Positions 1-49,443 of a stretch of DNA of 49,443 nucleotides are shown in pieces. Source of the DNA: a bacterium (lineage in GTDB: Bacteria; Patescibacteriota; Minisyncoccia; Moranbacterales; UBA2206); the NCBI GenBank assembly GCA_029567195.1, contig JAKQLJ010000017.1:1-49443 (forward strand), read 5' to 3'. Position 1 is the first letter of the stretch, and every line of letters begins with the position of its first letter. The notes under the pieces are model-generated. The model made no database searches, was not told where the DNA came from, and was given only the letters and a program-made list of their open reading frames with translations. Both the position numbers and the translations under genes were made by a program.

Positions 1-150
1 AAAAAATAAAAGAAAAATAAAATTATTTGGCCAGTATGATAAAGAATACTCAAGCAATAAGCATTGTTTGTATTTGACCGAATTTTAATAAAACTTCATA
101 ATGGGGAATAATAAAGAGGAATATGCATTAAAATTAACCGAACAATACCG

Positions 151-807
151 ATGCTAAACGACACTGCTTCAAAAAATGAAAAAAGCAGATCGGAAGTTAC
201 CGAAGAAAAAAAAGAAAAAAGAAACAGAGAAGGGATTATTGATAATGAATTGGTAAGGATGGTGAAGGAAGAAAATCAGGAAAAATATGCGGAAATCATC
301 GAAAGGTATCGAGGCAAACTTTTTGCCTATTTGTATCGTTTAATTGGAGAAAAAGAGGAGGCGGAAGATCTGCTTCAGGATGTTTTTATCAAAGCTTATC
401 GTAATCTTTCCAGCTACGATGCCAACAGAAGATTTTCTTCTTGGATTTATCGCATAGCTCACAATGAAGCGGTCAATCATATAAAGAAAAAATCACTGAG
501 AAAATTCATTCCTATTGATAACATTGTTTCTACCAAAGATAAGCTTAATTTTTCCAGTAATGAGGAAGATGCGCAAACCTCTTGGATCAGGAAGGAAACC
601 AATAAGGAGCTGGATGATGCCATCAACAAGCTGCCCCTAAAATACAAACAGGTCTTGGTATTACGTTATTATTCGGACAAGTCTTATGAAGAAATAGGCG
701 AAATATTAGGCAAGCCGGTAAATACCATAGGAACGCTTATTAAAAGGGCAAAAAACAGATTGTCATTGGAATTAAGCAATCCAAATAGCAGAGGATTGGG
801 GGATTGA
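151..807 (+). CDS. ECF-type RNA polymerase sigma factor
   Basis: A 218-residue protein that should direct RNA polymerase to a specific promoter set. Residues about 45-115 hold sigma region 2 (the LLQDVFIKAYRNL stretch and the FSSWIYRIAHN core-binding part). Residues about 160-208 hold region 4 (LPLKYKQVLVLRYY, then a helix-turn-helix with SYEEIGEILGKPVNTIGTL). The first 40 residues are charged and low in complexity, so the true start may be later; ATG 151 has no good ribosome site. No anti-sigma gene is adjacent, so its control is unknown. The gene is closed by a hairpin terminator. Confidence 0.9.
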   Translation: MLNDTASKNEKSRSEVTEEKKEKRNREGIIDNELVRMVKEENQEKYAEIIERYRGKLFAYLYRLIGEKEEAEDLLQDVFIKAYRNLSSYDANRRFSSWIYRIAHNEAVNHIKKKSLRKFIPIDNIVSTKDKLNFSSNEEDAQTSWIRKETNKELDDAINKLPLKYKQVLVLRYYSDKSYEEIGEILGKPVNTIGTLIKRAKNRLSLELSNPNSRGLGD

Positions 808-846
808 TTATTTTTTTTCTTTATGCTAATATCTTCTTGTTGATTA

Positions 847-871
847 AAAAAGTGCTTTTTGGCACTTCTTT
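847..871 (+). terminator. Rho-independent terminator after sigma factor gene
   Basis: Six-pair stem AAGTGC/GCACTT with a T-rich loop and a T-rich tail, shortly after the sigma factor stop and before tRNA-Glu. Confidence 0.7.
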
Positions 872-897
872 AATTAAATTTAAAAGTTTAAATTATC

Positions 898-969
898 GGC
901 CTCATCGTCTATCGGTTAGGACATCAGGTTTTCATCCTGAAAAGAGGGGTTCGACTCCCCTTGAGGCTA
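898..969 (+). tRNA. tRNA-Glu (anticodon TTC)
   Basis: Full cloverleaf: acceptor GGCCTCA pairs with TGAGGCT (first pair G-U), anticodon stem CAGG/CCTG around a loop containing TTC, and T-arm GGGGTTCGACTCCCC. Discriminator A; CCA is not encoded. Confidence 0.95.
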
Positions 970-1129
970 CACACTAAAATGAGGTTAATTCAAATCCTTG
1001 TTTTTTGTTGCCTTTGGTGAAGGCTGGAACTTTTTGATCGTTGATTTTTTTTAACTTGCAATTATTAATTTTTAATGATTTAATAAATTGCCAACTTCTT
1101 TAACAACCAACTAAAAGGAGATTATAGAT

Positions 1130-1351
1130 ATGGAAATCAGGGTGGAAGTCGAAATCAACAGTTGTAGCGATTGTAATAAACATTATCTCTACACATGCGA
1201 AGGTTCATTTTGCAAACACCCTAGAATACAGGAATTACTTGGGGGAAAAAACGGTCTGATCAGTAATGGCTTCGTTGGTAAAGGATTTCCTGCATGGTGT
1301 CCTCTCAAGCCTGAAAATGAAAATACTGATTTGAGAAAGTATCTGAAGTAA
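1130..1351 (+). CDS. Small cysteine-rich protein, possible zinc binder
   Basis: A 73-residue protein with a clear ribosome site (AAAGGAG, 9 bases before ATG). It has five cysteines and two histidines: CSDC near residue 12, YTCEG, FCKH and WCPL. This spacing looks like a small metal-binding fold, but I do not recognise the family. It stands alone between tRNA-Glu and a terminator in an AT-rich accessory stretch, downstream of which lies a decayed minus-strand coding relic. The function is unknown. Confidence 0.6.
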   Translation: MEIRVEVEINSCSDCNKHYLYTCEGSFCKHPRIQELLGGKNGLISNGFVGKGFPAWCPLKPENENTDLRKYLK

Positions 1352-1386
1352 TAGCCAAATAGGTATTGTGATAAATATCTATAGGA

Positions 1387-1420
1387 ACGGTCGAGATTAA
1401 TCCCTTGGCCGTTTTAAATT
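1387..1420 (+). terminator. Terminator after small Cys-rich gene
   Basis: AACGG...CCGTT stem extended by several wobble pairs (AACGGTCGAG / CTTGGCCGTT), followed by TTTAAATTTT. Confidence 0.65.
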
Positions 1421-1509
1421 TTAATTAAAACACAACATTGAAATTCTTTGACTTCCTTCCACTTATATTAATGTGTTCTATCCTCTAATGGCAGATATAA
1501 TAATGATAT

Positions 1510-1609
1510 TTAAGCGATATTTTCTGTATATTTCATTTGTTTTCCGAATAATTGCCACTCTTTTAGTTCCGTAATAAGCTGGTTCCAAGAGTTTCCAACT
1601 TAGGCTACG
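1510..1609 (-). pseudogene. Relic A: 3'-end fragment of an unknown minus-strand gene
   Basis: Read on the minus strand this stretch encodes NSWNQLITELKEWQLFGKQ and then stops at 1510. A second copy (relic B, 2514-2597) encodes NSWNQIMAELRGWEKLKTTF. The two differ mostly at synonymous or conservative codons (Ser TCT/AGT, Leu CTA/TTA, Lys/Arg), which points to coding ancestry rather than a non-coding repeat. A stop interrupts the frame just upstream of NSWNQ. The parent gene is unrecognised; a recombinase or other mobile-element protein is only a guess. Confidence 0.45.
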
Positions 1610-1615
1610 AATTTA

Positions 1616-1646
1616 CGAAAAATGGCTACAGTCAGCCATTTTTTGT
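1616..1646. terminator. Hairpin beside relic A
   Basis: AAAATGGCT / AGCCATTTT stem with a six-base loop and T-run. It can act as a terminator on the plus strand. A comparable hairpin sits at the same place beside relic B. Confidence 0.5.
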
Positions 1647-1810
1647 TTATGCTATTGACTTATATTAGTTTTTATGATAAGCTTTTTTGTTGATGAAGTT
1701 CTTTCACATGTCGAGTTGCCAATCATAAATTTGATTTTTTGAATTTATATTTAGCGACTCAAGTTAAAGAAATTATATGCATATAACCAGATGAAAAAAG
1801 GAGGTTGGAT

Positions 1811-2416
1811 ATGTATTACAGGAGCAAGACTTTTGATAATATAAATGTGAAGTTCGGATGTCTTCCTAACGGTCTGCCCGGGAAGATAATATCTCTCAGG
1901 GGAATCGGAAAAACAATGGTATTTCCAAGCTCAGGGTTTAACCCTATGATAGGGAAAAGTTATTGCTGTTTTCTGGTAATAGCAAATACCCAATACATAG
2001 AAGGAAGTAATTGTTTTCCGGTTGCGCATGCAACTGCTTACAGTGATGACGAAGCTGGCTCGGGAGAAGGTTTCACCCATACTTGGAAAAATCGTCACAG
2101 AGAGGTAGGAACTTCTTTGGCTGATTTGGCCATCGGTCTGGCTGGCATTCGTGAGCAACTTCCTGATCAGCGAAAGATCGTGAACCTCGTCGCTGTGCGG
2201 GATTATAAGAGGGCGGTGGTTGTTTTCGCTCCTCAATACCCTGGTCGTGATCCTGTGGTCGATAACTTGCCGTCGATGAGGTTTTTCTACACCAAGGACA
2301 AGCAAGAACTCATTCCTGGAAAGAAATACCGGGCTGAAGAAATTTCAGCCGTTCGCACCGGCAGAAGAAATGCAAGAAATGTGGAAATTGTGGAGGTTGT
2401 TGTAAGGATTTTGTAA
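1811..2416 (+). CDS. Hypothetical protein, 201 residues
   Basis: The start is placed at ATG 1811, not TTG 1805, because AAAAGGAGG ends six bases before it. The sequence begins MYYRSKTFDNINVKFG and contains an H-A-T-A-Y-S-D-D-E segment near residue 75, a basic middle part and a beta-rich C-terminus. There is no signal peptide or membrane segment. It is richer in GC than the flanks and lies between two direct copies of a decayed minus-strand coding relic, which suggests arrival as a mobile cassette. I do not recognise the family. Confidence 0.6.
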   Translation: MYYRSKTFDNINVKFGCLPNGLPGKIISLRGIGKTMVFPSSGFNPMIGKSYCCFLVIANTQYIEGSNCFPVAHATAYSDDEAGSGEGFTHTWKNRHREVGTSLADLAIGLAGIREQLPDQRKIVNLVAVRDYKRAVVVFAPQYPGRDPVVDNLPSMRFFYTKDKQELIPGKKYRAEEISAVRTGRRNARNVEIVEVVVRIL

Positions 2417-2470
2417 ATGCCTTCACGTTCTTTTCGTGCATCAAGTTATTCTCGATTAGTGGTGCATTGT

Positions 2471-2506
2471 GAGGCGGGAGAGTTTTAAGCTTCCGCCTTT
2501 TTTATT
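2471..2506 (+). terminator. Terminator after the 201-residue gene
   Basis: GAGGCGGGAG...CTTCCGCCTT stem with one mismatch, followed by TTTTTTATTTTTA. Confidence 0.7.
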
Positions 2507-2513
2507 TTTAATA

Positions 2514-2597
2514 CTAAAAAGTAGTTTTCAATTTCTCCCAACCTCTTAATTCCGCCATAATCTGGTTCCAACTATTGAGCAAGCAGGCTACTTTTCA
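2514..2597 (-). pseudogene. Relic B: second copy of the NSWNQ coding fragment
   Basis: Minus-strand reading gives KVACLLNSWNQIMAELRGWEKLKTTF and a stop at 2514. It is related to relic A at 1510-1609 and lies in the same orientation, so the two copies flank the 201-residue gene as direct repeats. A stop lies just upstream of the KVACLL segment. Confidence 0.45.
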
Positions 2598-2632
2598 AGC
2601 AAAAAACAACTTTCTGCTGTTTTTTGCTTAAT
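2598..2632. other. Twelve-pair hairpin beside relic B
   Basis: AAGCAAAAAACA pairs perfectly with TGTTTTTTGCTT around a nine-base loop. It occupies the same position relative to relic B as the 1616-1646 hairpin does to relic A. Confidence 0.55.
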
Positions 2633-2688
2633 TTGCGGATTTTTTAAGCCATTTGCATAAAAACAAGGAAGTTATTATCATTAATGAT

Positions 2689-3510
2689 ATGGTTAAAAAG
2701 CTTTACAAGAAAGTAAAAAGCGTTATTTTCGCCAATCCGTCGTTGCTATATAAAGAAGAGATCCATCTTACTAATAAACCTTTCTTTTTTCAAGGAACAA
2801 ACGGAGAGGCGATTTTGCTTATTCATGGTTGGACATCGACACCCTACGAAGTAAGGCGGCTGGGTATATATCTGAACGAAAATGGCTATACTGTTTCCGG
2901 TCCGATGCTTTCTGGTCACGGAACCGTGCCGAAAGATCTGGAAAATATAAAGTGGAGCAATTGGATGATGGATATCAAAAAAGCTTACGGAGAGCTTAAG
3001 GAAAATCACGAAAAAGTTTATGTTGGGGGAACTTCTATAGGCGCCAGTCTGGCTATCATGTTGGCTAAAGAAAAAGAGGAAATTCCGGGACTGATTTTGA
3101 TGGCTGCTCCGTATAAGGTAAAATTTGAATTTTTGTCCATTCTTTTCGCCAAAATATTCAGTTTGTTTTTTCGATACAATAAAAAATATTATCCGCCGAC
3201 TTTTGGAGTTTCTACCACCATCACTCGCCTTATTGCTTATCAGACATATCCTGTTTCCAGTGCTTTGGAAACCTTCTCCCTCATTAAAATCGCCCGAAAA
3301 AAATTGGAAAAGATAAAAATGCCGGCGTTTTTAATTCAGTCCAAAAGCGATCATATAGTTTCCAAAAACAGCATGGAAAAAATTTATGACAAAATAGGAT
3401 CAAGAATAAAGAAGAAAAAATATATTCACCGTGCTTACCACACCTTTATTTCTGATATAAAAAACGAAAGCGTTTTTGAAGAAATATTGGATTTTATAAA
3501 AAGCAATTAA
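2689..3510 (+). CDS. Alpha/beta hydrolase, carboxylesterase (Est30-like)
   Basis: About 273 residues from ATG 2689; the track start (TTG 2653) adds residues without a suitable ribosome site. The layout matches bacterial carboxylesterases of the Est30 type: oxyanion strand LLIHGWTSTPYEVR, nucleophile elbow GGTSIGAS (catalytic Ser), a lid region, acid loop QSKSDHIV (catalytic Asp) and YHTFISD (catalytic His). It would hydrolyse short acyl esters in the cytoplasm; the physiological substrate cannot be told. The next gene, a glycosyltransferase, follows after about 40 bases, so the pair may be co-transcribed. Confidence 0.85.
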   Translation: MVKKLYKKVKSVIFANPSLLYKEEIHLTNKPFFFQGTNGEAILLIHGWTSTPYEVRRLGIYLNENGYTVSGPMLSGHGTVPKDLENIKWSNWMMDIKKAYGELKENHEKVYVGGTSIGASLAIMLAKEKEEIPGLILMAAPYKVKFEFLSILFAKIFSLFFRYNKKYYPPTFGVSTTITRLIAYQTYPVSSALETFSLIKIARKKLEKIKMPAFLIQSKSDHIVSKNSMEKIYDKIGSRIKKKKYIHRAYHTFISDIKNESVFEEILDFIKSN

Positions 3511-3548
3511 ATTATCATTACGGCGAGTCTTTATTTGTGGTGAATGAT

Positions 3549-4715
3549 ATGAAAATAGCTATTTTCACCAACAATTATCTTCCCAATCCTTATGGCGTTT
3601 CAGCTTCCATTGAAACTTTTCGCCATGAGTTGGAACGTCTGGGTCATACTGTTTTTATTTTCGCTCCCAAATGGCCGGGATATACTGATGAAAATAAAAA
3701 CGTTTTTCGTTATCCGGCCATCGATATAGAAATTAAAATCCGGTTTCCCATAGCCATCCCGTATTCTCTAAAAATCAGTAAAATTATTAAAAAGCTAGAT
3801 ATTGATGTGATTCATGCCCAGCATCCCAATCTTTTGGGAGGGGCAGCCATGAAATGGGCGAGAAAGCTTGCCCGCCGACGAGGCGGGAAAAAAATTCCCC
3901 TGGTCTTCACCTGGCACACTCTCTATGACCAATATACAAACTTCGTGCCTTTTTTGCCGTCTAAACTTTCCGCTTGGTACATCATCAAAAAGGCGGTTAA
4001 TTTTGCCAACAAAGCTGACGCTGTTGTAGCGCCGACTGACTCCATTATTCCTGTTTTGAAAAAATGGGGGGTAAAAAAAGAAATTGTTCCCGTAGCCACG
4101 GGGGTGATGGAAAAAGAATTCGAAAATCCCGATCGAAAATTAATCAGAGACAAATTCAATATAGCAGATGATGAAATTCTGTTGCTTTTGATTTCCCGTT
4201 TAACTAGTGAAAAAAACGTGGAGTTCGTTCTTGCCTCCATAAAAGACATTTTGAAAAACCGCCAAAATGCGAAATTATTGATTTCTGGTGGCGGATATCT
4301 GGTGCCAAAAATAAAAGAATTCATCAAGCAGGAAAAATTAGAAGAAAAAATTATTCTTACCGGAGTGGTGGAAAGGAAGGAAATTAAAAATGTTTTTGCT
4401 GCCGGAGATATTTTTGTTTATGGCTCGAAATCGGAAACCCAGGGAATGATTTTGACGGAAGCCATGTATTCCGGACTTCCTGTGGTGGCTGTCAACGCTA
4501 CCGGCTCCAATAGCTTGGTGTTAAATAATGCCAGCGGTTTTTTAGTGAAAGAAGACAAAAAAGAGTTTGGAAATGCCGTGGAAAAATTGATAAACGACAA
4601 AGATTTACGCCAAAGGTTCGGCGAAGCAGGCAAAAAAATCGCCCAGGATAATTTTACCAGCGCCATTTGCGCCAAAAAGATGCTGGGGGTGTATGAAAAG
4701 TGTCTGAACCACTGA
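3549..4715 (+). CDS. GT4-family glycosyltransferase (diglycosyl-diacylglycerol synthase-like)
   Basis: A retaining GT-B fold glycosyltransferase of 388 residues, predicted to move a sugar from a nucleotide donor onto a lipid or glycan at the membrane. ATG 3549 (MKIAIFTNNYLPNPYGVS) is preferred over GTG 3537. Visible are the N-terminal GPYGVS-like loop, HAQHPNLLG, FTWHTLYDQY, and the C-terminal donor site SETQGMILTEAM with the family E-x7-E spacing. An in-frame palindrome (CCCGCC...GGCGGG, bases 3871-3887) encodes ARRRGG near residue 110. The 3' end runs into the left inverted repeat of the next element, which supplies the last codons. Confidence 0.9.
   Translation: MKIAIFTNNYLPNPYGVSASIETFRHELERLGHTVFIFAPKWPGYTDENKNVFRYPAIDIEIKIRFPIAIPYSLKISKIIKKLDIDVIHAQHPNLLGGAAMKWARKLARRRGGKKIPLVFTWHTLYDQYTNFVPFLPSKLSAWYIIKKAVNFANKADAVVAPTDSIIPVLKKWGVKKEIVPVATGVMEKEFENPDRKLIRDKFNIADDEILLLLISRLTSEKNVEFVLASIKDILKNRQNAKLLISGGGYLVPKIKEFIKQEKLEEKIILTGVVERKEIKNVFAAGDIFVYGSKSETQGMILTEAMYSGLPVVAVNATGSNSLVLNNASGFLVKEDKKEFGNAVEKLINDKDLRQRFGEAGKKIAQDNFTSAICAKKMLGVYEKCLNH
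3871..3887. repeat. Palindrome inside the GT4 gene
   Basis: CCCGCCGACGAGGCGGG, six-pair arms and a five-base loop, read in frame as Arg/Gly residues. It resembles the GC-rich palindromes in the tRNA fragments of this window. Confidence 0.6.
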
Positions 4716-4748
4716 TTAGCACTGATGGGCACATGATGACACTTGATT
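4703..4748 (+). repeat. Left inverted repeat of the GxxExxY element
   Basis: Starts TCTGAACCACTGATTA; the reverse complement of bases 5146-5187 starts TCAGAACCGCTGATTA and continues with further matches (CAC..TGA..GCACA). The repeat overlaps the last codons of the glycosyltransferase gene. Confidence 0.7.
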
Positions 4749-4755
4749 TAAGAAA

Positions 4756-5142
4756 ATGGAAAAATATATAAACAAAAATTATTATAAATCAGATATAACT
4801 GCAAAAATAATCGGTTGTGCCCAAAAAGTTCATCGGCAACTTGGCAACGGTTTTCAGGAAGTGATTTACCAAAGATCTCTAGAAATAGAATTCGAGAAGG
4901 AAAAATTAAAATTTGAAAGAGAGAAAGAAATGGATATATTTTATGAAGATAAGTTAATTGGCAATAGAAGAGTGGATTTTCTTGTTGATAAGGATATTAT
5001 GGTTGAATTGAAAGCAATAACGAAATTAGAAGATGTGAATATTGCGCAACTCATAAATTATATCGAAGCTTATAAAGTTAAAGTTGGTTTACTTATTAAT
5101 TTCGGAACAAAAAGCCTGCAAGTAAAAAGATACATAAAATAA
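4756..5142 (+). CDS. GxxExxY family protein (PD-(D/E)XK-like fold)
   Basis: A 128-residue protein of the GxxExxY family. The signature is GFQEVIY near residue 32. It is followed by VDFLVDKDIMVELKA, in which D and E-x-K have the spacing of a PD-(D/E)XK nuclease core. The family is widespread in uncultured bacteria and its role is not established. Here the gene is framed by imperfect inverted repeats at 4703-4748 and 5146-5187, outside which recG and the glycosyltransferase are directly abutted. This suggests the gene and its repeats move as one unit. Confidence 0.85.
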   Translation: MEKYINKNYYKSDITAKIIGCAQKVHRQLGNGFQEVIYQRSLEIEFEKEKLKFEREKEMDIFYEDKLIGNRRVDFLVDKDIMVELKAITKLEDVNIAQLINYIEAYKVKVGLLINFGTKSLQVKRYIK

Positions 5143-5145
5143 TTT

Positions 5146-5187
5146 CAGTGAAATCACGTGTGCTCAGGTGATAATCAGCGGTTCTGA
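5146..5187 (-). repeat. Right inverted repeat of the GxxExxY element
   Basis: Imperfect inverted copy of 4703-4748, ending GCGGTTCTGA one base before the recG stop codon. Confidence 0.7.
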
Positions 5188-5188
5188 T

Positions 5189-7321
5189 TTATTCCAAATG
5201 AATATGTTTTGAAAACCTTTCAAGTTCGTCTGCCAAAAGCGGATGTTTTTTTAATCGGGGATCAAGATGCATGATGCTTTGCGCTTCTTCACGGGCGCAC
5301 TTAACAAGTCGGATATTGGTAAGATTTTCCATAGTGATGTCAGGCAAACCTGATTGCAGAGTCCCAAAAAATTGTCCGGGACCCCTAAGCTCAAGATCGA
5401 TTTTGGAAATTTCGAAGCCGTCATTGGTTTTTTCCATTGCCTTGAGCCGGGAAACGGATTTTGTAGAAGAATTTTCCGTGAAAAGAAAACAATACGACTG
5501 ATGTTCTCCTCGGCCGACGCGGCCGCGGAATTGATGAAGCTGAGACAGGCCAAACCTCTCGGCATTTTCAATGATCATTACAGTGGCATTAGGGATATCA
5601 ATTCCGACTTCTACGACTGAAGTAGAAACCAGGATTTGAGTTTTTTTGTTTTTAAATTCCTTCATAATCTTTTCTTTTTCTTTGGCTTTTAACCGGCCAT
5701 GCATAAGACCGATTTTAAATTCGGAAAATATTTCAGATAATTTTTTATACTCTTCAGTGGCGGCCTTGACTTCAGACAAGACTTTTGATTCCTCAACCAG
5801 CGGAAAAATAACAAAAATCTGCCGACCAGAAGCAATCTCATGCCGGATAAAATTATAAATTTCTTTTCGTCCGGCCGGAGTGACGATCTTAGTGACGATC
5901 GGTTTTCTGTTGCGCGGCATTTCATCGAGAATCGAGAGGTCCAGACTGCCAAAAAAGGCAATAGCCAAAGTTCTTGGAATAGGGGTGGCGGTCATAGTGA
6001 GGAGATGGGGAATGGTATTATTTTTACCGTCACTTATATGCATAGTTTCACCCTGAAGCATAGCGCGTTGAGCGACACCGAAACGATGTTGCTCATCGAT
6101 AATAACCAAGGCTAAATTTTTGAATTTCACGTCTTTTTGAATCAGGGCGTGAGTGCCGATAACCAGATTTGTTTGGCCGGTGGATATTTTTTGGAGAAGA
6201 CCACTTCTCTTTTTATCATTCTTATGAAAGCGAGAATCCAGACTGGATCCCCGATCAGGTCGGGGATGACAATTAATAAGTTTATACGAATTAGTCAGCA
6301 ATGCAATATTAAAATCATAATTTTCAAACAGCTTACAAAAGCTTTCAAAATGCTGGCGTGCCAAAACTTCCGTCGGCGCCATAATAGCCACCTGAAAACC
6401 TGAAGAAATAGCCTGGAGAGATGAAATGGCGGCGACAATAGTCTTTCCCGAGCCAACGTCTCCTTCCAACAGCCGGTTCATCGGTTTGGATTTTTCCAGA
6501 TCCTTTAAGATTTCAAAGGAAGCTTTTCTTTGGGCGTCGGTTAATTTGAATGGCAGACGGGACACAAAATTTTTAATGAGCTCTTCCTCGAATGATATTC
6601 TTATGGAATTATTTTTATCCCATTGGTTTTTTATTTCCAGAGCCTTAAGCTGAACCAGGAACATTTCCTGGAAGGCGAATCGTTTTTGCGCTCTGATAAG
6701 CTTTTCTTTAGAATCGGGAAAATGAATTTGACTTAGGGCGGTATGAATATCATAAAGGTTAAATTTTTTCCTGATTTCAACCGGTAGGACATCGGGAATT
6801 TCACGGGCTGAAATGAGAAGCGGTTTTATCTGCCAACGGATCCATTTGGAAGAAATACCCGAGGTTTCGCTATAGATCGGAACCAGCCTGCCGGTGTTGG
6901 TTGCGTCCCGCGAAGCTTTTTCCCAAGCAGGACTGTTCATTGAAAAATATTTTCCGCGAATTTCCAATTTTCCTGACAATCTGACAATCGCTCTTTCCTT
7001 AAGGCTTTCCAAAATAAAAGGCTGGTTGAACCAAACGGCTTTTAGAGGTGTGCCGTTCTTATCTTGTAAAGTAATTTCAACAACGGTCATTCTGCGCTTA
7101 AAAATACGATTCAACTTCGTTTTTGTTATTTCTCCTTCAACTGTCACGCTTTCACCCAGATGGTCCTGGCTCAGTTCGACGGTTTTAGAAAAATCATCAT
7201 AACGAAAGGGGAAATAAAAAAGGAGATCCCGAACCGTCAGAAGGCCCATTTTTTCTAAAACCTTCTGGTATTTGGGAGTTATTTTGGGAATGGATTTTAG
7301 GGGGGAATCTGGACGAATCAT
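5189..7321 (-). CDS. recG: ATP-dependent DNA helicase RecG
   Basis: A 710-residue superfamily 2 helicase that remodels stalled replication forks and branched DNA. The order is as in the family: N-terminal wedge/OB part (residues about 60-150), Walker A GDVGSGKT (about 291), DEQHRFGV box (about 411), TATPIPRTLA, and the C-terminal motifs VSTSVVEVGIDIPNAT and QLHQFRGRVGRG. An unusual insert of about 20 residues (CHPRPDRGSSLDSRFHKND, about 353-372), coded by a palindromic repeat, lies between motif Ia and the DEQH box. Start ATG 7321 fits the usual N-terminus. Confidence 0.95.
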   Translation of the reverse strand: MIRPDSPLKSIPKITPKYQKVLEKMGLLTVRDLLFYFPFRYDDFSKTVELSQDHLGESVTVEGEITKTKLNRIFKRRMTVVEITLQDKNGTPLKAVWFNQPFILESLKERAIVRLSGKLEIRGKYFSMNSPAWEKASRDATNTGRLVPIYSETSGISSKWIRWQIKPLLISAREIPDVLPVEIRKKFNLYDIHTALSQIHFPDSKEKLIRAQKRFAFQEMFLVQLKALEIKNQWDKNNSIRISFEEELIKNFVSRLPFKLTDAQRKASFEILKDLEKSKPMNRLLEGDVGSGKTIVAAISSLQAISSGFQVAIMAPTEVLARQHFESFCKLFENYDFNIALLTNSYKLINCHPRPDRGSSLDSRFHKNDKKRSGLLQKISTGQTNLVIGTHALIQKDVKFKNLALVIIDEQHRFGVAQRAMLQGETMHISDGKNNTIPHLLTMTATPIPRTLAIAFFGSLDLSILDEMPRNRKPIVTKIVTPAGRKEIYNFIRHEIASGRQIFVIFPLVEESKVLSEVKAATEEYKKLSEIFSEFKIGLMHGRLKAKEKEKIMKEFKNKKTQILVSTSVVEVGIDIPNATVMIIENAERFGLSQLHQFRGRVGRGEHQSYCFLFTENSSTKSVSRLKAMEKTNDGFEISKIDLELRGPGQFFGTLQSGLPDITMENLTNIRLVKCAREEAQSIMHLDPRLKKHPLLADELERFSKHIHLE
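6218..6270. repeat. Palindromic element inserted in frame in recG
   Basis: On the minus strand it begins GTCATCCCCGACC and contains two hairpins, ATCCCCGA..TCGGGGAT and ATCCAGTCTGGAT. It is a dispersed-repeat type that here reads through as protein (HPRPDRGSSLDSRFH). Confidence 0.75.
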
Positions 7322-7414
7322 ATATTATTTAGTATAAGGTATTATGTATAATGTATAAAGCGGCGTAAAATATTAAGGATGGCATCAGGGTAAAAATTTG
7401 TAATATAAAAAACT

Positions 7415-8233
7415 ATGGCTGGTAAAAAATCAATCGGCATTTTTGATTCCGGATTTGGCGGACTCAGTGTTATGAAGGGCATTTTGAAAGAATTGCCCCA
7501 ATATGATTATGTTTATCTTGGCGATACCGCCCGAGTGCCTTATGGCACGCGTTCAAAAAATACAATCTACCGATTTACCAGACAGGCGGTGGATTTTTTA
7601 TCACAGAAAAATTGCGGACTTATCATTTTGGCTTGTAACACTGTTTCCAGCGAGGCTTTGTGGAAAATTCAACACGAATATGTTCCTCAAAAACATGGAG
7701 GCGAGAAAGTTCTTGGCGTTCTTATTCCGGCAATAGAGGAGGCGCTGAAAAAAACAAAAAACGGAAAAATAGGCATTATGGCGACGAACGCTACCGTAAA
7801 ATCAAAAGCTTTTTTTAAAAAAACCAAAAAAATTGATTCGCGAATGAAAATTTTTCAGGTGGCTTGTCCGGCTTTAGTGCCGCTGATTGAAGCGGGGAGA
7901 TACAACAGCCCGGAAATGGACGAGGCACTAAGGAAATATTTGAAACTTTTGTCCGGCAAGGAAATAGACACCTTGATTTTGGGCTGCACTCATTATGGAA
8001 TAATTGAGGGAAAGATAAGGAAGATAATCGGCCAGCGCTTAAGTGTAATTTCCCAATCAAAAATAATAGCCGGAAAATTGAAAAATTACCTGGATAGGCA
8101 TCCGGAGATAGAAAAAAGTCTCAGGAAAAATAAACGCCGGGTTTTTTATTCCACCGATCCGACTGATAATTTTGGGAATTTAGGAAGTAAATTTTTAGGG
8201 GAAAAAATAAAAGTGCAGAAAGCACTTTTGTGA
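7415..8233 (+). CDS. murI: Glutamate racemase
   Basis: A 272-residue enzyme that converts L-glutamate to D-glutamate for peptidoglycan. Family landmarks: GIFDSGFGGLSV at the N-terminus, YLGDTARVPYG, the first catalytic cysteine in ACNTVS (about residue 74) and the second in GCTHYG (about 190). Length is normal. The gene is divergent from recG. A possible -10 box (TAATAT) lies seven bases before the ATG with no ribosome site, so the message may be leaderless. Confidence 0.95.
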   Translation: MAGKKSIGIFDSGFGGLSVMKGILKELPQYDYVYLGDTARVPYGTRSKNTIYRFTRQAVDFLSQKNCGLIILACNTVSSEALWKIQHEYVPQKHGGEKVLGVLIPAIEEALKKTKNGKIGIMATNATVKSKAFFKKTKKIDSRMKIFQVACPALVPLIEAGRYNSPEMDEALRKYLKLLSGKEIDTLILGCTHYGIIEGKIRKIIGQRLSVISQSKIIAGKLKNYLDRHPEIEKSLRKNKRRVFYSTDPTDNFGNLGSKFLGEKIKVQKALL

Positions 8234-8243
8234 TATAATCTCG

Positions 8244-8316
8244 TGCGCTTAGCAGGAATTGAACCTGCGACCTTCTGGACCGCAACCAGACGCTCTATCC
8301 ACTGAGCTATAAGCGC
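8244..8316 (-). tRNA. tRNA-Arg (anticodon GCG)
   Basis: Minus-strand cloverleaf: acceptor GCGCTTA/TAAGCGC, anticodon stem TCTGG/CCAGA with loop TTGCGGT, T-arm GCAGGTTCAATTCCTGC, discriminator A, no CCA. A damaged partial copy lies about 150 bases away at 8466-8544. Confidence 0.93.
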
Positions 8317-8465
8317 TTTTTATTTTTGTAAATCAACGGGATTTATCCGCCTCTGGCAAAATCTTCTGGACCCGTCTGCTTCGCGATTCAACTTATTAAT
8401 GGAATAATTTTAAACTTTATTGTTTATTAATGATATATCAATTAAATAGTTAACTCTTGCTGGCA

Positions 8466-8544
8466 GGCCGCAACCAGACGCTCCCTGCCTGCATGCCTAA
8501 CGGCATGTAAACCGGCAGGCAGGTATCCACTGAGCTATAAGCGC
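8466..8544 (-). pseudogene. Partial tRNA-Arg copy interrupted by a palindrome
   Basis: On the minus strand it repeats the 5' part of tRNA-Arg (GCGCTTATAGCTCAGTGGATA, then GAGCGTCTGGTTGCGG) but between these pieces, at the D-arm, carries 40 bases starting and ending CCTGCCTGC / GCAGGCAGG with an inner ATGCC..GGCAT hairpin. The 3' half of the tRNA is absent. Confidence 0.85.
8484..8523. repeat. Palindrome within the tRNA-Arg fragment
   Basis: Outer arms CCTGCCTGC and GCAGGCAGG plus an inner GCATGCC/GGCATG pair. Other CCTGCC/GGCAGG palindromes occur at 21032-21057, 43324-43338 and 44106-44146. Confidence 0.8.
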
Positions 8545-8591
8545 TTTTATTAAACAATATAAGATATAAAAGATAATATAGCAAGAGAAAA

Positions 8592-8622
8592 AACACGCAC
8601 TTTGTCGGTCGCGTGTTTTTGA
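8592..8622. terminator. Bidirectional terminator
   Basis: AAAACACGC / GCGTGTTTTT stem with an A-run on one side and a T-run on the other. It serves the minus-strand gene ending at 8638. Confidence 0.75.
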
Positions 8623-8637
8623 TAAATTATCCGAAGA

Positions 8638-9252
8638 TCACAAGCGCAAAAGCCTTTCCATCACTTCCATCATTCCTTCTTCCTGTTTTTTTTCCGGCAA
8701 GAAATCCAAAAGAATTTCCCTGATGTGCACCGGATCTTCTTCATGAATGGGAATGTGAACATAAGGAAGGAGGTAGCTTTTGTTTTTAAGGCTCAAAATT
8801 TTCATATGCGGCGGCTCATAAAAAATCCAGAACGATTCAATATTGTCAAAATCATACATCTCTTTCCCGGCTACCACGCCGTCATAGGTCAAGATGAAAT
8901 CGAGAATTCTCGGCTCTTTTTGGATATAAATATAGCCTACCATGCCGATAAGAATAAAAGTGATGGCCATTATCAGGCTATCGGAATAAAGTGCCCAAAC
9001 AACAATAGCGCCTAAAATTACAGTTATCCAGATATACCATTTTCTATCTCGCTCGTATTCTTCGAATTCTGGCGCTTTCCAATGGGCAAGGACGTCTGTG
9101 GAATGTTCCGGAATCATTTTTTCTTCTGCCGGTTCCAAAAGCGGCTTTTCATTGGAGCCATATAAAAAATTGTCTATTTTTCTTTCTCTTGCATCATCAT
9201 GGCGCATATTGGCGTTAATGCTGTTTTTTTGACCCTGTTTTTCTATATACAT
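8638..9252 (-). CDS. Conserved-looking membrane protein, 204 residues
   Basis: The first 70 residues are polar and acidic, then WKAPEFEEYERDRKWY leads into two adjacent membrane helices (about residues 73-110), followed by a soluble C-terminal part of about 90 residues with a beta-rich EPRILDFILTYDGVVAGKEMYDFDNIESFWIFYE pattern resembling small PH-like membrane proteins. I do not recognise the family; role unknown. A terminator follows. ATG 9252 is followed by another possible start (MRHDDARE). Confidence 0.65.
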   Translation of the reverse strand: MYIEKQGQKNSINANMRHDDARERKIDNFLYGSNEKPLLEPAEEKMIPEHSTDVLAHWKAPEFEEYERDRKWYIWITVILGAIVVWALYSDSLIMAITFILIGMVGYIYIQKEPRILDFILTYDGVVAGKEMYDFDNIESFWIFYEPPHMKILSLKNKSYLLPYVHIPIHEEDPVHIREILLDFLPEKKQEEGMMEVMERLLRL

Positions 9253-9321
9253 TTTTTTGATTTTATTCTAGCTAAATATTATCACAGTTGAATTTAAATG
9301 ACTAATTAATAAAATCCGGGG

Positions 9322-9350
9322 TTTACAAAGACCCTTATAATTGGTAATAT
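9322..9350 (+). promoter_or_regulatory. Promoter for tRNA-Ser
   Basis: TTTACA, 17-base spacer, TAATAT, placed about 34 bases before tRNA-Ser(GCT). Confidence 0.6.
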
Positions 9351-9383
9351 GATGCTTATGGGATTAAGCCAAAGCGGGTTTTT

Positions 9384-9470
9384 GGAAGGGTGGCTGAGTG
9401 GCTGAAAGCAGCACACTGCTAATGTGTTGACCTCGAAAGGGGTCCGTGGGTTCGAATCCCACCCCTTCCG
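9384..9470 (+). tRNA. tRNA-Ser (anticodon GCT)
   Basis: Class II tRNA of 87 bases: acceptor GGAAGGG/CCCTTCC, loop CTGCTAA with GCT, long variable arm, T-arm GTGGGTTCGAATCCCAC, discriminator G. Confidence 0.95.
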
Positions 9471-9608
9471 CCTTCAATCCGTCATATTGGATTTTCGGTT
9501 TGACAAAGTTCGCAGTAGTTTTGCGAAGACGACCAAGCGATCTCGGCGTAATATATCAAAATTTTTTGGGGGCATGTGAGTGTTTGTATTTTAGTTCTGT
9601 AGAAAAGC

Positions 9609-9695
9609 GGAGGAGTGCCCGAGTGGTTTAAGGGAACAGTCTTGAAAACTGTCGTATCGGAAACGGTACCGTGAGTTCGAATCTCACCTCCTCCG
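9609..9695 (+). tRNA. tRNA-Ser (anticodon TGA)
   Basis: Class II tRNA of 87 bases: acceptor GGAGGAG/CTCCTCC, anticodon stem ACAGT/ACTGT around CTTGAAA, long variable arm GTATCGGAAACGGTAC, T-arm GTGAGTTCGAATCTCAC, discriminator G. Confidence 0.95.
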
Positions 9696-9762
9696 CATCA
9701 AGCTTGCGTTATCGAGCAAGACCCGAGAGCCACAAGGGTCGCTCAATAAGAAAGAACGCTAA

Positions 9763-9788
9763 GACCGCCTTATGGGCGGTTTTGAAGT
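9763..9788 (+). terminator. Terminator after tRNA-Ser pair
   Basis: AGACCGCC / GGGCGGTTTT stem with TTAT loop, upstream of the restriction-modification genes. Confidence 0.7.
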
Positions 9789-9831
9789 TTCTCTGGCAGA
9801 TATTTACATGGTTATAATTATGTAAAAATGG

Positions 9832-9837
9832 TATAAT
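9832..9837 (+). promoter_or_regulatory. Extended -10 box of the methyltransferase gene
   Basis: TGGTATAAT: a TGN plus perfect TATAAT, ending six bases before ATG 9844. No ribosome site fits in between, so transcription probably starts at the ATG. Confidence 0.6.
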
Positions 9838-9843
9838 AGAGCT

Positions 9844-11016
9844 ATGGAAAACGACCAAAAACATCTTAACTATAATGACACTATCAATCTCGGTTCTTAT
9901 TATACACCAGAGGTTATTGTGGATTTGGCTTATTCCATTTTGCAAAAAAATATTCCAAACATTAAATATTTTACAATTTTAGATTCGTCTTGCGGATACG
10001 GTTCATTTTTAGCAAAAAAAGATATTGCAAAAAGATGGGTTGGAGCAGATATTGATCAAGAGGCTATTTCTGAAGCCAAGAAAATAATTGGCGATATTGA
10101 TTATATCCATCTAAATTCACTCTCAAATGTTTGCCGCAAAAATCTTACAATTAGAAATGATGAAAAACTTATAGTCATAGGCAATCCGCCATATAATGAC
10201 ACCACATCCATAATTAGGAATTCTATAAAAGATGTTTCTATCCAAGACAAGATTGATACTGACATAAAAACCAGAGACTTGGGAATGTCGTTTTTGCTTT
10301 CTTACGATAAGCTCAAAGCAGATTATATTTGTGTTTTGCATCCCTTATCGTATCTAATTAAAAAAGCAAATTTTTCGTTACTTTCAAAATTTTCCAGAAA
10401 CTATAAATTAATTGACGGAATAATTATAAGCAGTCATGAGTTTTCTAATACCTCTCGAGGCATGGCCTTTCCCATCCTAGTAGCTTTTTACAAAAGAGAT
10501 CAGAGGGGAATGACTTATGATCATATTCAAAATTATAAATTTAAGGTTAAAGATGATGGCTCTTTCTGTTTGAATGATTTCGACACCATAGTTAATTATG
10601 TCCAAAAATATCCAAATAAAAAATATTTGAATAAAAACGACAAGCCAGTCGCAAAATTTTGGACGCTGAGAGATATAAACGCACTCAAGCGCAATCGTAC
10701 TTTTATTGATTCTGATACCTATAACACCGTTTATGTATTAATGGAAAAACTCCCTTATTATTGTTATATTGATGTTTTCAAGCAATACGCAGATAGGATG
10801 CCATATTTTATTGGAAATTGTGATGTAATAATTGATAACAAAAAATTTAATGAGATAAAAGAATGCTTTGTTGCGCAAAGTATTCACACAAATCCCATTT
10901 TAAAAAATAAATTTAAATTTAGGGAAATTCCTAATGCTAAATTAAAAATAGAAAAATATTTTAAGGAATTATTAGGTAGTAAATTAGGTGAAAAATATGC
11001 CAAAAATTTTAATTAA
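9844..11016 (+). CDS. N6-adenine DNA methyltransferase of a Type II R-M system
   Basis: A 390-residue adenine methyltransferase. Motif I (AdoMet binding) is LDSSCGYGSFL near residue 45, followed by an acidic VGADID motif, and the catalytic motif IV is NPPY near residue 116, the amino-adenine type. A GSYYTPE start is typical of gamma-class enzymes. The last 20 bases overlap the next gene, so the two are translated together as a modification-restriction pair. Base composition is more AT-rich than the flanks, and the pair lies just behind two tRNA-Ser genes, a common site for acquired DNA. The target sequence cannot be read from the protein; GTAC is suggested by the PabI-like partner. Confidence 0.88.
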   Translation: MENDQKHLNYNDTINLGSYYTPEVIVDLAYSILQKNIPNIKYFTILDSSCGYGSFLAKKDIAKRWVGADIDQEAISEAKKIIGDIDYIHLNSLSNVCRKNLTIRNDEKLIVIGNPPYNDTTSIIRNSIKDVSIQDKIDTDIKTRDLGMSFLLSYDKLKADYICVLHPLSYLIKKANFSLLSKFSRNYKLIDGIIISSHEFSNTSRGMAFPILVAFYKRDQRGMTYDHIQNYKFKVKDDGSFCLNDFDTIVNYVQKYPNKKYLNKNDKPVAKFWTLRDINALKRNRTFIDSDTYNTVYVLMEKLPYYCYIDVFKQYADRMPYFIGNCDVIIDNKKFNEIKECFVAQSIHTNPILKNKFKFREIPNAKLKIEKYFKELLGSKLGEKYAKNFN

Positions 11017-11758
11017 AGAAAGGGAGCGTAAAATTGAAGTGCCAATACTGTTAACTGCTGTTAGCGGAAAAATTCGTGTTAAAAAACGCTCGATTGTGAA
11101 TGAATATGGAACGCCAGTTGCGGTTAGACGAGATGGATTTTCTTTGAACAATTATGTAGAATGGCAAATTGGTTATGATGTTGTTAAGAAAGAAACTGAA
11201 AAGCTTGCGGAGTCATCTTTACCAGACACAGAGTTTATTGGTGCAAACGGGAAGACTAAAGCACTTTATGAATTATCAGAATATATTTGGTATTTTTATA
11301 AATGGAATATTGTGTCAAAAACAGATCTAGAGAATATTATCGATTATCTGAGTTTGATGCCAGGTAATAATTTAATTGATAATAATTCCGAGTTACAAAT
11401 TGATCGTAGCCATCCAACGACCAAAAATATAAACGGATTTGATTTTGAATATACTCAAGTCAAATATCCTCTTCTGATCTATAAATTTAACGGATATGAA
11501 ATTGTCACTGAAATAAAGATTACTGAGAAGCAATATGCTATTGGCACCCAACCCATGTTATATTTATGTTTCCCGATTACAGAGCTAAAATCGGAAACCA
11601 ATTTAGTTGGACGAACTGCCAATGCAAAAGAAATTGCCCATTTTGAAATCTCAGAGAGCAATATTAAAGTGTTTTTGGAGATGTTAAAAATGTTTGGTAT
11701 TTTGTCAAAAAATCACAAACACGACATTCTACAGATTATCAATACGATTATAAATTAG
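10997..11758 (+). CDS. Putative restriction enzyme, PabI-like (restriction DNA glycosylase) candidate
   Basis: A 253-residue protein starting at ATG 10997 (the track GTG 10988 lies three codons earlier), overlapping the methyltransferase. Seen: an Arg-rich N-terminal stretch (KIRVKKRS), then YVEWQIGYDV with Glu and Tyr five apart (E55, Y60), and near the C-terminus NHKHDI with His and Asp three apart. Known from the PabI family: key residues R32, E63, Y68, H211 and D214 in a protein of about 226 residues, so Glu/Tyr and His/Asp spacings and end positions match. PabI-type enzymes excise adenine at GTAC. The family assignment is inference from this pattern and from the adjacent methyltransferase; a novel nuclease fold is the alternative. 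Confidence 0.55.
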   Translation: MPKILIKERERKIEVPILLTAVSGKIRVKKRSIVNEYGTPVAVRRDGFSLNNYVEWQIGYDVVKKETEKLAESSLPDTEFIGANGKTKALYELSEYIWYFYKWNIVSKTDLENIIDYLSLMPGNNLIDNNSELQIDRSHPTTKNINGFDFEYTQVKYPLLIYKFNGYEIVTEIKITEKQYAIGTQPMLYLCFPITELKSETNLVGRTANAKEIAHFEISESNIKVFLEMLKMFGILSKNHKHDILQIINTIIN

Positions 11759-12059
11759 GCGGCGCGCCAGTCTCACTGGCACGAAATTCGGCGGTGGCGA
11801 AAGCGAGGGCGGGTAAAAATTCCTTCCCACCAACTTCCTTCCTTTTTGCCTGCTCGAGTGATTAGATTTCAAAATTTGCAATCCGGATTTTCATCAAAAA
11901 AGGTTCGGATTTTAACCAAAAGGCACTGCCAAGTTTTGCATTACCTATTTTTATGATAAACTATAAGCAATAAAAAACCAGTCAGGTTATGAAAAAGATT
12001 ATGAAAAAAACAAACAGAAAATAATTCTTAAGAAGTCAGTTTTAAGCGTTAGTCAAAGA
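11759..12059. other. Gene-free stretch of 300 bases
   Basis: Holds a GC-rich hairpin (GCGCCAGT-CTC-ACTGGCAC at 11763-11783) just after the restriction gene, without a T-run, then AT-rich DNA. From 11988 it contains a short reading frame MKKIMKKTNRK that is probably the displaced signal-peptide start of the next gene. Confidence 0.5.
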
Positions 12060-14207
12060 ATGTTTTTTAGTTTTCTTTTGGTTTTTATTTTTGGTTTTTG
12101 CTTTGGAGCAAGGGCCAGCGCAACGACATATTATGTTAGTCAAAGCGCTACTAATGGATACAATATAGGAGTTGATACCAATAGCGGACAGACAAAGGAA
12201 CTCCCGTTTCTTACTGTGGGGAAAGCGGTCAGTACTTATAGCGCCGGCGATACTATTGTGCTAAATGACGGAACATATTTAACAACCGCTGGAGGATCCG
12301 GAGCTGCATATCTGACATTGACAAAAGCAGTTACGATAAATGCTGAAACTACTCTCGGAGCTACAATAACATCAACCTCGGCATCTTATACCATCTATAT
12401 AAATCCATCAGCAACGGGAACCTATACATTTGGAAGTTTAATTTTAAATTCTAATAACGTTTCTTATACATCTCTAACATTAGCCAACTCGGCATATAAT
12501 CCAACTCTTGTTTTAAACGGAACCAGAATATTAAATCCCACCTTACGGGGGATAATAGTTACAGAAGGCAATCCCGCCTTAATTGATGTAAATGATGCTT
12601 CTATTTACATATCCAGTCTTAGCAATGCCGGAACGATATTTGATTTGTCTTATCTGGCGGCTGGGAACGTAGAGATAGATGGACTGACATTAAATGTTAC
12701 CACAGCGGCTGGCGCGGCAAGCGTTGAAGGTATTAAGATAGTTTCTTCGACCGGAACAGGCTCAACAGTGAGCGTAAAAAATGTTACCGGCAGTGTTTCC
12801 AGTGCTGTTGGAAATGTGAATCCCGGAGTAATTTCAATAAACAATATTCCTTCGGCTGAAGTTTCAGATTTCGATATCACTCTAACCGCTGCCGGAACAT
12901 ATGGCATCAACATCATAACAGGAAGTGGCGCTAGCATTCACGACGGAACGATTAACTATAACGCTCCTGCTGGATATGCCATTTATTCCAATGCTCCGTC
13001 AATAAGCATTTATGGAAATACGGTTAGTAATAATAACACGGATCAGTCGAAAACTCCCCACGGAATAGCTATTTATAATACGACCGGCGGCCATGTCTAT
13101 CAAAATAGCGTTTCTGGTTTTTGTCCTGCTTATCTTGCTGCCCTTACAGATGCCACGACAATGTTTGATTATAATATAGTTATGAATCCTTATGGGAATT
13201 ATCAGCTCTATGCGAAAGGAGCCACAGGTTCGAAGTTTTATAACAACACGGTCTATGCCAGGACGGGATATAACGGAGTTTGTATGGGAATGCAGGACAA
13301 TGGAGTAACCCATAGCACAGGAGTGGAATATAAAAACAATATTTGCTATGACTCATCGACAAGTCCTAAGTTTTTATTTACTGATGCGAATCAAACCGCA
13401 ACATTTTCAAATAATCTCTATTATTCTCCCGAGGCATTAATAGCCACGTCTTGGCAATATGGAGGTTCAAATTATAGCACTTTTGCGAATTGGCAATCCG
13501 CAGAGGCTTCGGCAATATGGGGAGATCCGCTTTTTGTTTCTTCTTCCGACTATAATCTTCAATCTACTTCTCCTGCTATCAATGCCGGAATAGATGTTTC
13601 TCTTACTGCTGATTATGCGGGCAATCCAATTTGCGGTCTTCCTGATGTTGGCGCTTACGAAAATTGTGTTAGTGAGGAGGAGGAAGAAGAAGAAAACGAT
13701 CTTAATGTTCATTCCGTTAAACTGACATCCACTGAAAACTCAGTTACTCTCAAATGGAAAACTGACAATAATACTAAATCAATCGTAAAATATGGGATAA
13801 ATAAAAATATTAGAAAAAATAAAAAAGATAATGATAAGGAAAAAAATCACAAAATGACCATAAAAAATCTTCTTCCTAACACTCAATACTACTTTAAGAT
13901 AAAAGCCAAGGATAGTGAAAATAATGAGGATTCCAGTCGGGTTCATTCTATAAAAACATTGCCAAGGACAGTGATTGCCCGAACAGTCTTGTCATCTCAG
14001 AAAGAAAATCAAGCCAAGAACGAAACCGCACCTAACGCTTGCTCGTATGTCGTAGAGCCCGGCGATGCCTTATGGAGTATTGCTAAAAAAATATACGGCG
14101 ATCCCACAGCTTACTTGTTGATCATTGAGAAAAATAAAAATAATTATCCGAATATCGGATCAAAACTGTTAGTCGGGCAAAAATTAACTTTTGATTGCGA
14201 TAATTAG
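12060..14207 (+). CDS. Secreted beta-helix protein with FN3 and LysM domains
   Basis: A 715-residue exported protein. A hydrophobic signal segment (FFSFLLVFIFGFCFGARASA) is followed by TTYYVSQSAT and a right-handed parallel beta-helix of the pectate-lyase/DUF1565 type to about residue 540. Then come an acidic hinge (EEEEEEEN), a fibronectin type III domain (about 550-635) and a C-terminal LysM (YVVEPGDALWSIAKKIYGD, about 660-712) that should hold it to peptidoglycan. Its role is probably surface polysaccharide binding or cleavage, or attachment. ATG 12060 lacks a ribosome site and a basic leader; an upstream frame (MKKIMKK) would supply both if one A were added to the A7 run at 12004. Confidence 0.85.
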   Translation: MFFSFLLVFIFGFCFGARASATTYYVSQSATNGYNIGVDTNSGQTKELPFLTVGKAVSTYSAGDTIVLNDGTYLTTAGGSGAAYLTLTKAVTINAETTLGATITSTSASYTIYINPSATGTYTFGSLILNSNNVSYTSLTLANSAYNPTLVLNGTRILNPTLRGIIVTEGNPALIDVNDASIYISSLSNAGTIFDLSYLAAGNVEIDGLTLNVTTAAGAASVEGIKIVSSTGTGSTVSVKNVTGSVSSAVGNVNPGVISINNIPSAEVSDFDITLTAAGTYGINIITGSGASIHDGTINYNAPAGYAIYSNAPSISIYGNTVSNNNTDQSKTPHGIAIYNTTGGHVYQNSVSGFCPAYLAALTDATTMFDYNIVMNPYGNYQLYAKGATGSKFYNNTVYARTGYNGVCMGMQDNGVTHSTGVEYKNNICYDSSTSPKFLFTDANQTATFSNNLYYSPEALIATSWQYGGSNYSTFANWQSAEASAIWGDPLFVSSSDYNLQSTSPAINAGIDVSLTADYAGNPICGLPDVGAYENCVSEEEEEEENDLNVHSVKLTSTENSVTLKWKTDNNTKSIVKYGINKNIRKNKKDNDKEKNHKMTIKNLLPNTQYYFKIKAKDSENNEDSSRVHSIKTLPRTVIARTVLSSQKENQAKNETAPNACSYVVEPGDALWSIAKKIYGDPTAYLLIIEKNKNNYPNIGSKLLVGQKLTFDCDN

Positions 14208-14310
14208 TAAAATTAATATAATCATTATCTAAAATATTTTTATAAATTTCTATCACCGACGATTTACTTTTCCGGCCGACTGTGCTAAAATACGAATAAA
14301 GAAGGAATTT

Positions 14311-15057
14311 ATGCTGGAACAAGAACTGCAAAAATTGGGATTGTCGGATAAAGAGGCGAGAATATACCTAGCTTCGCTTCAGCTTGGCAAATCGCCGGTT
14401 CAGGAGATTGCCGAGCAGGCGAAAGTTAATCGTGGAACGGCTTATGATATCATCCGGTCTTTAATGAATAAGGGTCTAATGAGCTCATTTGATCAAGGCA
14501 AAAAAACCTATTTCACGGCCGAATCGCCGGAGCGGCTTTCTAGTCTCATAAAAATCCAAGGAGAAGAACTAAAGCTTAAGGAAAAGGAATTTTCCAAATA
14601 TCTACCGGAGCTGCGTTCGATGTATGGATCGGCGGATAATAAGCCTAAAGTGAAGTATTATGAAGGCAGAGAAGGCATACTTGCTATTCAGGAGGAATGT
14701 CTTAAGGTGAAAACAAAAAATATATATGGGATTACATGCCTTGATACAGTTGCTAATTTGTTTCCCGAAACATTTAAATATTATTCACCAAAAAGAATAT
14801 CCAAAGGAATACAATCAAAAGTTATTTATACGACAATAAATGTGCCCCCGCTTAACCATGAGGATGACAAAATATCTCTTCGCGAAATGAAGCACATTCC
14901 TCATGAAGAATTTCCTTTTTCTATAGATATAACGATTTTTGATAATAAAGTTGCTTTTAGGTCATTAAATGAGGAAAAACCAGGCGGAGTTATTATAGAA
15001 GATAAACAGATTGCTGAATCTATGGTGGCAATATTTAACCGACTTTGGGAAAAATGA
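14311..15057 (+). CDS. TrmB-family transcriptional regulator
   Basis: A 248-residue protein. Residues 1-75 form a TrmB-type winged helix (LQKLGLSDKEARIYLASLQLG, then VNRGTAYDIIRSLMNKGL), followed by a linker helix and a C-terminal effector-like domain (KVKYYEGREGILAIQEECL). Proteins of this type sense sugars in archaea; in CPR genomes they are common and their ligand is unknown. A GAAGGA ribosome site precedes ATG 14311, and a terminator follows. It is upstream of, and in the same direction as, the small-gene array, but nothing in the sequence shows it controls that array. Confidence 0.85.
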   Translation: MLEQELQKLGLSDKEARIYLASLQLGKSPVQEIAEQAKVNRGTAYDIIRSLMNKGLMSSFDQGKKTYFTAESPERLSSLIKIQGEELKLKEKEFSKYLPELRSMYGSADNKPKVKYYEGREGILAIQEECLKVKTKNIYGITCLDTVANLFPETFKYYSPKRISKGIQSKVIYTTINVPPLNHEDDKISLREMKHIPHEEFPFSIDITIFDNKVAFRSLNEEKPGGVIIEDKQIAESMVAIFNRLWEK

Positions 15058-15086
15058 TTAGAGTTTCTTCTACATTTATTGAAGAG

Positions 15087-15117
15087 TGAAATGCCTATAA
15101 TAAGGGCATTTTTTGAT
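15087..15117 (+). terminator. Terminator after TrmB-like gene
   Basis: AATGCC..GGGCATT stem followed by TTTTTT. Confidence 0.7.
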
Positions 15118-15142
15118 ATAATTGGAGTTTCGTAGATATAGA

Positions 15143-15171
15143 TTGACAAAATCAGAAATAGGTGCTATACT
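15143..15171 (+). promoter_or_regulatory. Consensus promoter of the putative ncRNA
   Basis: TTGACA, 17-base spacer, TATACT. The promoter at 15628-15656 has the same boxes, spacing and TGC before the -10. Confidence 0.75.
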
Positions 15172-15177
15172 TCCTGC

Positions 15178-15490
15178 AGTTGGTTTATTATAGCAGAAAG
15201 GAGGTAAAATACAGTGGGCGGATTCTAGCTGAAAAAGCTTCATTAACAGAAAGGATTGTGTAGATGCGGCGATTTTATCGGATTTAGGTTAAGAATGGCT
15301 AAAATGAGCGATTTATTGTTATGATCGCCAGCGTCCGCAAAAGGCAAGGGAGTTGTACTGTTTATTCAAGAAGGCAGGGAGAACACTTTGACACCCTGCA
15401 ACCGCGGGAAAACGCTTGAAACCCGCGGCGTAATATGACAAGGCGCTCGCTGATCTTCCCAAAGAGGACGACACGAGCGCCTCTTTTTTT
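15178..15490 (+). ncRNA. Putative structured RNA of about 310 bases, unknown class
   Basis: A full promoter and a strong terminator (GGCGCTCG / CGAGCGCC plus T-run, 15442-15490) bound a stretch without a real ORF. It has successive hairpins: GGCGAT..ATCGCC, CAGGG..CCCTG (about 15384-15406) and CCGCGGG..CCCGCGG (about 15403-15427). A ribosome site AAGGAGG (15198) precedes a four-codon frame GTG GGC GGA TTC TAG, perhaps a leader peptide. I looked for tmRNA, RNase P, SRP and 6S landmarks and found none. It could be a regulatory RNA for the array downstream. Confidence 0.5.
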
Positions 15491-15627
15491 ATCTATTTTT
15501 TATGTTTTCAAAAGCTTGAAAAAACACGGATAAAAAATAATAGGCATAAGTCTGCTAAATTATAATACTAAAATAAGGCTTAAATAGTGTATAAAACAAC
15601 AATGACAAAAAATAATGTAGAAAAGAC

Positions 15628-15656
15628 TTGACAAAATTTCAGTCGTTTGCTATACT
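15628..15656 (+). promoter_or_regulatory. Consensus promoter of the small-gene array
   Basis: TTGACA, 17 bases, TATACT. It is the only strong promoter seen before the array; predicted start near 15663, giving a leader of about 280 bases. Confidence 0.75.
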
Positions 15657-15792
15657 CCCAAAGTCAAGCTAAAAGATAGATTCGTCTGGCGCTGGTTATA
15701 AGTAATATATTTTGAACCAGAAATAAAGATGAATCACTTATCTGTTTGATAAGATAAAAAATACGGTGAATATCAGGCCCTTTGACAACTTA

Positions 15793-15837
15793 CCCTCACT
15801 TTTCTTCGCAAATTAGCTTTGTTGGGAGAAGTGAGGG
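15793..15837 (+). promoter_or_regulatory. Leader hairpin of the array transcript
   Basis: CCCTCACTT.TC pairs with GA.AAGTGAGGG around a loop containing CTTCGCAAAT, a motif that recurs at 17524. It has no T-run, so it is not a simple terminator. Confidence 0.5.
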
Positions 15838-15865
15838 AGTTATATCACATTCAACTTTTACCCGA

Positions 15866-15910
15866 TTTGTAAATAGTTCTAAATTTTTAGAGGGAAAAAC
15901 ATTGGGTTTT
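15866..15910 (+). repeat. Array element copy A (right half only)
   Basis: GTAAATAGTT.TAAATTTTTAGAGGGAAAAACATTGGG is nearly identical to bases 16263-16302 of copy B but lacks the AAAACTTCGC and CTCTCTAAAA left part. It lies directly before the first array gene. Confidence 0.75.
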
Positions 15911-15944
15911 TTCAATCAAATCACTCTTGCTTAGGGAGGTTACA

Positions 15945-16256
15945 ATGATCAAGAAACACAAGATCTTTCAAGTAATCCAGGAGGGAGTAATCCCGAATGG
16001 AGGCAGGGTCGAACGCTGGAAAAGCTGCAACGGAGAGTTCCATGTGGACTTTCTGATTGAGCTTTTCTTCGAGGAGAATGGTGAGGTCGCATTTGCCAGG
16101 CAACTTTTAGAAATAGAAGTCGGCCAGTGCGATTGTCAAATCATTCTCAAATACACTTTCCCTTTTTCCCAGGATGAATCCGATGAATTTGACTGGGACG
16201 ATGATCTACTAGCTGCAATGGAGGCTGGTAGATTAGAAAACTTCGCTACTCTCTAA
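15945..16256 (+). CDS. Array gene 1, hypothetical (paralogue of gene 2)
   Basis: A 103-residue protein from ATG 15945, with GGGAGG eight bases upstream (the track TTG 15927 lies upstream of that site and is unlikely). It shares with array gene 2 an N-terminal region aligned as IFQVIQEG..NGG.V...K.CNGE.H.DFL, with a later CDC matching CDH. Its acidic end (DESDEFDWDDD) leads to a C-terminal EAGRLENFATL. That tail is coded by the conserved AAAACTTCGC..CTCTCTAA element, so the repeat overlaps the stop. No membrane segments. Function unknown. Confidence 0.65.
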   Translation: MIKKHKIFQVIQEGVIPNGGRVERWKSCNGEFHVDFLIELFFEENGEVAFARQLLEIEVGQCDCQIILKYTFPFSQDESDEFDWDDDLLAAMEAGRLENFATL

Positions 16257-16308
16257 AAGTTTGTAAATAGTTATAAATTTTTAGAGGGAAAAACATTGGG
16301 TTTTTCCG
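16237..16308 (+). repeat. Array element copy B
   Basis: AAAACTTCGC (16237-16246), then hairpin CTCTCTAAAA...TTTTTAGAGGG (16249-16288), then a second hairpin GGAAAAAC-ATTG-GGTTTTTCC. Confidence 0.8.
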
Positions 16309-16341
16309 ATTGTCCTTTCGCTTTATTATAGGAGGCATACC

Positions 16342-16569
16342 ATGCGCGACTGCTGCTATATAATTTTCGAAACCGTCGAAGAAGGAACCACCCTCGATGG
16401 CGGCGTGGTTTTGCGGTCAAAAGGCTGCAATGGAGAAAATCATATGGATTTTCTTCATACGGTCTGTTATGACCAAGACGGGGGAGTTGAATGGTCCGAT
16501 GAGTTAGCTTATATCAATCGGGGCCGTTGTGATCATGGATGGTTTACTACATCCCGCCGTCTTTGCTGA
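16342..16569 (+). CDS. Array gene 2, hypothetical (paralogue of gene 1, possibly frameshifted)
   Basis: A 75-residue protein with a strong ribosome site (AGGAGG, seven bases upstream). It aligns with gene 1 along EEG..DGG....K.CNGE.H.DFL and CDHG. Its frame stops at 16569, but the +1 frame stays open from there to 16660 and ends AGRLKNFATL, almost the same as the C-terminus of gene 1 (AGRLENFATL). So a single-base shift near 16540-16567 has probably separated it from its original end, or programmed frameshifting is used. Function unknown. Confidence 0.6.
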   Translation: MRDCCYIIFETVEEGTTLDGGVVLRSKGCNGENHMDFLHTVCYDQDGGVEWSDELAYINRGRCDHGWFTTSRRLC

Positions 16570-16639
16570 TAACTCCTTCCCGGATGAATATCATTGTCCG
16601 GTCGCACAGCTACCAGCTGGAATGAGGGCTGGTAGATTA

Positions 16640-16703
16640 AAAAACTTCGCAACTCTCTAAGACATCTTTATTTACTAATGTGAGTCGAGATGTCTTAGAG
16701 GGG
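16640..16703 (+). repeat. Array element copy C
   Basis: AAAACTTCGC at 16641-16650, then CTCTCTAAGACATCT pairing with AGATGTCTTAGAGGGG. The inner stem differs from copy B but is fully paired. Confidence 0.8.
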
Positions 16704-17061
16704 ATTTGTTTTCCTCTTGCACTCTGCAAGATTTACCTCTGCACCATTTCTACGTCGATTATTTTTGAAGAAATAATTTAATTAGAAATGGTGCGGGGTG
16801 GGACAAAATTTTTACCTGCGAAGTTTTTATTTTGTTTAAAATCTCATCGAGATGATCTTGTGGAGTCCAAGAGGGAAGCAAATTATTCTCGCAGTAGTTT
16901 TGCTAGTTTCTTCAGAGTAAAAAACTAGCCTACGGCGTAGCTGAAACGTCGTGGAACACGGAATTATTTCGTGGCCGGAAAGATTTCGGGTTTCCTGGGA
17001 ACCTACTTATCTTTTCAGCAAGGATCAGAGAAGGGGAGAACTGGTCTAAATCAGCGATTAT
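16704..17061. other. Gene-free structured stretch inside the array
   Basis: No convincing gene: a 41-codon frame from ATG 16788 lacks a ribosome site. It contains an 11-pair hairpin (GCACCATTTCT / AGAAATGGTGC, 16741-16794) and, at 16818-16830, GCGAAGTTTTTAT. That sequence is the exact complement of the ATAAAAACTTCGC motif of array elements E and G. It may be an RNA that pairs with the elements. Confidence 0.5.
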
Positions 17062-17114
17062 AAACTTCGCTTCCCTTAAAAAATTTTTATTTGAAAAGAA
17101 ATTTTTTAAGGGAA
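17062..17114 (+). repeat. Array element copy D
   Basis: AAACTTCGC, then CTTCCCTTAAAAAATTT...AAATTTTTTAAGGGAA. The outer arms differ from the CTCTCT type yet keep the pairing. Confidence 0.75.
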
Positions 17115-17151
17115 ATAAAAACTAAAACAATCAGACTGCCGTGGAGGGGTT

Positions 17152-17343
17152 ATGGCAGATCAAATCATTCGTATTTCCGGCCAGTATCGTACTTACTCTT
17201 GGACAAGAGGTCTTGCACCTCAACGTCCGGTGCGGTCGCTGGAAGAAGAGGCTCGGAGAAATCCGCAGGCCGTTATCTTCCGCCTTCTCAATGAGGGTCG
17301 TGAAGATGAGGCTGAGAATTTTTTCCAACGCTTCGTCCAGTAA
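17152..17343 (+). CDS. Array gene 3, hypothetical 63-residue protein
   Basis: ATG 17152 follows GTGGAGGGGTT, a good ribosome site. The protein is basic and helical in its second half (SLEEEARRNPQAVIFRLLNEGREDEAENFFQRFVQ). Three overlapping frames in the track (17131-17349 minus, 17141-17443 plus and 17220-17432 minus) have no such site and are taken as shadows. About 115 non-coding bases with a GC-rich hairpin follow before the next element. Function unknown. Confidence 0.55.
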   Translation: MADQIIRISGQYRTYSWTRGLAPQRPVRSLEEEARRNPQAVIFRLLNEGREDEAENFFQRFVQ

Positions 17344-17457
17344 GGCCACTGCTTATCCCATAGCAGAATATAAAATGGGCGTAATACTCCGGGGAAGCAC
17401 CGGGGCGCGAGATGCCTGTCTCCCGCGTACAATCAAGTTTTAGCGGACAGGAAAAAT

Positions 17458-17518
17458 GAGAGTGATAAAAACTTCGCACTCTCTAAAAGATTATTTTTCT
17501 AAGTAATTTTTTAGAGGG
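17458..17518 (+). repeat. Array element copy E
   Basis: Two overlapping hairpins: GAGAGTG-[ATAAAAACTTCG]-CACTCTC (17458-17483), and CTCTCTAAAAGATTA...TAATTTTTTAGAGGG (17479-17518). They share CTCTC and cannot form together. Confidence 0.8.
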
Positions 17519-17520
17519 AA

Positions 17521-17550
17521 AAAACTTCGCAAATGATTTGCGGGGTTTTT
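17521..17550 (+). terminator. Terminator-like hairpin after copy E
   Basis: AAAAC..CGCAAAT / ATTTGCG..GTTTTT; it starts with a further AAAACTTCGC. Confidence 0.5.
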
Positions 17551-17649
17551 CATTCCAAAACAATTTAAAGGGAGTGAGACATGCCAATTATCGAACGTTA
17601 TGGAGAAAGAACACCGTGGCTGGAATCCAAGCATATAGAGGAGGAAAAA

Positions 17650-17982
17650 ATGAAAAAAGTGTTGTGGTTTTCAAGGCATGAGTTGTCTCCGGAGCAGTTG
17701 GCCGATCTCAAGCGGATTTTTGGGGAGGTTGAAGTAAATCAGATCAACCAAACCATCAATCACGCCTCTGAGATCAAGGCAGACATCGAAGCAGCCGATG
17801 TTATCGCCATTGTCGCCCCGCTGCCTCTCCAGCAGGAATTCTTGCAACTGTCTGGAGTGAAGCCTGTAATATTCTGCAAGAACGCCCGTATTGTCGACCC
17901 GGTGGACAATACTAAGGTAACGTTCCAGCACACCGGGTGGTTCCGGATTAAGGAGATAAAAGTGGTTTTTGAGCCGCTCTAA
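17650..17982 (+). CDS. Array gene 4, hypothetical protein with Rossmann-like pattern
   Basis: 110 residues from ATG 17650, which has a strong GGAGG five bases upstream. An in-frame upstream start (ATG 17581, own AAAGGGAG) would add 23 residues, so two products or a leader are possible. The sequence alternates strands and helices: KKVLWFSRHELSPEQLADLKRIFG, then ADVIAIVAPLPLQQEF, then KPVIFCKNARI and GWFRIKEIKVVFEPL. This recalls small phage or plasmid proteins of unknown role. No catalytic motif is visible. Confidence 0.65.
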   Translation: MKKVLWFSRHELSPEQLADLKRIFGEVEVNQINQTINHASEIKADIEAADVIAIVAPLPLQQEFLQLSGVKPVIFCKNARIVDPVDNTKVTFQHTGWFRIKEIKVVFEPL

Positions 17983-18001
17983 TCCTGAAACGGACCAAGA
18001 C

Positions 18002-18064
18002 GGAGAGTGTAAAAACTTCGCTCTCCTATAAAAATATTCTTTGAGAAGAATATTTTTATAGGAG
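18002..18064 (+). repeat. Array element copy F
   Basis: GGAGAG-[TGTAAAAACTTCG]-CTCTCC, then a perfect 19-pair stem CTCCTATAAAAATATTCTT / AAGAATATTTTTATAGGAG with a TGAG loop. Confidence 0.85.
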
Positions 18065-18073
18065 CAGTGGGAT

Positions 18074-18379
18074 ATGGCAGTGGTTTCCACGCATACCCGT
18101 GGTGAGAGATCAAAAAAAGAGGCACACATGCCAGTTTATGAAGGTGGTGATATTCCGATGAATCATTGTGAACAAAACGAAGAACCCAAAAATAAGGAAA
18201 AAGAAATGGAAGAAAAAAAGAGTTCATTGCTGGTAATTAGAGGAATTGTTGTAGTTGCAGAGAGTGGCCGCGGTGCCGAGGAACTTATGCAGTCGGCACT
18301 CGTGCGTTTGGCAAAAATCTTAACAGAAGGAGAAAGGAATGAAAAAGAAAAAAGTTCTCAAGCCCCGCCTCCCGCGTGA
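18074..18379 (+). CDS. Array gene 5, hypothetical 101-residue protein
   Basis: Starts ten bases after AGGAG, which is itself the 3' arm of element F, so folding of that hairpin would hide the ribosome site. The first 50 residues are charged and disordered; the middle SSLLVIRGIVVVAESGRGAEELMQSALVRLAKILTEG looks like a strand and amphipathic helix. Two later in-frame starts (18128 and 18160) are possible. The end overlaps a 43-codon gene in another frame. Function unknown. Confidence 0.5.
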   Translation: MAVVSTHTRGERSKKEAHMPVYEGGDIPMNHCEQNEEPKNKEKEMEEKKSSLLVIRGIVVVAESGRGAEELMQSALVRLAKILTEGERNEKEKSSQAPPPA

Positions 18380-18470
18380 GGCGCAGGAAGTGCTTCGCCA
18401 CCGCGGCGGAGCACATAGCCAGAACGGATACGACCACGCCAAAGAAAGGAGAAAGAATAAGGTGCGGTGA
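18339..18470 (+). CDS. Array gene 6, very basic 43-residue protein
   Basis: Too short for the ORF track. ATG 18339 has AAGGAG just upstream (AGAAGGAGAAAGG). It encodes MKKKKVLKPRLPREAQ followed by LRHRGGAHSQNGYDHAKERR, rich in Arg, Lys and His. A GGAH..Y..(K/R) layout is seen in small basic phage and plasmid proteins, but this is a loose likeness. It overlaps gene 5 by 41 bases, which argues for coupled translation. It may bind nucleic acid. Confidence 0.5.
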   Translation: MKKKKVLKPRLPREAQEVLRHRGGAHSQNGYDHAKERRKNKVR

Positions 18471-18478
18471 AGAAAGTG

Positions 18479-18553
18479 GAGGGCACAATAAAAACTTCGC
18501 GCTCTCTAAAAGATAATATCAAAATAAAAATGATTAATATTATTTTTTAGAGG
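18479..18553 (+). repeat. Array element copy G
   Basis: GAGGGC-[ACAATAAAAACTTCGC]-GCTCTC, then CTCTCTAAAAGATAATATCA...TGATTAATATTATTTTTTAGAGGG. Confidence 0.8.
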
Positions 18554-18599
18554 GAAAATATTTCATCAATTAACAACGAAAACGTAAAAGGAGAGAAGC

Positions 18600-18671
18600 A
18601 TGTATACGGTAAAAGACAATGGGTTGCGTCACGGATTGCTTCATAATTCCGGTCAAGGACAACTGATTTAG
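18600..18671 (+). CDS. Array gene 7, 23-residue peptide
   Basis: ATG 18600 with AAAGGAG six bases upstream encodes MYTVKDNGLRHGLLHNSGQGQLI. Its stop lies three bases before ATG 18675, so it may act as a translated leader for gene 8 rather than as a functional peptide. Confidence 0.4.
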   Translation: MYTVKDNGLRHGLLHNSGQGQLI

Positions 18672-18674
18672 GAA

Positions 18675-19136
18675 ATGGAAGAAAAGTTCATGAATACTGG
18701 CGAGGAACAAGTTTTCATAACGCACATTGAAGAATCCGAGGGTTTTATGGAACCTAAAGACATTTACGAGGTGACTTGCACCCTTAAAGTACGGGATGAA
18801 GTGAATAGGGTGGGTTATTGGACATATCGGAAAAACAAATTTACTAACAGGAGGCAAGCCATGAGATTCAAAGGTAATCCGTTCCAAAAGACCAGCTACA
18901 ACGATTCAAAAACTCCCCGTAATCTACTCGAAGTTGTTGCTGTTGCCGCTCGTGATCTCAAGCTCGATCTGGTTAATGGTTGCTGTCACAACATCTGGCT
19001 AGAAGCTCGCTCTCGCTCTGCCGAAAGGCGCATCCTCGCTCATGCTGAAACTCTCTCGGAAAAAGATCCTCGCATTCTCGCTACAGTTGAGTCGTTCAAA
19101 ATCGCTCTCCGCTCATATGTTTGTTCCTTCCGTTAA
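18675..19136 (+). CDS. Array gene 8, hypothetical 153-residue protein, possibly two products
   Basis: ATG 18675 has no ribosome site but sits three bases after the stop of gene 7, consistent with coupling. Residues 1-60 contain EPKDIYEVTCTLKVRDEVNRVGYWTYRKNKF. An internal ATG at 18861 has AGGAGG seven bases upstream and would give a separate 91-residue helical, Arg-rich protein (MRFKGNPFQKTSYNDSKTPRN..., with a C-C-H-N segment). Several array genes show this pattern of an in-frame leader followed by an internal ribosome site. Function unknown. Confidence 0.5.
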   Translation: MEEKFMNTGEEQVFITHIEESEGFMEPKDIYEVTCTLKVRDEVNRVGYWTYRKNKFTNRRQAMRFKGNPFQKTSYNDSKTPRNLLEVVAVAARDLKLDLVNGCCHNIWLEARSRSAERRILAHAETLSEKDPRILATVESFKIALRSYVCSFR

Positions 19137-19202
19137 TTCACCTCAAAGGCTTATGCTTGAGCCTAGTAATAGAATCAAGCAACGTGAAAAAATTTCGCAA
19201 TC

Positions 19203-19255
19203 AAAAAACTTCGTGCTCTCTAAAATAATTTTTATTTAAGAATTATTTTAGAGGG
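19203..19255 (+). repeat. Array element copy H (last)
   Basis: AAAAAACTTCG, then CTCTCTAAAATAATT...AATTATTTTAGAGGG. It closes the array. Confidence 0.8.
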
Positions 19256-19325
19256 AATTTGAAAAAACAACCGAAGTCTATGTTCAAATTTTTTTTGGGG
19301 CCAATTAGATAAAATATTTTTATAA

Positions 19326-19358
19326 AAAAATCGCCAAAAGTTTCTTATTTGGCGATTT
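19326..19358. terminator. Terminator after the array
   Basis: AAAATCGCCAAA / TTTGGCGATTTT stem with A- and T-runs on the two sides. Confidence 0.75.
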
Positions 19359-19360
19359 TG

Positions 19361-19369
19361 TGTTATAAT
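19361..19369 (+). promoter_or_regulatory. Extended -10 of the ECF-S-like gene
   Basis: TGTTATAAT (TGN plus TATAAT) ends seven bases before ATG 19377; the message is probably leaderless. Confidence 0.6.
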
Positions 19370-19376
19370 AAAACAA

Positions 19377-20039
19377 ATGAAAAAAAGTAAAAATAAAAAT
19401 ATGAAAAAAAATAAAAAAGATATAAGTGTCGGCCTTTTTTATCCATGGAAAATTTTTCTGATTTTTTCTATCGCTTTTTTAAACCTGCTTACTTATTTTT
19501 TAGTTCTTCATTTTAAAATCCCGCTTTTTCTTGATACTTGGGCGACGGCCTTAGGAACGCTTCTTGGCGGTCTTCCGGTCGGAATTATCGGAGGTGTCCT
19601 GTATAACGTGGTTTTGTCTTCTGTAACCGGAGGTCCGGTTTCCATTATCTGGGCGCTATCCAGCATTCTTATAGCGATAATGACCTGGGTTTTCTGGGAA
19701 AGGGGATGGATGGATATTAAAAAACCAAAAATGGTTTTAGTTTCAGGGCTTATTACCGGATTTTTTAACGGCATGCTTACTCTTCTCATCAGCTTTGCTT
19801 TTTTTGACGGACTGCCTACTTTTGAGCCAACGGCGGTGATTTGGGAAAAATGTTATAATCTTTTCGGCGGTAATATCGTGGCAGCCGGACTTTTTGAGCA
19901 TATGGGGGTGGAAATTGTCGATAAAACCTTGGTTTTTTTCATTGCCGCGTTTTTGCTTGATCTTCTAACAAGAAACAGAAAAAAAAGAAAAAACAAAAAA
20001 CCTGCCTTGATCAAGAAAAAAGCGCTCCGGAAGAAGTAG
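19377..20039 (+). CDS. ECF transporter S-component-like membrane protein
   Basis: 220 residues with basic ends and five to six membrane helices. The segment FLDTWATALGTLLGGLPVGIIGGVLYNVV and a later LVSGLITGFFNGML resemble substrate-binding S components of energy-coupling factor importers (vitamins, cobalt and similar), and also membrane sensor domains with that fold. No ECF ATPase or T component is in the window, so it would need a shared module, and the substrate is unknown. It has its own promoter and terminators on both sides. Confidence 0.6.
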   Translation: MKKSKNKNMKKNKKDISVGLFYPWKIFLIFSIAFLNLLTYFLVLHFKIPLFLDTWATALGTLLGGLPVGIIGGVLYNVVLSSVTGGPVSIIWALSSILIAIMTWVFWERGWMDIKKPKMVLVSGLITGFFNGMLTLLISFAFFDGLPTFEPTAVIWEKCYNLFGGNIVAAGLFEHMGVEIVDKTLVFFIAAFLLDLLTRNRKKRKNKKPALIKKKALRKK

Positions 20040-20069
20040 TTTATTTTTGTAAAATTTTTTTGTGTGCCA

Positions 20070-20102
20070 TAAACGCGTCTTTTTTTGAGCGCGTTTTAAT
20101 TT
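20070..20102 (+). terminator. Terminator after ECF-S-like gene
   Basis: AAACGCG / CGCGTTT stem followed by TAATTTATT. Confidence 0.6.
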
Positions 20103-20112
20103 ATTGGCTGTC

Positions 20113-20141
20113 TTGACAAAATCTTTTTTTCATCTTAAATT
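20113..20141 (+). promoter_or_regulatory. Promoter of the MlaC-like gene
   Basis: TTGACA, 17 bases, TAAATT. Confidence 0.55.
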
Positions 20142-20208
20142 AACAGGAAAGCGTTTTGAGGCGTCAAGTTAATTTATCCCGTTATAAACCAAAGGAGGAG
20201 GGTAGCTA

Positions 20209-20850
20209 ATGAAATCGGGATTTTTTATTTTTCTGTCTTTCATCGCGCTTGTTTTTTTGACAGTTCCTTCAAATGTGGTTGCGCAAAGCGCTGTTCAAGG
20301 TCCAAAAGAAGTAGTGGCGGCGGCATCAAGCGAATTTATTTCAGTCATGGAAAAGAACATTTCCCAAAAGGAAAAGAAAGCGGAATTGGGATGGCTAGTC
20401 GACCAATATTTCGACTTGGTGGAAATGGGAAGGAGATCTTTGGGTCCGGTTTTTAAGCGGATAGGGGAAAAAGAACGCTCCCGTTTTCTAGATTTATTCC
20501 CTAAGGCTTTTTCCAAAACCAACGATTTTGTCAAAAAGATATTCGATTTTCAGGATGAAAAAATACGAATAATCAAGGAAGAAACAAAAGACAATGTAGC
20601 GGTGGTTTATACAAATGTCATAGGCAGCCGGATGAAGGATGATGGCGTAAGCGTGAACTACCGGCTTATTCTGAAAGATGGAAAGTGGAAGATTTACGAC
20701 ATTCTCATTGAAGACATCAATTGGAGCTGCATTTTGTCGTATAAGGATGAATTTTCAATAGGAGAGAGAATAAGAGGCGATTCGATCTCCGGCCTGCTGG
20801 CGTATCTGGAAGAAAAAATAAACAAGGAAGAGCAATCTCTTTCGAACTAA
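20209..20850 (+). CDS. Exported MlaC/Ttg2D-like protein
   Basis: 213 residues with an N-terminal signal peptide (GFFIFLSFIALVFLTVPSNVVAQ). The rest follows the MlaC pattern: helical N-part (ELGWLVDQYFDLVEMGRRSLG), then VVYTNVIG and the family hallmark GKWKIYDILIEDINWSCILSYKDEFS, then a C-terminal helix. MlaC carries phospholipids between the membranes of diderm bacteria. CPR bacteria are thought to have one membrane, so its role here may differ. No other mla gene is nearby. AAAGGAGGAGGG precedes ATG 20209. Confidence 0.75.
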   Translation: MKSGFFIFLSFIALVFLTVPSNVVAQSAVQGPKEVVAAASSEFISVMEKNISQKEKKAELGWLVDQYFDLVEMGRRSLGPVFKRIGEKERSRFLDLFPKAFSKTNDFVKKIFDFQDEKIRIIKEETKDNVAVVYTNVIGSRMKDDGVSVNYRLILKDGKWKIYDILIEDINWSCILSYKDEFSIGERIRGDSISGLLAYLEEKINKEEQSLSN

Positions 20851-20854
20851 ATAC

Positions 20855-20884
20855 GGGAACCCCCAAAGGGGTTCCTCTTTTTCT
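20855..20884 (+). terminator. Terminator after MlaC-like gene
   Basis: GGAACCCC-CAAA-GGGGTTCC followed by TCTTTTTC. Confidence 0.8.
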
Positions 20885-20936
20885 TTTCAAAAAAATAATT
20901 TTGTTGTTATAATAAACCAGGGAAAATAAATTTTAC

Positions 20937-21007
20937 CGGGGCATAGTATACCGGTAGTACGCACCCATGGGGTGGGCGTAGACTGGGTTCGATTCCCAGT
21001 GCCCCGA
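20937..21007 (+). tRNA. tRNA-Pro (anticodon TGG)
   Basis: Acceptor CGGGGCA/TGCCCCG, loop CATGGGG with TGG, T-arm CTGGGTTCGATTCCCAG, discriminator A, no CCA. A TATAAT lies about 25 bases upstream. Confidence 0.92.
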
Positions 21008-21031
21008 CATTCTGAGGCGAGCGATTTTTTT

Positions 21032-21057
21032 GAATTCCTGCCGGCTGACGGGCAGGC
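21032..21057. repeat. CCTGCC/GGCAGG palindrome behind tRNA-Pro
   Basis: CCTGCCGGCTGACGGGCAGG; same type as those inside the tRNA fragments. Confidence 0.6.
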
Positions 21058-21170
21058 AGACAGAAATTGCCGGTATCCTGACTGGTAAAGACTTTGATAA
21101 AAGCTAAAAAATAGATTTTTTTAGTTACAGATCGAACAATAATTTTAAATATAAAATCAGTTTCAAAAGA

Positions 21171-21199
21171 CAAAAAACGGGAACCCTGATGGGTTCCCT
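21171..21199 (-). terminator. Terminator of the 95-residue gene
   Basis: Minus-strand GGGAACCC-ATCA-GGGTTCCC followed by GTTTTTTG; it begins inside the stop codon. Confidence 0.8.
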
Positions 21200-21485
21200 A
21201 GTCTTCGGTATAAGGAAGATGTTTTCTCTCGTGAGCTCTTGATTGAGCTATGAGAGATCGGAGAAGTTTCCGAGAAAAAACCGGCTTGGTTTTTTCCACA
21301 ACAAATCCTTCATTTTGCAGCGCTTTTTTTACCGCGCGGCTATAAGGTTTGTAACTGTCATTTTCCAAATTTACCTCTCTGGCGGCGGCGCAGAAAGCTG
21401 TGTAAAATTCGGCTTCTTTATGGGGCCTGCCCGCTTCTCCTAAAATTTCTTTTGTTCTTGCGGTCAATCCTTCTAAGTTGGCCAT
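21198..21485 (-). CDS. Hypothetical 95-residue protein
   Basis: A soluble, charged, mostly helical protein (MANLEGLTARTKEILGEAGRPHKEAEFYTAFCAAAREVN...). It has an excellent ribosome site (AAAGGAGGG, six bases upstream), its own promoter (21543-21571) and a terminator that begins at the stop codon, so it is a single-gene unit that is probably well expressed. The family is not recognised. The RAVKKALQNEGFVVEKTKPVFSRKLLRSLI segment could be a small winged-helix domain, but this is a guess. Confidence 0.7.
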   Translation of the reverse strand: MANLEGLTARTKEILGEAGRPHKEAEFYTAFCAAAREVNLENDSYKPYSRAVKKALQNEGFVVEKTKPVFSRKLLRSLIAQSRAHERKHLPYTED

Positions 21486-21542
21486 TTTTCCCTCCTTTTA
21501 GGGAAAAAAAGGTTAATAATAAGGAACTGATACTAACTTAAT

Positions 21543-21571
21543 ATTATAGCACGATTTATCCTATTTTGCAA
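21543..21571 (-). promoter_or_regulatory. Promoter of the 95-residue gene
   Basis: Minus strand: TTGCAA, 17-base spacer ending TGC, TATAAT. Confidence 0.7.
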
Positions 21572-21577
21572 GTGCCA

Positions 21578-22345
21578 TCAACTGTCCATTTCTTGTCTGG
21601 CTATCACCACGCTCAATACCGATGAAGCGCCGTGGAATTTTAAAACTTTTCCGCACTCAAACATAGTGGCGCCGGTGGTAGAAATATCATCCACCAGAAG
21701 CACTTTTTTATCTTTCAAAATATTTTTTTCCGTATTTTTCTCATTAAAACGGAACATATTTTTGATATTTTTCTTGCGTTCCTGATAGTTTTTTATTTTC
21801 ATCTGAGGCGAAGTATGTTTTTTTCTTTCCAAAACATCGGAAAAAACGGGAATAGAAAAGCCTGGTGCAAGGTTCTGGCTGATGAAACGGGATAAAAGTT
21901 CCGCCTGATTGAACCCCCGCCAGCGCAATCGCCTTTTATGAAGGGGGACGGGGATGATGGCATCGGGAAGAGGCAGGTTATTTTTGAGGATAGCTGAGAC
22001 AAGAATTTTTCCCAATGTCTGGGAAAGCTCGCTGATGAAATTATATTTATAAGCATAAACCAAGCGGGAAATATTGTTTTCCTTATATTTGGTGGCGCAT
22101 ATCAGGGCGTCAATGGGAATGATAATGCTTTTGGCTAAAAATAATTGGCGGCATTTTTGGCAAAGGCGGCCGCTGTCGGTTATTTCTTTTTCACAATAAG
22201 GGCAGACCTGAAAATCGAGAAGAACTATTTTTTCATTGCATTCCGGACATAACCACTCCGAACCTTTCCTGCAAAAAAGACAGGAAACGGGGAAGAGCGT
22301 GTCCAGAATTAACTTTTTAACAGGTTTTGCAATTAAAAATTCGAT
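21578..22345 (-). CDS. comF: ComF family phosphoribosyltransferase-like competence protein
   Basis: The track gives only 161 residues from TTG 22063, but the same frame is open for about 95 more codons upstream, and these encode the expected ComF zinc part: CLFC, CPEC, CPYC and CQKC. The C-terminal half has the PRTase pattern PVPLHKRRLRWRGFNQAELL and the PRPP loop VLLVDDISTTGATM. ComF helps single-stranded DNA enter the cell in transformation, which fits the nearby pilus locus. No ATG, GTG or TTG exists between the frame's upstream stop (22360) and 22063. The start at ATC 22345 is a placeholder; a rare start codon or an assembly error is possible. It directly follows clpC. Confidence 0.8.
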   Translation of the reverse strand: MEFLIAKPVKKLILDTLFPVSCLFCRKGSEWLCPECNEKIVLLDFQVCPYCEKEITDSGRLCQKCRQLFLAKSIIIPIDALICATKYKENNISRLVYAYKYNFISELSQTLGKILVSAILKNNLPLPDAIIPVPLHKRRLRWRGFNQAELLSRFISQNLAPGFSIPVFSDVLERKKHTSPQMKIKNYQERKKNIKNMFRFNEKNTEKNILKDKKVLLVDDISTTGATMFECGKVLKFHGASSVLSVVIARQEMDS

Positions 22346-22355
22346 AAGATTAAAA

Positions 22356-24926
22356 TTATTTTAGGATAATTTTATTATCTTTTGCGGCAATAACGATTTT
22401 ATTCTTCTTCACTTCGTCTTTCATTATCATTTTGGCTATTTTATCCTCGATCATTTCCTGAATATTTTTTCTGATAAGTCTGGCTCCCTGATTTTTGGCC
22501 GAAGCTTTCTTGGCGATAATTTTAAAAACGCCCTTTCTAATTTCCAAAGTTAAATTCTGTTTTTGAAGCCTGCGTCTAAGATTTTCCGTTTCTGTCCGGG
22601 CTATTTTTTCCATCGCCGAAGGGGAGAGCGGACTGAATACCAAAATATGATCCAGGCGGTTCAAGAGCTCCGGACGGATTTTTTCTTCCAGCTCCTTTAG
22701 GGCCGATTCTTTGGTCAGGGCAATTGTTTTTCCTTTGGAGGATGTTTTTTTATCAGAAAATCCCAAAGGAGACGAAGAAATTTCATTAAATTCCCTGGTG
22801 CCGATATTGGTAGTGAGGATAATAATGGTATTTTTGAAATTTACCTCCAATCCTTGGGCATCAGTCAGTATTCCTTCTTCTAAAATTTGCAAAAGAATAT
22901 TAAAAATATCACTGTGGGCTTTTTCTATCTCATCAAAAAGAACCACGGAATATGGCTGGCGGCGAATTTTTTCCGTCAGTCTTCCGCCTTCGCCATAACC
23001 GACGTATCCGGCCGGCGAACCGATAAGGCCGGAAACGTTATGGCGCTCCATAAATTCGCTCATATCAATCCGAACCAAGTTTTTTTCGTTTTCAAAAAAT
23101 TCTTTGGCCAAAACTTTGGCAGTCAGGGTTTTTCCCACTCCAGTGGGTCCGAGAAAAAGAAATGAACCCAGCGGCCGGTCAGGGCTGGAAATGCCGAATT
23201 GCGATCTGGTAAGAACGCTGGATATTTTTTCCACCGCCTCTTTTTGTCCGATTATTTTTTCATTCAGAACTTTGGAAATCTTCTTTATTTTTTGGTTTTT
23301 TGCCCGGGCTATTTTTTCCATCGGAATGCCGGAAATTTTAGCGACCGTTTCCATAATATCTTCTTTTTGAATGATGACGCTTTTTTCTTTTTCCTGCTTT
23401 TCCTGGTTGTTTTTGAGAAAAGTGATTTTTGCCTCCATTTCTTTTTCCAGATCTTTGAGGCCGATGGCGTTTTCATATTTTTCTTTGGTGATATGCAATT
23501 CTTTTTCTTTCATTATTTCCTGTTTCTGCCTTTCTAATAATCGTATTTTTCTGTTCATATCGGAAATTCCCTGCTTTGACCGCAATTGGGAAGCGGCTTC
23601 ATCGATAATGTCGATGGCCTTGTCAGGTAAAAATCTTTCCTGGATATAGCGGCAGCTGAGATCGACGGCCAGTCCGACAGCCTCGTCAGTTATGGAGATA
23701 TTGTGGAAAACTTCGTAGTCATTTTTAATTCCTAACAGGATTTTTTTAGTTTCTTCTTTCCCCGGCTCTTTGATATGAACCAATTGGAATCTTCGATCCA
23801 AGGCGGCATCTTTTTCTATGTGCTGTTTGTATTCTTTCAAAGTAGTGGCCCCGATAAGCCGCACCTCTCCTCGGGAAAGTGCCGGCTTTATGATGTTGGC
23901 CAGGTCCAGGCTTCCGGCGATGTTTCCCGCTCCGACAATATTATGGATTTCATCGATAAAAAGAATGATGTCCTTATTTTGGGAAACTTCTTTTATTATT
24001 TCCTTTAATCTCATTTCAAATTCTCCCCGGAAGCTCGTTCCGGCAATAAGGGCGGCGACATCCAGATTCATTATTTTTTTGCCGAAAAGGAAAGGAGGAA
24101 CCAGATCATTATTTATAAGTTGGGCGAGTTTGCCCACGATGGCTGTTTTTCCTACTCCCGGCTGGCCGATAAGGAGAGGATTGTTTTTGTTTTTTCTCCC
24201 CAAAATATTTATAATTCTGGCTACTTCCTTGTCTCTGCCTATAATCGATTCATTTTTGGACGATATTTCTTCATTGAGATTCAGGCAAAATTTATTCAAA
24301 TAGGGAGTTTTCTCTAAATCGGGAGAATTGATATTTTTTACTCCGGTGCTTATTTCAGGAAACATCGGCATATCCGGAAATCCAGACAGCATATCTTTGA
24401 GTCCGGAAAGAAGCTCTTTGGGATCAGAAAAAATAATGTCCTCTGAAGGGATTTTTTTAATGGAAGGTTTTTTAAAATTTTGGCGGTTTTTTCTGGTTAT
24501 CTTTGGAACGGAAGAGATGATTTTTTTTATTTTTCCGTCAGGATTGTTTAACAGGGCATAAGTCAGATGTTCCGTTCCTACATAAGAATAATTGAGATTT
24601 TTAGCGATAGAAAAAGCCTTAACCAGCACATTTTTAGTTTCCGGAGAAAGAAAAAATTTTTCTCTTCTGCCGGATTTTTTGCTGTTTTTTTTGTTTGGTG
24701 CCAGTATTTTTTTGAAATTTTCCTTTTTTATGCCCATATCTTTCAAAATGGTGGATCCCAGACTGCCTTTTTCCAAAAAAACAGAATAAAAAACATGAAT
24801 ATTTTCTACTTTTAGGGAATTTTGCTTCTGAGCCACATATTGGGCGCGAAGAAGAGTATTTTTGGCATGAGCCGTCAATTTTTGGCCGGCTTTTTTTTGA
24901 GCTAAGAAATCAAAAGAATTTGTCAT
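22356..24926 (-). CDS. clpC: ATP-dependent Clp protease ATPase subunit, ClpC type
   Basis: An 856-residue AAA+ unfoldase that feeds proteins to ClpP. Order: double Clp N domain (residues 1-145), a linker, AAA-1 with Walker A GQPGVGKT (about 255), a short coiled M domain (about 430-490), and AAA-2 with Walker A GPTGVGKT (about 595), pore loop AGYVGYGEGG and LTTNIG. The SSSPLGFSDKK loop is in the position of the ClpP-binding (I/L)GF loop, which favours ClpC over ClpB. clpP is not in the window. It leads a minus-strand unit with comF behind it. Confidence 0.92.
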   Translation of the reverse strand: MTNSFDFLAQKKAGQKLTAHAKNTLLRAQYVAQKQNSLKVENIHVFYSVFLEKGSLGSTILKDMGIKKENFKKILAPNKKNSKKSGRREKFFLSPETKNVLVKAFSIAKNLNYSYVGTEHLTYALLNNPDGKIKKIISSVPKITRKNRQNFKKPSIKKIPSEDIIFSDPKELLSGLKDMLSGFPDMPMFPEISTGVKNINSPDLEKTPYLNKFCLNLNEEISSKNESIIGRDKEVARIINILGRKNKNNPLLIGQPGVGKTAIVGKLAQLINNDLVPPFLFGKKIMNLDVAALIAGTSFRGEFEMRLKEIIKEVSQNKDIILFIDEIHNIVGAGNIAGSLDLANIIKPALSRGEVRLIGATTLKEYKQHIEKDAALDRRFQLVHIKEPGKEETKKILLGIKNDYEVFHNISITDEAVGLAVDLSCRYIQERFLPDKAIDIIDEAASQLRSKQGISDMNRKIRLLERQKQEIMKEKELHITKEKYENAIGLKDLEKEMEAKITFLKNNQEKQEKEKSVIIQKEDIMETVAKISGIPMEKIARAKNQKIKKISKVLNEKIIGQKEAVEKISSVLTRSQFGISSPDRPLGSFLFLGPTGVGKTLTAKVLAKEFFENEKNLVRIDMSEFMERHNVSGLIGSPAGYVGYGEGGRLTEKIRRQPYSVVLFDEIEKAHSDIFNILLQILEEGILTDAQGLEVNFKNTIIILTTNIGTREFNEISSSPLGFSDKKTSSKGKTIALTKESALKELEEKIRPELLNRLDHILVFSPLSPSAMEKIARTETENLRRRLQKQNLTLEIRKGVFKIIAKKASAKNQGARLIRKNIQEMIEDKIAKMIMKDEVKKNKIVIAAKDNKIILK

Positions 24927-25065
24927 AAAAATATAGCTAGTCAGTTTACTTATTACTTAGTCTATTTTTAAAAAGGATCAATGTCAAATAAGGGTAAAAA
25001 AAGTGTTTTTTCGGGTGTGGATAACTTTTTAGGACACGTTGCATAGTTTATAATTCAAAAATGTG

Positions 25066-25076
25066 TTATAATTATT
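25066..25076 (+). promoter_or_regulatory. Possible promoter -10 of the pilus operon
   Basis: TGTGTTATAAT in the 190-base gap between divergent clpC and pilM; no clear -35. Confidence 0.45.
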
Positions 25077-25118
25077 TTGCGATAATATTTTTTTAAGAAA
25101 AATCAATACAAAGATAAA

Positions 25119-26231
25119 ATGTTTGGACTGAATTTTGGTAAAAACACGTTTGTTGGAATTGACATTGGCACTTCCGCTATTAAGGCAATGGAGATAAAAG
25201 TTTCCGGTGGAAAACCTGTTCTTTCCAATTATGCCTGGGCGGCCATTCCTGAATTTTCCGGGCGTGATGATATCGGCTCCTCCTATTTCGAAACAGCATT
25301 TCCCCAATATTTGCAAAGGCTGATGAAGGAGTCGAAAATGGACAGTGGTAATATTTATATTTCCGTCCCGGCTTTTGGCGGTCTCATTACTTTTATAGAA
25401 TTTCCCCAGATGAACGAGGGCGATATGGAGCAGGCGATAAAATTTGAAGCGCACAAATATATTCCCACTTCGCTCGATGAAGTGGTTCTCAGCTGGGATA
25501 TTATTGGAAAAACGGAAAATGGAAATGAAAAAAAAGAAGGAGCGGAAGCAGGTTTGGAAGAAACAAAAAGAATGAATAGGGGCAACGTTCAGGTTCTTTT
25601 GGTAGCGGCTTCAAAAGCCAGGGTCATGCGGTATGAAAAAGTGGTTTACGGGGCGGGAATGAAAATAAAGTCTATTGAGTTGGAAAGTTTTTCCCTTGTC
25701 CGTTCGCTTGTCGGCAATGATCCGGGTCGATTCGTTATTATTGACATAGGCTCGAGAGTGTGCAATATGGTTTTGGTGGACAAGGGAATCATCAGGTCCA
25801 ACAGGAATATTGATGCTGGCGGAAGAGATATGACAAAAATGATAGCCAAAAGCATGGGAATAGACTTTGAAAGGGCGGAGAAAATGAAAATTTCAGGAAA
25901 AGATTTTTTTGCCAAAGACTCTTATATCAACTTTTCTGTTTTGGAAATGATTTCCGGGGAAGTTAGGCGGATGATCAGCTCCTGTTACAAAAATCAGGAA
26001 AATGTGCGAATGGACGGAATAATTCTTTCCGGCGGTTCGGCTAATTTGTATGGCTTGGAGAATTATTTTACCAATTCTTTGGGAATCAAAACATTAATGG
26101 GCAATCCTTTCGGCAGGATCAATTATGACAAAAAACTGGAGCCGATAATAAAAAATATTCAGGCGAAATTTGCCGTTTCTGCGGGGCTGGCTCTTCAGGG
26201 GGCGGATAACTTTTTAAATAATAAAAAATAA
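25119..26231 (+). CDS. pilM: Type IV pilus assembly protein PilM
   Basis: A 370-residue actin-like ATPase of the inner-membrane pilus platform. Phosphate-1 motif FVGIDIGTSAIKAMEI at the N-terminus, second nucleotide motif FVIIDIGSRVCNMVLVDKG (about 208) and LSGGSANLYGLENYF (about 307). It binds the cytoplasmic tail of PilN. It is the first gene of a same-strand run ending with prepilins; the run uses short gaps, consistent with one or a few transcripts. Confidence 0.93.
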   Translation: MFGLNFGKNTFVGIDIGTSAIKAMEIKVSGGKPVLSNYAWAAIPEFSGRDDIGSSYFETAFPQYLQRLMKESKMDSGNIYISVPAFGGLITFIEFPQMNEGDMEQAIKFEAHKYIPTSLDEVVLSWDIIGKTENGNEKKEGAEAGLEETKRMNRGNVQVLLVAASKARVMRYEKVVYGAGMKIKSIELESFSLVRSLVGNDPGRFVIIDIGSRVCNMVLVDKGIIRSNRNIDAGGRDMTKMIAKSMGIDFERAEKMKISGKDFFAKDSYINFSVLEMISGEVRRMISSCYKNQENVRMDGIILSGGSANLYGLENYFTNSLGIKTLMGNPFGRINYDKKLEPIIKNIQAKFAVSAGLALQGADNFLNNKK

Positions 26232-26284
26232 AAAATTAAATAAATTTAGAACTGCTGAATAAGGTGGTTCGTAAAAACAAAAAT

Positions 26285-26809
26285 ATGGCAAATATAAATT
26301 TGGTTACGGAGCCGGAAAAGCAAAAAAGCAAAATAGCCGAGGGCGGCTTGGCGATAATAACTCTGGTGTTTGTCCTGATAATGCTGCTTTATGCCGGGCT
26401 GGTTTTTTATAACAAAACCTTGACGGGCAAAATTAGCAATGTCAAGGCCCAATATGAGTCAAAATATCAGGAGATGGTTTCCGGAGAATCCACCAAAACC
26501 GTTTTGGATTTTAATAACAGAATAACCATTTCCAAAGAATCTTTGAAACAGGAAAAAAACATGGTTGAGGATTTGGCCCAGATTGAAAAATCAATAATTT
26601 CCGGAGTCTTCCTTGATTCTTACGAATATGATCAAAAGGGCAATGCCATAACTCTGAATTGCATGGGAGACAACTACAACAAGGTAGCCAAGCAGATAGT
26701 CAATTTTAAAAGCAATGAATATTTTCCCAATGTTACTTCCGGTGAAACCACATTGGACAAAGAAAAGGGAAAAATTAGTTTTAAAATAATTCTTTCTTTA
26801 AATAAGTAA
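26285..26809 (+). CDS. pilN: Type IV pilus assembly protein PilN
   Basis: 174 residues from ATG 26285; the track GTG 26264 is less likely because MANINLV is the family start, whose INLV motif binds PilM. One membrane helix (about 22-45), then a coiled coil and a small periplasm-side domain. It connects PilM with PilO. Confidence 0.85.
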   Translation: MANINLVTEPEKQKSKIAEGGLAIITLVFVLIMLLYAGLVFYNKTLTGKISNVKAQYESKYQEMVSGESTKTVLDFNNRITISKESLKQEKNMVEDLAQIEKSIISGVFLDSYEYDQKGNAITLNCMGDNYNKVAKQIVNFKSNEYFPNVTSGETTLDKEKGKISFKIILSLNK

Positions 26810-26862
26810 CTTCTAATGCAGGGTAGAGTTTTAAAAATTTACCCGTATTAGCAAAAATAAAT

Positions 26863-27630
26863 ATGAAATTAAAAATATTACTTCCCCCGCTACTTATCGT
26901 AGGCATTATAATAGTCGCCATCTGGATGGTTTATCCGGCCTATACCAACGGGGCGGATGGCTTCAAGGAAAAAAGGGCGGAGCTGAAAGCGGAAGAGGAA
27001 AAACTGACCAATGTGGAGAATAAGATTGAGAATGTAAAGAAGCTTTCCGCTCAACTTTCTTCCATTACTGATAAAAAAGAAGAAATTGTTTCCTACATTC
27101 CGGAAACTATAAAAGAGGAACAAATAATCGACAATGTCAATTTTATTGCCGGAGAAGAAGGGTTGTCTGTCAAGAATATTTCCGTTGTCCAGCCTAAAGC
27201 CAAAGCCGTTGATACGGAGATGACGGACGAAGAGCTGGAAGCTTCCGGTCTTGAAGTGCCGGCAATAAAGAAACCGGAAGCCACCCTTTTTGATGTCGAG
27301 GTTTCTATGGTGGGGAATTATGATAAGATAAAAAACTTTTTGGACAAAGTTCATCGTTTTCATCGCTTTAAACGTTTTGATACGATAGAGATAAAAAAAT
27401 ATGCTTCTGAAAAAGAAGGAGATACGGTTTCTGGCTTACAATTGGACGCCGTTCTTAGTTTTAATTTTTACAAAAAATCAAATAAACCGGCGGATATGGA
27501 AGATCCGGTCTTTGCCAATGGCAACTTCAGCGGATTGCAAATTGTTGATGATATAAAAAACAAGAAAAATATCAGCATGTTGAAAATGGAAGCCGAGCAA
27601 GCCGGTCGAGTTGATCCATTTTCTCCCTAA
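26863..27630 (+). CDS. pilO: Type IV pilus assembly protein PilO-like
   Basis: 255 residues: one membrane helix at 5-25, a coiled coil (about 35-65, GADGFKEKRAELKAEEEKLTN) and a C-terminal ferredoxin-like domain (ATLFDVEVSMVGNYDKIKNFLDKVHR) typical of PilO. The last 40 residues end RVDPFSP, recalling a PilP-like tail, so it may cover part of that role; no separate pilP is seen. Confidence 0.8.
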   Translation: MKLKILLPPLLIVGIIIVAIWMVYPAYTNGADGFKEKRAELKAEEEKLTNVENKIENVKKLSAQLSSITDKKEEIVSYIPETIKEEQIIDNVNFIAGEEGLSVKNISVVQPKAKAVDTEMTDEELEASGLEVPAIKKPEATLFDVEVSMVGNYDKIKNFLDKVHRFHRFKRFDTIEIKKYASEKEGDTVSGLQLDAVLSFNFYKKSNKPADMEDPVFANGNFSGLQIVDDIKNKKNISMLKMEAEQAGRVDPFSP

Positions 27631-27633
27631 TTA

Positions 27634-29370
27634 ATGATGAATAACGACAGCCAAAATACCAATAAGCAGAAAGACGATCCCGCTATTAGTGGAAAATCCA
27701 TTGCGGATGATTTTTCTGTTTCTCTGAAAAAGGAATCTGGAGCGGCAACAGAAAAAAATAAGGAAAAAAAAATTTCCATTGCCGTCCTGAACGAATTGCC
27801 GGCTAAAGTCAAAAACGACGTCATTAATCTTATCCCGGAAGAAGTAGCCAGGAAATATAAGATTGCCGCTTTTGAAAAAAAAGGGAATTTGGTGAAAATT
27901 GCGGCAGTAGATCCGCAGGATATAAACGCTCTCAACGCCTTGCGTTTTGTGGCGGAAAAGGAAGAAATTGAATTGGATATTTATCAAACCTCTGAAGGGA
28001 TTTTTGAAGACATTCTGAATTTTTATAGCGGTCCGAGCGAAATGATAAAAAAGGCGGTTACGTCTTTTAAACAGGGAAATGTTGATGACTTGGAAATAAC
28101 AGGGATAAAAAAAACTTCAGAAAAAGAAATATTAAAAGATGCCCCGCTGGCCAAATTGGTTCAGGTAGTAATCAGCCATGCCATTGAAGGAAAAGCCAGC
28201 GATATCCATATCGAACCGATGGAAGGGGATTACAGGGTGCGTTTCAGAGTGGATGGAATTTTGCATGTCAGCCTTGTTTTGCCCAAAGAAATTGGTCCGG
28301 CGGTAATTTCAAGAATTAAAATTCTGGCCAATCTGAAGATTGATGAAAAAAGGAAGCCGCAGGATGGACGTTTTCGGCTTAACAATGAAGGCAAGGATAT
28401 AGATTTTCGCGTTTCCACTTTGCCGGTCATAGACGGGGAGAAGGTGGTGATGAGAATTTTAGACAAGGAAGGCGGCGTGGCTAATATAGAATCTTTGGGA
28501 CTGGTCGGAGAAGCCCTGGAGAATATGAAGCTGGCTATCAGGGAAACTTACGGGATGATTTTGATAACCGGGCCGACCGGTAGTGGAAAATCAACCACGC
28601 TTTATGCTCTTTTGAAGATATTGAACAGCGAGGAAAGAAATATCGTAACTCTGGAAGATCCGATTGAATATAATATTGAAGGGCTGAACCAAAGCCAGAT
28701 AAAACCGGAAATAGGTTACACTTTCGCTTCCGGTCTGAGAACCATTCTTCGTCAGGATCCGAATGTCATAATGGTGGGAGAAATCAGAGATGCCGAGACG
28801 GCGGAATTGGCTGTTCACGCCGCGCTTACGGGGCATTTGATGTTTTCCACCCTCCATACCAATACGGCCATTGGCGCTATTCCGAGATTGATTGTTATGG
28901 GCATTGAGCCGTTTTTGCTCTCTTCATCTCTAAGGTTGGTAGTGGCACAAAGACTGGTGAGAAGAATTTGTGAAGACTGCAAGGAAAAAAAAGAAGTTCC
29001 GGATTCGGTCAAGAAAAAAGTAATGGAAGAAATTAGCCGTATTTCCAAGGAAGAATTAAAAAAACAAGGGCTGGATTTGGAAAAGGGCATTGATTTTTAT
29101 CACGGAAAAGGCTGTGACAAGTGCAACGGCACCGGGCTGAAAGGGCGAGTGGCTATTTATGAAGTGATTCCGGTTAATGAAAATGTAAAAAATATCATTA
29201 CTGAAAAAAGGGGGAATGAAGAATTGATAACCAAAGAAAGAGATGCTTTGGGAGTTCTGACGATAAAGCAAGACGGACTTATAAAAATAGTAAAAGGACT
29301 TACTACCATCGAAGAGGTGGAGCGAGTGACGGAAGGCAGTATCACTTTATCAGAAGAAAATGATGCTTAA
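27634..29370 (+). CDS. pilB: Type IV pilus extension ATPase PilB
   Basis: A 578-residue hexameric ATPase that powers pilus assembly. It has a T2SSE N-terminal domain (about 50-140), IEPMEGDYRVRFRVDGILH, Walker A GPTGSGKSTTLY (about 313), Asp box LEDPIEYNIEGLNQ, Walker B VIMVGEIRDAETAE (about 380), a His box LFSTLHTN-like (LMFSTLHTN), and a tetracysteine zinc site CEDC...CDKC (about 446-496). ATG 27634 lies one codon after the pilO stop. Confidence 0.95.
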   Translation: MMNNDSQNTNKQKDDPAISGKSIADDFSVSLKKESGAATEKNKEKKISIAVLNELPAKVKNDVINLIPEEVARKYKIAAFEKKGNLVKIAAVDPQDINALNALRFVAEKEEIELDIYQTSEGIFEDILNFYSGPSEMIKKAVTSFKQGNVDDLEITGIKKTSEKEILKDAPLAKLVQVVISHAIEGKASDIHIEPMEGDYRVRFRVDGILHVSLVLPKEIGPAVISRIKILANLKIDEKRKPQDGRFRLNNEGKDIDFRVSTLPVIDGEKVVMRILDKEGGVANIESLGLVGEALENMKLAIRETYGMILITGPTGSGKSTTLYALLKILNSEERNIVTLEDPIEYNIEGLNQSQIKPEIGYTFASGLRTILRQDPNVIMVGEIRDAETAELAVHAALTGHLMFSTLHTNTAIGAIPRLIVMGIEPFLLSSSLRLVVAQRLVRRICEDCKEKKEVPDSVKKKVMEEISRISKEELKKQGLDLEKGIDFYHGKGCDKCNGTGLKGRVAIYEVIPVNENVKNIITEKRGNEELITKERDALGVLTIKQDGLIKIVKGLTTIEEVERVTEGSITLSEENDA

Positions 29371-29404
29371 TCAAATTTAATAATAAGGTAAGGAATAAAA
29401 AAGT

Positions 29405-29776
29405 ATGGCGCAAAGAATAATGGTGGTTGAAGACGATTCTTTTGTGATGGATATCTATCAGACCAAGTTAACCCAGGAAGGGTATGAAGTTATTTCTGCC
29501 AGCAATGGTATCGAGGCGATTAAGAAACTGGAAGAGAATAAAAAGCCCGAGCTTATCCTTTTGGATATAATTATGCCCTATATGGACGGCTTGGAAGTTC
29601 TGAGAAAAATAAAAAATAACAAAAATTGGAAAAAAATTCCGATCATTCTTTTGACTAATTTGAGCCAGAAAGAAGAAGTGCAGGAAGGCTTGAAGCTGGG
29701 AGCCAAGGATTATCTGATAAAATCCCACTTCACGCCATCAGAGGTTTTGGAAAAAATAAAAATAGCCTTAAAATAA
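29405..29776 (+). CDS. CheY-like response regulator
   Basis: A 123-residue stand-alone receiver domain. Acid pocket VVEDDS, phosphorylated Asp in LILLDIIMP (about residue 53), Thr/Ser in LLTNLS and the conserved Lys in YLIKSHF. There is no output domain. Placed between the extension (PilB) and retraction (PilT) motors, it probably tunes motor activity in the way PilG or PilH do; that is inferred from location. No histidine kinase is nearby. Confidence 0.9.
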   Translation: MAQRIMVVEDDSFVMDIYQTKLTQEGYEVISASNGIEAIKKLEENKKPELILLDIIMPYMDGLEVLRKIKNNKNWKKIPIILLTNLSQKEEVQEGLKLGAKDYLIKSHFTPSEVLEKIKIALK

Positions 29777-29785
29777 AATAATTTT

Positions 29786-30856
29786 ATGATTCATGCCGAG
29801 CAAAAAATAAAAAACCTGTTGCGATTGGTGGCCCAGCAGGGAGCTTCCGATCTTCATCTGACTGTCGGACGCCATCCTACCTTTAGGATTGACGGCAAGC
29901 TGATTCCTTTTATGGAAGACGAAATATTGACGCCGGCCGTTACCAAGGAAATTTGCGGAGTGATTTTGAGCGAAGAAGGGCAAAAAAAACTTAATGCGGA
30001 GGGCCAAACAGATTTTTCTTATAATTTTGAGGATAAGGTGCGCTTCAGGGTTAACGCTTTTTTTCAACAAGGGTATATCAGCATTGCCTTTCGTCTTATT
30101 CCGCGGGAAATAAAAACTTTGCAAGAATTGAATATGCCGGAAGGGCTGTATGACTTTACCAAGTTTTCTCAAGGATTGTTTTTGGTAGTCGGTCCGGTGG
30201 GACACGGAAAATCCACCACGCTGGCGGCGATGATTAATGAAATAAACCACAACCAGGAAAAACACATCGTTACCATCGAAGACCCGATAGAATATGTTTA
30301 TGAGCAGGACAGGTGCATTATAAACCAGCGGGAAGTTTATCAGGATTCCCAGTCTTTTCAGGCCGCTCTCAAATCTGTTTTCCGGGAGGACGCCAATGTG
30401 GTTTTGGTTGGTGAAATGCGGGATCTCGATACCATAAGCACGGCCATTACGGCGGCGGAAACAGGACATTTGATTTTTGCCACTCTTCATACCAATGATT
30501 GTCCGCAAACTATAGACAGAATCATCGATGTTTTTCCGGCTCATCAGCAAAATCAGGTCAGGAGCCAGTTGGCCAATGTTCTTCTGGGGGTCATTTCCCA
30601 GCGTTTGATTTCCAGGATAGACGGGGGACGAGTGCCGGCGGTGGAGATAATGCTTAAAAATCATGCCGTAGAAAATTTGATACGAGAGAACAAGTCTTAT
30701 CAGATTGACAATGTGATCGAAACCAGTTCCGATCAGGGCATGATCAGCATGGATAAATCGCTGGCCAGCCTTGTCAAACAGGGGATAGTTTCCATCGATA
30801 GCGCAACTGCTTATGCCAAAGATCCGAAGAATTTCCAGTCGATGTTAAAAATATAG
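29786..30856 (+). CDS. pilT: Type IV pilus retraction ATPase PilT
   Basis: A 356-residue motor that disassembles the pilus, driving DNA uptake or twitching. N-terminal ASDLHLTVGRHPTFRIDG, Walker A GPVGHGKST (about 136; the usual Thr of GPTG is Val), Asp box IEDPIEYVYE, Walker B VVLVGEMRDLDT and LIFATLHTNDC. There are no tetracysteines, as expected for PilT. It starts 10 bases after the receiver gene. Confidence 0.95.
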   Translation: MIHAEQKIKNLLRLVAQQGASDLHLTVGRHPTFRIDGKLIPFMEDEILTPAVTKEICGVILSEEGQKKLNAEGQTDFSYNFEDKVRFRVNAFFQQGYISIAFRLIPREIKTLQELNMPEGLYDFTKFSQGLFLVVGPVGHGKSTTLAAMINEINHNQEKHIVTIEDPIEYVYEQDRCIINQREVYQDSQSFQAALKSVFREDANVVLVGEMRDLDTISTAITAAETGHLIFATLHTNDCPQTIDRIIDVFPAHQQNQVRSQLANVLLGVISQRLISRIDGGRVPAVEIMLKNHAVENLIRENKSYQIDNVIETSSDQGMISMDKSLASLVKQGIVSIDSATAYAKDPKNFQSMLKI

Positions 30857-30950
30857 ATGAAAAAAGTTTCTTAGAATGGTTGATTAGTTGGTTTTGTGTT
30901 AAAATAAAAATATACAAAATCGGGTAAAATTTTAAACTAACAAAAATAAA

Positions 30951-32162
30951 ATGAAATTTGTTTTTAAAGCCAAAGATAAAACGGGAAATTTACGGGAAGG
31001 AACAATCGAAGCGGCAAGCAACGAGGCGGCTCTTTCCGTTCTCCAAAAAAACGGCCTCTTTCCGGTCAGCATAGCGGAAGAAAAAGAGGGAGACTCATTT
31101 AAAAAAATAATTTTAAAATATTATGACCGGGTAACATCCAAGGAGCTGGCTATCTTTTTCAGGCAACTGGCCATCCTGATTGAAGCCCGGGTTCCCATTG
31201 TAGCTTCGATTACCGCCATCAGCGAACAGACAGTCAATCTCTATTTTAAAAAAATTCTCAAAGAAGCCATAAACGACATTGATGACGGCTTGGCTCTTTC
31301 TGACGCCCTGGCCAAACATGGCGATGTTTTTTCAACTCTTTCAATAAACATAATAAAAGCCGGGGAAACATCGGGAAATCTAAAAAAATCAGTGGAATAT
31401 GTGGCGGATAACATTGAAAAAAATAACGCCTTAACCAGCAGGGTTCGTTCCGCTCTGATGTATCCGGCTATCGTTTTGGTGGTTTTCTTCATCATTGGTT
31501 TTATCGCCGTTTCTTTTTTGATTCCCAAACTGACGGCTATCATTAAAGAGCTTAACGCCGATGTGCCTTGGTATACCCAGATAGTTATAACGGTCGGTGA
31601 TTTTATGTCTATGTATTGGTGGGCGGTGGCGATTGTTATTTTGGGGTTTTTCGGCGGAATCCTTTATTATATAAAAACCGAAGCAGGAAAAAAGGAGTGG
31701 GATCAGATAAAAATCAGACTGCCTATTGCGGGCGTGATTTTTCGGTATGTCTACATCACCCGTTTTGCTGAAAATCTGGCGGTTCTTCTCACCGGCGGCA
31801 TTCCTATTCTCAGAGCCTTGACCGTTGTCAGTTCGGTTATAAACAACACTGTCTATGAAGCCATTATCCTTCGGACAGCCGAGGAAGTGAAAGTGGGCGG
31901 CAATATGAGCGATGTTTTGAAACGCAGTCCGCTCATTCCGCCGGTTGTGTCGCATATGATAAAAATCGGAGAAGAATCCGGGCAAATAGACACCGTGCTT
32001 AATCATGTGGCGAAATTTTATGATCAGGAAACGGAGATGATGACCAAAAATCTCTCCACTCTTATTGAACCGGTGCTGATGGTCATTATCGGAATAGCAG
32101 TCGGATTTATGGCCTTTGCGATCCTGATGCCGATTTATAACATTGCCGGACAGATAAAATAA
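30951..32162 (+). CDS. pilC: Type IV pilus inner-membrane platform protein PilC
   Basis: A 403-residue protein with two T2SSF domains, each with the FFRQLAILIEARVPI / FAENLAVLLTGGIPI pattern and KxGExSG motif (IIKAGETSGNL, MIKIGEESGQI). It has three to four membrane helices. It anchors the PilB and PilT motors. The track minus ORF at 31431-32264 is its shadow. The stop abuts an AT-rich tandem repeat. Confidence 0.95.
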   Translation: MKFVFKAKDKTGNLREGTIEAASNEAALSVLQKNGLFPVSIAEEKEGDSFKKIILKYYDRVTSKELAIFFRQLAILIEARVPIVASITAISEQTVNLYFKKILKEAINDIDDGLALSDALAKHGDVFSTLSINIIKAGETSGNLKKSVEYVADNIEKNNALTSRVRSALMYPAIVLVVFFIIGFIAVSFLIPKLTAIIKELNADVPWYTQIVITVGDFMSMYWWAVAIVILGFFGGILYYIKTEAGKKEWDQIKIRLPIAGVIFRYVYITRFAENLAVLLTGGIPILRALTVVSSVINNTVYEAIILRTAEEVKVGGNMSDVLKRSPLIPPVVSHMIKIGEESGQIDTVLNHVAKFYDQETEMMTKNLSTLIEPVLMVIIGIAVGFMAFAILMPIYNIAGQIK

Positions 32163-32275
32163 ACAAAGAGCAATGAACAAAGAACAATGATCAATGAACA
32201 ATGAACAGGGGACAAAGAACAATGAACAATGATCAATGAACAATAAATAAAGGACAAAGAGCAATGAACAAAAAG
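32163..32275. repeat. Degenerate tandem repeat ACAATGA-type between pilC and pilins
   Basis: Repeated ACAATGA, ATCAATGA and ACAAAGA units begin right behind the pilC stop. Similar in style to the GTGACAA tracts at 40110 and 40826. Confidence 0.7.
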
Positions 32276-32437
32276 GCAGAAGCGAAAGGATAGTCGTGAT
32301 TTATAAATTGATAAATGACCTTATTAAAGAAAATAATATTAAAATGAAGAATAGAAAAAAAGAGTCGGAAGCGCAATGAAAAATTTCTGCTTTCTGCTTC
32401 TTACTTCTTTCTTCTTACCTAGAGAGGCGGTGATATT

Positions 32438-32881
32438 ATGGCTAAAAAGAAAACTAAAAAGAAAAAAGGCTTTACTTTGATCGAACTTTTGATTGTTATC
32501 GCGATTATTGGAATTTTAGCTTCAATAGTTCTGGTAAGTTTAACTAGCGCACGAGAAAAAGCTAATATTGCGGCTTACAAATCGCAAGTGAGTTCTTTAG
32601 CCGCGGCTCTTGTCATTGAATGTGATACGAGAATTTTAGCAATTAATAATATTAATGCTATGCTACCTCCTGTAGCAAATAGAAAAGTTCAAGGCATTGT
32701 CATTTATGCTGGAAATACTGCCGCTAATTGTTCCAATACTGGAACTGGAGTTTTTGATGTAGGATTGAGATCTATTGAAATTGGTACTTCTGCAGCAGCG
32801 ACTGCTTGTGAAACAGCGCCTTCGGCAACTGAAGGAACCCATATTACTAATACCGGCGTTACTTTTCCCGCAGGCTGTTAA
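32438..32881 (+). CDS. Type IV pilin (major-pilin candidate 1)
   Basis: A 147-residue prepilin: basic leader [11 protein letters not shown], cleavage before F, then [24 protein letters not shown] with the +5 Glu. A short beta-rich head follows, with four cysteines that may form two disulfides. The first about 65 codons are nearly identical at DNA level to the next gene. Ribosome site GGCGGTGATATT. Confidence 0.93.
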
Positions 32882-32939
32882 TTTTCTGTGAAGATTATTT
32901 TTTGAATAAAAATAATTAATTTAGAACGGAGGTGATATT

Positions 32940-33359
32940 ATGGCTAAAAAGAAAACTAAAAAGAAAAAAGGCTTTACTTTGATCGAGCTTTTGATTGTTA
33001 TCGCGATCATTGGAATTTTAGCTTCAATAGTTTTGGTAAGTTTAACTAGCGCACGAGAAAAAGCTAATGTTGCTACCTACAAATCGCAAGTGAGTTCTTT
33101 AGCCGCGGCTCTTGTCATTGATTGTGATACTGATCTTTTAACTGATGCTATAATTACTACGCATATAGCTACTATGGGTACTAACAATAAAGTAACTCCT
33201 GGAGCTATATCTGAAAATTCCTGCGGATCGAGTGGAACAGGAGAATTTACGGTAGCAGTCAGTTCAATAGAATTAGGATCTTCTGCAGCAGCAACTGCTT
33301 GTGAAAGCGCTGGTGGATCCATAACAGAGTCAGGCGTAACATTTCCTGCTGGTTGCTAA
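32940..33359 (+). CDS. Type IV pilin (major-pilin candidate 2, tandem paralogue)
   Basis: A 139-residue prepilin that is the same as the previous one up to about residue 65 and then differs in the head, though it keeps the Cys near residue 65, the SSAAATACE segment and the VTFPAGC end. Ribosome site GGAGGTGATATT. A duplicated gene whose exposed part has diverged, possibly used for alternative pili or antigenic change. Confidence 0.93.
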
Positions 33360-33382
33360 CGCACGTTTAATTTGAAAATTTT

Positions 33383-33415
33383 TATGCTTGCCAATGATAT
33401 GTATTTGGCAAGCAG
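33383..33415. terminator. Hairpin after the pilin pair
   Basis: GCTTGCCAA / TTGGCAAGC stem, no strong T-run directly behind; a weak terminator or mRNA stabiliser. Confidence 0.4.
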
Positions 33416-33471
33416 GTATAGTTTTTAAACTAGTAAACGAGGAAGGGCAACGGAGTAAATCAATTATTAGG

Positions 33472-33813
33472 ATGAATCAGGGAATCAAGCATCTTATCAT
33501 ATTCTTATTCAACTTGGCGTTGCTTTTTGCAACGCTTTTTGTGCCTAGACAAGTTGATAACAAGGAGCAGATGAAAAATGTAAGACTGGGTTATCCTGTG
33601 GCGTTTGTTTCCCAGGATTTTTCTTATTATAATAAATATTTTTCTTTCTTTCCGAATTGGCAAAAATTTAATCCCCAAAATAAGAATTGCCCTTATAAAA
33701 TTATCCCTGTAAATCTCATTATATCAATGGCTACAGTTTTTGCTTTGCTTGAATTTTTTATTTGTATTATAGAAATTATTCATATTAAAATTTTTTTTAG
33801 AGAAGTTAACTGA
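33472..33813 (+). CDS. Hypothetical membrane protein
   Basis: About 113 residues from ATG 33472; the track TTG start at 33388 would run through the hairpin. Two hydrophobic segments (HLIIFLFNLALLFATLFV and VNLIISMATVFALLEFFICIIEI) bracket a loop of about 55 residues with many Tyr, Phe and Asn. It lies within the pilus locus, but there is no recognisable domain or proven link. The ribosome site is weak. Confidence 0.4.
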   Translation: MNQGIKHLIIFLFNLALLFATLFVPRQVDNKEQMKNVRLGYPVAFVSQDFSYYNKYFSFFPNWQKFNPQNKNCPYKIIPVNLIISMATVFALLEFFICIIEIIHIKIFFREVN

Positions 33814-33873
33814 TTCTACAAATAGCAAAAAACTATTTTTTATGATATGATAAAGACATAAAATAAATCAAAA

Positions 33874-34671
33874 ATGACTAGTATCATATTTCTTTTGTTA
33901 GGACTTATTTTCGGAAGCTTTTTAAATGTGGTGGTTTACAGAATCGGCGTGGCGGAAGACATTCTGGGGCGATCGTATTGTCCAAAATGCAAGAAAAAAA
34001 TAAAATGGTATGATAACATTCCGGTTATCAGTTTTATCATGCTCAAATTCCAGTGCAGAGAATGTGGAAAAAAAATATCATGGCAATATCCGATGGTGGA
34101 AATTGCCACCGGCATCCTGTTTGCTCTGGTGGGAGCTAATTTTTTTTCCGCCATTGATCCTGCCACATGGATGCCGACTTTCTATTATCTGGGTATTGTC
34201 AGTTTTTTAATGGTTGTTTTGGTTTACGATTTTATACATATGGAAATTCCCTCCACTGTTCTTTGGGCCGGAATTGCCTGGACTGTTTTTTTCAATCTCA
34301 TTTTTGATTGGTATAGCCTTAGCTGGTCGGTTCCGTTGGAAAGCGCCATTTATTCCGGAGTGTTGGCGGCTTTTGTGTCATTCGTCTTCTTTTTTCTGAT
34401 GGTGGTTTTTTCGCGGGAAAAATGGATGGGTCTGGGGGATGCCTATCTGGTTATTTTTCTTGGAATGATAACCGGCTGGCCGGAGATATTATTGGCTCTT
34501 TTTTTGGCCTTTGCTATTGGCGCGATTTGTGGCATAATTCTAATAGGGATGAAGAAAAAGAAAATAAAAAGCCAAATTCCTTTTGCTCCTTTTTTGGCCT
34601 TGGGAACATTGATAACAATTTTTTTCTATCAGGCAATAGTTAATTGGTATTTTGGTCTGGTTGCTTTTTAA
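33874..34671 (+). CDS. pilD: Prepilin peptidase / N-methyltransferase PilD
   Basis: A 265-residue polytopic aspartyl protease that cleaves the basic leaders of the pilins here and methylates the new Phe. Cytoplasmic loop CPKC...CREC (about 36-64), then the catalytic Asp motifs VYDFIHMEIPS and GLGDAYLVIFLGMITGW (GxGD type). About seven membrane helices. Confidence 0.95.
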   Translation: MTSIIFLLLGLIFGSFLNVVVYRIGVAEDILGRSYCPKCKKKIKWYDNIPVISFIMLKFQCRECGKKISWQYPMVEIATGILFALVGANFFSAIDPATWMPTFYYLGIVSFLMVVLVYDFIHMEIPSTVLWAGIAWTVFFNLIFDWYSLSWSVPLESAIYSGVLAAFVSFVFFFLMVVFSREKWMGLGDAYLVIFLGMITGWPEILLALFLAFAIGAICGIILIGMKKKKIKSQIPFAPFLALGTLITIFFYQAIVNWYFGLVAF

Positions 34672-34678
34672 ATAAATT

Positions 34679-35260
34679 ATGAAAAAAGATAAAAATAAAA
34701 ACAGAGGATTTACTCTTTTGGAGGTGATGATTGTTATCGCTATTGTCGGCATAATGTCGGCGTTGGTTTTAATTAACTTTAATTCTACAAAAAATAATGC
34801 GCGCGTAAAAGCATCGCAAAGAGAAGTGGCTTCCGCTATAAAGCTGGCGCATAGTTATGCCCTTCAAGGTAAAACCCAGCCCAGATGGGACGGGGAAATG
34901 GTTACTCCTTGCGGCTACGGAATATATTTCATTCCTGCTTCCGAAGGAGAAAATATAACACGATACAGATTATTCTATAATATGCCAGGCGGTGCTTCCT
35001 GTGATGATTTAAACAAACTTGCTAAGAATCGCAGGTTCATAGAAGGGGAATCAAAGACGGAAGAGATTCAAACTCTGGAAAGCGGCGTTTATTTAAGATT
35101 TTCTTCCGGCCGGCAAGTCTACTTTACTGTTCCCCATGGAGAAACATACAGCGGCGCCGGGGGTGCTCTTGGCTCTGCGGTAACTATGACGGTGAGAATT
35201 GGAAGCACTGAAAAAACCATAACCATTAATCCCGGCGGACTGGTAGAGGAAAGCGATTAA
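34679..35260 (+). CDS. Minor pilin, GspH/FimT-like
   Basis: A 193-residue prepilin-like protein with leader MKKDKNKNRG and FTLLEVMIVIAIVGIMSALVLINF. The C-terminal part has the GspH/FimT pattern (strand-rich, CGYGIYF...ITINPGGLVE). It begins seven bases after pilD and heads a set of five minor pilins. Confidence 0.88.
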   Translation: MKKDKNKNRGFTLLEVMIVIAIVGIMSALVLINFNSTKNNARVKASQREVASAIKLAHSYALQGKTQPRWDGEMVTPCGYGIYFIPASEGENITRYRLFYNMPGGASCDDLNKLAKNRRFIEGESKTEEIQTLESGVYLRFSSGRQVYFTVPHGETYSGAGGALGSAVTMTVRIGSTEKTITINPGGLVEESD

Positions 35261-35264
35261 AAAA

Positions 35265-35813
35265 ATGAAAATAGGAAAAATCAAAAACAAAAAAGGATTA
35301 TTTGCCGGCAAGCGAGGATTTTCTCTTCTGGAGGCCATACTTTCTGTTTTTATAGTAAGTGTAGGATTGGTAGCCGTCATGTCTCTTCTTACAGCCAGCA
35401 TAAAAGAAACTCTTGGTAGCCGTAGCCAGCAAGTGGCTTCTCTTTTGGCTCAAGAAGGAGTAGAGCTTGTCAGAAACATACGCGATAACAATTGGGCAAG
35501 GCAATTGGACGATAGTTTTAATGGCATTGATGCGGCCAATAATTGCACCATTGCTTATAACTCCACACTAAGTTGCAGTGGGGACTACAAACTTTCCCGA
35601 AATACAAGCGGATATTATGTCCACAACAGCAATCTTCCGGATACGAGATTTTCCAGAAAAATCATAATATCGGGAGGAGCCAACGTCAGAAGAATTATCA
35701 GCATGGTGGTCTGGGACAGGGATGATTTTCCCGGTAGTGTTGATGGATGCACAACAAAAAACAAATGCTCTTATGCGGAAATAACCTTAACCAAATGGGG
35801 AGGAAATGATTAA
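35265..35813 (+). CDS. Minor pilin, PilV/GspI-like
   Basis: 182 residues; prepilin motif G-FSLLEAILSVFIVSVGLVAVMSLL after a basic leader (KIGKIKNKKGLFAGKR). The helix continues with SRSQQVASLLAQEGVELVRNIRDNNW, typical of PilV-like proteins. It overlaps the next gene by eight bases. Confidence 0.88.
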   Translation: MKIGKIKNKKGLFAGKRGFSLLEAILSVFIVSVGLVAVMSLLTASIKETLGSRSQQVASLLAQEGVELVRNIRDNNWARQLDDSFNGIDAANNCTIAYNSTLSCSGDYKLSRNTSGYYVHNSNLPDTRFSRKIIISGGANVRRIISMVVWDRDDFPGSVDGCTTKNKCSYAEITLTKWGGND

Positions 35814-36483
35814 TAATAAAAAAATGGTTAATTTCAGAAATATAAACAAAATAAAAAACAATAAGAAAAAAACAAGAACTGCGCCTGTCGGCAAGCGGGG
35901 ATTTTCACTTGTGGAAATGCTTGTCGCTCTTTTCATTTTTTCCTTGGTAATGATGACGGTTGTTTCTGTCTTTGCCTCTTTCGTTTCCAATAGAAAAAAA
36001 ATAGGAAATGTCCAACGTGATTTGGAAAACGGACGGACAGCCATAGAACTTATGGCTAAAAACATCCGAATGAGTTGCGGAGTAGGCATCGGATACGTTT
36101 CTTCCGGCGAGGAAACGACCGGCAGCGCCCTTTTTATGTATAATAACTCCCAAGGCAAGTGTTTAATTTACCAATTTCAAAACGGAAATTTGAAGAGTTC
36201 ATCGGCTCCTATTGAAGCCCCTCCAGGATCGGAAAATGAGCCTTGTCCATATGATTGCCGGCCGGTAAATGCAGGATATAGTAATTGGAAAACGCTAGTT
36301 TCCTCCAATATTCAAGCCGGAGAGTTCAGGATAGTAAAAACTGATCGCGAACCTGCCAGTGTTGACGGCGATCCACGAGTTGTTGGCAAGGCTACGATAT
36401 TAATGTCTATTGGCGCAGATATGCCGGTCACGCTTCAAACAACCGTGTCTCATCGTGACTATGAAGAATTGGCTCCTAATTAA
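35806..36483 (+). CDS. Minor pilin, PilW/GspJ-like
   Basis: 225 residues; prepilin motif G-FSLVEMLVALFIFSLVMMTVVSVF after a long basic leader, then a helix and a head domain with Cys pairs (CPYDC). Starts inside the previous gene with GGGGAGG upstream, so the two are translationally coupled. Confidence 0.88.
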   Translation: MINNKKMVNFRNINKIKNNKKKTRTAPVGKRGFSLVEMLVALFIFSLVMMTVVSVFASFVSNRKKIGNVQRDLENGRTAIELMAKNIRMSCGVGIGYVSSGEETTGSALFMYNNSQGKCLIYQFQNGNLKSSSAPIEAPPGSENEPCPYDCRPVNAGYSNWKTLVSSNIQAGEFRIVKTDREPASVDGDPRVVGKATILMSIGADMPVTLQTTVSHRDYEELAPN

Positions 36484-36534
36484 TTTTGGGTTTAATTTAT
36501 CCCTCATCATCAAGGGGAAGGGGGAAACAAAAAA

Positions 36535-37251
36535 ATGAAAAAGCACAAAGCATCCATTCTGGTTGTATCTTTAATAATTTTGGGAGCGATTTTAGTTATT
36601 GCTCTTAGCATCTCTCTGGTCTCGATAAAGGAAAGAAAGGCATCCATCGGAGGCGGAAGAACCAATCTGGCTTACCAAGCGGCGGAAACCGGGGTGGAAA
36701 CGGTTTTGAATTATCTTACCAGTAATTCCTACGAATTAGTCAATAAATTGCCTAATTGCGATACTGAAACTGGAAAAATTTTTGATCCCAGCACTGATAA
36801 GAGATACGAAGTAGTTTTAAAAAATGATGATGGAGACATTGTTCCTTGTAACAGCGATGACACTGTCAAGGTGGGCGATATTACCAGTATCAAATCCACA
36901 GGATTAGTCGATCCTAATAACCGACGGGCGATTGAAGCGGCCGTGGCGGCGGGAAGTTTAAAATGCAGGAGAATTACTAAAGAATCTGAATCTAGCGGAG
37001 GTCTTGTAGCCAGTGCTGTTTGTGATACCGGGGAATTTGTTCTTACCGGTGGAGGACGGTGTGAAACAGGAACCAATTTTTGCGGAAGATCCGGTTCGGG
37101 TGTTGTCGGATCAATGAATTACAGCCGGCCATATAACAACTATCATGAATGGCGCGTTGATTGCAACGCTCAAGATGATACCGGAGAAGCTTGCGCCGAA
37201 GCTTTTGCTGTTTGTTGCCAAAGCAATCCGTTAGCCATCAGTTTTGAATAA
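36535..37251 (+). CDS. Minor pilin, PilX/GspK-like
   Basis: 238 residues. The N-terminus MKKHKASILVVSLIILGAILVIALSISLVSIKERKAS has the PilX-type layout (short leader, hydrophobic helix, AYQAAETGVE) rather than the classical GFTLIE motif. The head has several cysteines. Related to the next gene, giving a duplicated pair. Confidence 0.85.
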   Translation: MKKHKASILVVSLIILGAILVIALSISLVSIKERKASIGGGRTNLAYQAAETGVETVLNYLTSNSYELVNKLPNCDTETGKIFDPSTDKRYEVVLKNDDGDIVPCNSDDTVKVGDITSIKSTGLVDPNNRRAIEAAVAAGSLKCRRITKESESSGGLVASAVCDTGEFVLTGGGRCETGTNFCGRSGSGVVGSMNYSRPYNNYHEWRVDCNAQDDTGEACAEAFAVCCQSNPLAISFE

Positions 37252-37269
37252 TTTTTTAAAAATAAAAAT

Positions 37270-37881
37270 ATGAAAAATAAAAATTACAAAGCATCTGCTT
37301 TGGCTGTGTCCCTTATAATCTTAAGCGTTGTTTTATTCATCGCTCTCAGTATTTCTTTGGTATCCTTAAAAGAAAGAAAGGCTTCTGTCGGATCATCCAA
37401 AAGCGGTATAGCCTTTCAAAATGCCGATTCCGGACTGGAAGTGGTTTTGAATAAGATTATGAATGACAATGATATTGAAAATGTGGGAGATTTATGCGAT
37501 AGCGGAATACTGAAAGGCGATAATTATCAGGCAGAAATAAAAAAAGAAAACGGAGATGTCATCAATTGTTCCGGAGATCGCAATCTTGGCTTGTCGGAAA
37601 TCGCGCTCTTGAAATCAACCGGGTTCAATGAAGACAAAACAGAACAAAGGGCAGTGGAGACTGCTGTGGCGGCCGAAGAAGAAGGAGACGTTATTTTTGA
37701 TGATTGCAAGTGGGTAGAAGGCAAGTCTATGGATAGCGGAGGAGTGAATTGCCGGTTTGATGAATTCGGAGCGGTGCGTGGCAAAGACGGTGAACAATTC
37801 AAGGGGGTAATGGCAGGAATCCAAATGCATGACAAGAACAATAAATTCGACGTCTTTTGTTGCAGGTTGAAAGTGAAATAA
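37270..37881 (+). CDS. Minor pilin, PilX/GspK-like paralogue
   Basis: 203 residues, N-terminal third clearly related to the previous protein (ALAVSLIILSVVLFIALSISLVSLKERKAS, then FQNADSGLEVVLN). The heads have diverged. Such minor pilins prime or cap the fibre. Confidence 0.85.
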   Translation: MKNKNYKASALAVSLIILSVVLFIALSISLVSLKERKASVGSSKSGIAFQNADSGLEVVLNKIMNDNDIENVGDLCDSGILKGDNYQAEIKKENGDVINCSGDRNLGLSEIALLKSTGFNEDKTEQRAVETAVAAEEEGDVIFDDCKWVEGKSMDSGGVNCRFDEFGAVRGKDGEQFKGVMAGIQMHDKNNKFDVFCCRLKVK

Positions 37882-37955
37882 CGATAAACCAACTTTTTTA
37901 TATTTGAGCAGTGTTTTTAACATTGCTCTTTTTCTTTATTTTTCCCATTCTCTTT

Positions 37956-40146
<2,191 letters not shown>

Positions 40147-40156
40147 AACGGGGAGC

Positions 40157-40519
40157 ATGGCAGAATATTGCGGATATAAAAAATTGAATGTTTATATAAA
40201 AGCTAATGATTTAGTGATCGGTGTTTATGATATTACAAAAAGGTTTCCCAAAGAGGAGTTGTTCGGGTTGGTTTCTCAAATGAGAAGATGCGCTATATCA
40301 GTGGTAGCAAACATTGCAGAAGGTTATGGAAAAAATACCAAAAAAGATAAGCTAAATTTTTGTTACATTTCCAGGGGATCATTGACTGAAATTGAATATT
40401 ATATAGATCTTAGTTATCAGTTAAAATATATTTCTAAAGATCAATTTTTTAATTTAAAAGGAAAAAGAGACGAAGTGGGAAGGTTGTTGTTTGGATATAT
40501 GAGATCATTAGCTAAATAA
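40157..40519 (+). CDS. Four-helix bundle protein (S23 / 23S rRNA intervening-sequence family)
   Basis: 120 residues, four amphipathic helices, with family landmarks YKKLNVYIKANDLVIGVYDITKRFPKEE, then RRCAISVVANIAEGYG and FCYISRGSLTEIEYYIDLSYQL. Relatives are found in rRNA intervening sequences, as accessory proteins of diversity-generating retroelements, and as orphan genes; function is unknown. Here it lies between inverted GTGACAA-type repeats that abut ligA and gatC, so it appears to be an inserted unit. No reverse transcriptase is in the window. Confidence 0.88.
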   Translation: MAEYCGYKKLNVYIKANDLVIGVYDITKRFPKEELFGLVSQMRRCAISVVANIAEGYGKNTKKDKLNFCYISRGSLTEIEYYIDLSYQLKYISKDQFFNLKGKRDEVGRLLFGYMRSLAK

Positions 40520-40520
40520 C

Positions 40521-40554
40521 CTTGTCGCTTGTCACATATTACATGTTACTTAGA
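40521..40554 (-). repeat. Right inverted repeat of the four-helix element
   Basis: Reverse complement reads AAGTAACATGTAATATGTGACAAGCGACAAG, matching the left tract in inverse order. The gatC ATG (40543) is inside it. Confidence 0.75.
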
Positions 40555-40827
40555 AATGATGAAGTAAAACACATAGCCGAACTGGCCAGGATCGGGTTGG
40601 ATGAGAAAGAGATCGAGAAATTCTCGACTGATTTGTCATCCATTTTGGATTTTGTCGAGCAGTTAAAAGAGGTGGACATAGATAAGGCGGAAGCAATGGC
40701 GCATATAACCGGGCTGGAAAATATTACGCGAGAAGATAAAAATCGTGATTTTGAAAATGTTTCCGGGATAAAAAAATTATTTCCGGAGGAGAAAGGTGGT
40801 TATGATAAGGTAAAAAGTGTCTTGTAA
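40543..40827 (+). CDS. gatC: Asp-tRNA(Asn)/Glu-tRNA(Gln) amidotransferase subunit C
   Basis: 94 residues from ATG 40543 (the track start 40522 lies inside the repeat). NDEVKHIAELARIGLDEKEIEKFSTDLSSIL and the belt segment VDIDKAEAMAHITGLENITRED are typical of GatC, which wraps and stabilises GatA. There is no normal ribosome site, because the upstream DNA is the inverted repeat of the four-helix element. Confidence 0.9.
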   Translation: MLLRNDEVKHIAELARIGLDEKEIEKFSTDLSSILDFVEQLKEVDIDKAEAMAHITGLENITREDKNRDFENVSGIKKLFPEEKGGYDKVKSVL

Positions 40828-40942
40828 GTGACAAGGGACAAGTGACAAGGGACAAGGGACAAGGGACAAGTAACAAGGGACAAGTGACAAGGGACAAGCG
40901 GTAGGTTTTATTGCTTGTTACTTGTCACATATAACTTATTAC
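40826..40942. repeat. Solo GACAAGG/GTGACAA repeat between gatC and gatA
   Basis: About ten units of (A)GGGACAAG or AGTGACAAG (40826-40901), then an inverted GCTTGTTACTTGTCAC (40913-40928). It can fold as a long hairpin and has the same building blocks as the repeats around the four-helix gene, but no gene inside. Confidence 0.75.
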
Positions 40943-40950
40943 TAGTGCTT

Positions 40951-42408
40951 ATGATTAGAGAACTGCATGAAAAATTAATAAAAGGAGAAATAACTTCAGT
41001 CGAACTTACTGAAAAGTATTTTGACGCGGTTGAAAAAAAGGATAAAGATCTGAATGCTTATCTGACTCTCACTAAGGATTTAGCGATGGAACAAGCCAAG
41101 AAAGTGGATGAAAAAATTAAAAACGGCGAAAAAATAGAATTACTCGAGGGTATTCCAGGAGCGATTAAAGACGTCCTATGCACAAAAGGAATAAGAACAA
41201 CCGCTGGGTCAAAAATTTTGGACAGCTATATCGCGCCTTTTGATGCGACAGCGATAAAAAAACTCAAAGAAAATGGAGCGGTAATCTTAGGAAAAACCAA
41301 TTTGGATGAATTTGCCATGGGATCTTCCACAGAAAACAGCGCTTATGGACCGACCAAAAATCCGCATGATTTGGAAAGAGTGCCTGGCGGCACTTCCGGC
41401 GGTTCGGCTGCGGCTATCGCCGCCGATATGGCTGCTTGGGCACTTGGATCTGATACAGGAGGTTCATGCAGGCAACCGGCATCGCTTTGCGGAGTGGTCG
41501 GCATGAAACCGACATACGGCCGGGTTTCGAGATATGGTCTCATTGCTGCCGCATCGAGCTTCGACCAGGTCGGCACTTTGACGCATAGCGTGGAAGATGC
41601 GGCTATCGTCCTTTCCGCTATATCTGGACAAGACAGGCATGATGCAACTTCTGCCCACAGCAGTGACAAAAAATTTGAAGATTATTTGGACGGTAAGATA
41701 AAAGGAGTGAAAATAGGAGTGGTAAAAGAATATTTGGAAGGACTTAAGGAGGATGTCAGAAAAGTTATGGAAGCGGTTGTAGAGAAATATAAAAAACTGG
41801 GAGCGGAAATTGTCTATATTGATATGCCATATAACAAATATGCCCTTCCTGCTTATTATATTATCCAGCCTTCGGAAGTCAGCTCGAATCTTGCCAGGTT
41901 TGACGGGGTGAAATACGGCTTACGCGCCGATGATGAGAAAGACAACCAAGCGGAAAATGAATTTGGCCTGCCCAAAACACTTTTGGAAACATATTTGGAT
42001 ACGCGCTGCTACGGGTTGGGAGCAGAAGCAAAAAGAAGAATAATGTTGGGAACCTATGCCTTGTCAGCCGGATATTATGAAGCTTTCTATGTTCGGGCGC
42101 AAAAAGTTCGAACGCTTATCAAAAAAGATTTTGAAAGAGTTTTTCAGGAAGTCGATGTGATATTGACGCCGACCACTACCGCTCCAGCTTTTAAGATTGG
42201 TGAAAAAGCCGATGACCCTTTGCAGATGTATCTCGAAGATATTTTTACAGTTACTGCCAATATTACCGGTGTGCCGGCTATTTCTGTGCCAGCAGGAACG
42301 GTAGAAAGAGAGGGTAAAAAGTTACCGATCGGATTCCAACTTATGGGCAAGTGGTTTGATGAAGAAGGGCTGTTTAGAGCCGCCCATGCTTATGAAATAA
42401 GCCAATAA
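40951..42408 (+). CDS. gatA: Asp-tRNA(Asn)/Glu-tRNA(Gln) amidotransferase subunit A
   Basis: 485 residues from ATG 40951 (MIRELHEKLIKGEITSVELT); the track start is inside the repeat. It releases ammonia from glutamine for the transamidation of misacylated tRNA. Amidase-signature triad: Lys in GAIKDVLC (about 73), cis-Ser in GGTSGGSAA and nucleophile Ser in GSDTGGSCRQPA. gatB is not in the window. The route implies this organism makes Gln- or Asn-tRNA indirectly. Confidence 0.95.
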   Translation: MIRELHEKLIKGEITSVELTEKYFDAVEKKDKDLNAYLTLTKDLAMEQAKKVDEKIKNGEKIELLEGIPGAIKDVLCTKGIRTTAGSKILDSYIAPFDATAIKKLKENGAVILGKTNLDEFAMGSSTENSAYGPTKNPHDLERVPGGTSGGSAAAIAADMAAWALGSDTGGSCRQPASLCGVVGMKPTYGRVSRYGLIAAASSFDQVGTLTHSVEDAAIVLSAISGQDRHDATSAHSSDKKFEDYLDGKIKGVKIGVVKEYLEGLKEDVRKVMEAVVEKYKKLGAEIVYIDMPYNKYALPAYYIIQPSEVSSNLARFDGVKYGLRADDEKDNQAENEFGLPKTLLETYLDTRCYGLGAEAKRRIMLGTYALSAGYYEAFYVRAQKVRTLIKKDFERVFQEVDVILTPTTTAPAFKIGEKADDPLQMYLEDIFTVTANITGVPAISVPAGTVEREGKKLPIGFQLMGKWFDEEGLFRAAHAYEISQ

Positions 42409-42424
42409 ATTTAAAATAAAAAAT

Positions 42425-42967
42425 ATGAATAATCCCGACAATATTATATTAGTCGTGGTGGACGGCCTGATTAATTTTTATAACTCCACCACTTTTGCGG
42501 TTATTAAATTTATTTTGGGGATATACGCGGCTGTTCTTTTTGTGGATATTATACTTCTTCTTATCCAGCGAGGCCTGGGAGGCGACATCAAAGACACGTT
42601 TTTGGGTATGAATTTGCCCAGGGAATTTGTCAGAAAAAGGCCAAAAGATAAATTGAAAATTAAATGGGAAAAAATTAAAAGCAAACTGGATAACGACAAC
42701 AAAGCTGATTTAAAAATGGCGATTATTGAAGCGGATGATTTGATTGATGATTTGATAAAGAAAATGAAATATCCGGGAGATAATTTTGGCGAGAGATTGG
42801 AAAATATCAATCCCGGACAGATTGAAAATATAGAGGATCTCAAAAAATCTCATTTGATGAGAAATAGAATAATTCACGAAGAAAAATTTGAACTTACTAA
42901 AAAAGAAGCGGAAGAAATTCTGGCGTCTTATGAGGAATTTTTGAGAGCTTTTGAGGTGGTGGATTAA
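42425..42967 (+). CDS. Membrane protein with possible HEPN-like C-terminal domain
   Basis: 180 residues: one long membrane helix (VIKFILGIYAAVLFVDIILLLIQ, about 24-48), then a helical soluble part. The end contains LMRNRIIHEEKFELTKKEAEEIL, an R-N-x3-H motif like that of HEPN RNases followed by a final helix, with an acidic ADDLIDDLIKKM helix earlier. Family and role are not known to me; the HEPN likeness is a short-motif guess. It follows gatA by 16 bases. Confidence 0.55.
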   Translation: MNNPDNIILVVVDGLINFYNSTTFAVIKFILGIYAAVLFVDIILLLIQRGLGGDIKDTFLGMNLPREFVRKRPKDKLKIKWEKIKSKLDNDNKADLKMAIIEADDLIDDLIKKMKYPGDNFGERLENINPGQIENIEDLKKSHLMRNRIIHEEKFELTKKEAEEILASYEEFLRAFEVVD

Positions 42968-42990
42968 ACAAGAGGACTTTAATTTTTTGT

Positions 42991-43128
42991 TCGTCATTCT
43001 GAGTTCCGATTAGAAATCGGAAAGAAGAATCTGCCCAAAGTCAGGAAATTTTTACCCATAGATCAGCAGGCTTACAGGTTAAAATTGGCAGATCCTTCCC
43101 TCTCATAAATTCGAGCTCAGGATGACGG
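42991..43128. repeat. Inverted-repeat element CGTCATTCTGAG...CTCAGGATGACGG
   Basis: Outer arms 42992-43003 and 43115-43127 are inverted copies; an inner TTCCGATTAGAAATCGGAA hairpin is next to the left arm. It resembles dispersed palindromic elements. No gene inside. Confidence 0.65.
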
Positions 43129-43206
43129 CTATGATCGGTTTTTGTATAAATTACTATTGAAGACTTGTGGAAAAACTCAATGCGTTATTTATGAAGCCAG
43201 TGAAAG

Positions 43207-43235
43207 TTGACATAGGACCAGTCAAGCGCTAAAAT
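43207..43235 (+). promoter_or_regulatory. Promoter of the tRNA-fMet region
   Basis: TTGACA, 17 bases, TAAAAT. It lies before the damaged tRNA copy, not before the intact one. Confidence 0.65.
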
Positions 43236-43261
43236 AAGGGATAGTTTTTATATATACATAT

Positions 43262-43347
43262 AGTGGGGTGGAGCAGTTCTGCCTAACGGCAGACAAGCTG
43301 TCTGACTCGCGTGGCTCACTTGCCTGCCGATAGGCAGGTAACCACGA
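43262..43347 (+). pseudogene. Partial tRNA-fMet copy with two palindromic insertions
   Basis: Matches the first about 43 bases of the intact tRNA-fMet (AGTGGGGTGGAGCAGT, TCTGACTCGCGTGGCTCA, AACCACGA). One palindrome (TCTGCC-TAAC-GGCAGA plus GACAAGCTGTC) is in the D-loop, and another (CTTGCCTGCC-GA-TAGGCAGGT) is in the anticodon loop, splitting the CAT anticodon. The 3' half is missing. Confidence 0.85.
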
Positions 43348-43361
43348 ATAAATAAAATATA

Positions 43362-43628
43362 ATGTATAAGATATATGTGTTGTTTTTTAATAAAAACGTT
43401 TATACCAGAATGACATCGGATTTAAGCAGAAGAACCAAAGAGCATCAGAGAGGTAAGGTAAGATCAACAAGAAACAAGGGGAAATTTGTTGCTAAAGTAA
43501 TAGAAGAGTGTGGAGACAGAAAAATAGCCAGGAAAAGAGAGAAATATTGGAAATCAGGTTGCGGGAAAGAAAAATTAAAAAAACTATATAGCGGGGTGGA
43601 GCAGTCTGGTAGCTCGCGTGGCTCATAA
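43362..43628 (+). CDS. GIY-YIG nuclease-like ORF running into tRNA-fMet
   Basis: 88 codons. MYKIYVLFFNKNVYTRMTSDLSRRTKEHQRGK...KIARKREKYWKSGCGKEKLKKL follows the GIY-YIG single-domain family (R..EH, A..RE.....KSG). However, the second motif, normally YIG, reads YTR here, so activity is doubtful. The last 13 residues (YSGVEQSGSSRGS) are coded by the tRNA-fMet gene. It sits exactly between the broken and the intact copies of tRNA-fMet, as if it entered the tRNA gene and restored a working copy at its 3' end. Confidence 0.7.
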   Translation: MYKIYVLFFNKNVYTRMTSDLSRRTKEHQRGKVRSTRNKGKFVAKVIEECGDRKIARKREKYWKSGCGKEKLKKLYSGVEQSGSSRGS

Positions 43629-43663
43629 CCACGAGGTCCTGGGTTCAAATCCCAGCCCCGCAA
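43590..43663 (+). tRNA. Initiator tRNA-Met (anticodon CAT)
   Basis: GCGGGG/CCCCGC acceptor with a mismatched first pair (A1-A72), GGAGCAG...GGTAGCTC D-arm, CGTGG/CCACG anticodon stem with CTCATAA and T-arm CTGGGTTCAAATCCCAG. The 1-72 mismatch and D-arm identify the initiator. Confidence 0.9.
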
Positions 43664-43725
43664 CATTTTTATAAAATATAAAACATACGGTGTGTTTTTG
43701 TTTCTTTTTGCGTTACATAAAAAAT

Positions 43726-43777
43726 GCCGGCGTAGCTCAGTTTCGGCCATAGGCCGACCAGCCTATGGCTGGGGTTA
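43726..43777 (+). pseudogene. Partial copy of tRNA-Met/Ile2 with palindromes in the D-loop
   Basis: GCCGGCGTAGCTCAGTT equals the start of the tRNA at 43792. The D-loop then holds two abutting palindromes (TCGGCC-ATA-GGCCGA and CCAGCC-TAT-GGCTGG), after which GGTTA resumes and the match ends. Confidence 0.82.
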
Positions 43778-43791
43778 TAAATTTGTATAAT

Positions 43792-43865
43792 GCCGGCGTA
43801 GCTCAGTTGGTTAGAGCGATGGACTCATAAGCCATAGGTCAGAGGTTCAAATCCTCTCGCCGGTA
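43792..43865 (+). tRNA. tRNA-Met elongator or tRNA-Ile2 (anticodon CAT)
   Basis: Acceptor GCCGGCG/CGCCGGT, loop CTCATAA, T-arm AGAGGTTCAAATCCTCT. The anticodon stem ATGGA/GCCAT has one A-G mismatch. CAT serves either Met or lysidine-modified Ile2; I cannot decide. Confidence 0.88.
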
Positions 43866-43876
43866 CTAAAATTTTT

Positions 43877-43926
43877 TAGGGGCGTAGCCCCGACGTAAAA
43901 ATTCTCTACCTGTCGGCAGACAGGCT
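43877..43926. repeat. Two short palindromes between tRNAs
   Basis: GGGGCGTAGCCCC (43879-43891) and CCTGTC-GGCA-GACAGG (43910-43925). Confidence 0.6.
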
Positions 43927-43933
43927 TTGGAAT

Positions 43934-44056
43934 TAACGGGACAAGCAGTTGATTGTGTATGGACTGGTAGCTCAGTTGGTTAGAGCGTCCGCCTGTCACG
44001 CGGAAGGTCGCGAGTTCGAGTCTCGTCCAGTCCGCGATTAACTGCTTGTCCCGTTA
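43934..44056 (+). other. Inverted repeat enclosing tRNA-Asp
   Basis: TAACGGGACAAGCAGTT (43934-43950) and its exact complement AACTGCTTGTCCCGTTA (44040-44056), with three further pairs inward, would place tRNA-Asp in the loop of a stem of about 20 pairs. Confidence 0.8.
43961..44034 (+). tRNA. tRNA-Asp (anticodon GTC)
   Basis: Acceptor GGACTGG/CCAGTCC, anticodon stem TCCGC/GCGGA with CTGTCAC, T-arm GCGAGTTCGAGTCTCGT, discriminator G. Confidence 0.95.
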
Positions 44057-44086
44057 GTTGAGCAAAGTGAAACTTTACGGGGTCCA

Positions 44087-44166
44087 TCTTAGCAGGTCGA
44101 GGGTTCCCTGCCCGCCAATGGCTTTGCCGAAGGCGAAGGCAGGCGGGGAGTCCCTTCGCTCCCGCA
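44087..44166 (+). pseudogene. 3' tRNA fragment with a palindrome in the T-loop
   Basis: AGCAGGTCGAGGGTTC and GAGTCCCTTCGCTCCCGCA together form a normal T-arm and acceptor 3' strand. Between them, inside the T-loop, lie about 40 bases with arms CCTGCCCGCC / GGCAGGCGGG and an inner GCC..GGC hairpin. The 5' half is absent and tRNA identity is unknown. Confidence 0.75.
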
Positions 44167-44170
44167 CAAA

Positions 44171-44202
44171 TAAAACAGCCTCAAAAAGGGCTGTTTTTTG
44201 AT
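44171..44202 (+). terminator. Terminator after the tRNA cluster
   Basis: AAAACAGCC / GGCTGTTTTTTG stem. Confidence 0.75.
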
Positions 44203-44298
44203 CAGTAAAATCCTTGCAAAATGATGTCAGAAGAGCTATAATTATGTAGTAATCACGCCAAAAAAGACGGGATTAAAGGACGAAAATAAACAATAAAT

Positions 44299-44670
44299 AT
44301 GACATTGGGAGCTTACATTTGGGGAATGCGCCTCTTAGCTTTTTTATCCCTTTTGGCTTTTGGAGCAGTTCTGATTTATGTTAATCCGGAAGAAACAGGC
44401 GCCGGGGGGAAGGCTATTTTTTATTTAACTCTCGGATTATTTCTGGGCGGTTTTCTAAATATGTTTCTGTTGCTTCTGAGACGAAAAATGATTGGAAATG
44501 ATGTGGCCATAGAAAATGCCGGACTTAGTTTTCGGCAGGGGTTTCTTTTGTCTATTCTTGTTATCGGACTTTTGATTTTGCAAAGCTTCAGAATGCTGGT
44601 CTGGTGGGACGGTCTTTTGGCGGTAGCCGCCGTATTTTTAGTCGAATTATATTTTTTATCAAGAAGTTGA
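44299..44670 (+). CDS. Small membrane protein, four helices
   Basis: 123 residues with four predicted membrane helices (about 8-28, 38-60, 77-97 and 100-120) and a short acidic loop after the first (NPEETGAGG). No enzymatic motif. It precedes gyrB by 41 bases and may share its transcript. The function is unknown. Confidence 0.65.
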   Translation: MTLGAYIWGMRLLAFLSLLAFGAVLIYVNPEETGAGGKAIFYLTLGLFLGGFLNMFLLLLRRKMIGNDVAIENAGLSFRQGFLLSILVIGLLILQSFRMLVWWDGLLAVAAVFLVELYFLSRS

Positions 44671-44696
44671 GACGTTAACAAGGTTTAATAGTTTAA

Positions 44697-46748
<2,052 letters not shown>

Positions 46749-46780
46749 AAATAATAAAATCAGATAGTCTTATCATACGA

Positions 46781-46807
46781 AAAACCCCGCTCAAGCGGGG
46801 TTTTTAG
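46781..46807 (+). terminator. Terminator after gyrB
   Basis: AAAAACCCCGC-TCAA-GCGGGGTTTTT. Confidence 0.9.
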
Positions 46808-46814
46808 CGCTTTC

Positions 46815-46846
46815 TTTATCTATATTTGATATCAAATATAGATAAA
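46815..46846. promoter_or_regulatory. 32-base perfect palindrome, candidate operator
   Basis: TTTATCTATATTTGAT followed by its exact complement. Its core ATATTTGATATCAAATAT is repeated at 47074-47091 over the start of the next gene. Confidence 0.6.
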
Positions 46847-47025
46847 AATATATTATGAAAAAAGCTTTAAAAAAATAAATAGATCCAGGAAGGCAAGTAA
46901 GCGGCTCAGCATAAAAAATATGCCTAAGAACACCATTATTGTCTTTATGAATTGAGAAAAATTAGAGTTGATAATAATATAAAAAAATAAATAGCAAACA
47001 GTTGTGGATAACTTATAAATTTTTC
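46847..47025. other. Short gene-free stretch
   Basis: AT-rich, no gene seen; a track ORF on the minus strand here has no ribosome site. Confidence 0.4.
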
Positions 47026-47054
47026 TTGTTGACAACCGTTAAAAATGATATAAT
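47026..47054 (+). promoter_or_regulatory. Promoter of the HTH-FN3 gene
   Basis: TTGTTG, 17 bases, TATAAT; start of transcription near 47061. Confidence 0.55.
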
Positions 47055-47073
47055 TTAACCAGAATTTAAGGAG

Positions 47074-47091
47074 ATATTTGATATCAAATAT
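47074..47091 (+). promoter_or_regulatory. Palindrome between ribosome site and start codon
   Basis: ATATTTGATATCAAATAT, perfect, directly after AAGGAG and ending in the AT of the ATG. It could be a DNA operator or an RNA hairpin that limits translation. Confidence 0.6.
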
Positions 47092-48196
47092 GAGCTTTAA
47101 TGAAGCTAAAAAAGAGACGAAAATAAATGATGAGCTCTTGCCTCTTTCTGAGGCCTCAAAAATATCCGGATACACTCCGGAATATTTAAATTCCCTTTCC
47201 CGAAAAGGGATGCTTAAGGCAAAAAAAATTGGGAGGAATTGGCATACCACTTTTCAGTGGCTGGATGACTATCTTGTATCCATCGGAAAGAAGGATAAGG
47301 CGGAGAAAAGTGGAGAGGTTTTCAGGGCCGATATTTCGGGAGAAAAATCCGTTCAGGAAACAGATCAAAAAGCCGTTTCGGAAATGGTCAATAAGGATAT
47401 TGAAGAAAAGAAATTTTTAACCGACAAGTCGGAAAAACTAAAAATTGCCGGATTGCCAAAAAAAGATAACCAAGGTTTTTTTATGAAAGTAATGGCCGGA
47501 TCATTTTCTGCCCTGGTGGTGGTTCCTCTGATTTTTATTTTCATTTACACAGCCAAAGTTTTCATAGACCAGAGAAATTTTAATTTGGAAAAATTGGCGC
47601 TGGTCAATGACAGTCCAAATGGAATAGTTTTTAACGAAAATACTTTGGATGGAAAAAATGGCAAAGAGGAATATTCGGGAGAAGTCCGGGGGGAAGAAAC
47701 TTCAGAAGCGGACGAGCAAGCAAAAAAATCCGGAATACTTTTGGCGAGTGAAAATTTCAAAGCCAACCAAGTGAGTCTTTCCGGAGCGGTGGTGCTGGCG
47801 GCGGAAGACGACAATCGGCCGCTGGAAATTTCCGACATCAAATCTGAATCATTTGTTTCTGCCAAAAAAGACAATGCCGGAGGTTCAGAGGAAGTGAAGC
47901 TGGTGGTTTCCTGGAAAACAAATAAGCTGGCAATGTCTGAAATTGAATATTCTAAAAATAACGGACAAGATACAAAAAATTTGAAAGAACAATCTTACGG
48001 ATTCAATCACGCCGTGGTTGTTACCAAAATCAATCCCAGAACTTCCTATACTTATTCCATAAAAGTTCGCGACCATTGGGGAAACGAAATCGACTCCGGC
48101 AGATATGGAGTGTTTACCACTTCCAAGCCTACTTCTATTTTTGATGTCATCTCGGAAGAAATAAATGAAATTTTCGGGTGGGCGATAAACAGATAA
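47090..48196 (+). CDS. Membrane-anchored protein with N-terminal HTH and C-terminal FN3-like domain
   Basis: 368 residues from ATG 47090 (AAGGAG upstream; the track TTG 47078 lies inside the palindrome). Residues about 15-65 form an excisionase/MerR-type helix-turn-helix (LLPLSEASKISGYTPEYLNSLSRKGMLKAKKIGRNWHT). A charged linker follows, then one membrane helix (about 145-168), and outside a low-complexity stretch and a fibronectin type III-like domain (VKLVVSWKTNKLAMSEIEY...TSYTYSIKVRDHWG). This is the layout of a one-protein membrane sensor-regulator. It is followed by a large surface protein gene that it might control; that is inference. Confidence 0.75.
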   Translation: MSFNEAKKETKINDELLPLSEASKISGYTPEYLNSLSRKGMLKAKKIGRNWHTTFQWLDDYLVSIGKKDKAEKSGEVFRADISGEKSVQETDQKAVSEMVNKDIEEKKFLTDKSEKLKIAGLPKKDNQGFFMKVMAGSFSALVVVPLIFIFIYTAKVFIDQRNFNLEKLALVNDSPNGIVFNENTLDGKNGKEEYSGEVRGEETSEADEQAKKSGILLASENFKANQVSLSGAVVLAAEDDNRPLEISDIKSESFVSAKKDNAGGSEEVKLVVSWKTNKLAMSEIEYSKNNGQDTKNLKEQSYGFNHAVVVTKINPRTSYTYSIKVRDHWGNEIDSGRYGVFTTSKPTSIFDVISEEINEIFGWAINR

Positions 48197-48241
48197 AAAA
48201 GTTTTCATAAACCAACAAGGAAAAAAACAAAATCAAAAACC

Positions 48242-49443
48242 GTGAAAATAAATTTTCAAAATAAAATAATCACATTTATTTTCGCCCTGGTGGTGGCGCT
48301 TGAAGGTGCCAGCTTGCTTTTTGATTTTTCTCTGGCGCAAATTGTTCCCCTGGCCACTCCGAGAAAAATTGATATTTCCGCTCACATCATCAATAACGAA
48401 AACAGGGAAATCAGTAATGGGGAATATGAAATTCGTTTTGCTGTTTATAGCATCAACCGAGAAACAGTCGATCCGTATCCGTCAAACACCGATGCCCGCC
48501 TTTGGGAAGAAACCCAGACTGTGTTCATAAAAGACGGAATCCTGAGAGCATATCTTGGAACGGTTTCTCCTCTTCCCACTGGTTTGAATTTTTCCAGCGG
48601 AGAATATTATTTGGGAATCAGAATCGGCCAAGACAGCGAGATGGTGCCAAGAAAAAAAATCGGCGCTGTTCCCTTGGCGATTGACGCCCTGAGCATTGGC
48701 GGAGCGACAGTGGGAACGGCGGAAGGAAATCTGATAAAACTGGGCACCGGAGGCAAGGTGGACATCTCCATGTTGCCCACCGGAAAATCCGGAAAAAAAT
48801 TAGTTTTGGCCAATGATCCGCGGCTGGAAGAAAGCGAAGCAGAAATAGAAATTTCCGGAAGCTACAGCTACATTGACGCTTCCGGATCAGAATTGACACT
48901 GAATGCGATTAACCTAACCAGCGATGTGACTGGAATTTTAGGAATAGCCAATGGCGGAACGGGACTGAGTTCATATGCCGCCGGAGATATGACATATTAT
49001 TCTTCCGGAAATTCTTTTTCTAAAATTTCTATCGGAAACGTCGGAGAAGTTTTAACTATTGTTGGCGGTGTTCCTTCCTGGCAACCGTCAACTTCCGGAA
49101 TTTCCGGAACAGGAGTAGTCGGCCATATAACTTATTGGAGCGGAACTTCCGCTATAACTTATGATTCTAACGGCAGTTTTTATTGGGACTCAACCAATAA
49201 TCGTTTAGGCATCGGCACCACCAACCCAGTTCAAAAATTGGATGTTTCAGGAAAAATCGCCCTAAACGGCACAACAGTAGCTTATCTTCCAACCAATGTG
49301 ACAGGAACGCTGGTTTTGGGAAACGGCGGAACAAACTTATTAAGCGGGGCTAATTACAATACTTTTGTGGGACTAAATTCTGGAAGCGCCAACACCACCG
49401 GAAACAATAATATTGCTGTTGGCTATAATTCTCTTTATTCCAA
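48242..49443 (+). CDS. Large secreted surface / tail-fibre-like protein (partial, runs off the window)
   Basis: Not in the ORF track because no stop is reached. GTG 48242 is followed by a signal peptide (IITFIFALVVALEGASLLFDFSLAQ), then about 370 codons without a stop. A beta-rich N-domain (DISAHIINNENREISNGEYEIRFAVYS, then AYLGTVSPLPTGLNF and VPRKKIGAVPLAIDA) is typical of exported CPR proteins. Then come low-complexity Gly/Ser/Thr repeats, a fibre motif NNRLGIGTTNPVQKLDVSGKI, and the first YadA-like head repeats (NTFVGLNSGSANTTGNNNIAVGYNSL). Likely a long adhesin for host contact. Length and C-terminus are unknown. Confidence 0.85.
   Translation, partial: MKINFQNKIITFIFALVVALEGASLLFDFSLAQIVPLATPRKIDISAHIINNENREISNGEYEIRFAVYSINRETVDPYPSNTDARLWEETQTVFIKDGILRAYLGTVSPLPTGLNFSSGEYYLGIRIGQDSEMVPRKKIGAVPLAIDALSIGGATVGTAEGNLIKLGTGGKVDISMLPTGKSGKKLVLANDPRLEESEAEIEISGSYSYIDASGSELTLNAINLTSDVTGILGIANGGTGLSSYAAGDMTYYSSGNSFSKISIGNVGEVLTIVGGVPSWQPSTSGISGTGVVGHITYWSGTSAITYDSNGSFYWDSTNNRLGIGTTNPVQKLDVSGKIALNGTTVAYLPTNVTGTLVLGNGGTNLLSGANYNTFVGLNSGSANTTGNNNIAVGYNSLYS

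Follow-up and report, generated by a model that had tools for sequence, protein, structure and literature searches.

tRNA gene relics with hairpins in their loops and small GIY-YIG nuclease genes in Patescibacteria and other bacteria

Mobile open reading frames (ORFs) that carry a replacement gene end have been described in fungal mitochondria, namely in atp6 of Allomyces and in atp6, atp9, cox2 and nad3 of Glomus (PMC3630166). As far as the relevant parts of that account go, an endonuclease ORF lies in an essential gene, the displaced native end is left alongside and the carried duplicate restores function; in one case (atp9) the endonuclease is of the GIY-YIG type (PMC3630166). Phage SegB and other free-standing GIY-YIG homing nucleases lie near tRNA genes, and the corresponding section of the source reports segmental amplification of a tRNA gene (PMC13096335). 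Dispersed palindromes of 20–40 nt are known from REP/RAYT systems, REPtrons and TIRtrons, where they are linked to a small transposase gene, and some RAYT-type genes are flanked by inverted repeats instead of palindromes, according to the portions of the work that treat them (PMC3733652). Finally, mitochondrial repetitive and double hairpin elements comprise single and double hairpins whose sequence changes and whose helix is conserved, in the part of the description that bears on them (PMC2800124).

The loci that we describe here share traits with each of these systems: an endonuclease ORF in an essential gene with the displaced end alongside and a duplicate that restores it, a GIY-YIG gene near tRNA genes, dispersed palindromes of 20–40 nt, and single and double hairpins of changing sequence. 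At these loci, broken copies of tRNA genes carry hairpins in their loops and are frequently accompanied by a small GIY-YIG ORF and an intact tRNA.

Broken tRNA genes in the window and its genome

The window, the whole stretch of 49,443 nucleotides that we analyzed, is contig C16 of an 829-kb genome (87% complete, 54 contigs). On the reverse strand it carries an intact tRNA-Arg(gcg), the working copy (8243–8316; ARAGORN; Rfam RF00005, 73.9 bits), and a tRNA-Arg relic that is interrupted twice. Nucleotides 1–21 of the relic (8524–8544, 21/21 identical to the intact neighbor) are followed by a 40-nt palindrome, CCTGCCTGC..GCAGGCAGG, with an inner ATGCC/GGCAT hairpin (8484–8523), by nt 22–37 (8468–8483, 16/16 identical), by a 97-nt insertion after nt 37 at the anticodon-loop position (8371–8467) and by the remainder, nt 38–45 and a decayed stretch read by eye (8340–8370). 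The preliminary description of this partial copy with a 40-base palindrome in its D-arm is confirmed, with nt 1–37 identical to the neighbor. The palindrome sits precisely between nt 21 and 22, at the junction of the D-loop and the 3' D-stem (..GGATA|GAGC), with 0 bases lost, and comparison of the relic with the intact copy revealed no target duplication around it. By eye, 38 of its 40 nt are shared, in the opposite orientation, with the T-loop hairpin of a tRNA-Lys relic on another contig (G000:C4:4201-4240), and its core occurs exactly at two places in the genome, the D-loop in the window and the T-loop of that tRNA-Lys relic. No GIY-YIG ORF accompanies the tRNA-Arg relic (8468–8544), and its fold is little better than that of shuffled sequences (z = -1.50).

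An orthologous locus in another genus (L107/L062) retains relic nt 1–37 without change (37/37), against ~68% identity of the flanking DNA and 52% and 66% identity of the flanking proteins. It lacks the 97-nt insertion, and the stretch that matches the decayed part of the window relic (8340–8370) holds a small CCGCC/GGCGG hairpin (by eye). The palindrome measures 20 nt in L062 and 40 nt in the window. The identity of the relics across genera may have been kept either by function or by gene conversion.

The other relics lie on the forward strand between 43262 and 44167. The 5' half of a tRNA-Met (43262–43347; fold z = -4.55) holds hairpins in the D-loop (43278–43305) and the anticodon loop (43319–43339). 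It is followed by an 88-aa GIY-YIG nuclease ORF (43362–43628; PF01541, E = 3.3e-7, 31.0 bits against a curated cut-off of 22.6; our profile A1, E = 1.0e-20), the end of which lies within an intact tRNA-Met directly 3' of the nuclease domain (43590–43664; ARAGORN). A second relic, recognized by folding and by comparison with its intact copy, consists of nt 1–17 of a tRNA-Met/Ile2 and a D-loop double hairpin (43726–43772, the hairpins at 43743–43772), and the intact tRNA-Met/Ile2-type copy follows (43792–43866; ARAGORN). An intact tRNA-Asp (43961–44035; ARAGORN) stands on an inverted-repeat stem as a tRNA-only cassette, its left arm (43934–43950) pairing perfectly over 17 bp with the right arm (44040–44056), and the whole unit folds with z = -7.61; the right arm (..CTTGTCCCGTTA) resembles, by repeat comparison, the arms of a nested tRNA-Thr in L145. 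The 5' half of a host tRNA for this cassette was sought by eye and not found. Last comes the relic of a tRNA 3' half (44084–44167) with a 42-nt hairpin in its T-loop (44107–44148), as judged from sequence and fold; on sequence, it is not a copy of the neighboring tRNA-Asp.

For two of the four window relics, the fold is better than that of any of 200 shuffles. The fragments at 43262, 43726 and about 44087 (44084 in our analysis) had been described as truncated tRNAs with palindromes in the D-loop three times, the anticodon loop once and the T-loop once, and our reading of the sequence agrees. The main omission of that account is the GIY-YIG ORF between the broken and the intact tRNA-Met; the nested tRNA, the tRNA-Asp stem and the spread across phyla were also missed. 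Elsewhere in the window, a CCTGCC..GGCAGG palindrome (21037–21056) lies 28 bases past a tRNA-Pro(ggg) gene, where no tRNA relic was seen, and an imperfect inverted repeat of ACAAGGG units (40845–40946) adjoins an amidase gene.

The genome as a whole contains 19 matches per strand to CCTGCC..GGCAGG palindromes, compared with one for the backwards pattern. A genome-wide search, proposed earlier as a check, yielded further truncated tRNAs with palindromes beside intact ones. Specifically, a tRNA-Arg(tct) copy on C4 has a palindrome at the same D-loop site and is otherwise identical to its intact neighbor over nt 1–63, and on C33 a GIY-YIG ORF and then an intact tRNA-Gln come after a tRNA-Gln 5' half that has hairpins in its D-loop. 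GIY-YIG sequences thus lie between relic and intact tRNA at C16:43368 (the window) and C33:16625, with remnants on C31 and C32. At G000:C32:3912-3986, a tRNA-like sequence whose anticodon position holds a CTCGCC/GGCGAG hairpin lies beside a GIY-YIG-like end and is interrupted by the contig end; several contigs of this assembly end at tRNA repeats. The same genome has a GIY-YIG copy just downstream of its tmRNA gene (L050 1501-2202; G000:C1:25590-26291), with two in-frame TAG stops and with hairpins between the tmRNA 3' end and the ORF, and GIY-YIG genes just downstream of tmRNA are also present in L210, L215, L267, L268 and L279.

Recurrence across bacteria and anatomy of the element

We scanned other genomes for palindromes placed in tRNA D-loops. 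Among the 128 genomes of the order, an open pattern in which 4 to 14 free bases separate AGCTCAG from the palindrome matched 11 distinct places, eight of which are tRNA copies, and the palindrome directly follows GG(N)TA in all eight. When 0 to 20 free bases were allowed in the 379 genomes of the phylum, 11 of 12 places were tRNA copies, all but one with the palindrome at the GG(N)TA site or at most three bases further on. The D-loop patterns read backwards, as a control, gave four matches in the 128 genomes and none in the 379; these low control counts, like the single backwards match in the window's genome, argue against chance. A T-loop counterpart is rare, with a single true case (in the window's genome) in the 379 genomes; the second match is a palindrome that comes after an intact tRNA. 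Across 84,980 species, a scan gave at least 113 contig loci and at least 117 pattern matches, all counts being lower bounds. Among the 117 matches listed, the palindrome is at the D-loop site ..TA| or ..TAGA| in at least 99, a matching intact tRNA lies less than 1.5 kb downstream in at least 80, and a GIY-YIG ORF lies within 450 nt in at least 46, the other 71 being listed without one. Under a strict rule, a host 3' half was found beyond the intact tRNA in at least 12 of the 80 listed matches with an intact tRNA downstream. Some of the listed relics are clearly decayed. The 18 matches off the two main sites were all kept in the denominator, including nine that are, by eye, chance matches outside tRNAs (the TTCTGAGC group L087, L124, L151, L157 and L186, and also L108, L119, L128 and L133); L101, which ends in TA and by eye is not a tRNA, was likewise kept.

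The listed records include Patescibacteria, Omnitrophota, WOR-3, Bacteroidota, and one gammaproteobacterial and one deltaproteobacterial MAG. Isolates are among them (Agriterribacter humi, Terrimonas sp., Thermoflavifilum thermophilum and Sinomicrobium sp.), as are complete or long single-contig records (CP055307.1, NZ_CP019384.1 and MFJV01000001.1, the last of 1,020,299 bases). We reject an assembly artefact, the objection that the preliminary description had raised against itself, since both the site and the arrangement are found again in many independent genomes, complete records and isolates included.

In addition, we approached the question from the nuclease. Profile A1, built from twelve of the tRNA-linked nucleases, has invariant residues Y7, Y18, G20, R28, H32 and E64, among them the Tyr, Tyr, Arg and Glu typical of the GIY-YIG superfamily (PF01541), and this conservation fits a working GIY-YIG site. 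The nearest solved relatives by profile are UPF0213 (1ywl, 1zg2) and SLX1, with I-TevI matching weakly; the likeness to UPF0213 and to SLX1, which is structure-specific, is one of sequence profile alone. The profile matched 85 of 116 genomes. In a set chosen by the nuclease and blind to palindromes (90 loci: 30 returned by the search and 60 more in list order), 42 ORFs lie directly before an intact tRNA, 20 only after a tRNA or tmRNA, and 28 in neither position. A hairpin insertion in a displaced tRNA copy was present at 35 of the 42 loci with an intact tRNA directly downstream (30 from alignments, three of them placed by eye, and five by eye); the remaining seven comprise four with an intact but different tRNA upstream, one that is masked and two that were not assigned. 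Among the first 30 hairpins, 22 occupy the D- or anticodon loop or lie exactly at its edge, and the acceptor strand has no counted hairpin, against a rough null of 19/39 and 8/39 (p = 0.005 and 0.001, respectively), and the other eight are inside stems, a few nt from a loop. The aligner put side pieces in the acceptor strand at two loci, both of which also have D-loop hairpins, and in one of the further five cases (L257) the hairpin is at the acceptor/D-arm junction. The hairpins differ in sequence (CCTGCC.., CCCGCC.., and double hairpins such as TCGTCC..GGACGA TCGGCC..GGCCGA), and therefore it is the place that is conserved and not the sequence. Where the GIY-YIG gene follows a tmRNA or tRNA, we found no convincing 3'-half relics except for a few, such as L225. 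The sequences directly show the arrangement and its recurrence, the common site, the diversity of the hairpins and the coupling of the nuclease to a hairpin-broken copy.

The GIY-YIG ORF starts ~20–60 nt past the hairpin and often runs into the rebuilt tRNA. Across 36 loci, the dead copy matches the rebuilt one from tRNA nt 1 onward, as far as nt 29 (median) in the anticodon arm, and in 27 of 36 GIY-YIG cases nt 1 to 19..25 of the dead copy are fully identical to the intact one. Upstream of nt 1 the match extends over a median of only 3 nt, and therefore the duplicated piece starts at the tRNA itself; a simple long target-site duplication is unsupported, as identity stops at tRNA nt 1. The GIY-YIG ORF lies between displaced and functional part-copies of the host tRNA gene, as in mobile ORFs. 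The unit also occurs in tandem copies, in Thermoflavifilum (L109) and in Magasanikbacteria (L088). In the latter (280–1060), the tandem unit is a tRNA-Asn-like 5' half with a D-loop palindrome and a short AT-rich spacer; one unit holds a GIY-YIG gene, and the final tRNA copy has an interruption of its own, in the anticodon arm. In L193, a complete, unsplit tRNA-Arg(cct) with all stems carries only the D-loop palindrome, and in L161 this host tRNA, palindrome included, is split by an intact tRNA-Arg(cct). From sequence comparison, this suggests that the hairpin was inserted before the tRNA was split. A tRNA intron was rejected, since anticodon-arm bases are missing at the insert junctions in L055 and L057 (by eye), and no group I intron family match was found in the window.

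In a second form, an intact tRNA lies inside a dead host tRNA (L055, L057, L058, L070, L077, L116, L145 and others), and the two are of the same isotype where this could be identified. Some of these nested tRNAs stand on an inverted repeat (CCCCGCAC.. in L057, L058/L104 and L117; CCCGTTAGA in L145), and ends of these two kinds also flank GIY-YIG ORFs outside tRNAs. A perfect inverted repeat of at least 10 bp was found at 16 of 28 intergenic GIY-YIG loci (null 12/140), at one of 42 tRNA-linked GIY-YIG loci (null 6/210) and around only 6 of 46 nested tRNAs (null 20/920); at 8 bp, the count for nested tRNAs (11/46) is little above the null (61/460). Inverted repeats as a general rule for nested tRNAs were thus rejected, being clear at 10 bp for a minority only, and with 6 of 46 the link between nested tRNAs and intergenic GIY-YIG units is no more than suggestive. 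Several intergenic GIY-YIG ORFs have CCCGTTAGA / TCTAACGGG inverted repeats (L199, L202, L204, L209, L211, L213, L217, L242, L250 and L266); the right repeat of these units is close to the end of the ORF, and they resemble very small transposon-like units. As a theme close before tRNA D-arms, CCCGTTAGA was rejected, with one match in 59 genomes.

Explanations for the relics and their hairpins

We consider it fairly probable that tRNA genes are invaded by small homing-like GIY-YIG elements and by tRNA-only cassettes, which bring the tRNA back in intact form, and that REP-like hairpins accumulate in loops of the half that is displaced. The relics would then be displaced halves of tRNA genes, left by small elements that supply an intact tRNA on invasion. 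In one form, a dead 5' half is followed by a GIY-YIG ORF of ~80–90 aa that ends at or inside the next tRNA, and then by that intact tRNA of the same isotype; in the other, an intact tRNA, sometimes on an inverted-repeat stem, lies inside a dead host tRNA, the window tRNA-Asp being a candidate. Hairpins would be added to the loops of the dead copy, mostly at the D-loop edge, then in the anticodon loop, and in the T-loop in 3' halves. By analogy with the mobile ORFs of fungal mitochondria, the GIY-YIG protein may cut tRNA genes and drive a homing-type insertion. That the element moves, and why its hairpins are placed in loops, is what we infer: the tRNA gene may be opened as a folded strand, the loop edges of which are cut by a structure-sensitive nuclease (the GIY-YIG protein or a Y1 transposase), and the hairpin may finally silence a copy made dispensable by the newly supplied tRNA. 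Alternatively, Y1 transposases, matched in 12 of 15 hairpin-bearing genomes, could be the movers of the palindromes. Counting against our preferred reading, 28 of the 90 GIY-YIG loci are not beside a tRNA and 71 of the 117 listed matches lack a GIY-YIG ORF, as does the tRNA-Arg relic of the window. The low share of nested tRNAs with a perfect inverted repeat (6 of 46), the eight of 30 hairpins inside stems, the hardly raised flank complementarity of the palindromes and the 37/37 relic identity across genera, which suits a retained function no less than gene conversion, also weigh against it.

In a bolder version, which we put forward tentatively as a possibility, these loci represent a distinct bacterial mobile element in which a bare GIY-YIG nuclease takes the role that the Y1 transposase has for REPs. 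Such a nuclease would act on folded single strands of tRNA (perhaps also tmRNA) genes, insert hairpins at loop edges and place its own gene or a replacement tRNA in the anticodon arm, whereby cells would swap tRNA genes. The intergenic GIY-YIG units with inverted repeats (CCCGTTAGA and CCCGCAC ends) could represent the element in its free state, as some tRNA cassettes are flanked by these ends too.

The palindromes might instead be REP elements of the ordinary kind, mobilized by a Y1 (RAYT-type) transposase associated with REPs, which land anywhere and within tRNA genes survive only in copies that are already redundant, with loops favored since the transposase acts on single-stranded DNA and with the GIY-YIG genes as separate passengers. 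We regard this as unlikely, although it accounts for several observations. REPs and RAYTs act on single-stranded hairpins, as far as the relevant part of the source goes (PMC3733652). The same 20-mer palindrome is present in 57 copies in 54 genomes, mostly outside tRNAs, a copy number like that of REPs, and 18 of these perfect copies, mostly intergenic by eye and some within other dispersed repeats, occur in one genome of the same family as that of the window (G087). Y1_Tnp matches are found in 12 of the 15 hairpin-bearing genomes, including three weak ones in the window's genome; the GIY-YIG profile is found in 15 of 15 (genomes chosen for having a palindrome or relics). However, there is no Y1 match in G094, G357 and G461, all of which have hairpin relics, and no GTAG (or CGTC) tag or other constant tetranucleotide was seen by eye at the flanks of the 57 copies. 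Moreover, the hairpin-broken copy is tightly linked to GIY-YIG (at least 46 of the 117 listed matches within 450 nt, and 35 of 42 nuclease-chosen loci), and hairpins of unrelated sequence occupy the same place. The earlier proposal of a mobile palindrome that enters single-stranded loops survives in a narrower form. A strong preference for tRNA loops is supported, as by eye roughly a dozen of the 57 copies occupy the D- or T-loop of a tRNA copy (BLAST flagged 16, not all of them convincing, and tRNA matches were also seen in 10 of 113 control windows nearby) and the 40-nt variant occupies both a D- and a T-loop. Outside tRNAs the flanks are only slightly complementary, and therefore entry into any single-stranded loop is too general a rule: complementarity over the 57 copies was 5.82, hardly above that of shuffled pairs (5.41, sd 0.18; reached by 8 of 500 shuffles).

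More doubtful still, in our judgment, is that the relics are functional RNAs, tRNA-like 5' halves or loop-extended tRNA-like molecules, transcribed together with the tRNA and maintained by selection, for instance as leaders or decoys, the extensions being in loops because stems must survive. The 37 of 37 relic bases kept in another genus amid diverged DNA and proteins speak for it, as do the complete hairpin-bearing tRNA-Arg of L193 and the two window relics that fold better than every shuffle. Yet relics are cut at varying places, the palindrome changes in sequence and size (20 nt in L062, 40 nt in the window), the window tRNA-Arg relic has a further 97-nt break and folds little better than shuffles, and relics of the GIY-YIG form lack the second tRNA half, which leaves no tRNA to be folded from the relic alone. 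The idea of selection for a foldable RNA, raised in the preliminary description, is thus weakened by the GIY-YIG form, and the cross-genus identity leaves it some probability. Neutral decay, in which tandem tRNA duplications would be followed by random insertion of abundant intergenic palindromes into pseudogenes, seems very improbable to us: tandem arrays exist (L088), palindromes are common in intergenic DNA and some relics have plainly decayed, but neither the shared site in at least 99 of the 117 listed matches across phyla, nor the full identity of dead and intact copies in 27 of 36 GIY-YIG cases, nor the absence of counted acceptor-strand hairpins among the first 30, nor the coupling to a nuclease would be expected from it.

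Comparison with known systems

Together, our observations point to a little-noticed kind of mobile element that lives inside tRNA genes. If this is true, a class of tRNA relics in Patescibacteria, Bacteroidota, Omnitrophota and others would be accounted for, the many small GIY-YIG genes of these bacteria would have a role, and there would be a route by which single-copy essential tRNA genes can be invaded and exchanged without cell death. Since target loop, hairpin and candidate nuclease lie side by side in cultured bacteria, the movement of palindromic repeats would be directly testable. In the literature that we searched, hairpin-broken tRNA halves linked to bacterial GIY-YIG genes were not described. 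Double-hairpin elements have reportedly been the subject of work on Allomyces.

The comparison with described systems brings out what is particular to these loci. In the relevant part of the description, the mitochondrial hairpin elements are mainly intergenic, with one in rnl, and that part mentions neither tRNA loops nor a nuclease (PMC2800124). REPs are described, in the portion that defines them, with a GTAG tag and a Y1 transposase gene (PMC3733652), whereas the present palindromes show no tag by eye and the gene linked to them encodes a GIY-YIG nuclease. The section on SegB systems describes no split tRNA with loop hairpins (PMC13096335); unlike SegB, the ORF here lies inside the tRNA gene, between a dead half and an intact copy, and in cellular genomes. 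Compared with the fungal mobile ORFs as presented in the passages that cover them (PMC3630166), the host here is a bacterial tRNA gene, the duplicated and the displaced piece usually match exactly, the nuclease amounts to a bare domain of ~80–90 aa, and hairpins occupy the loops of the displaced half.
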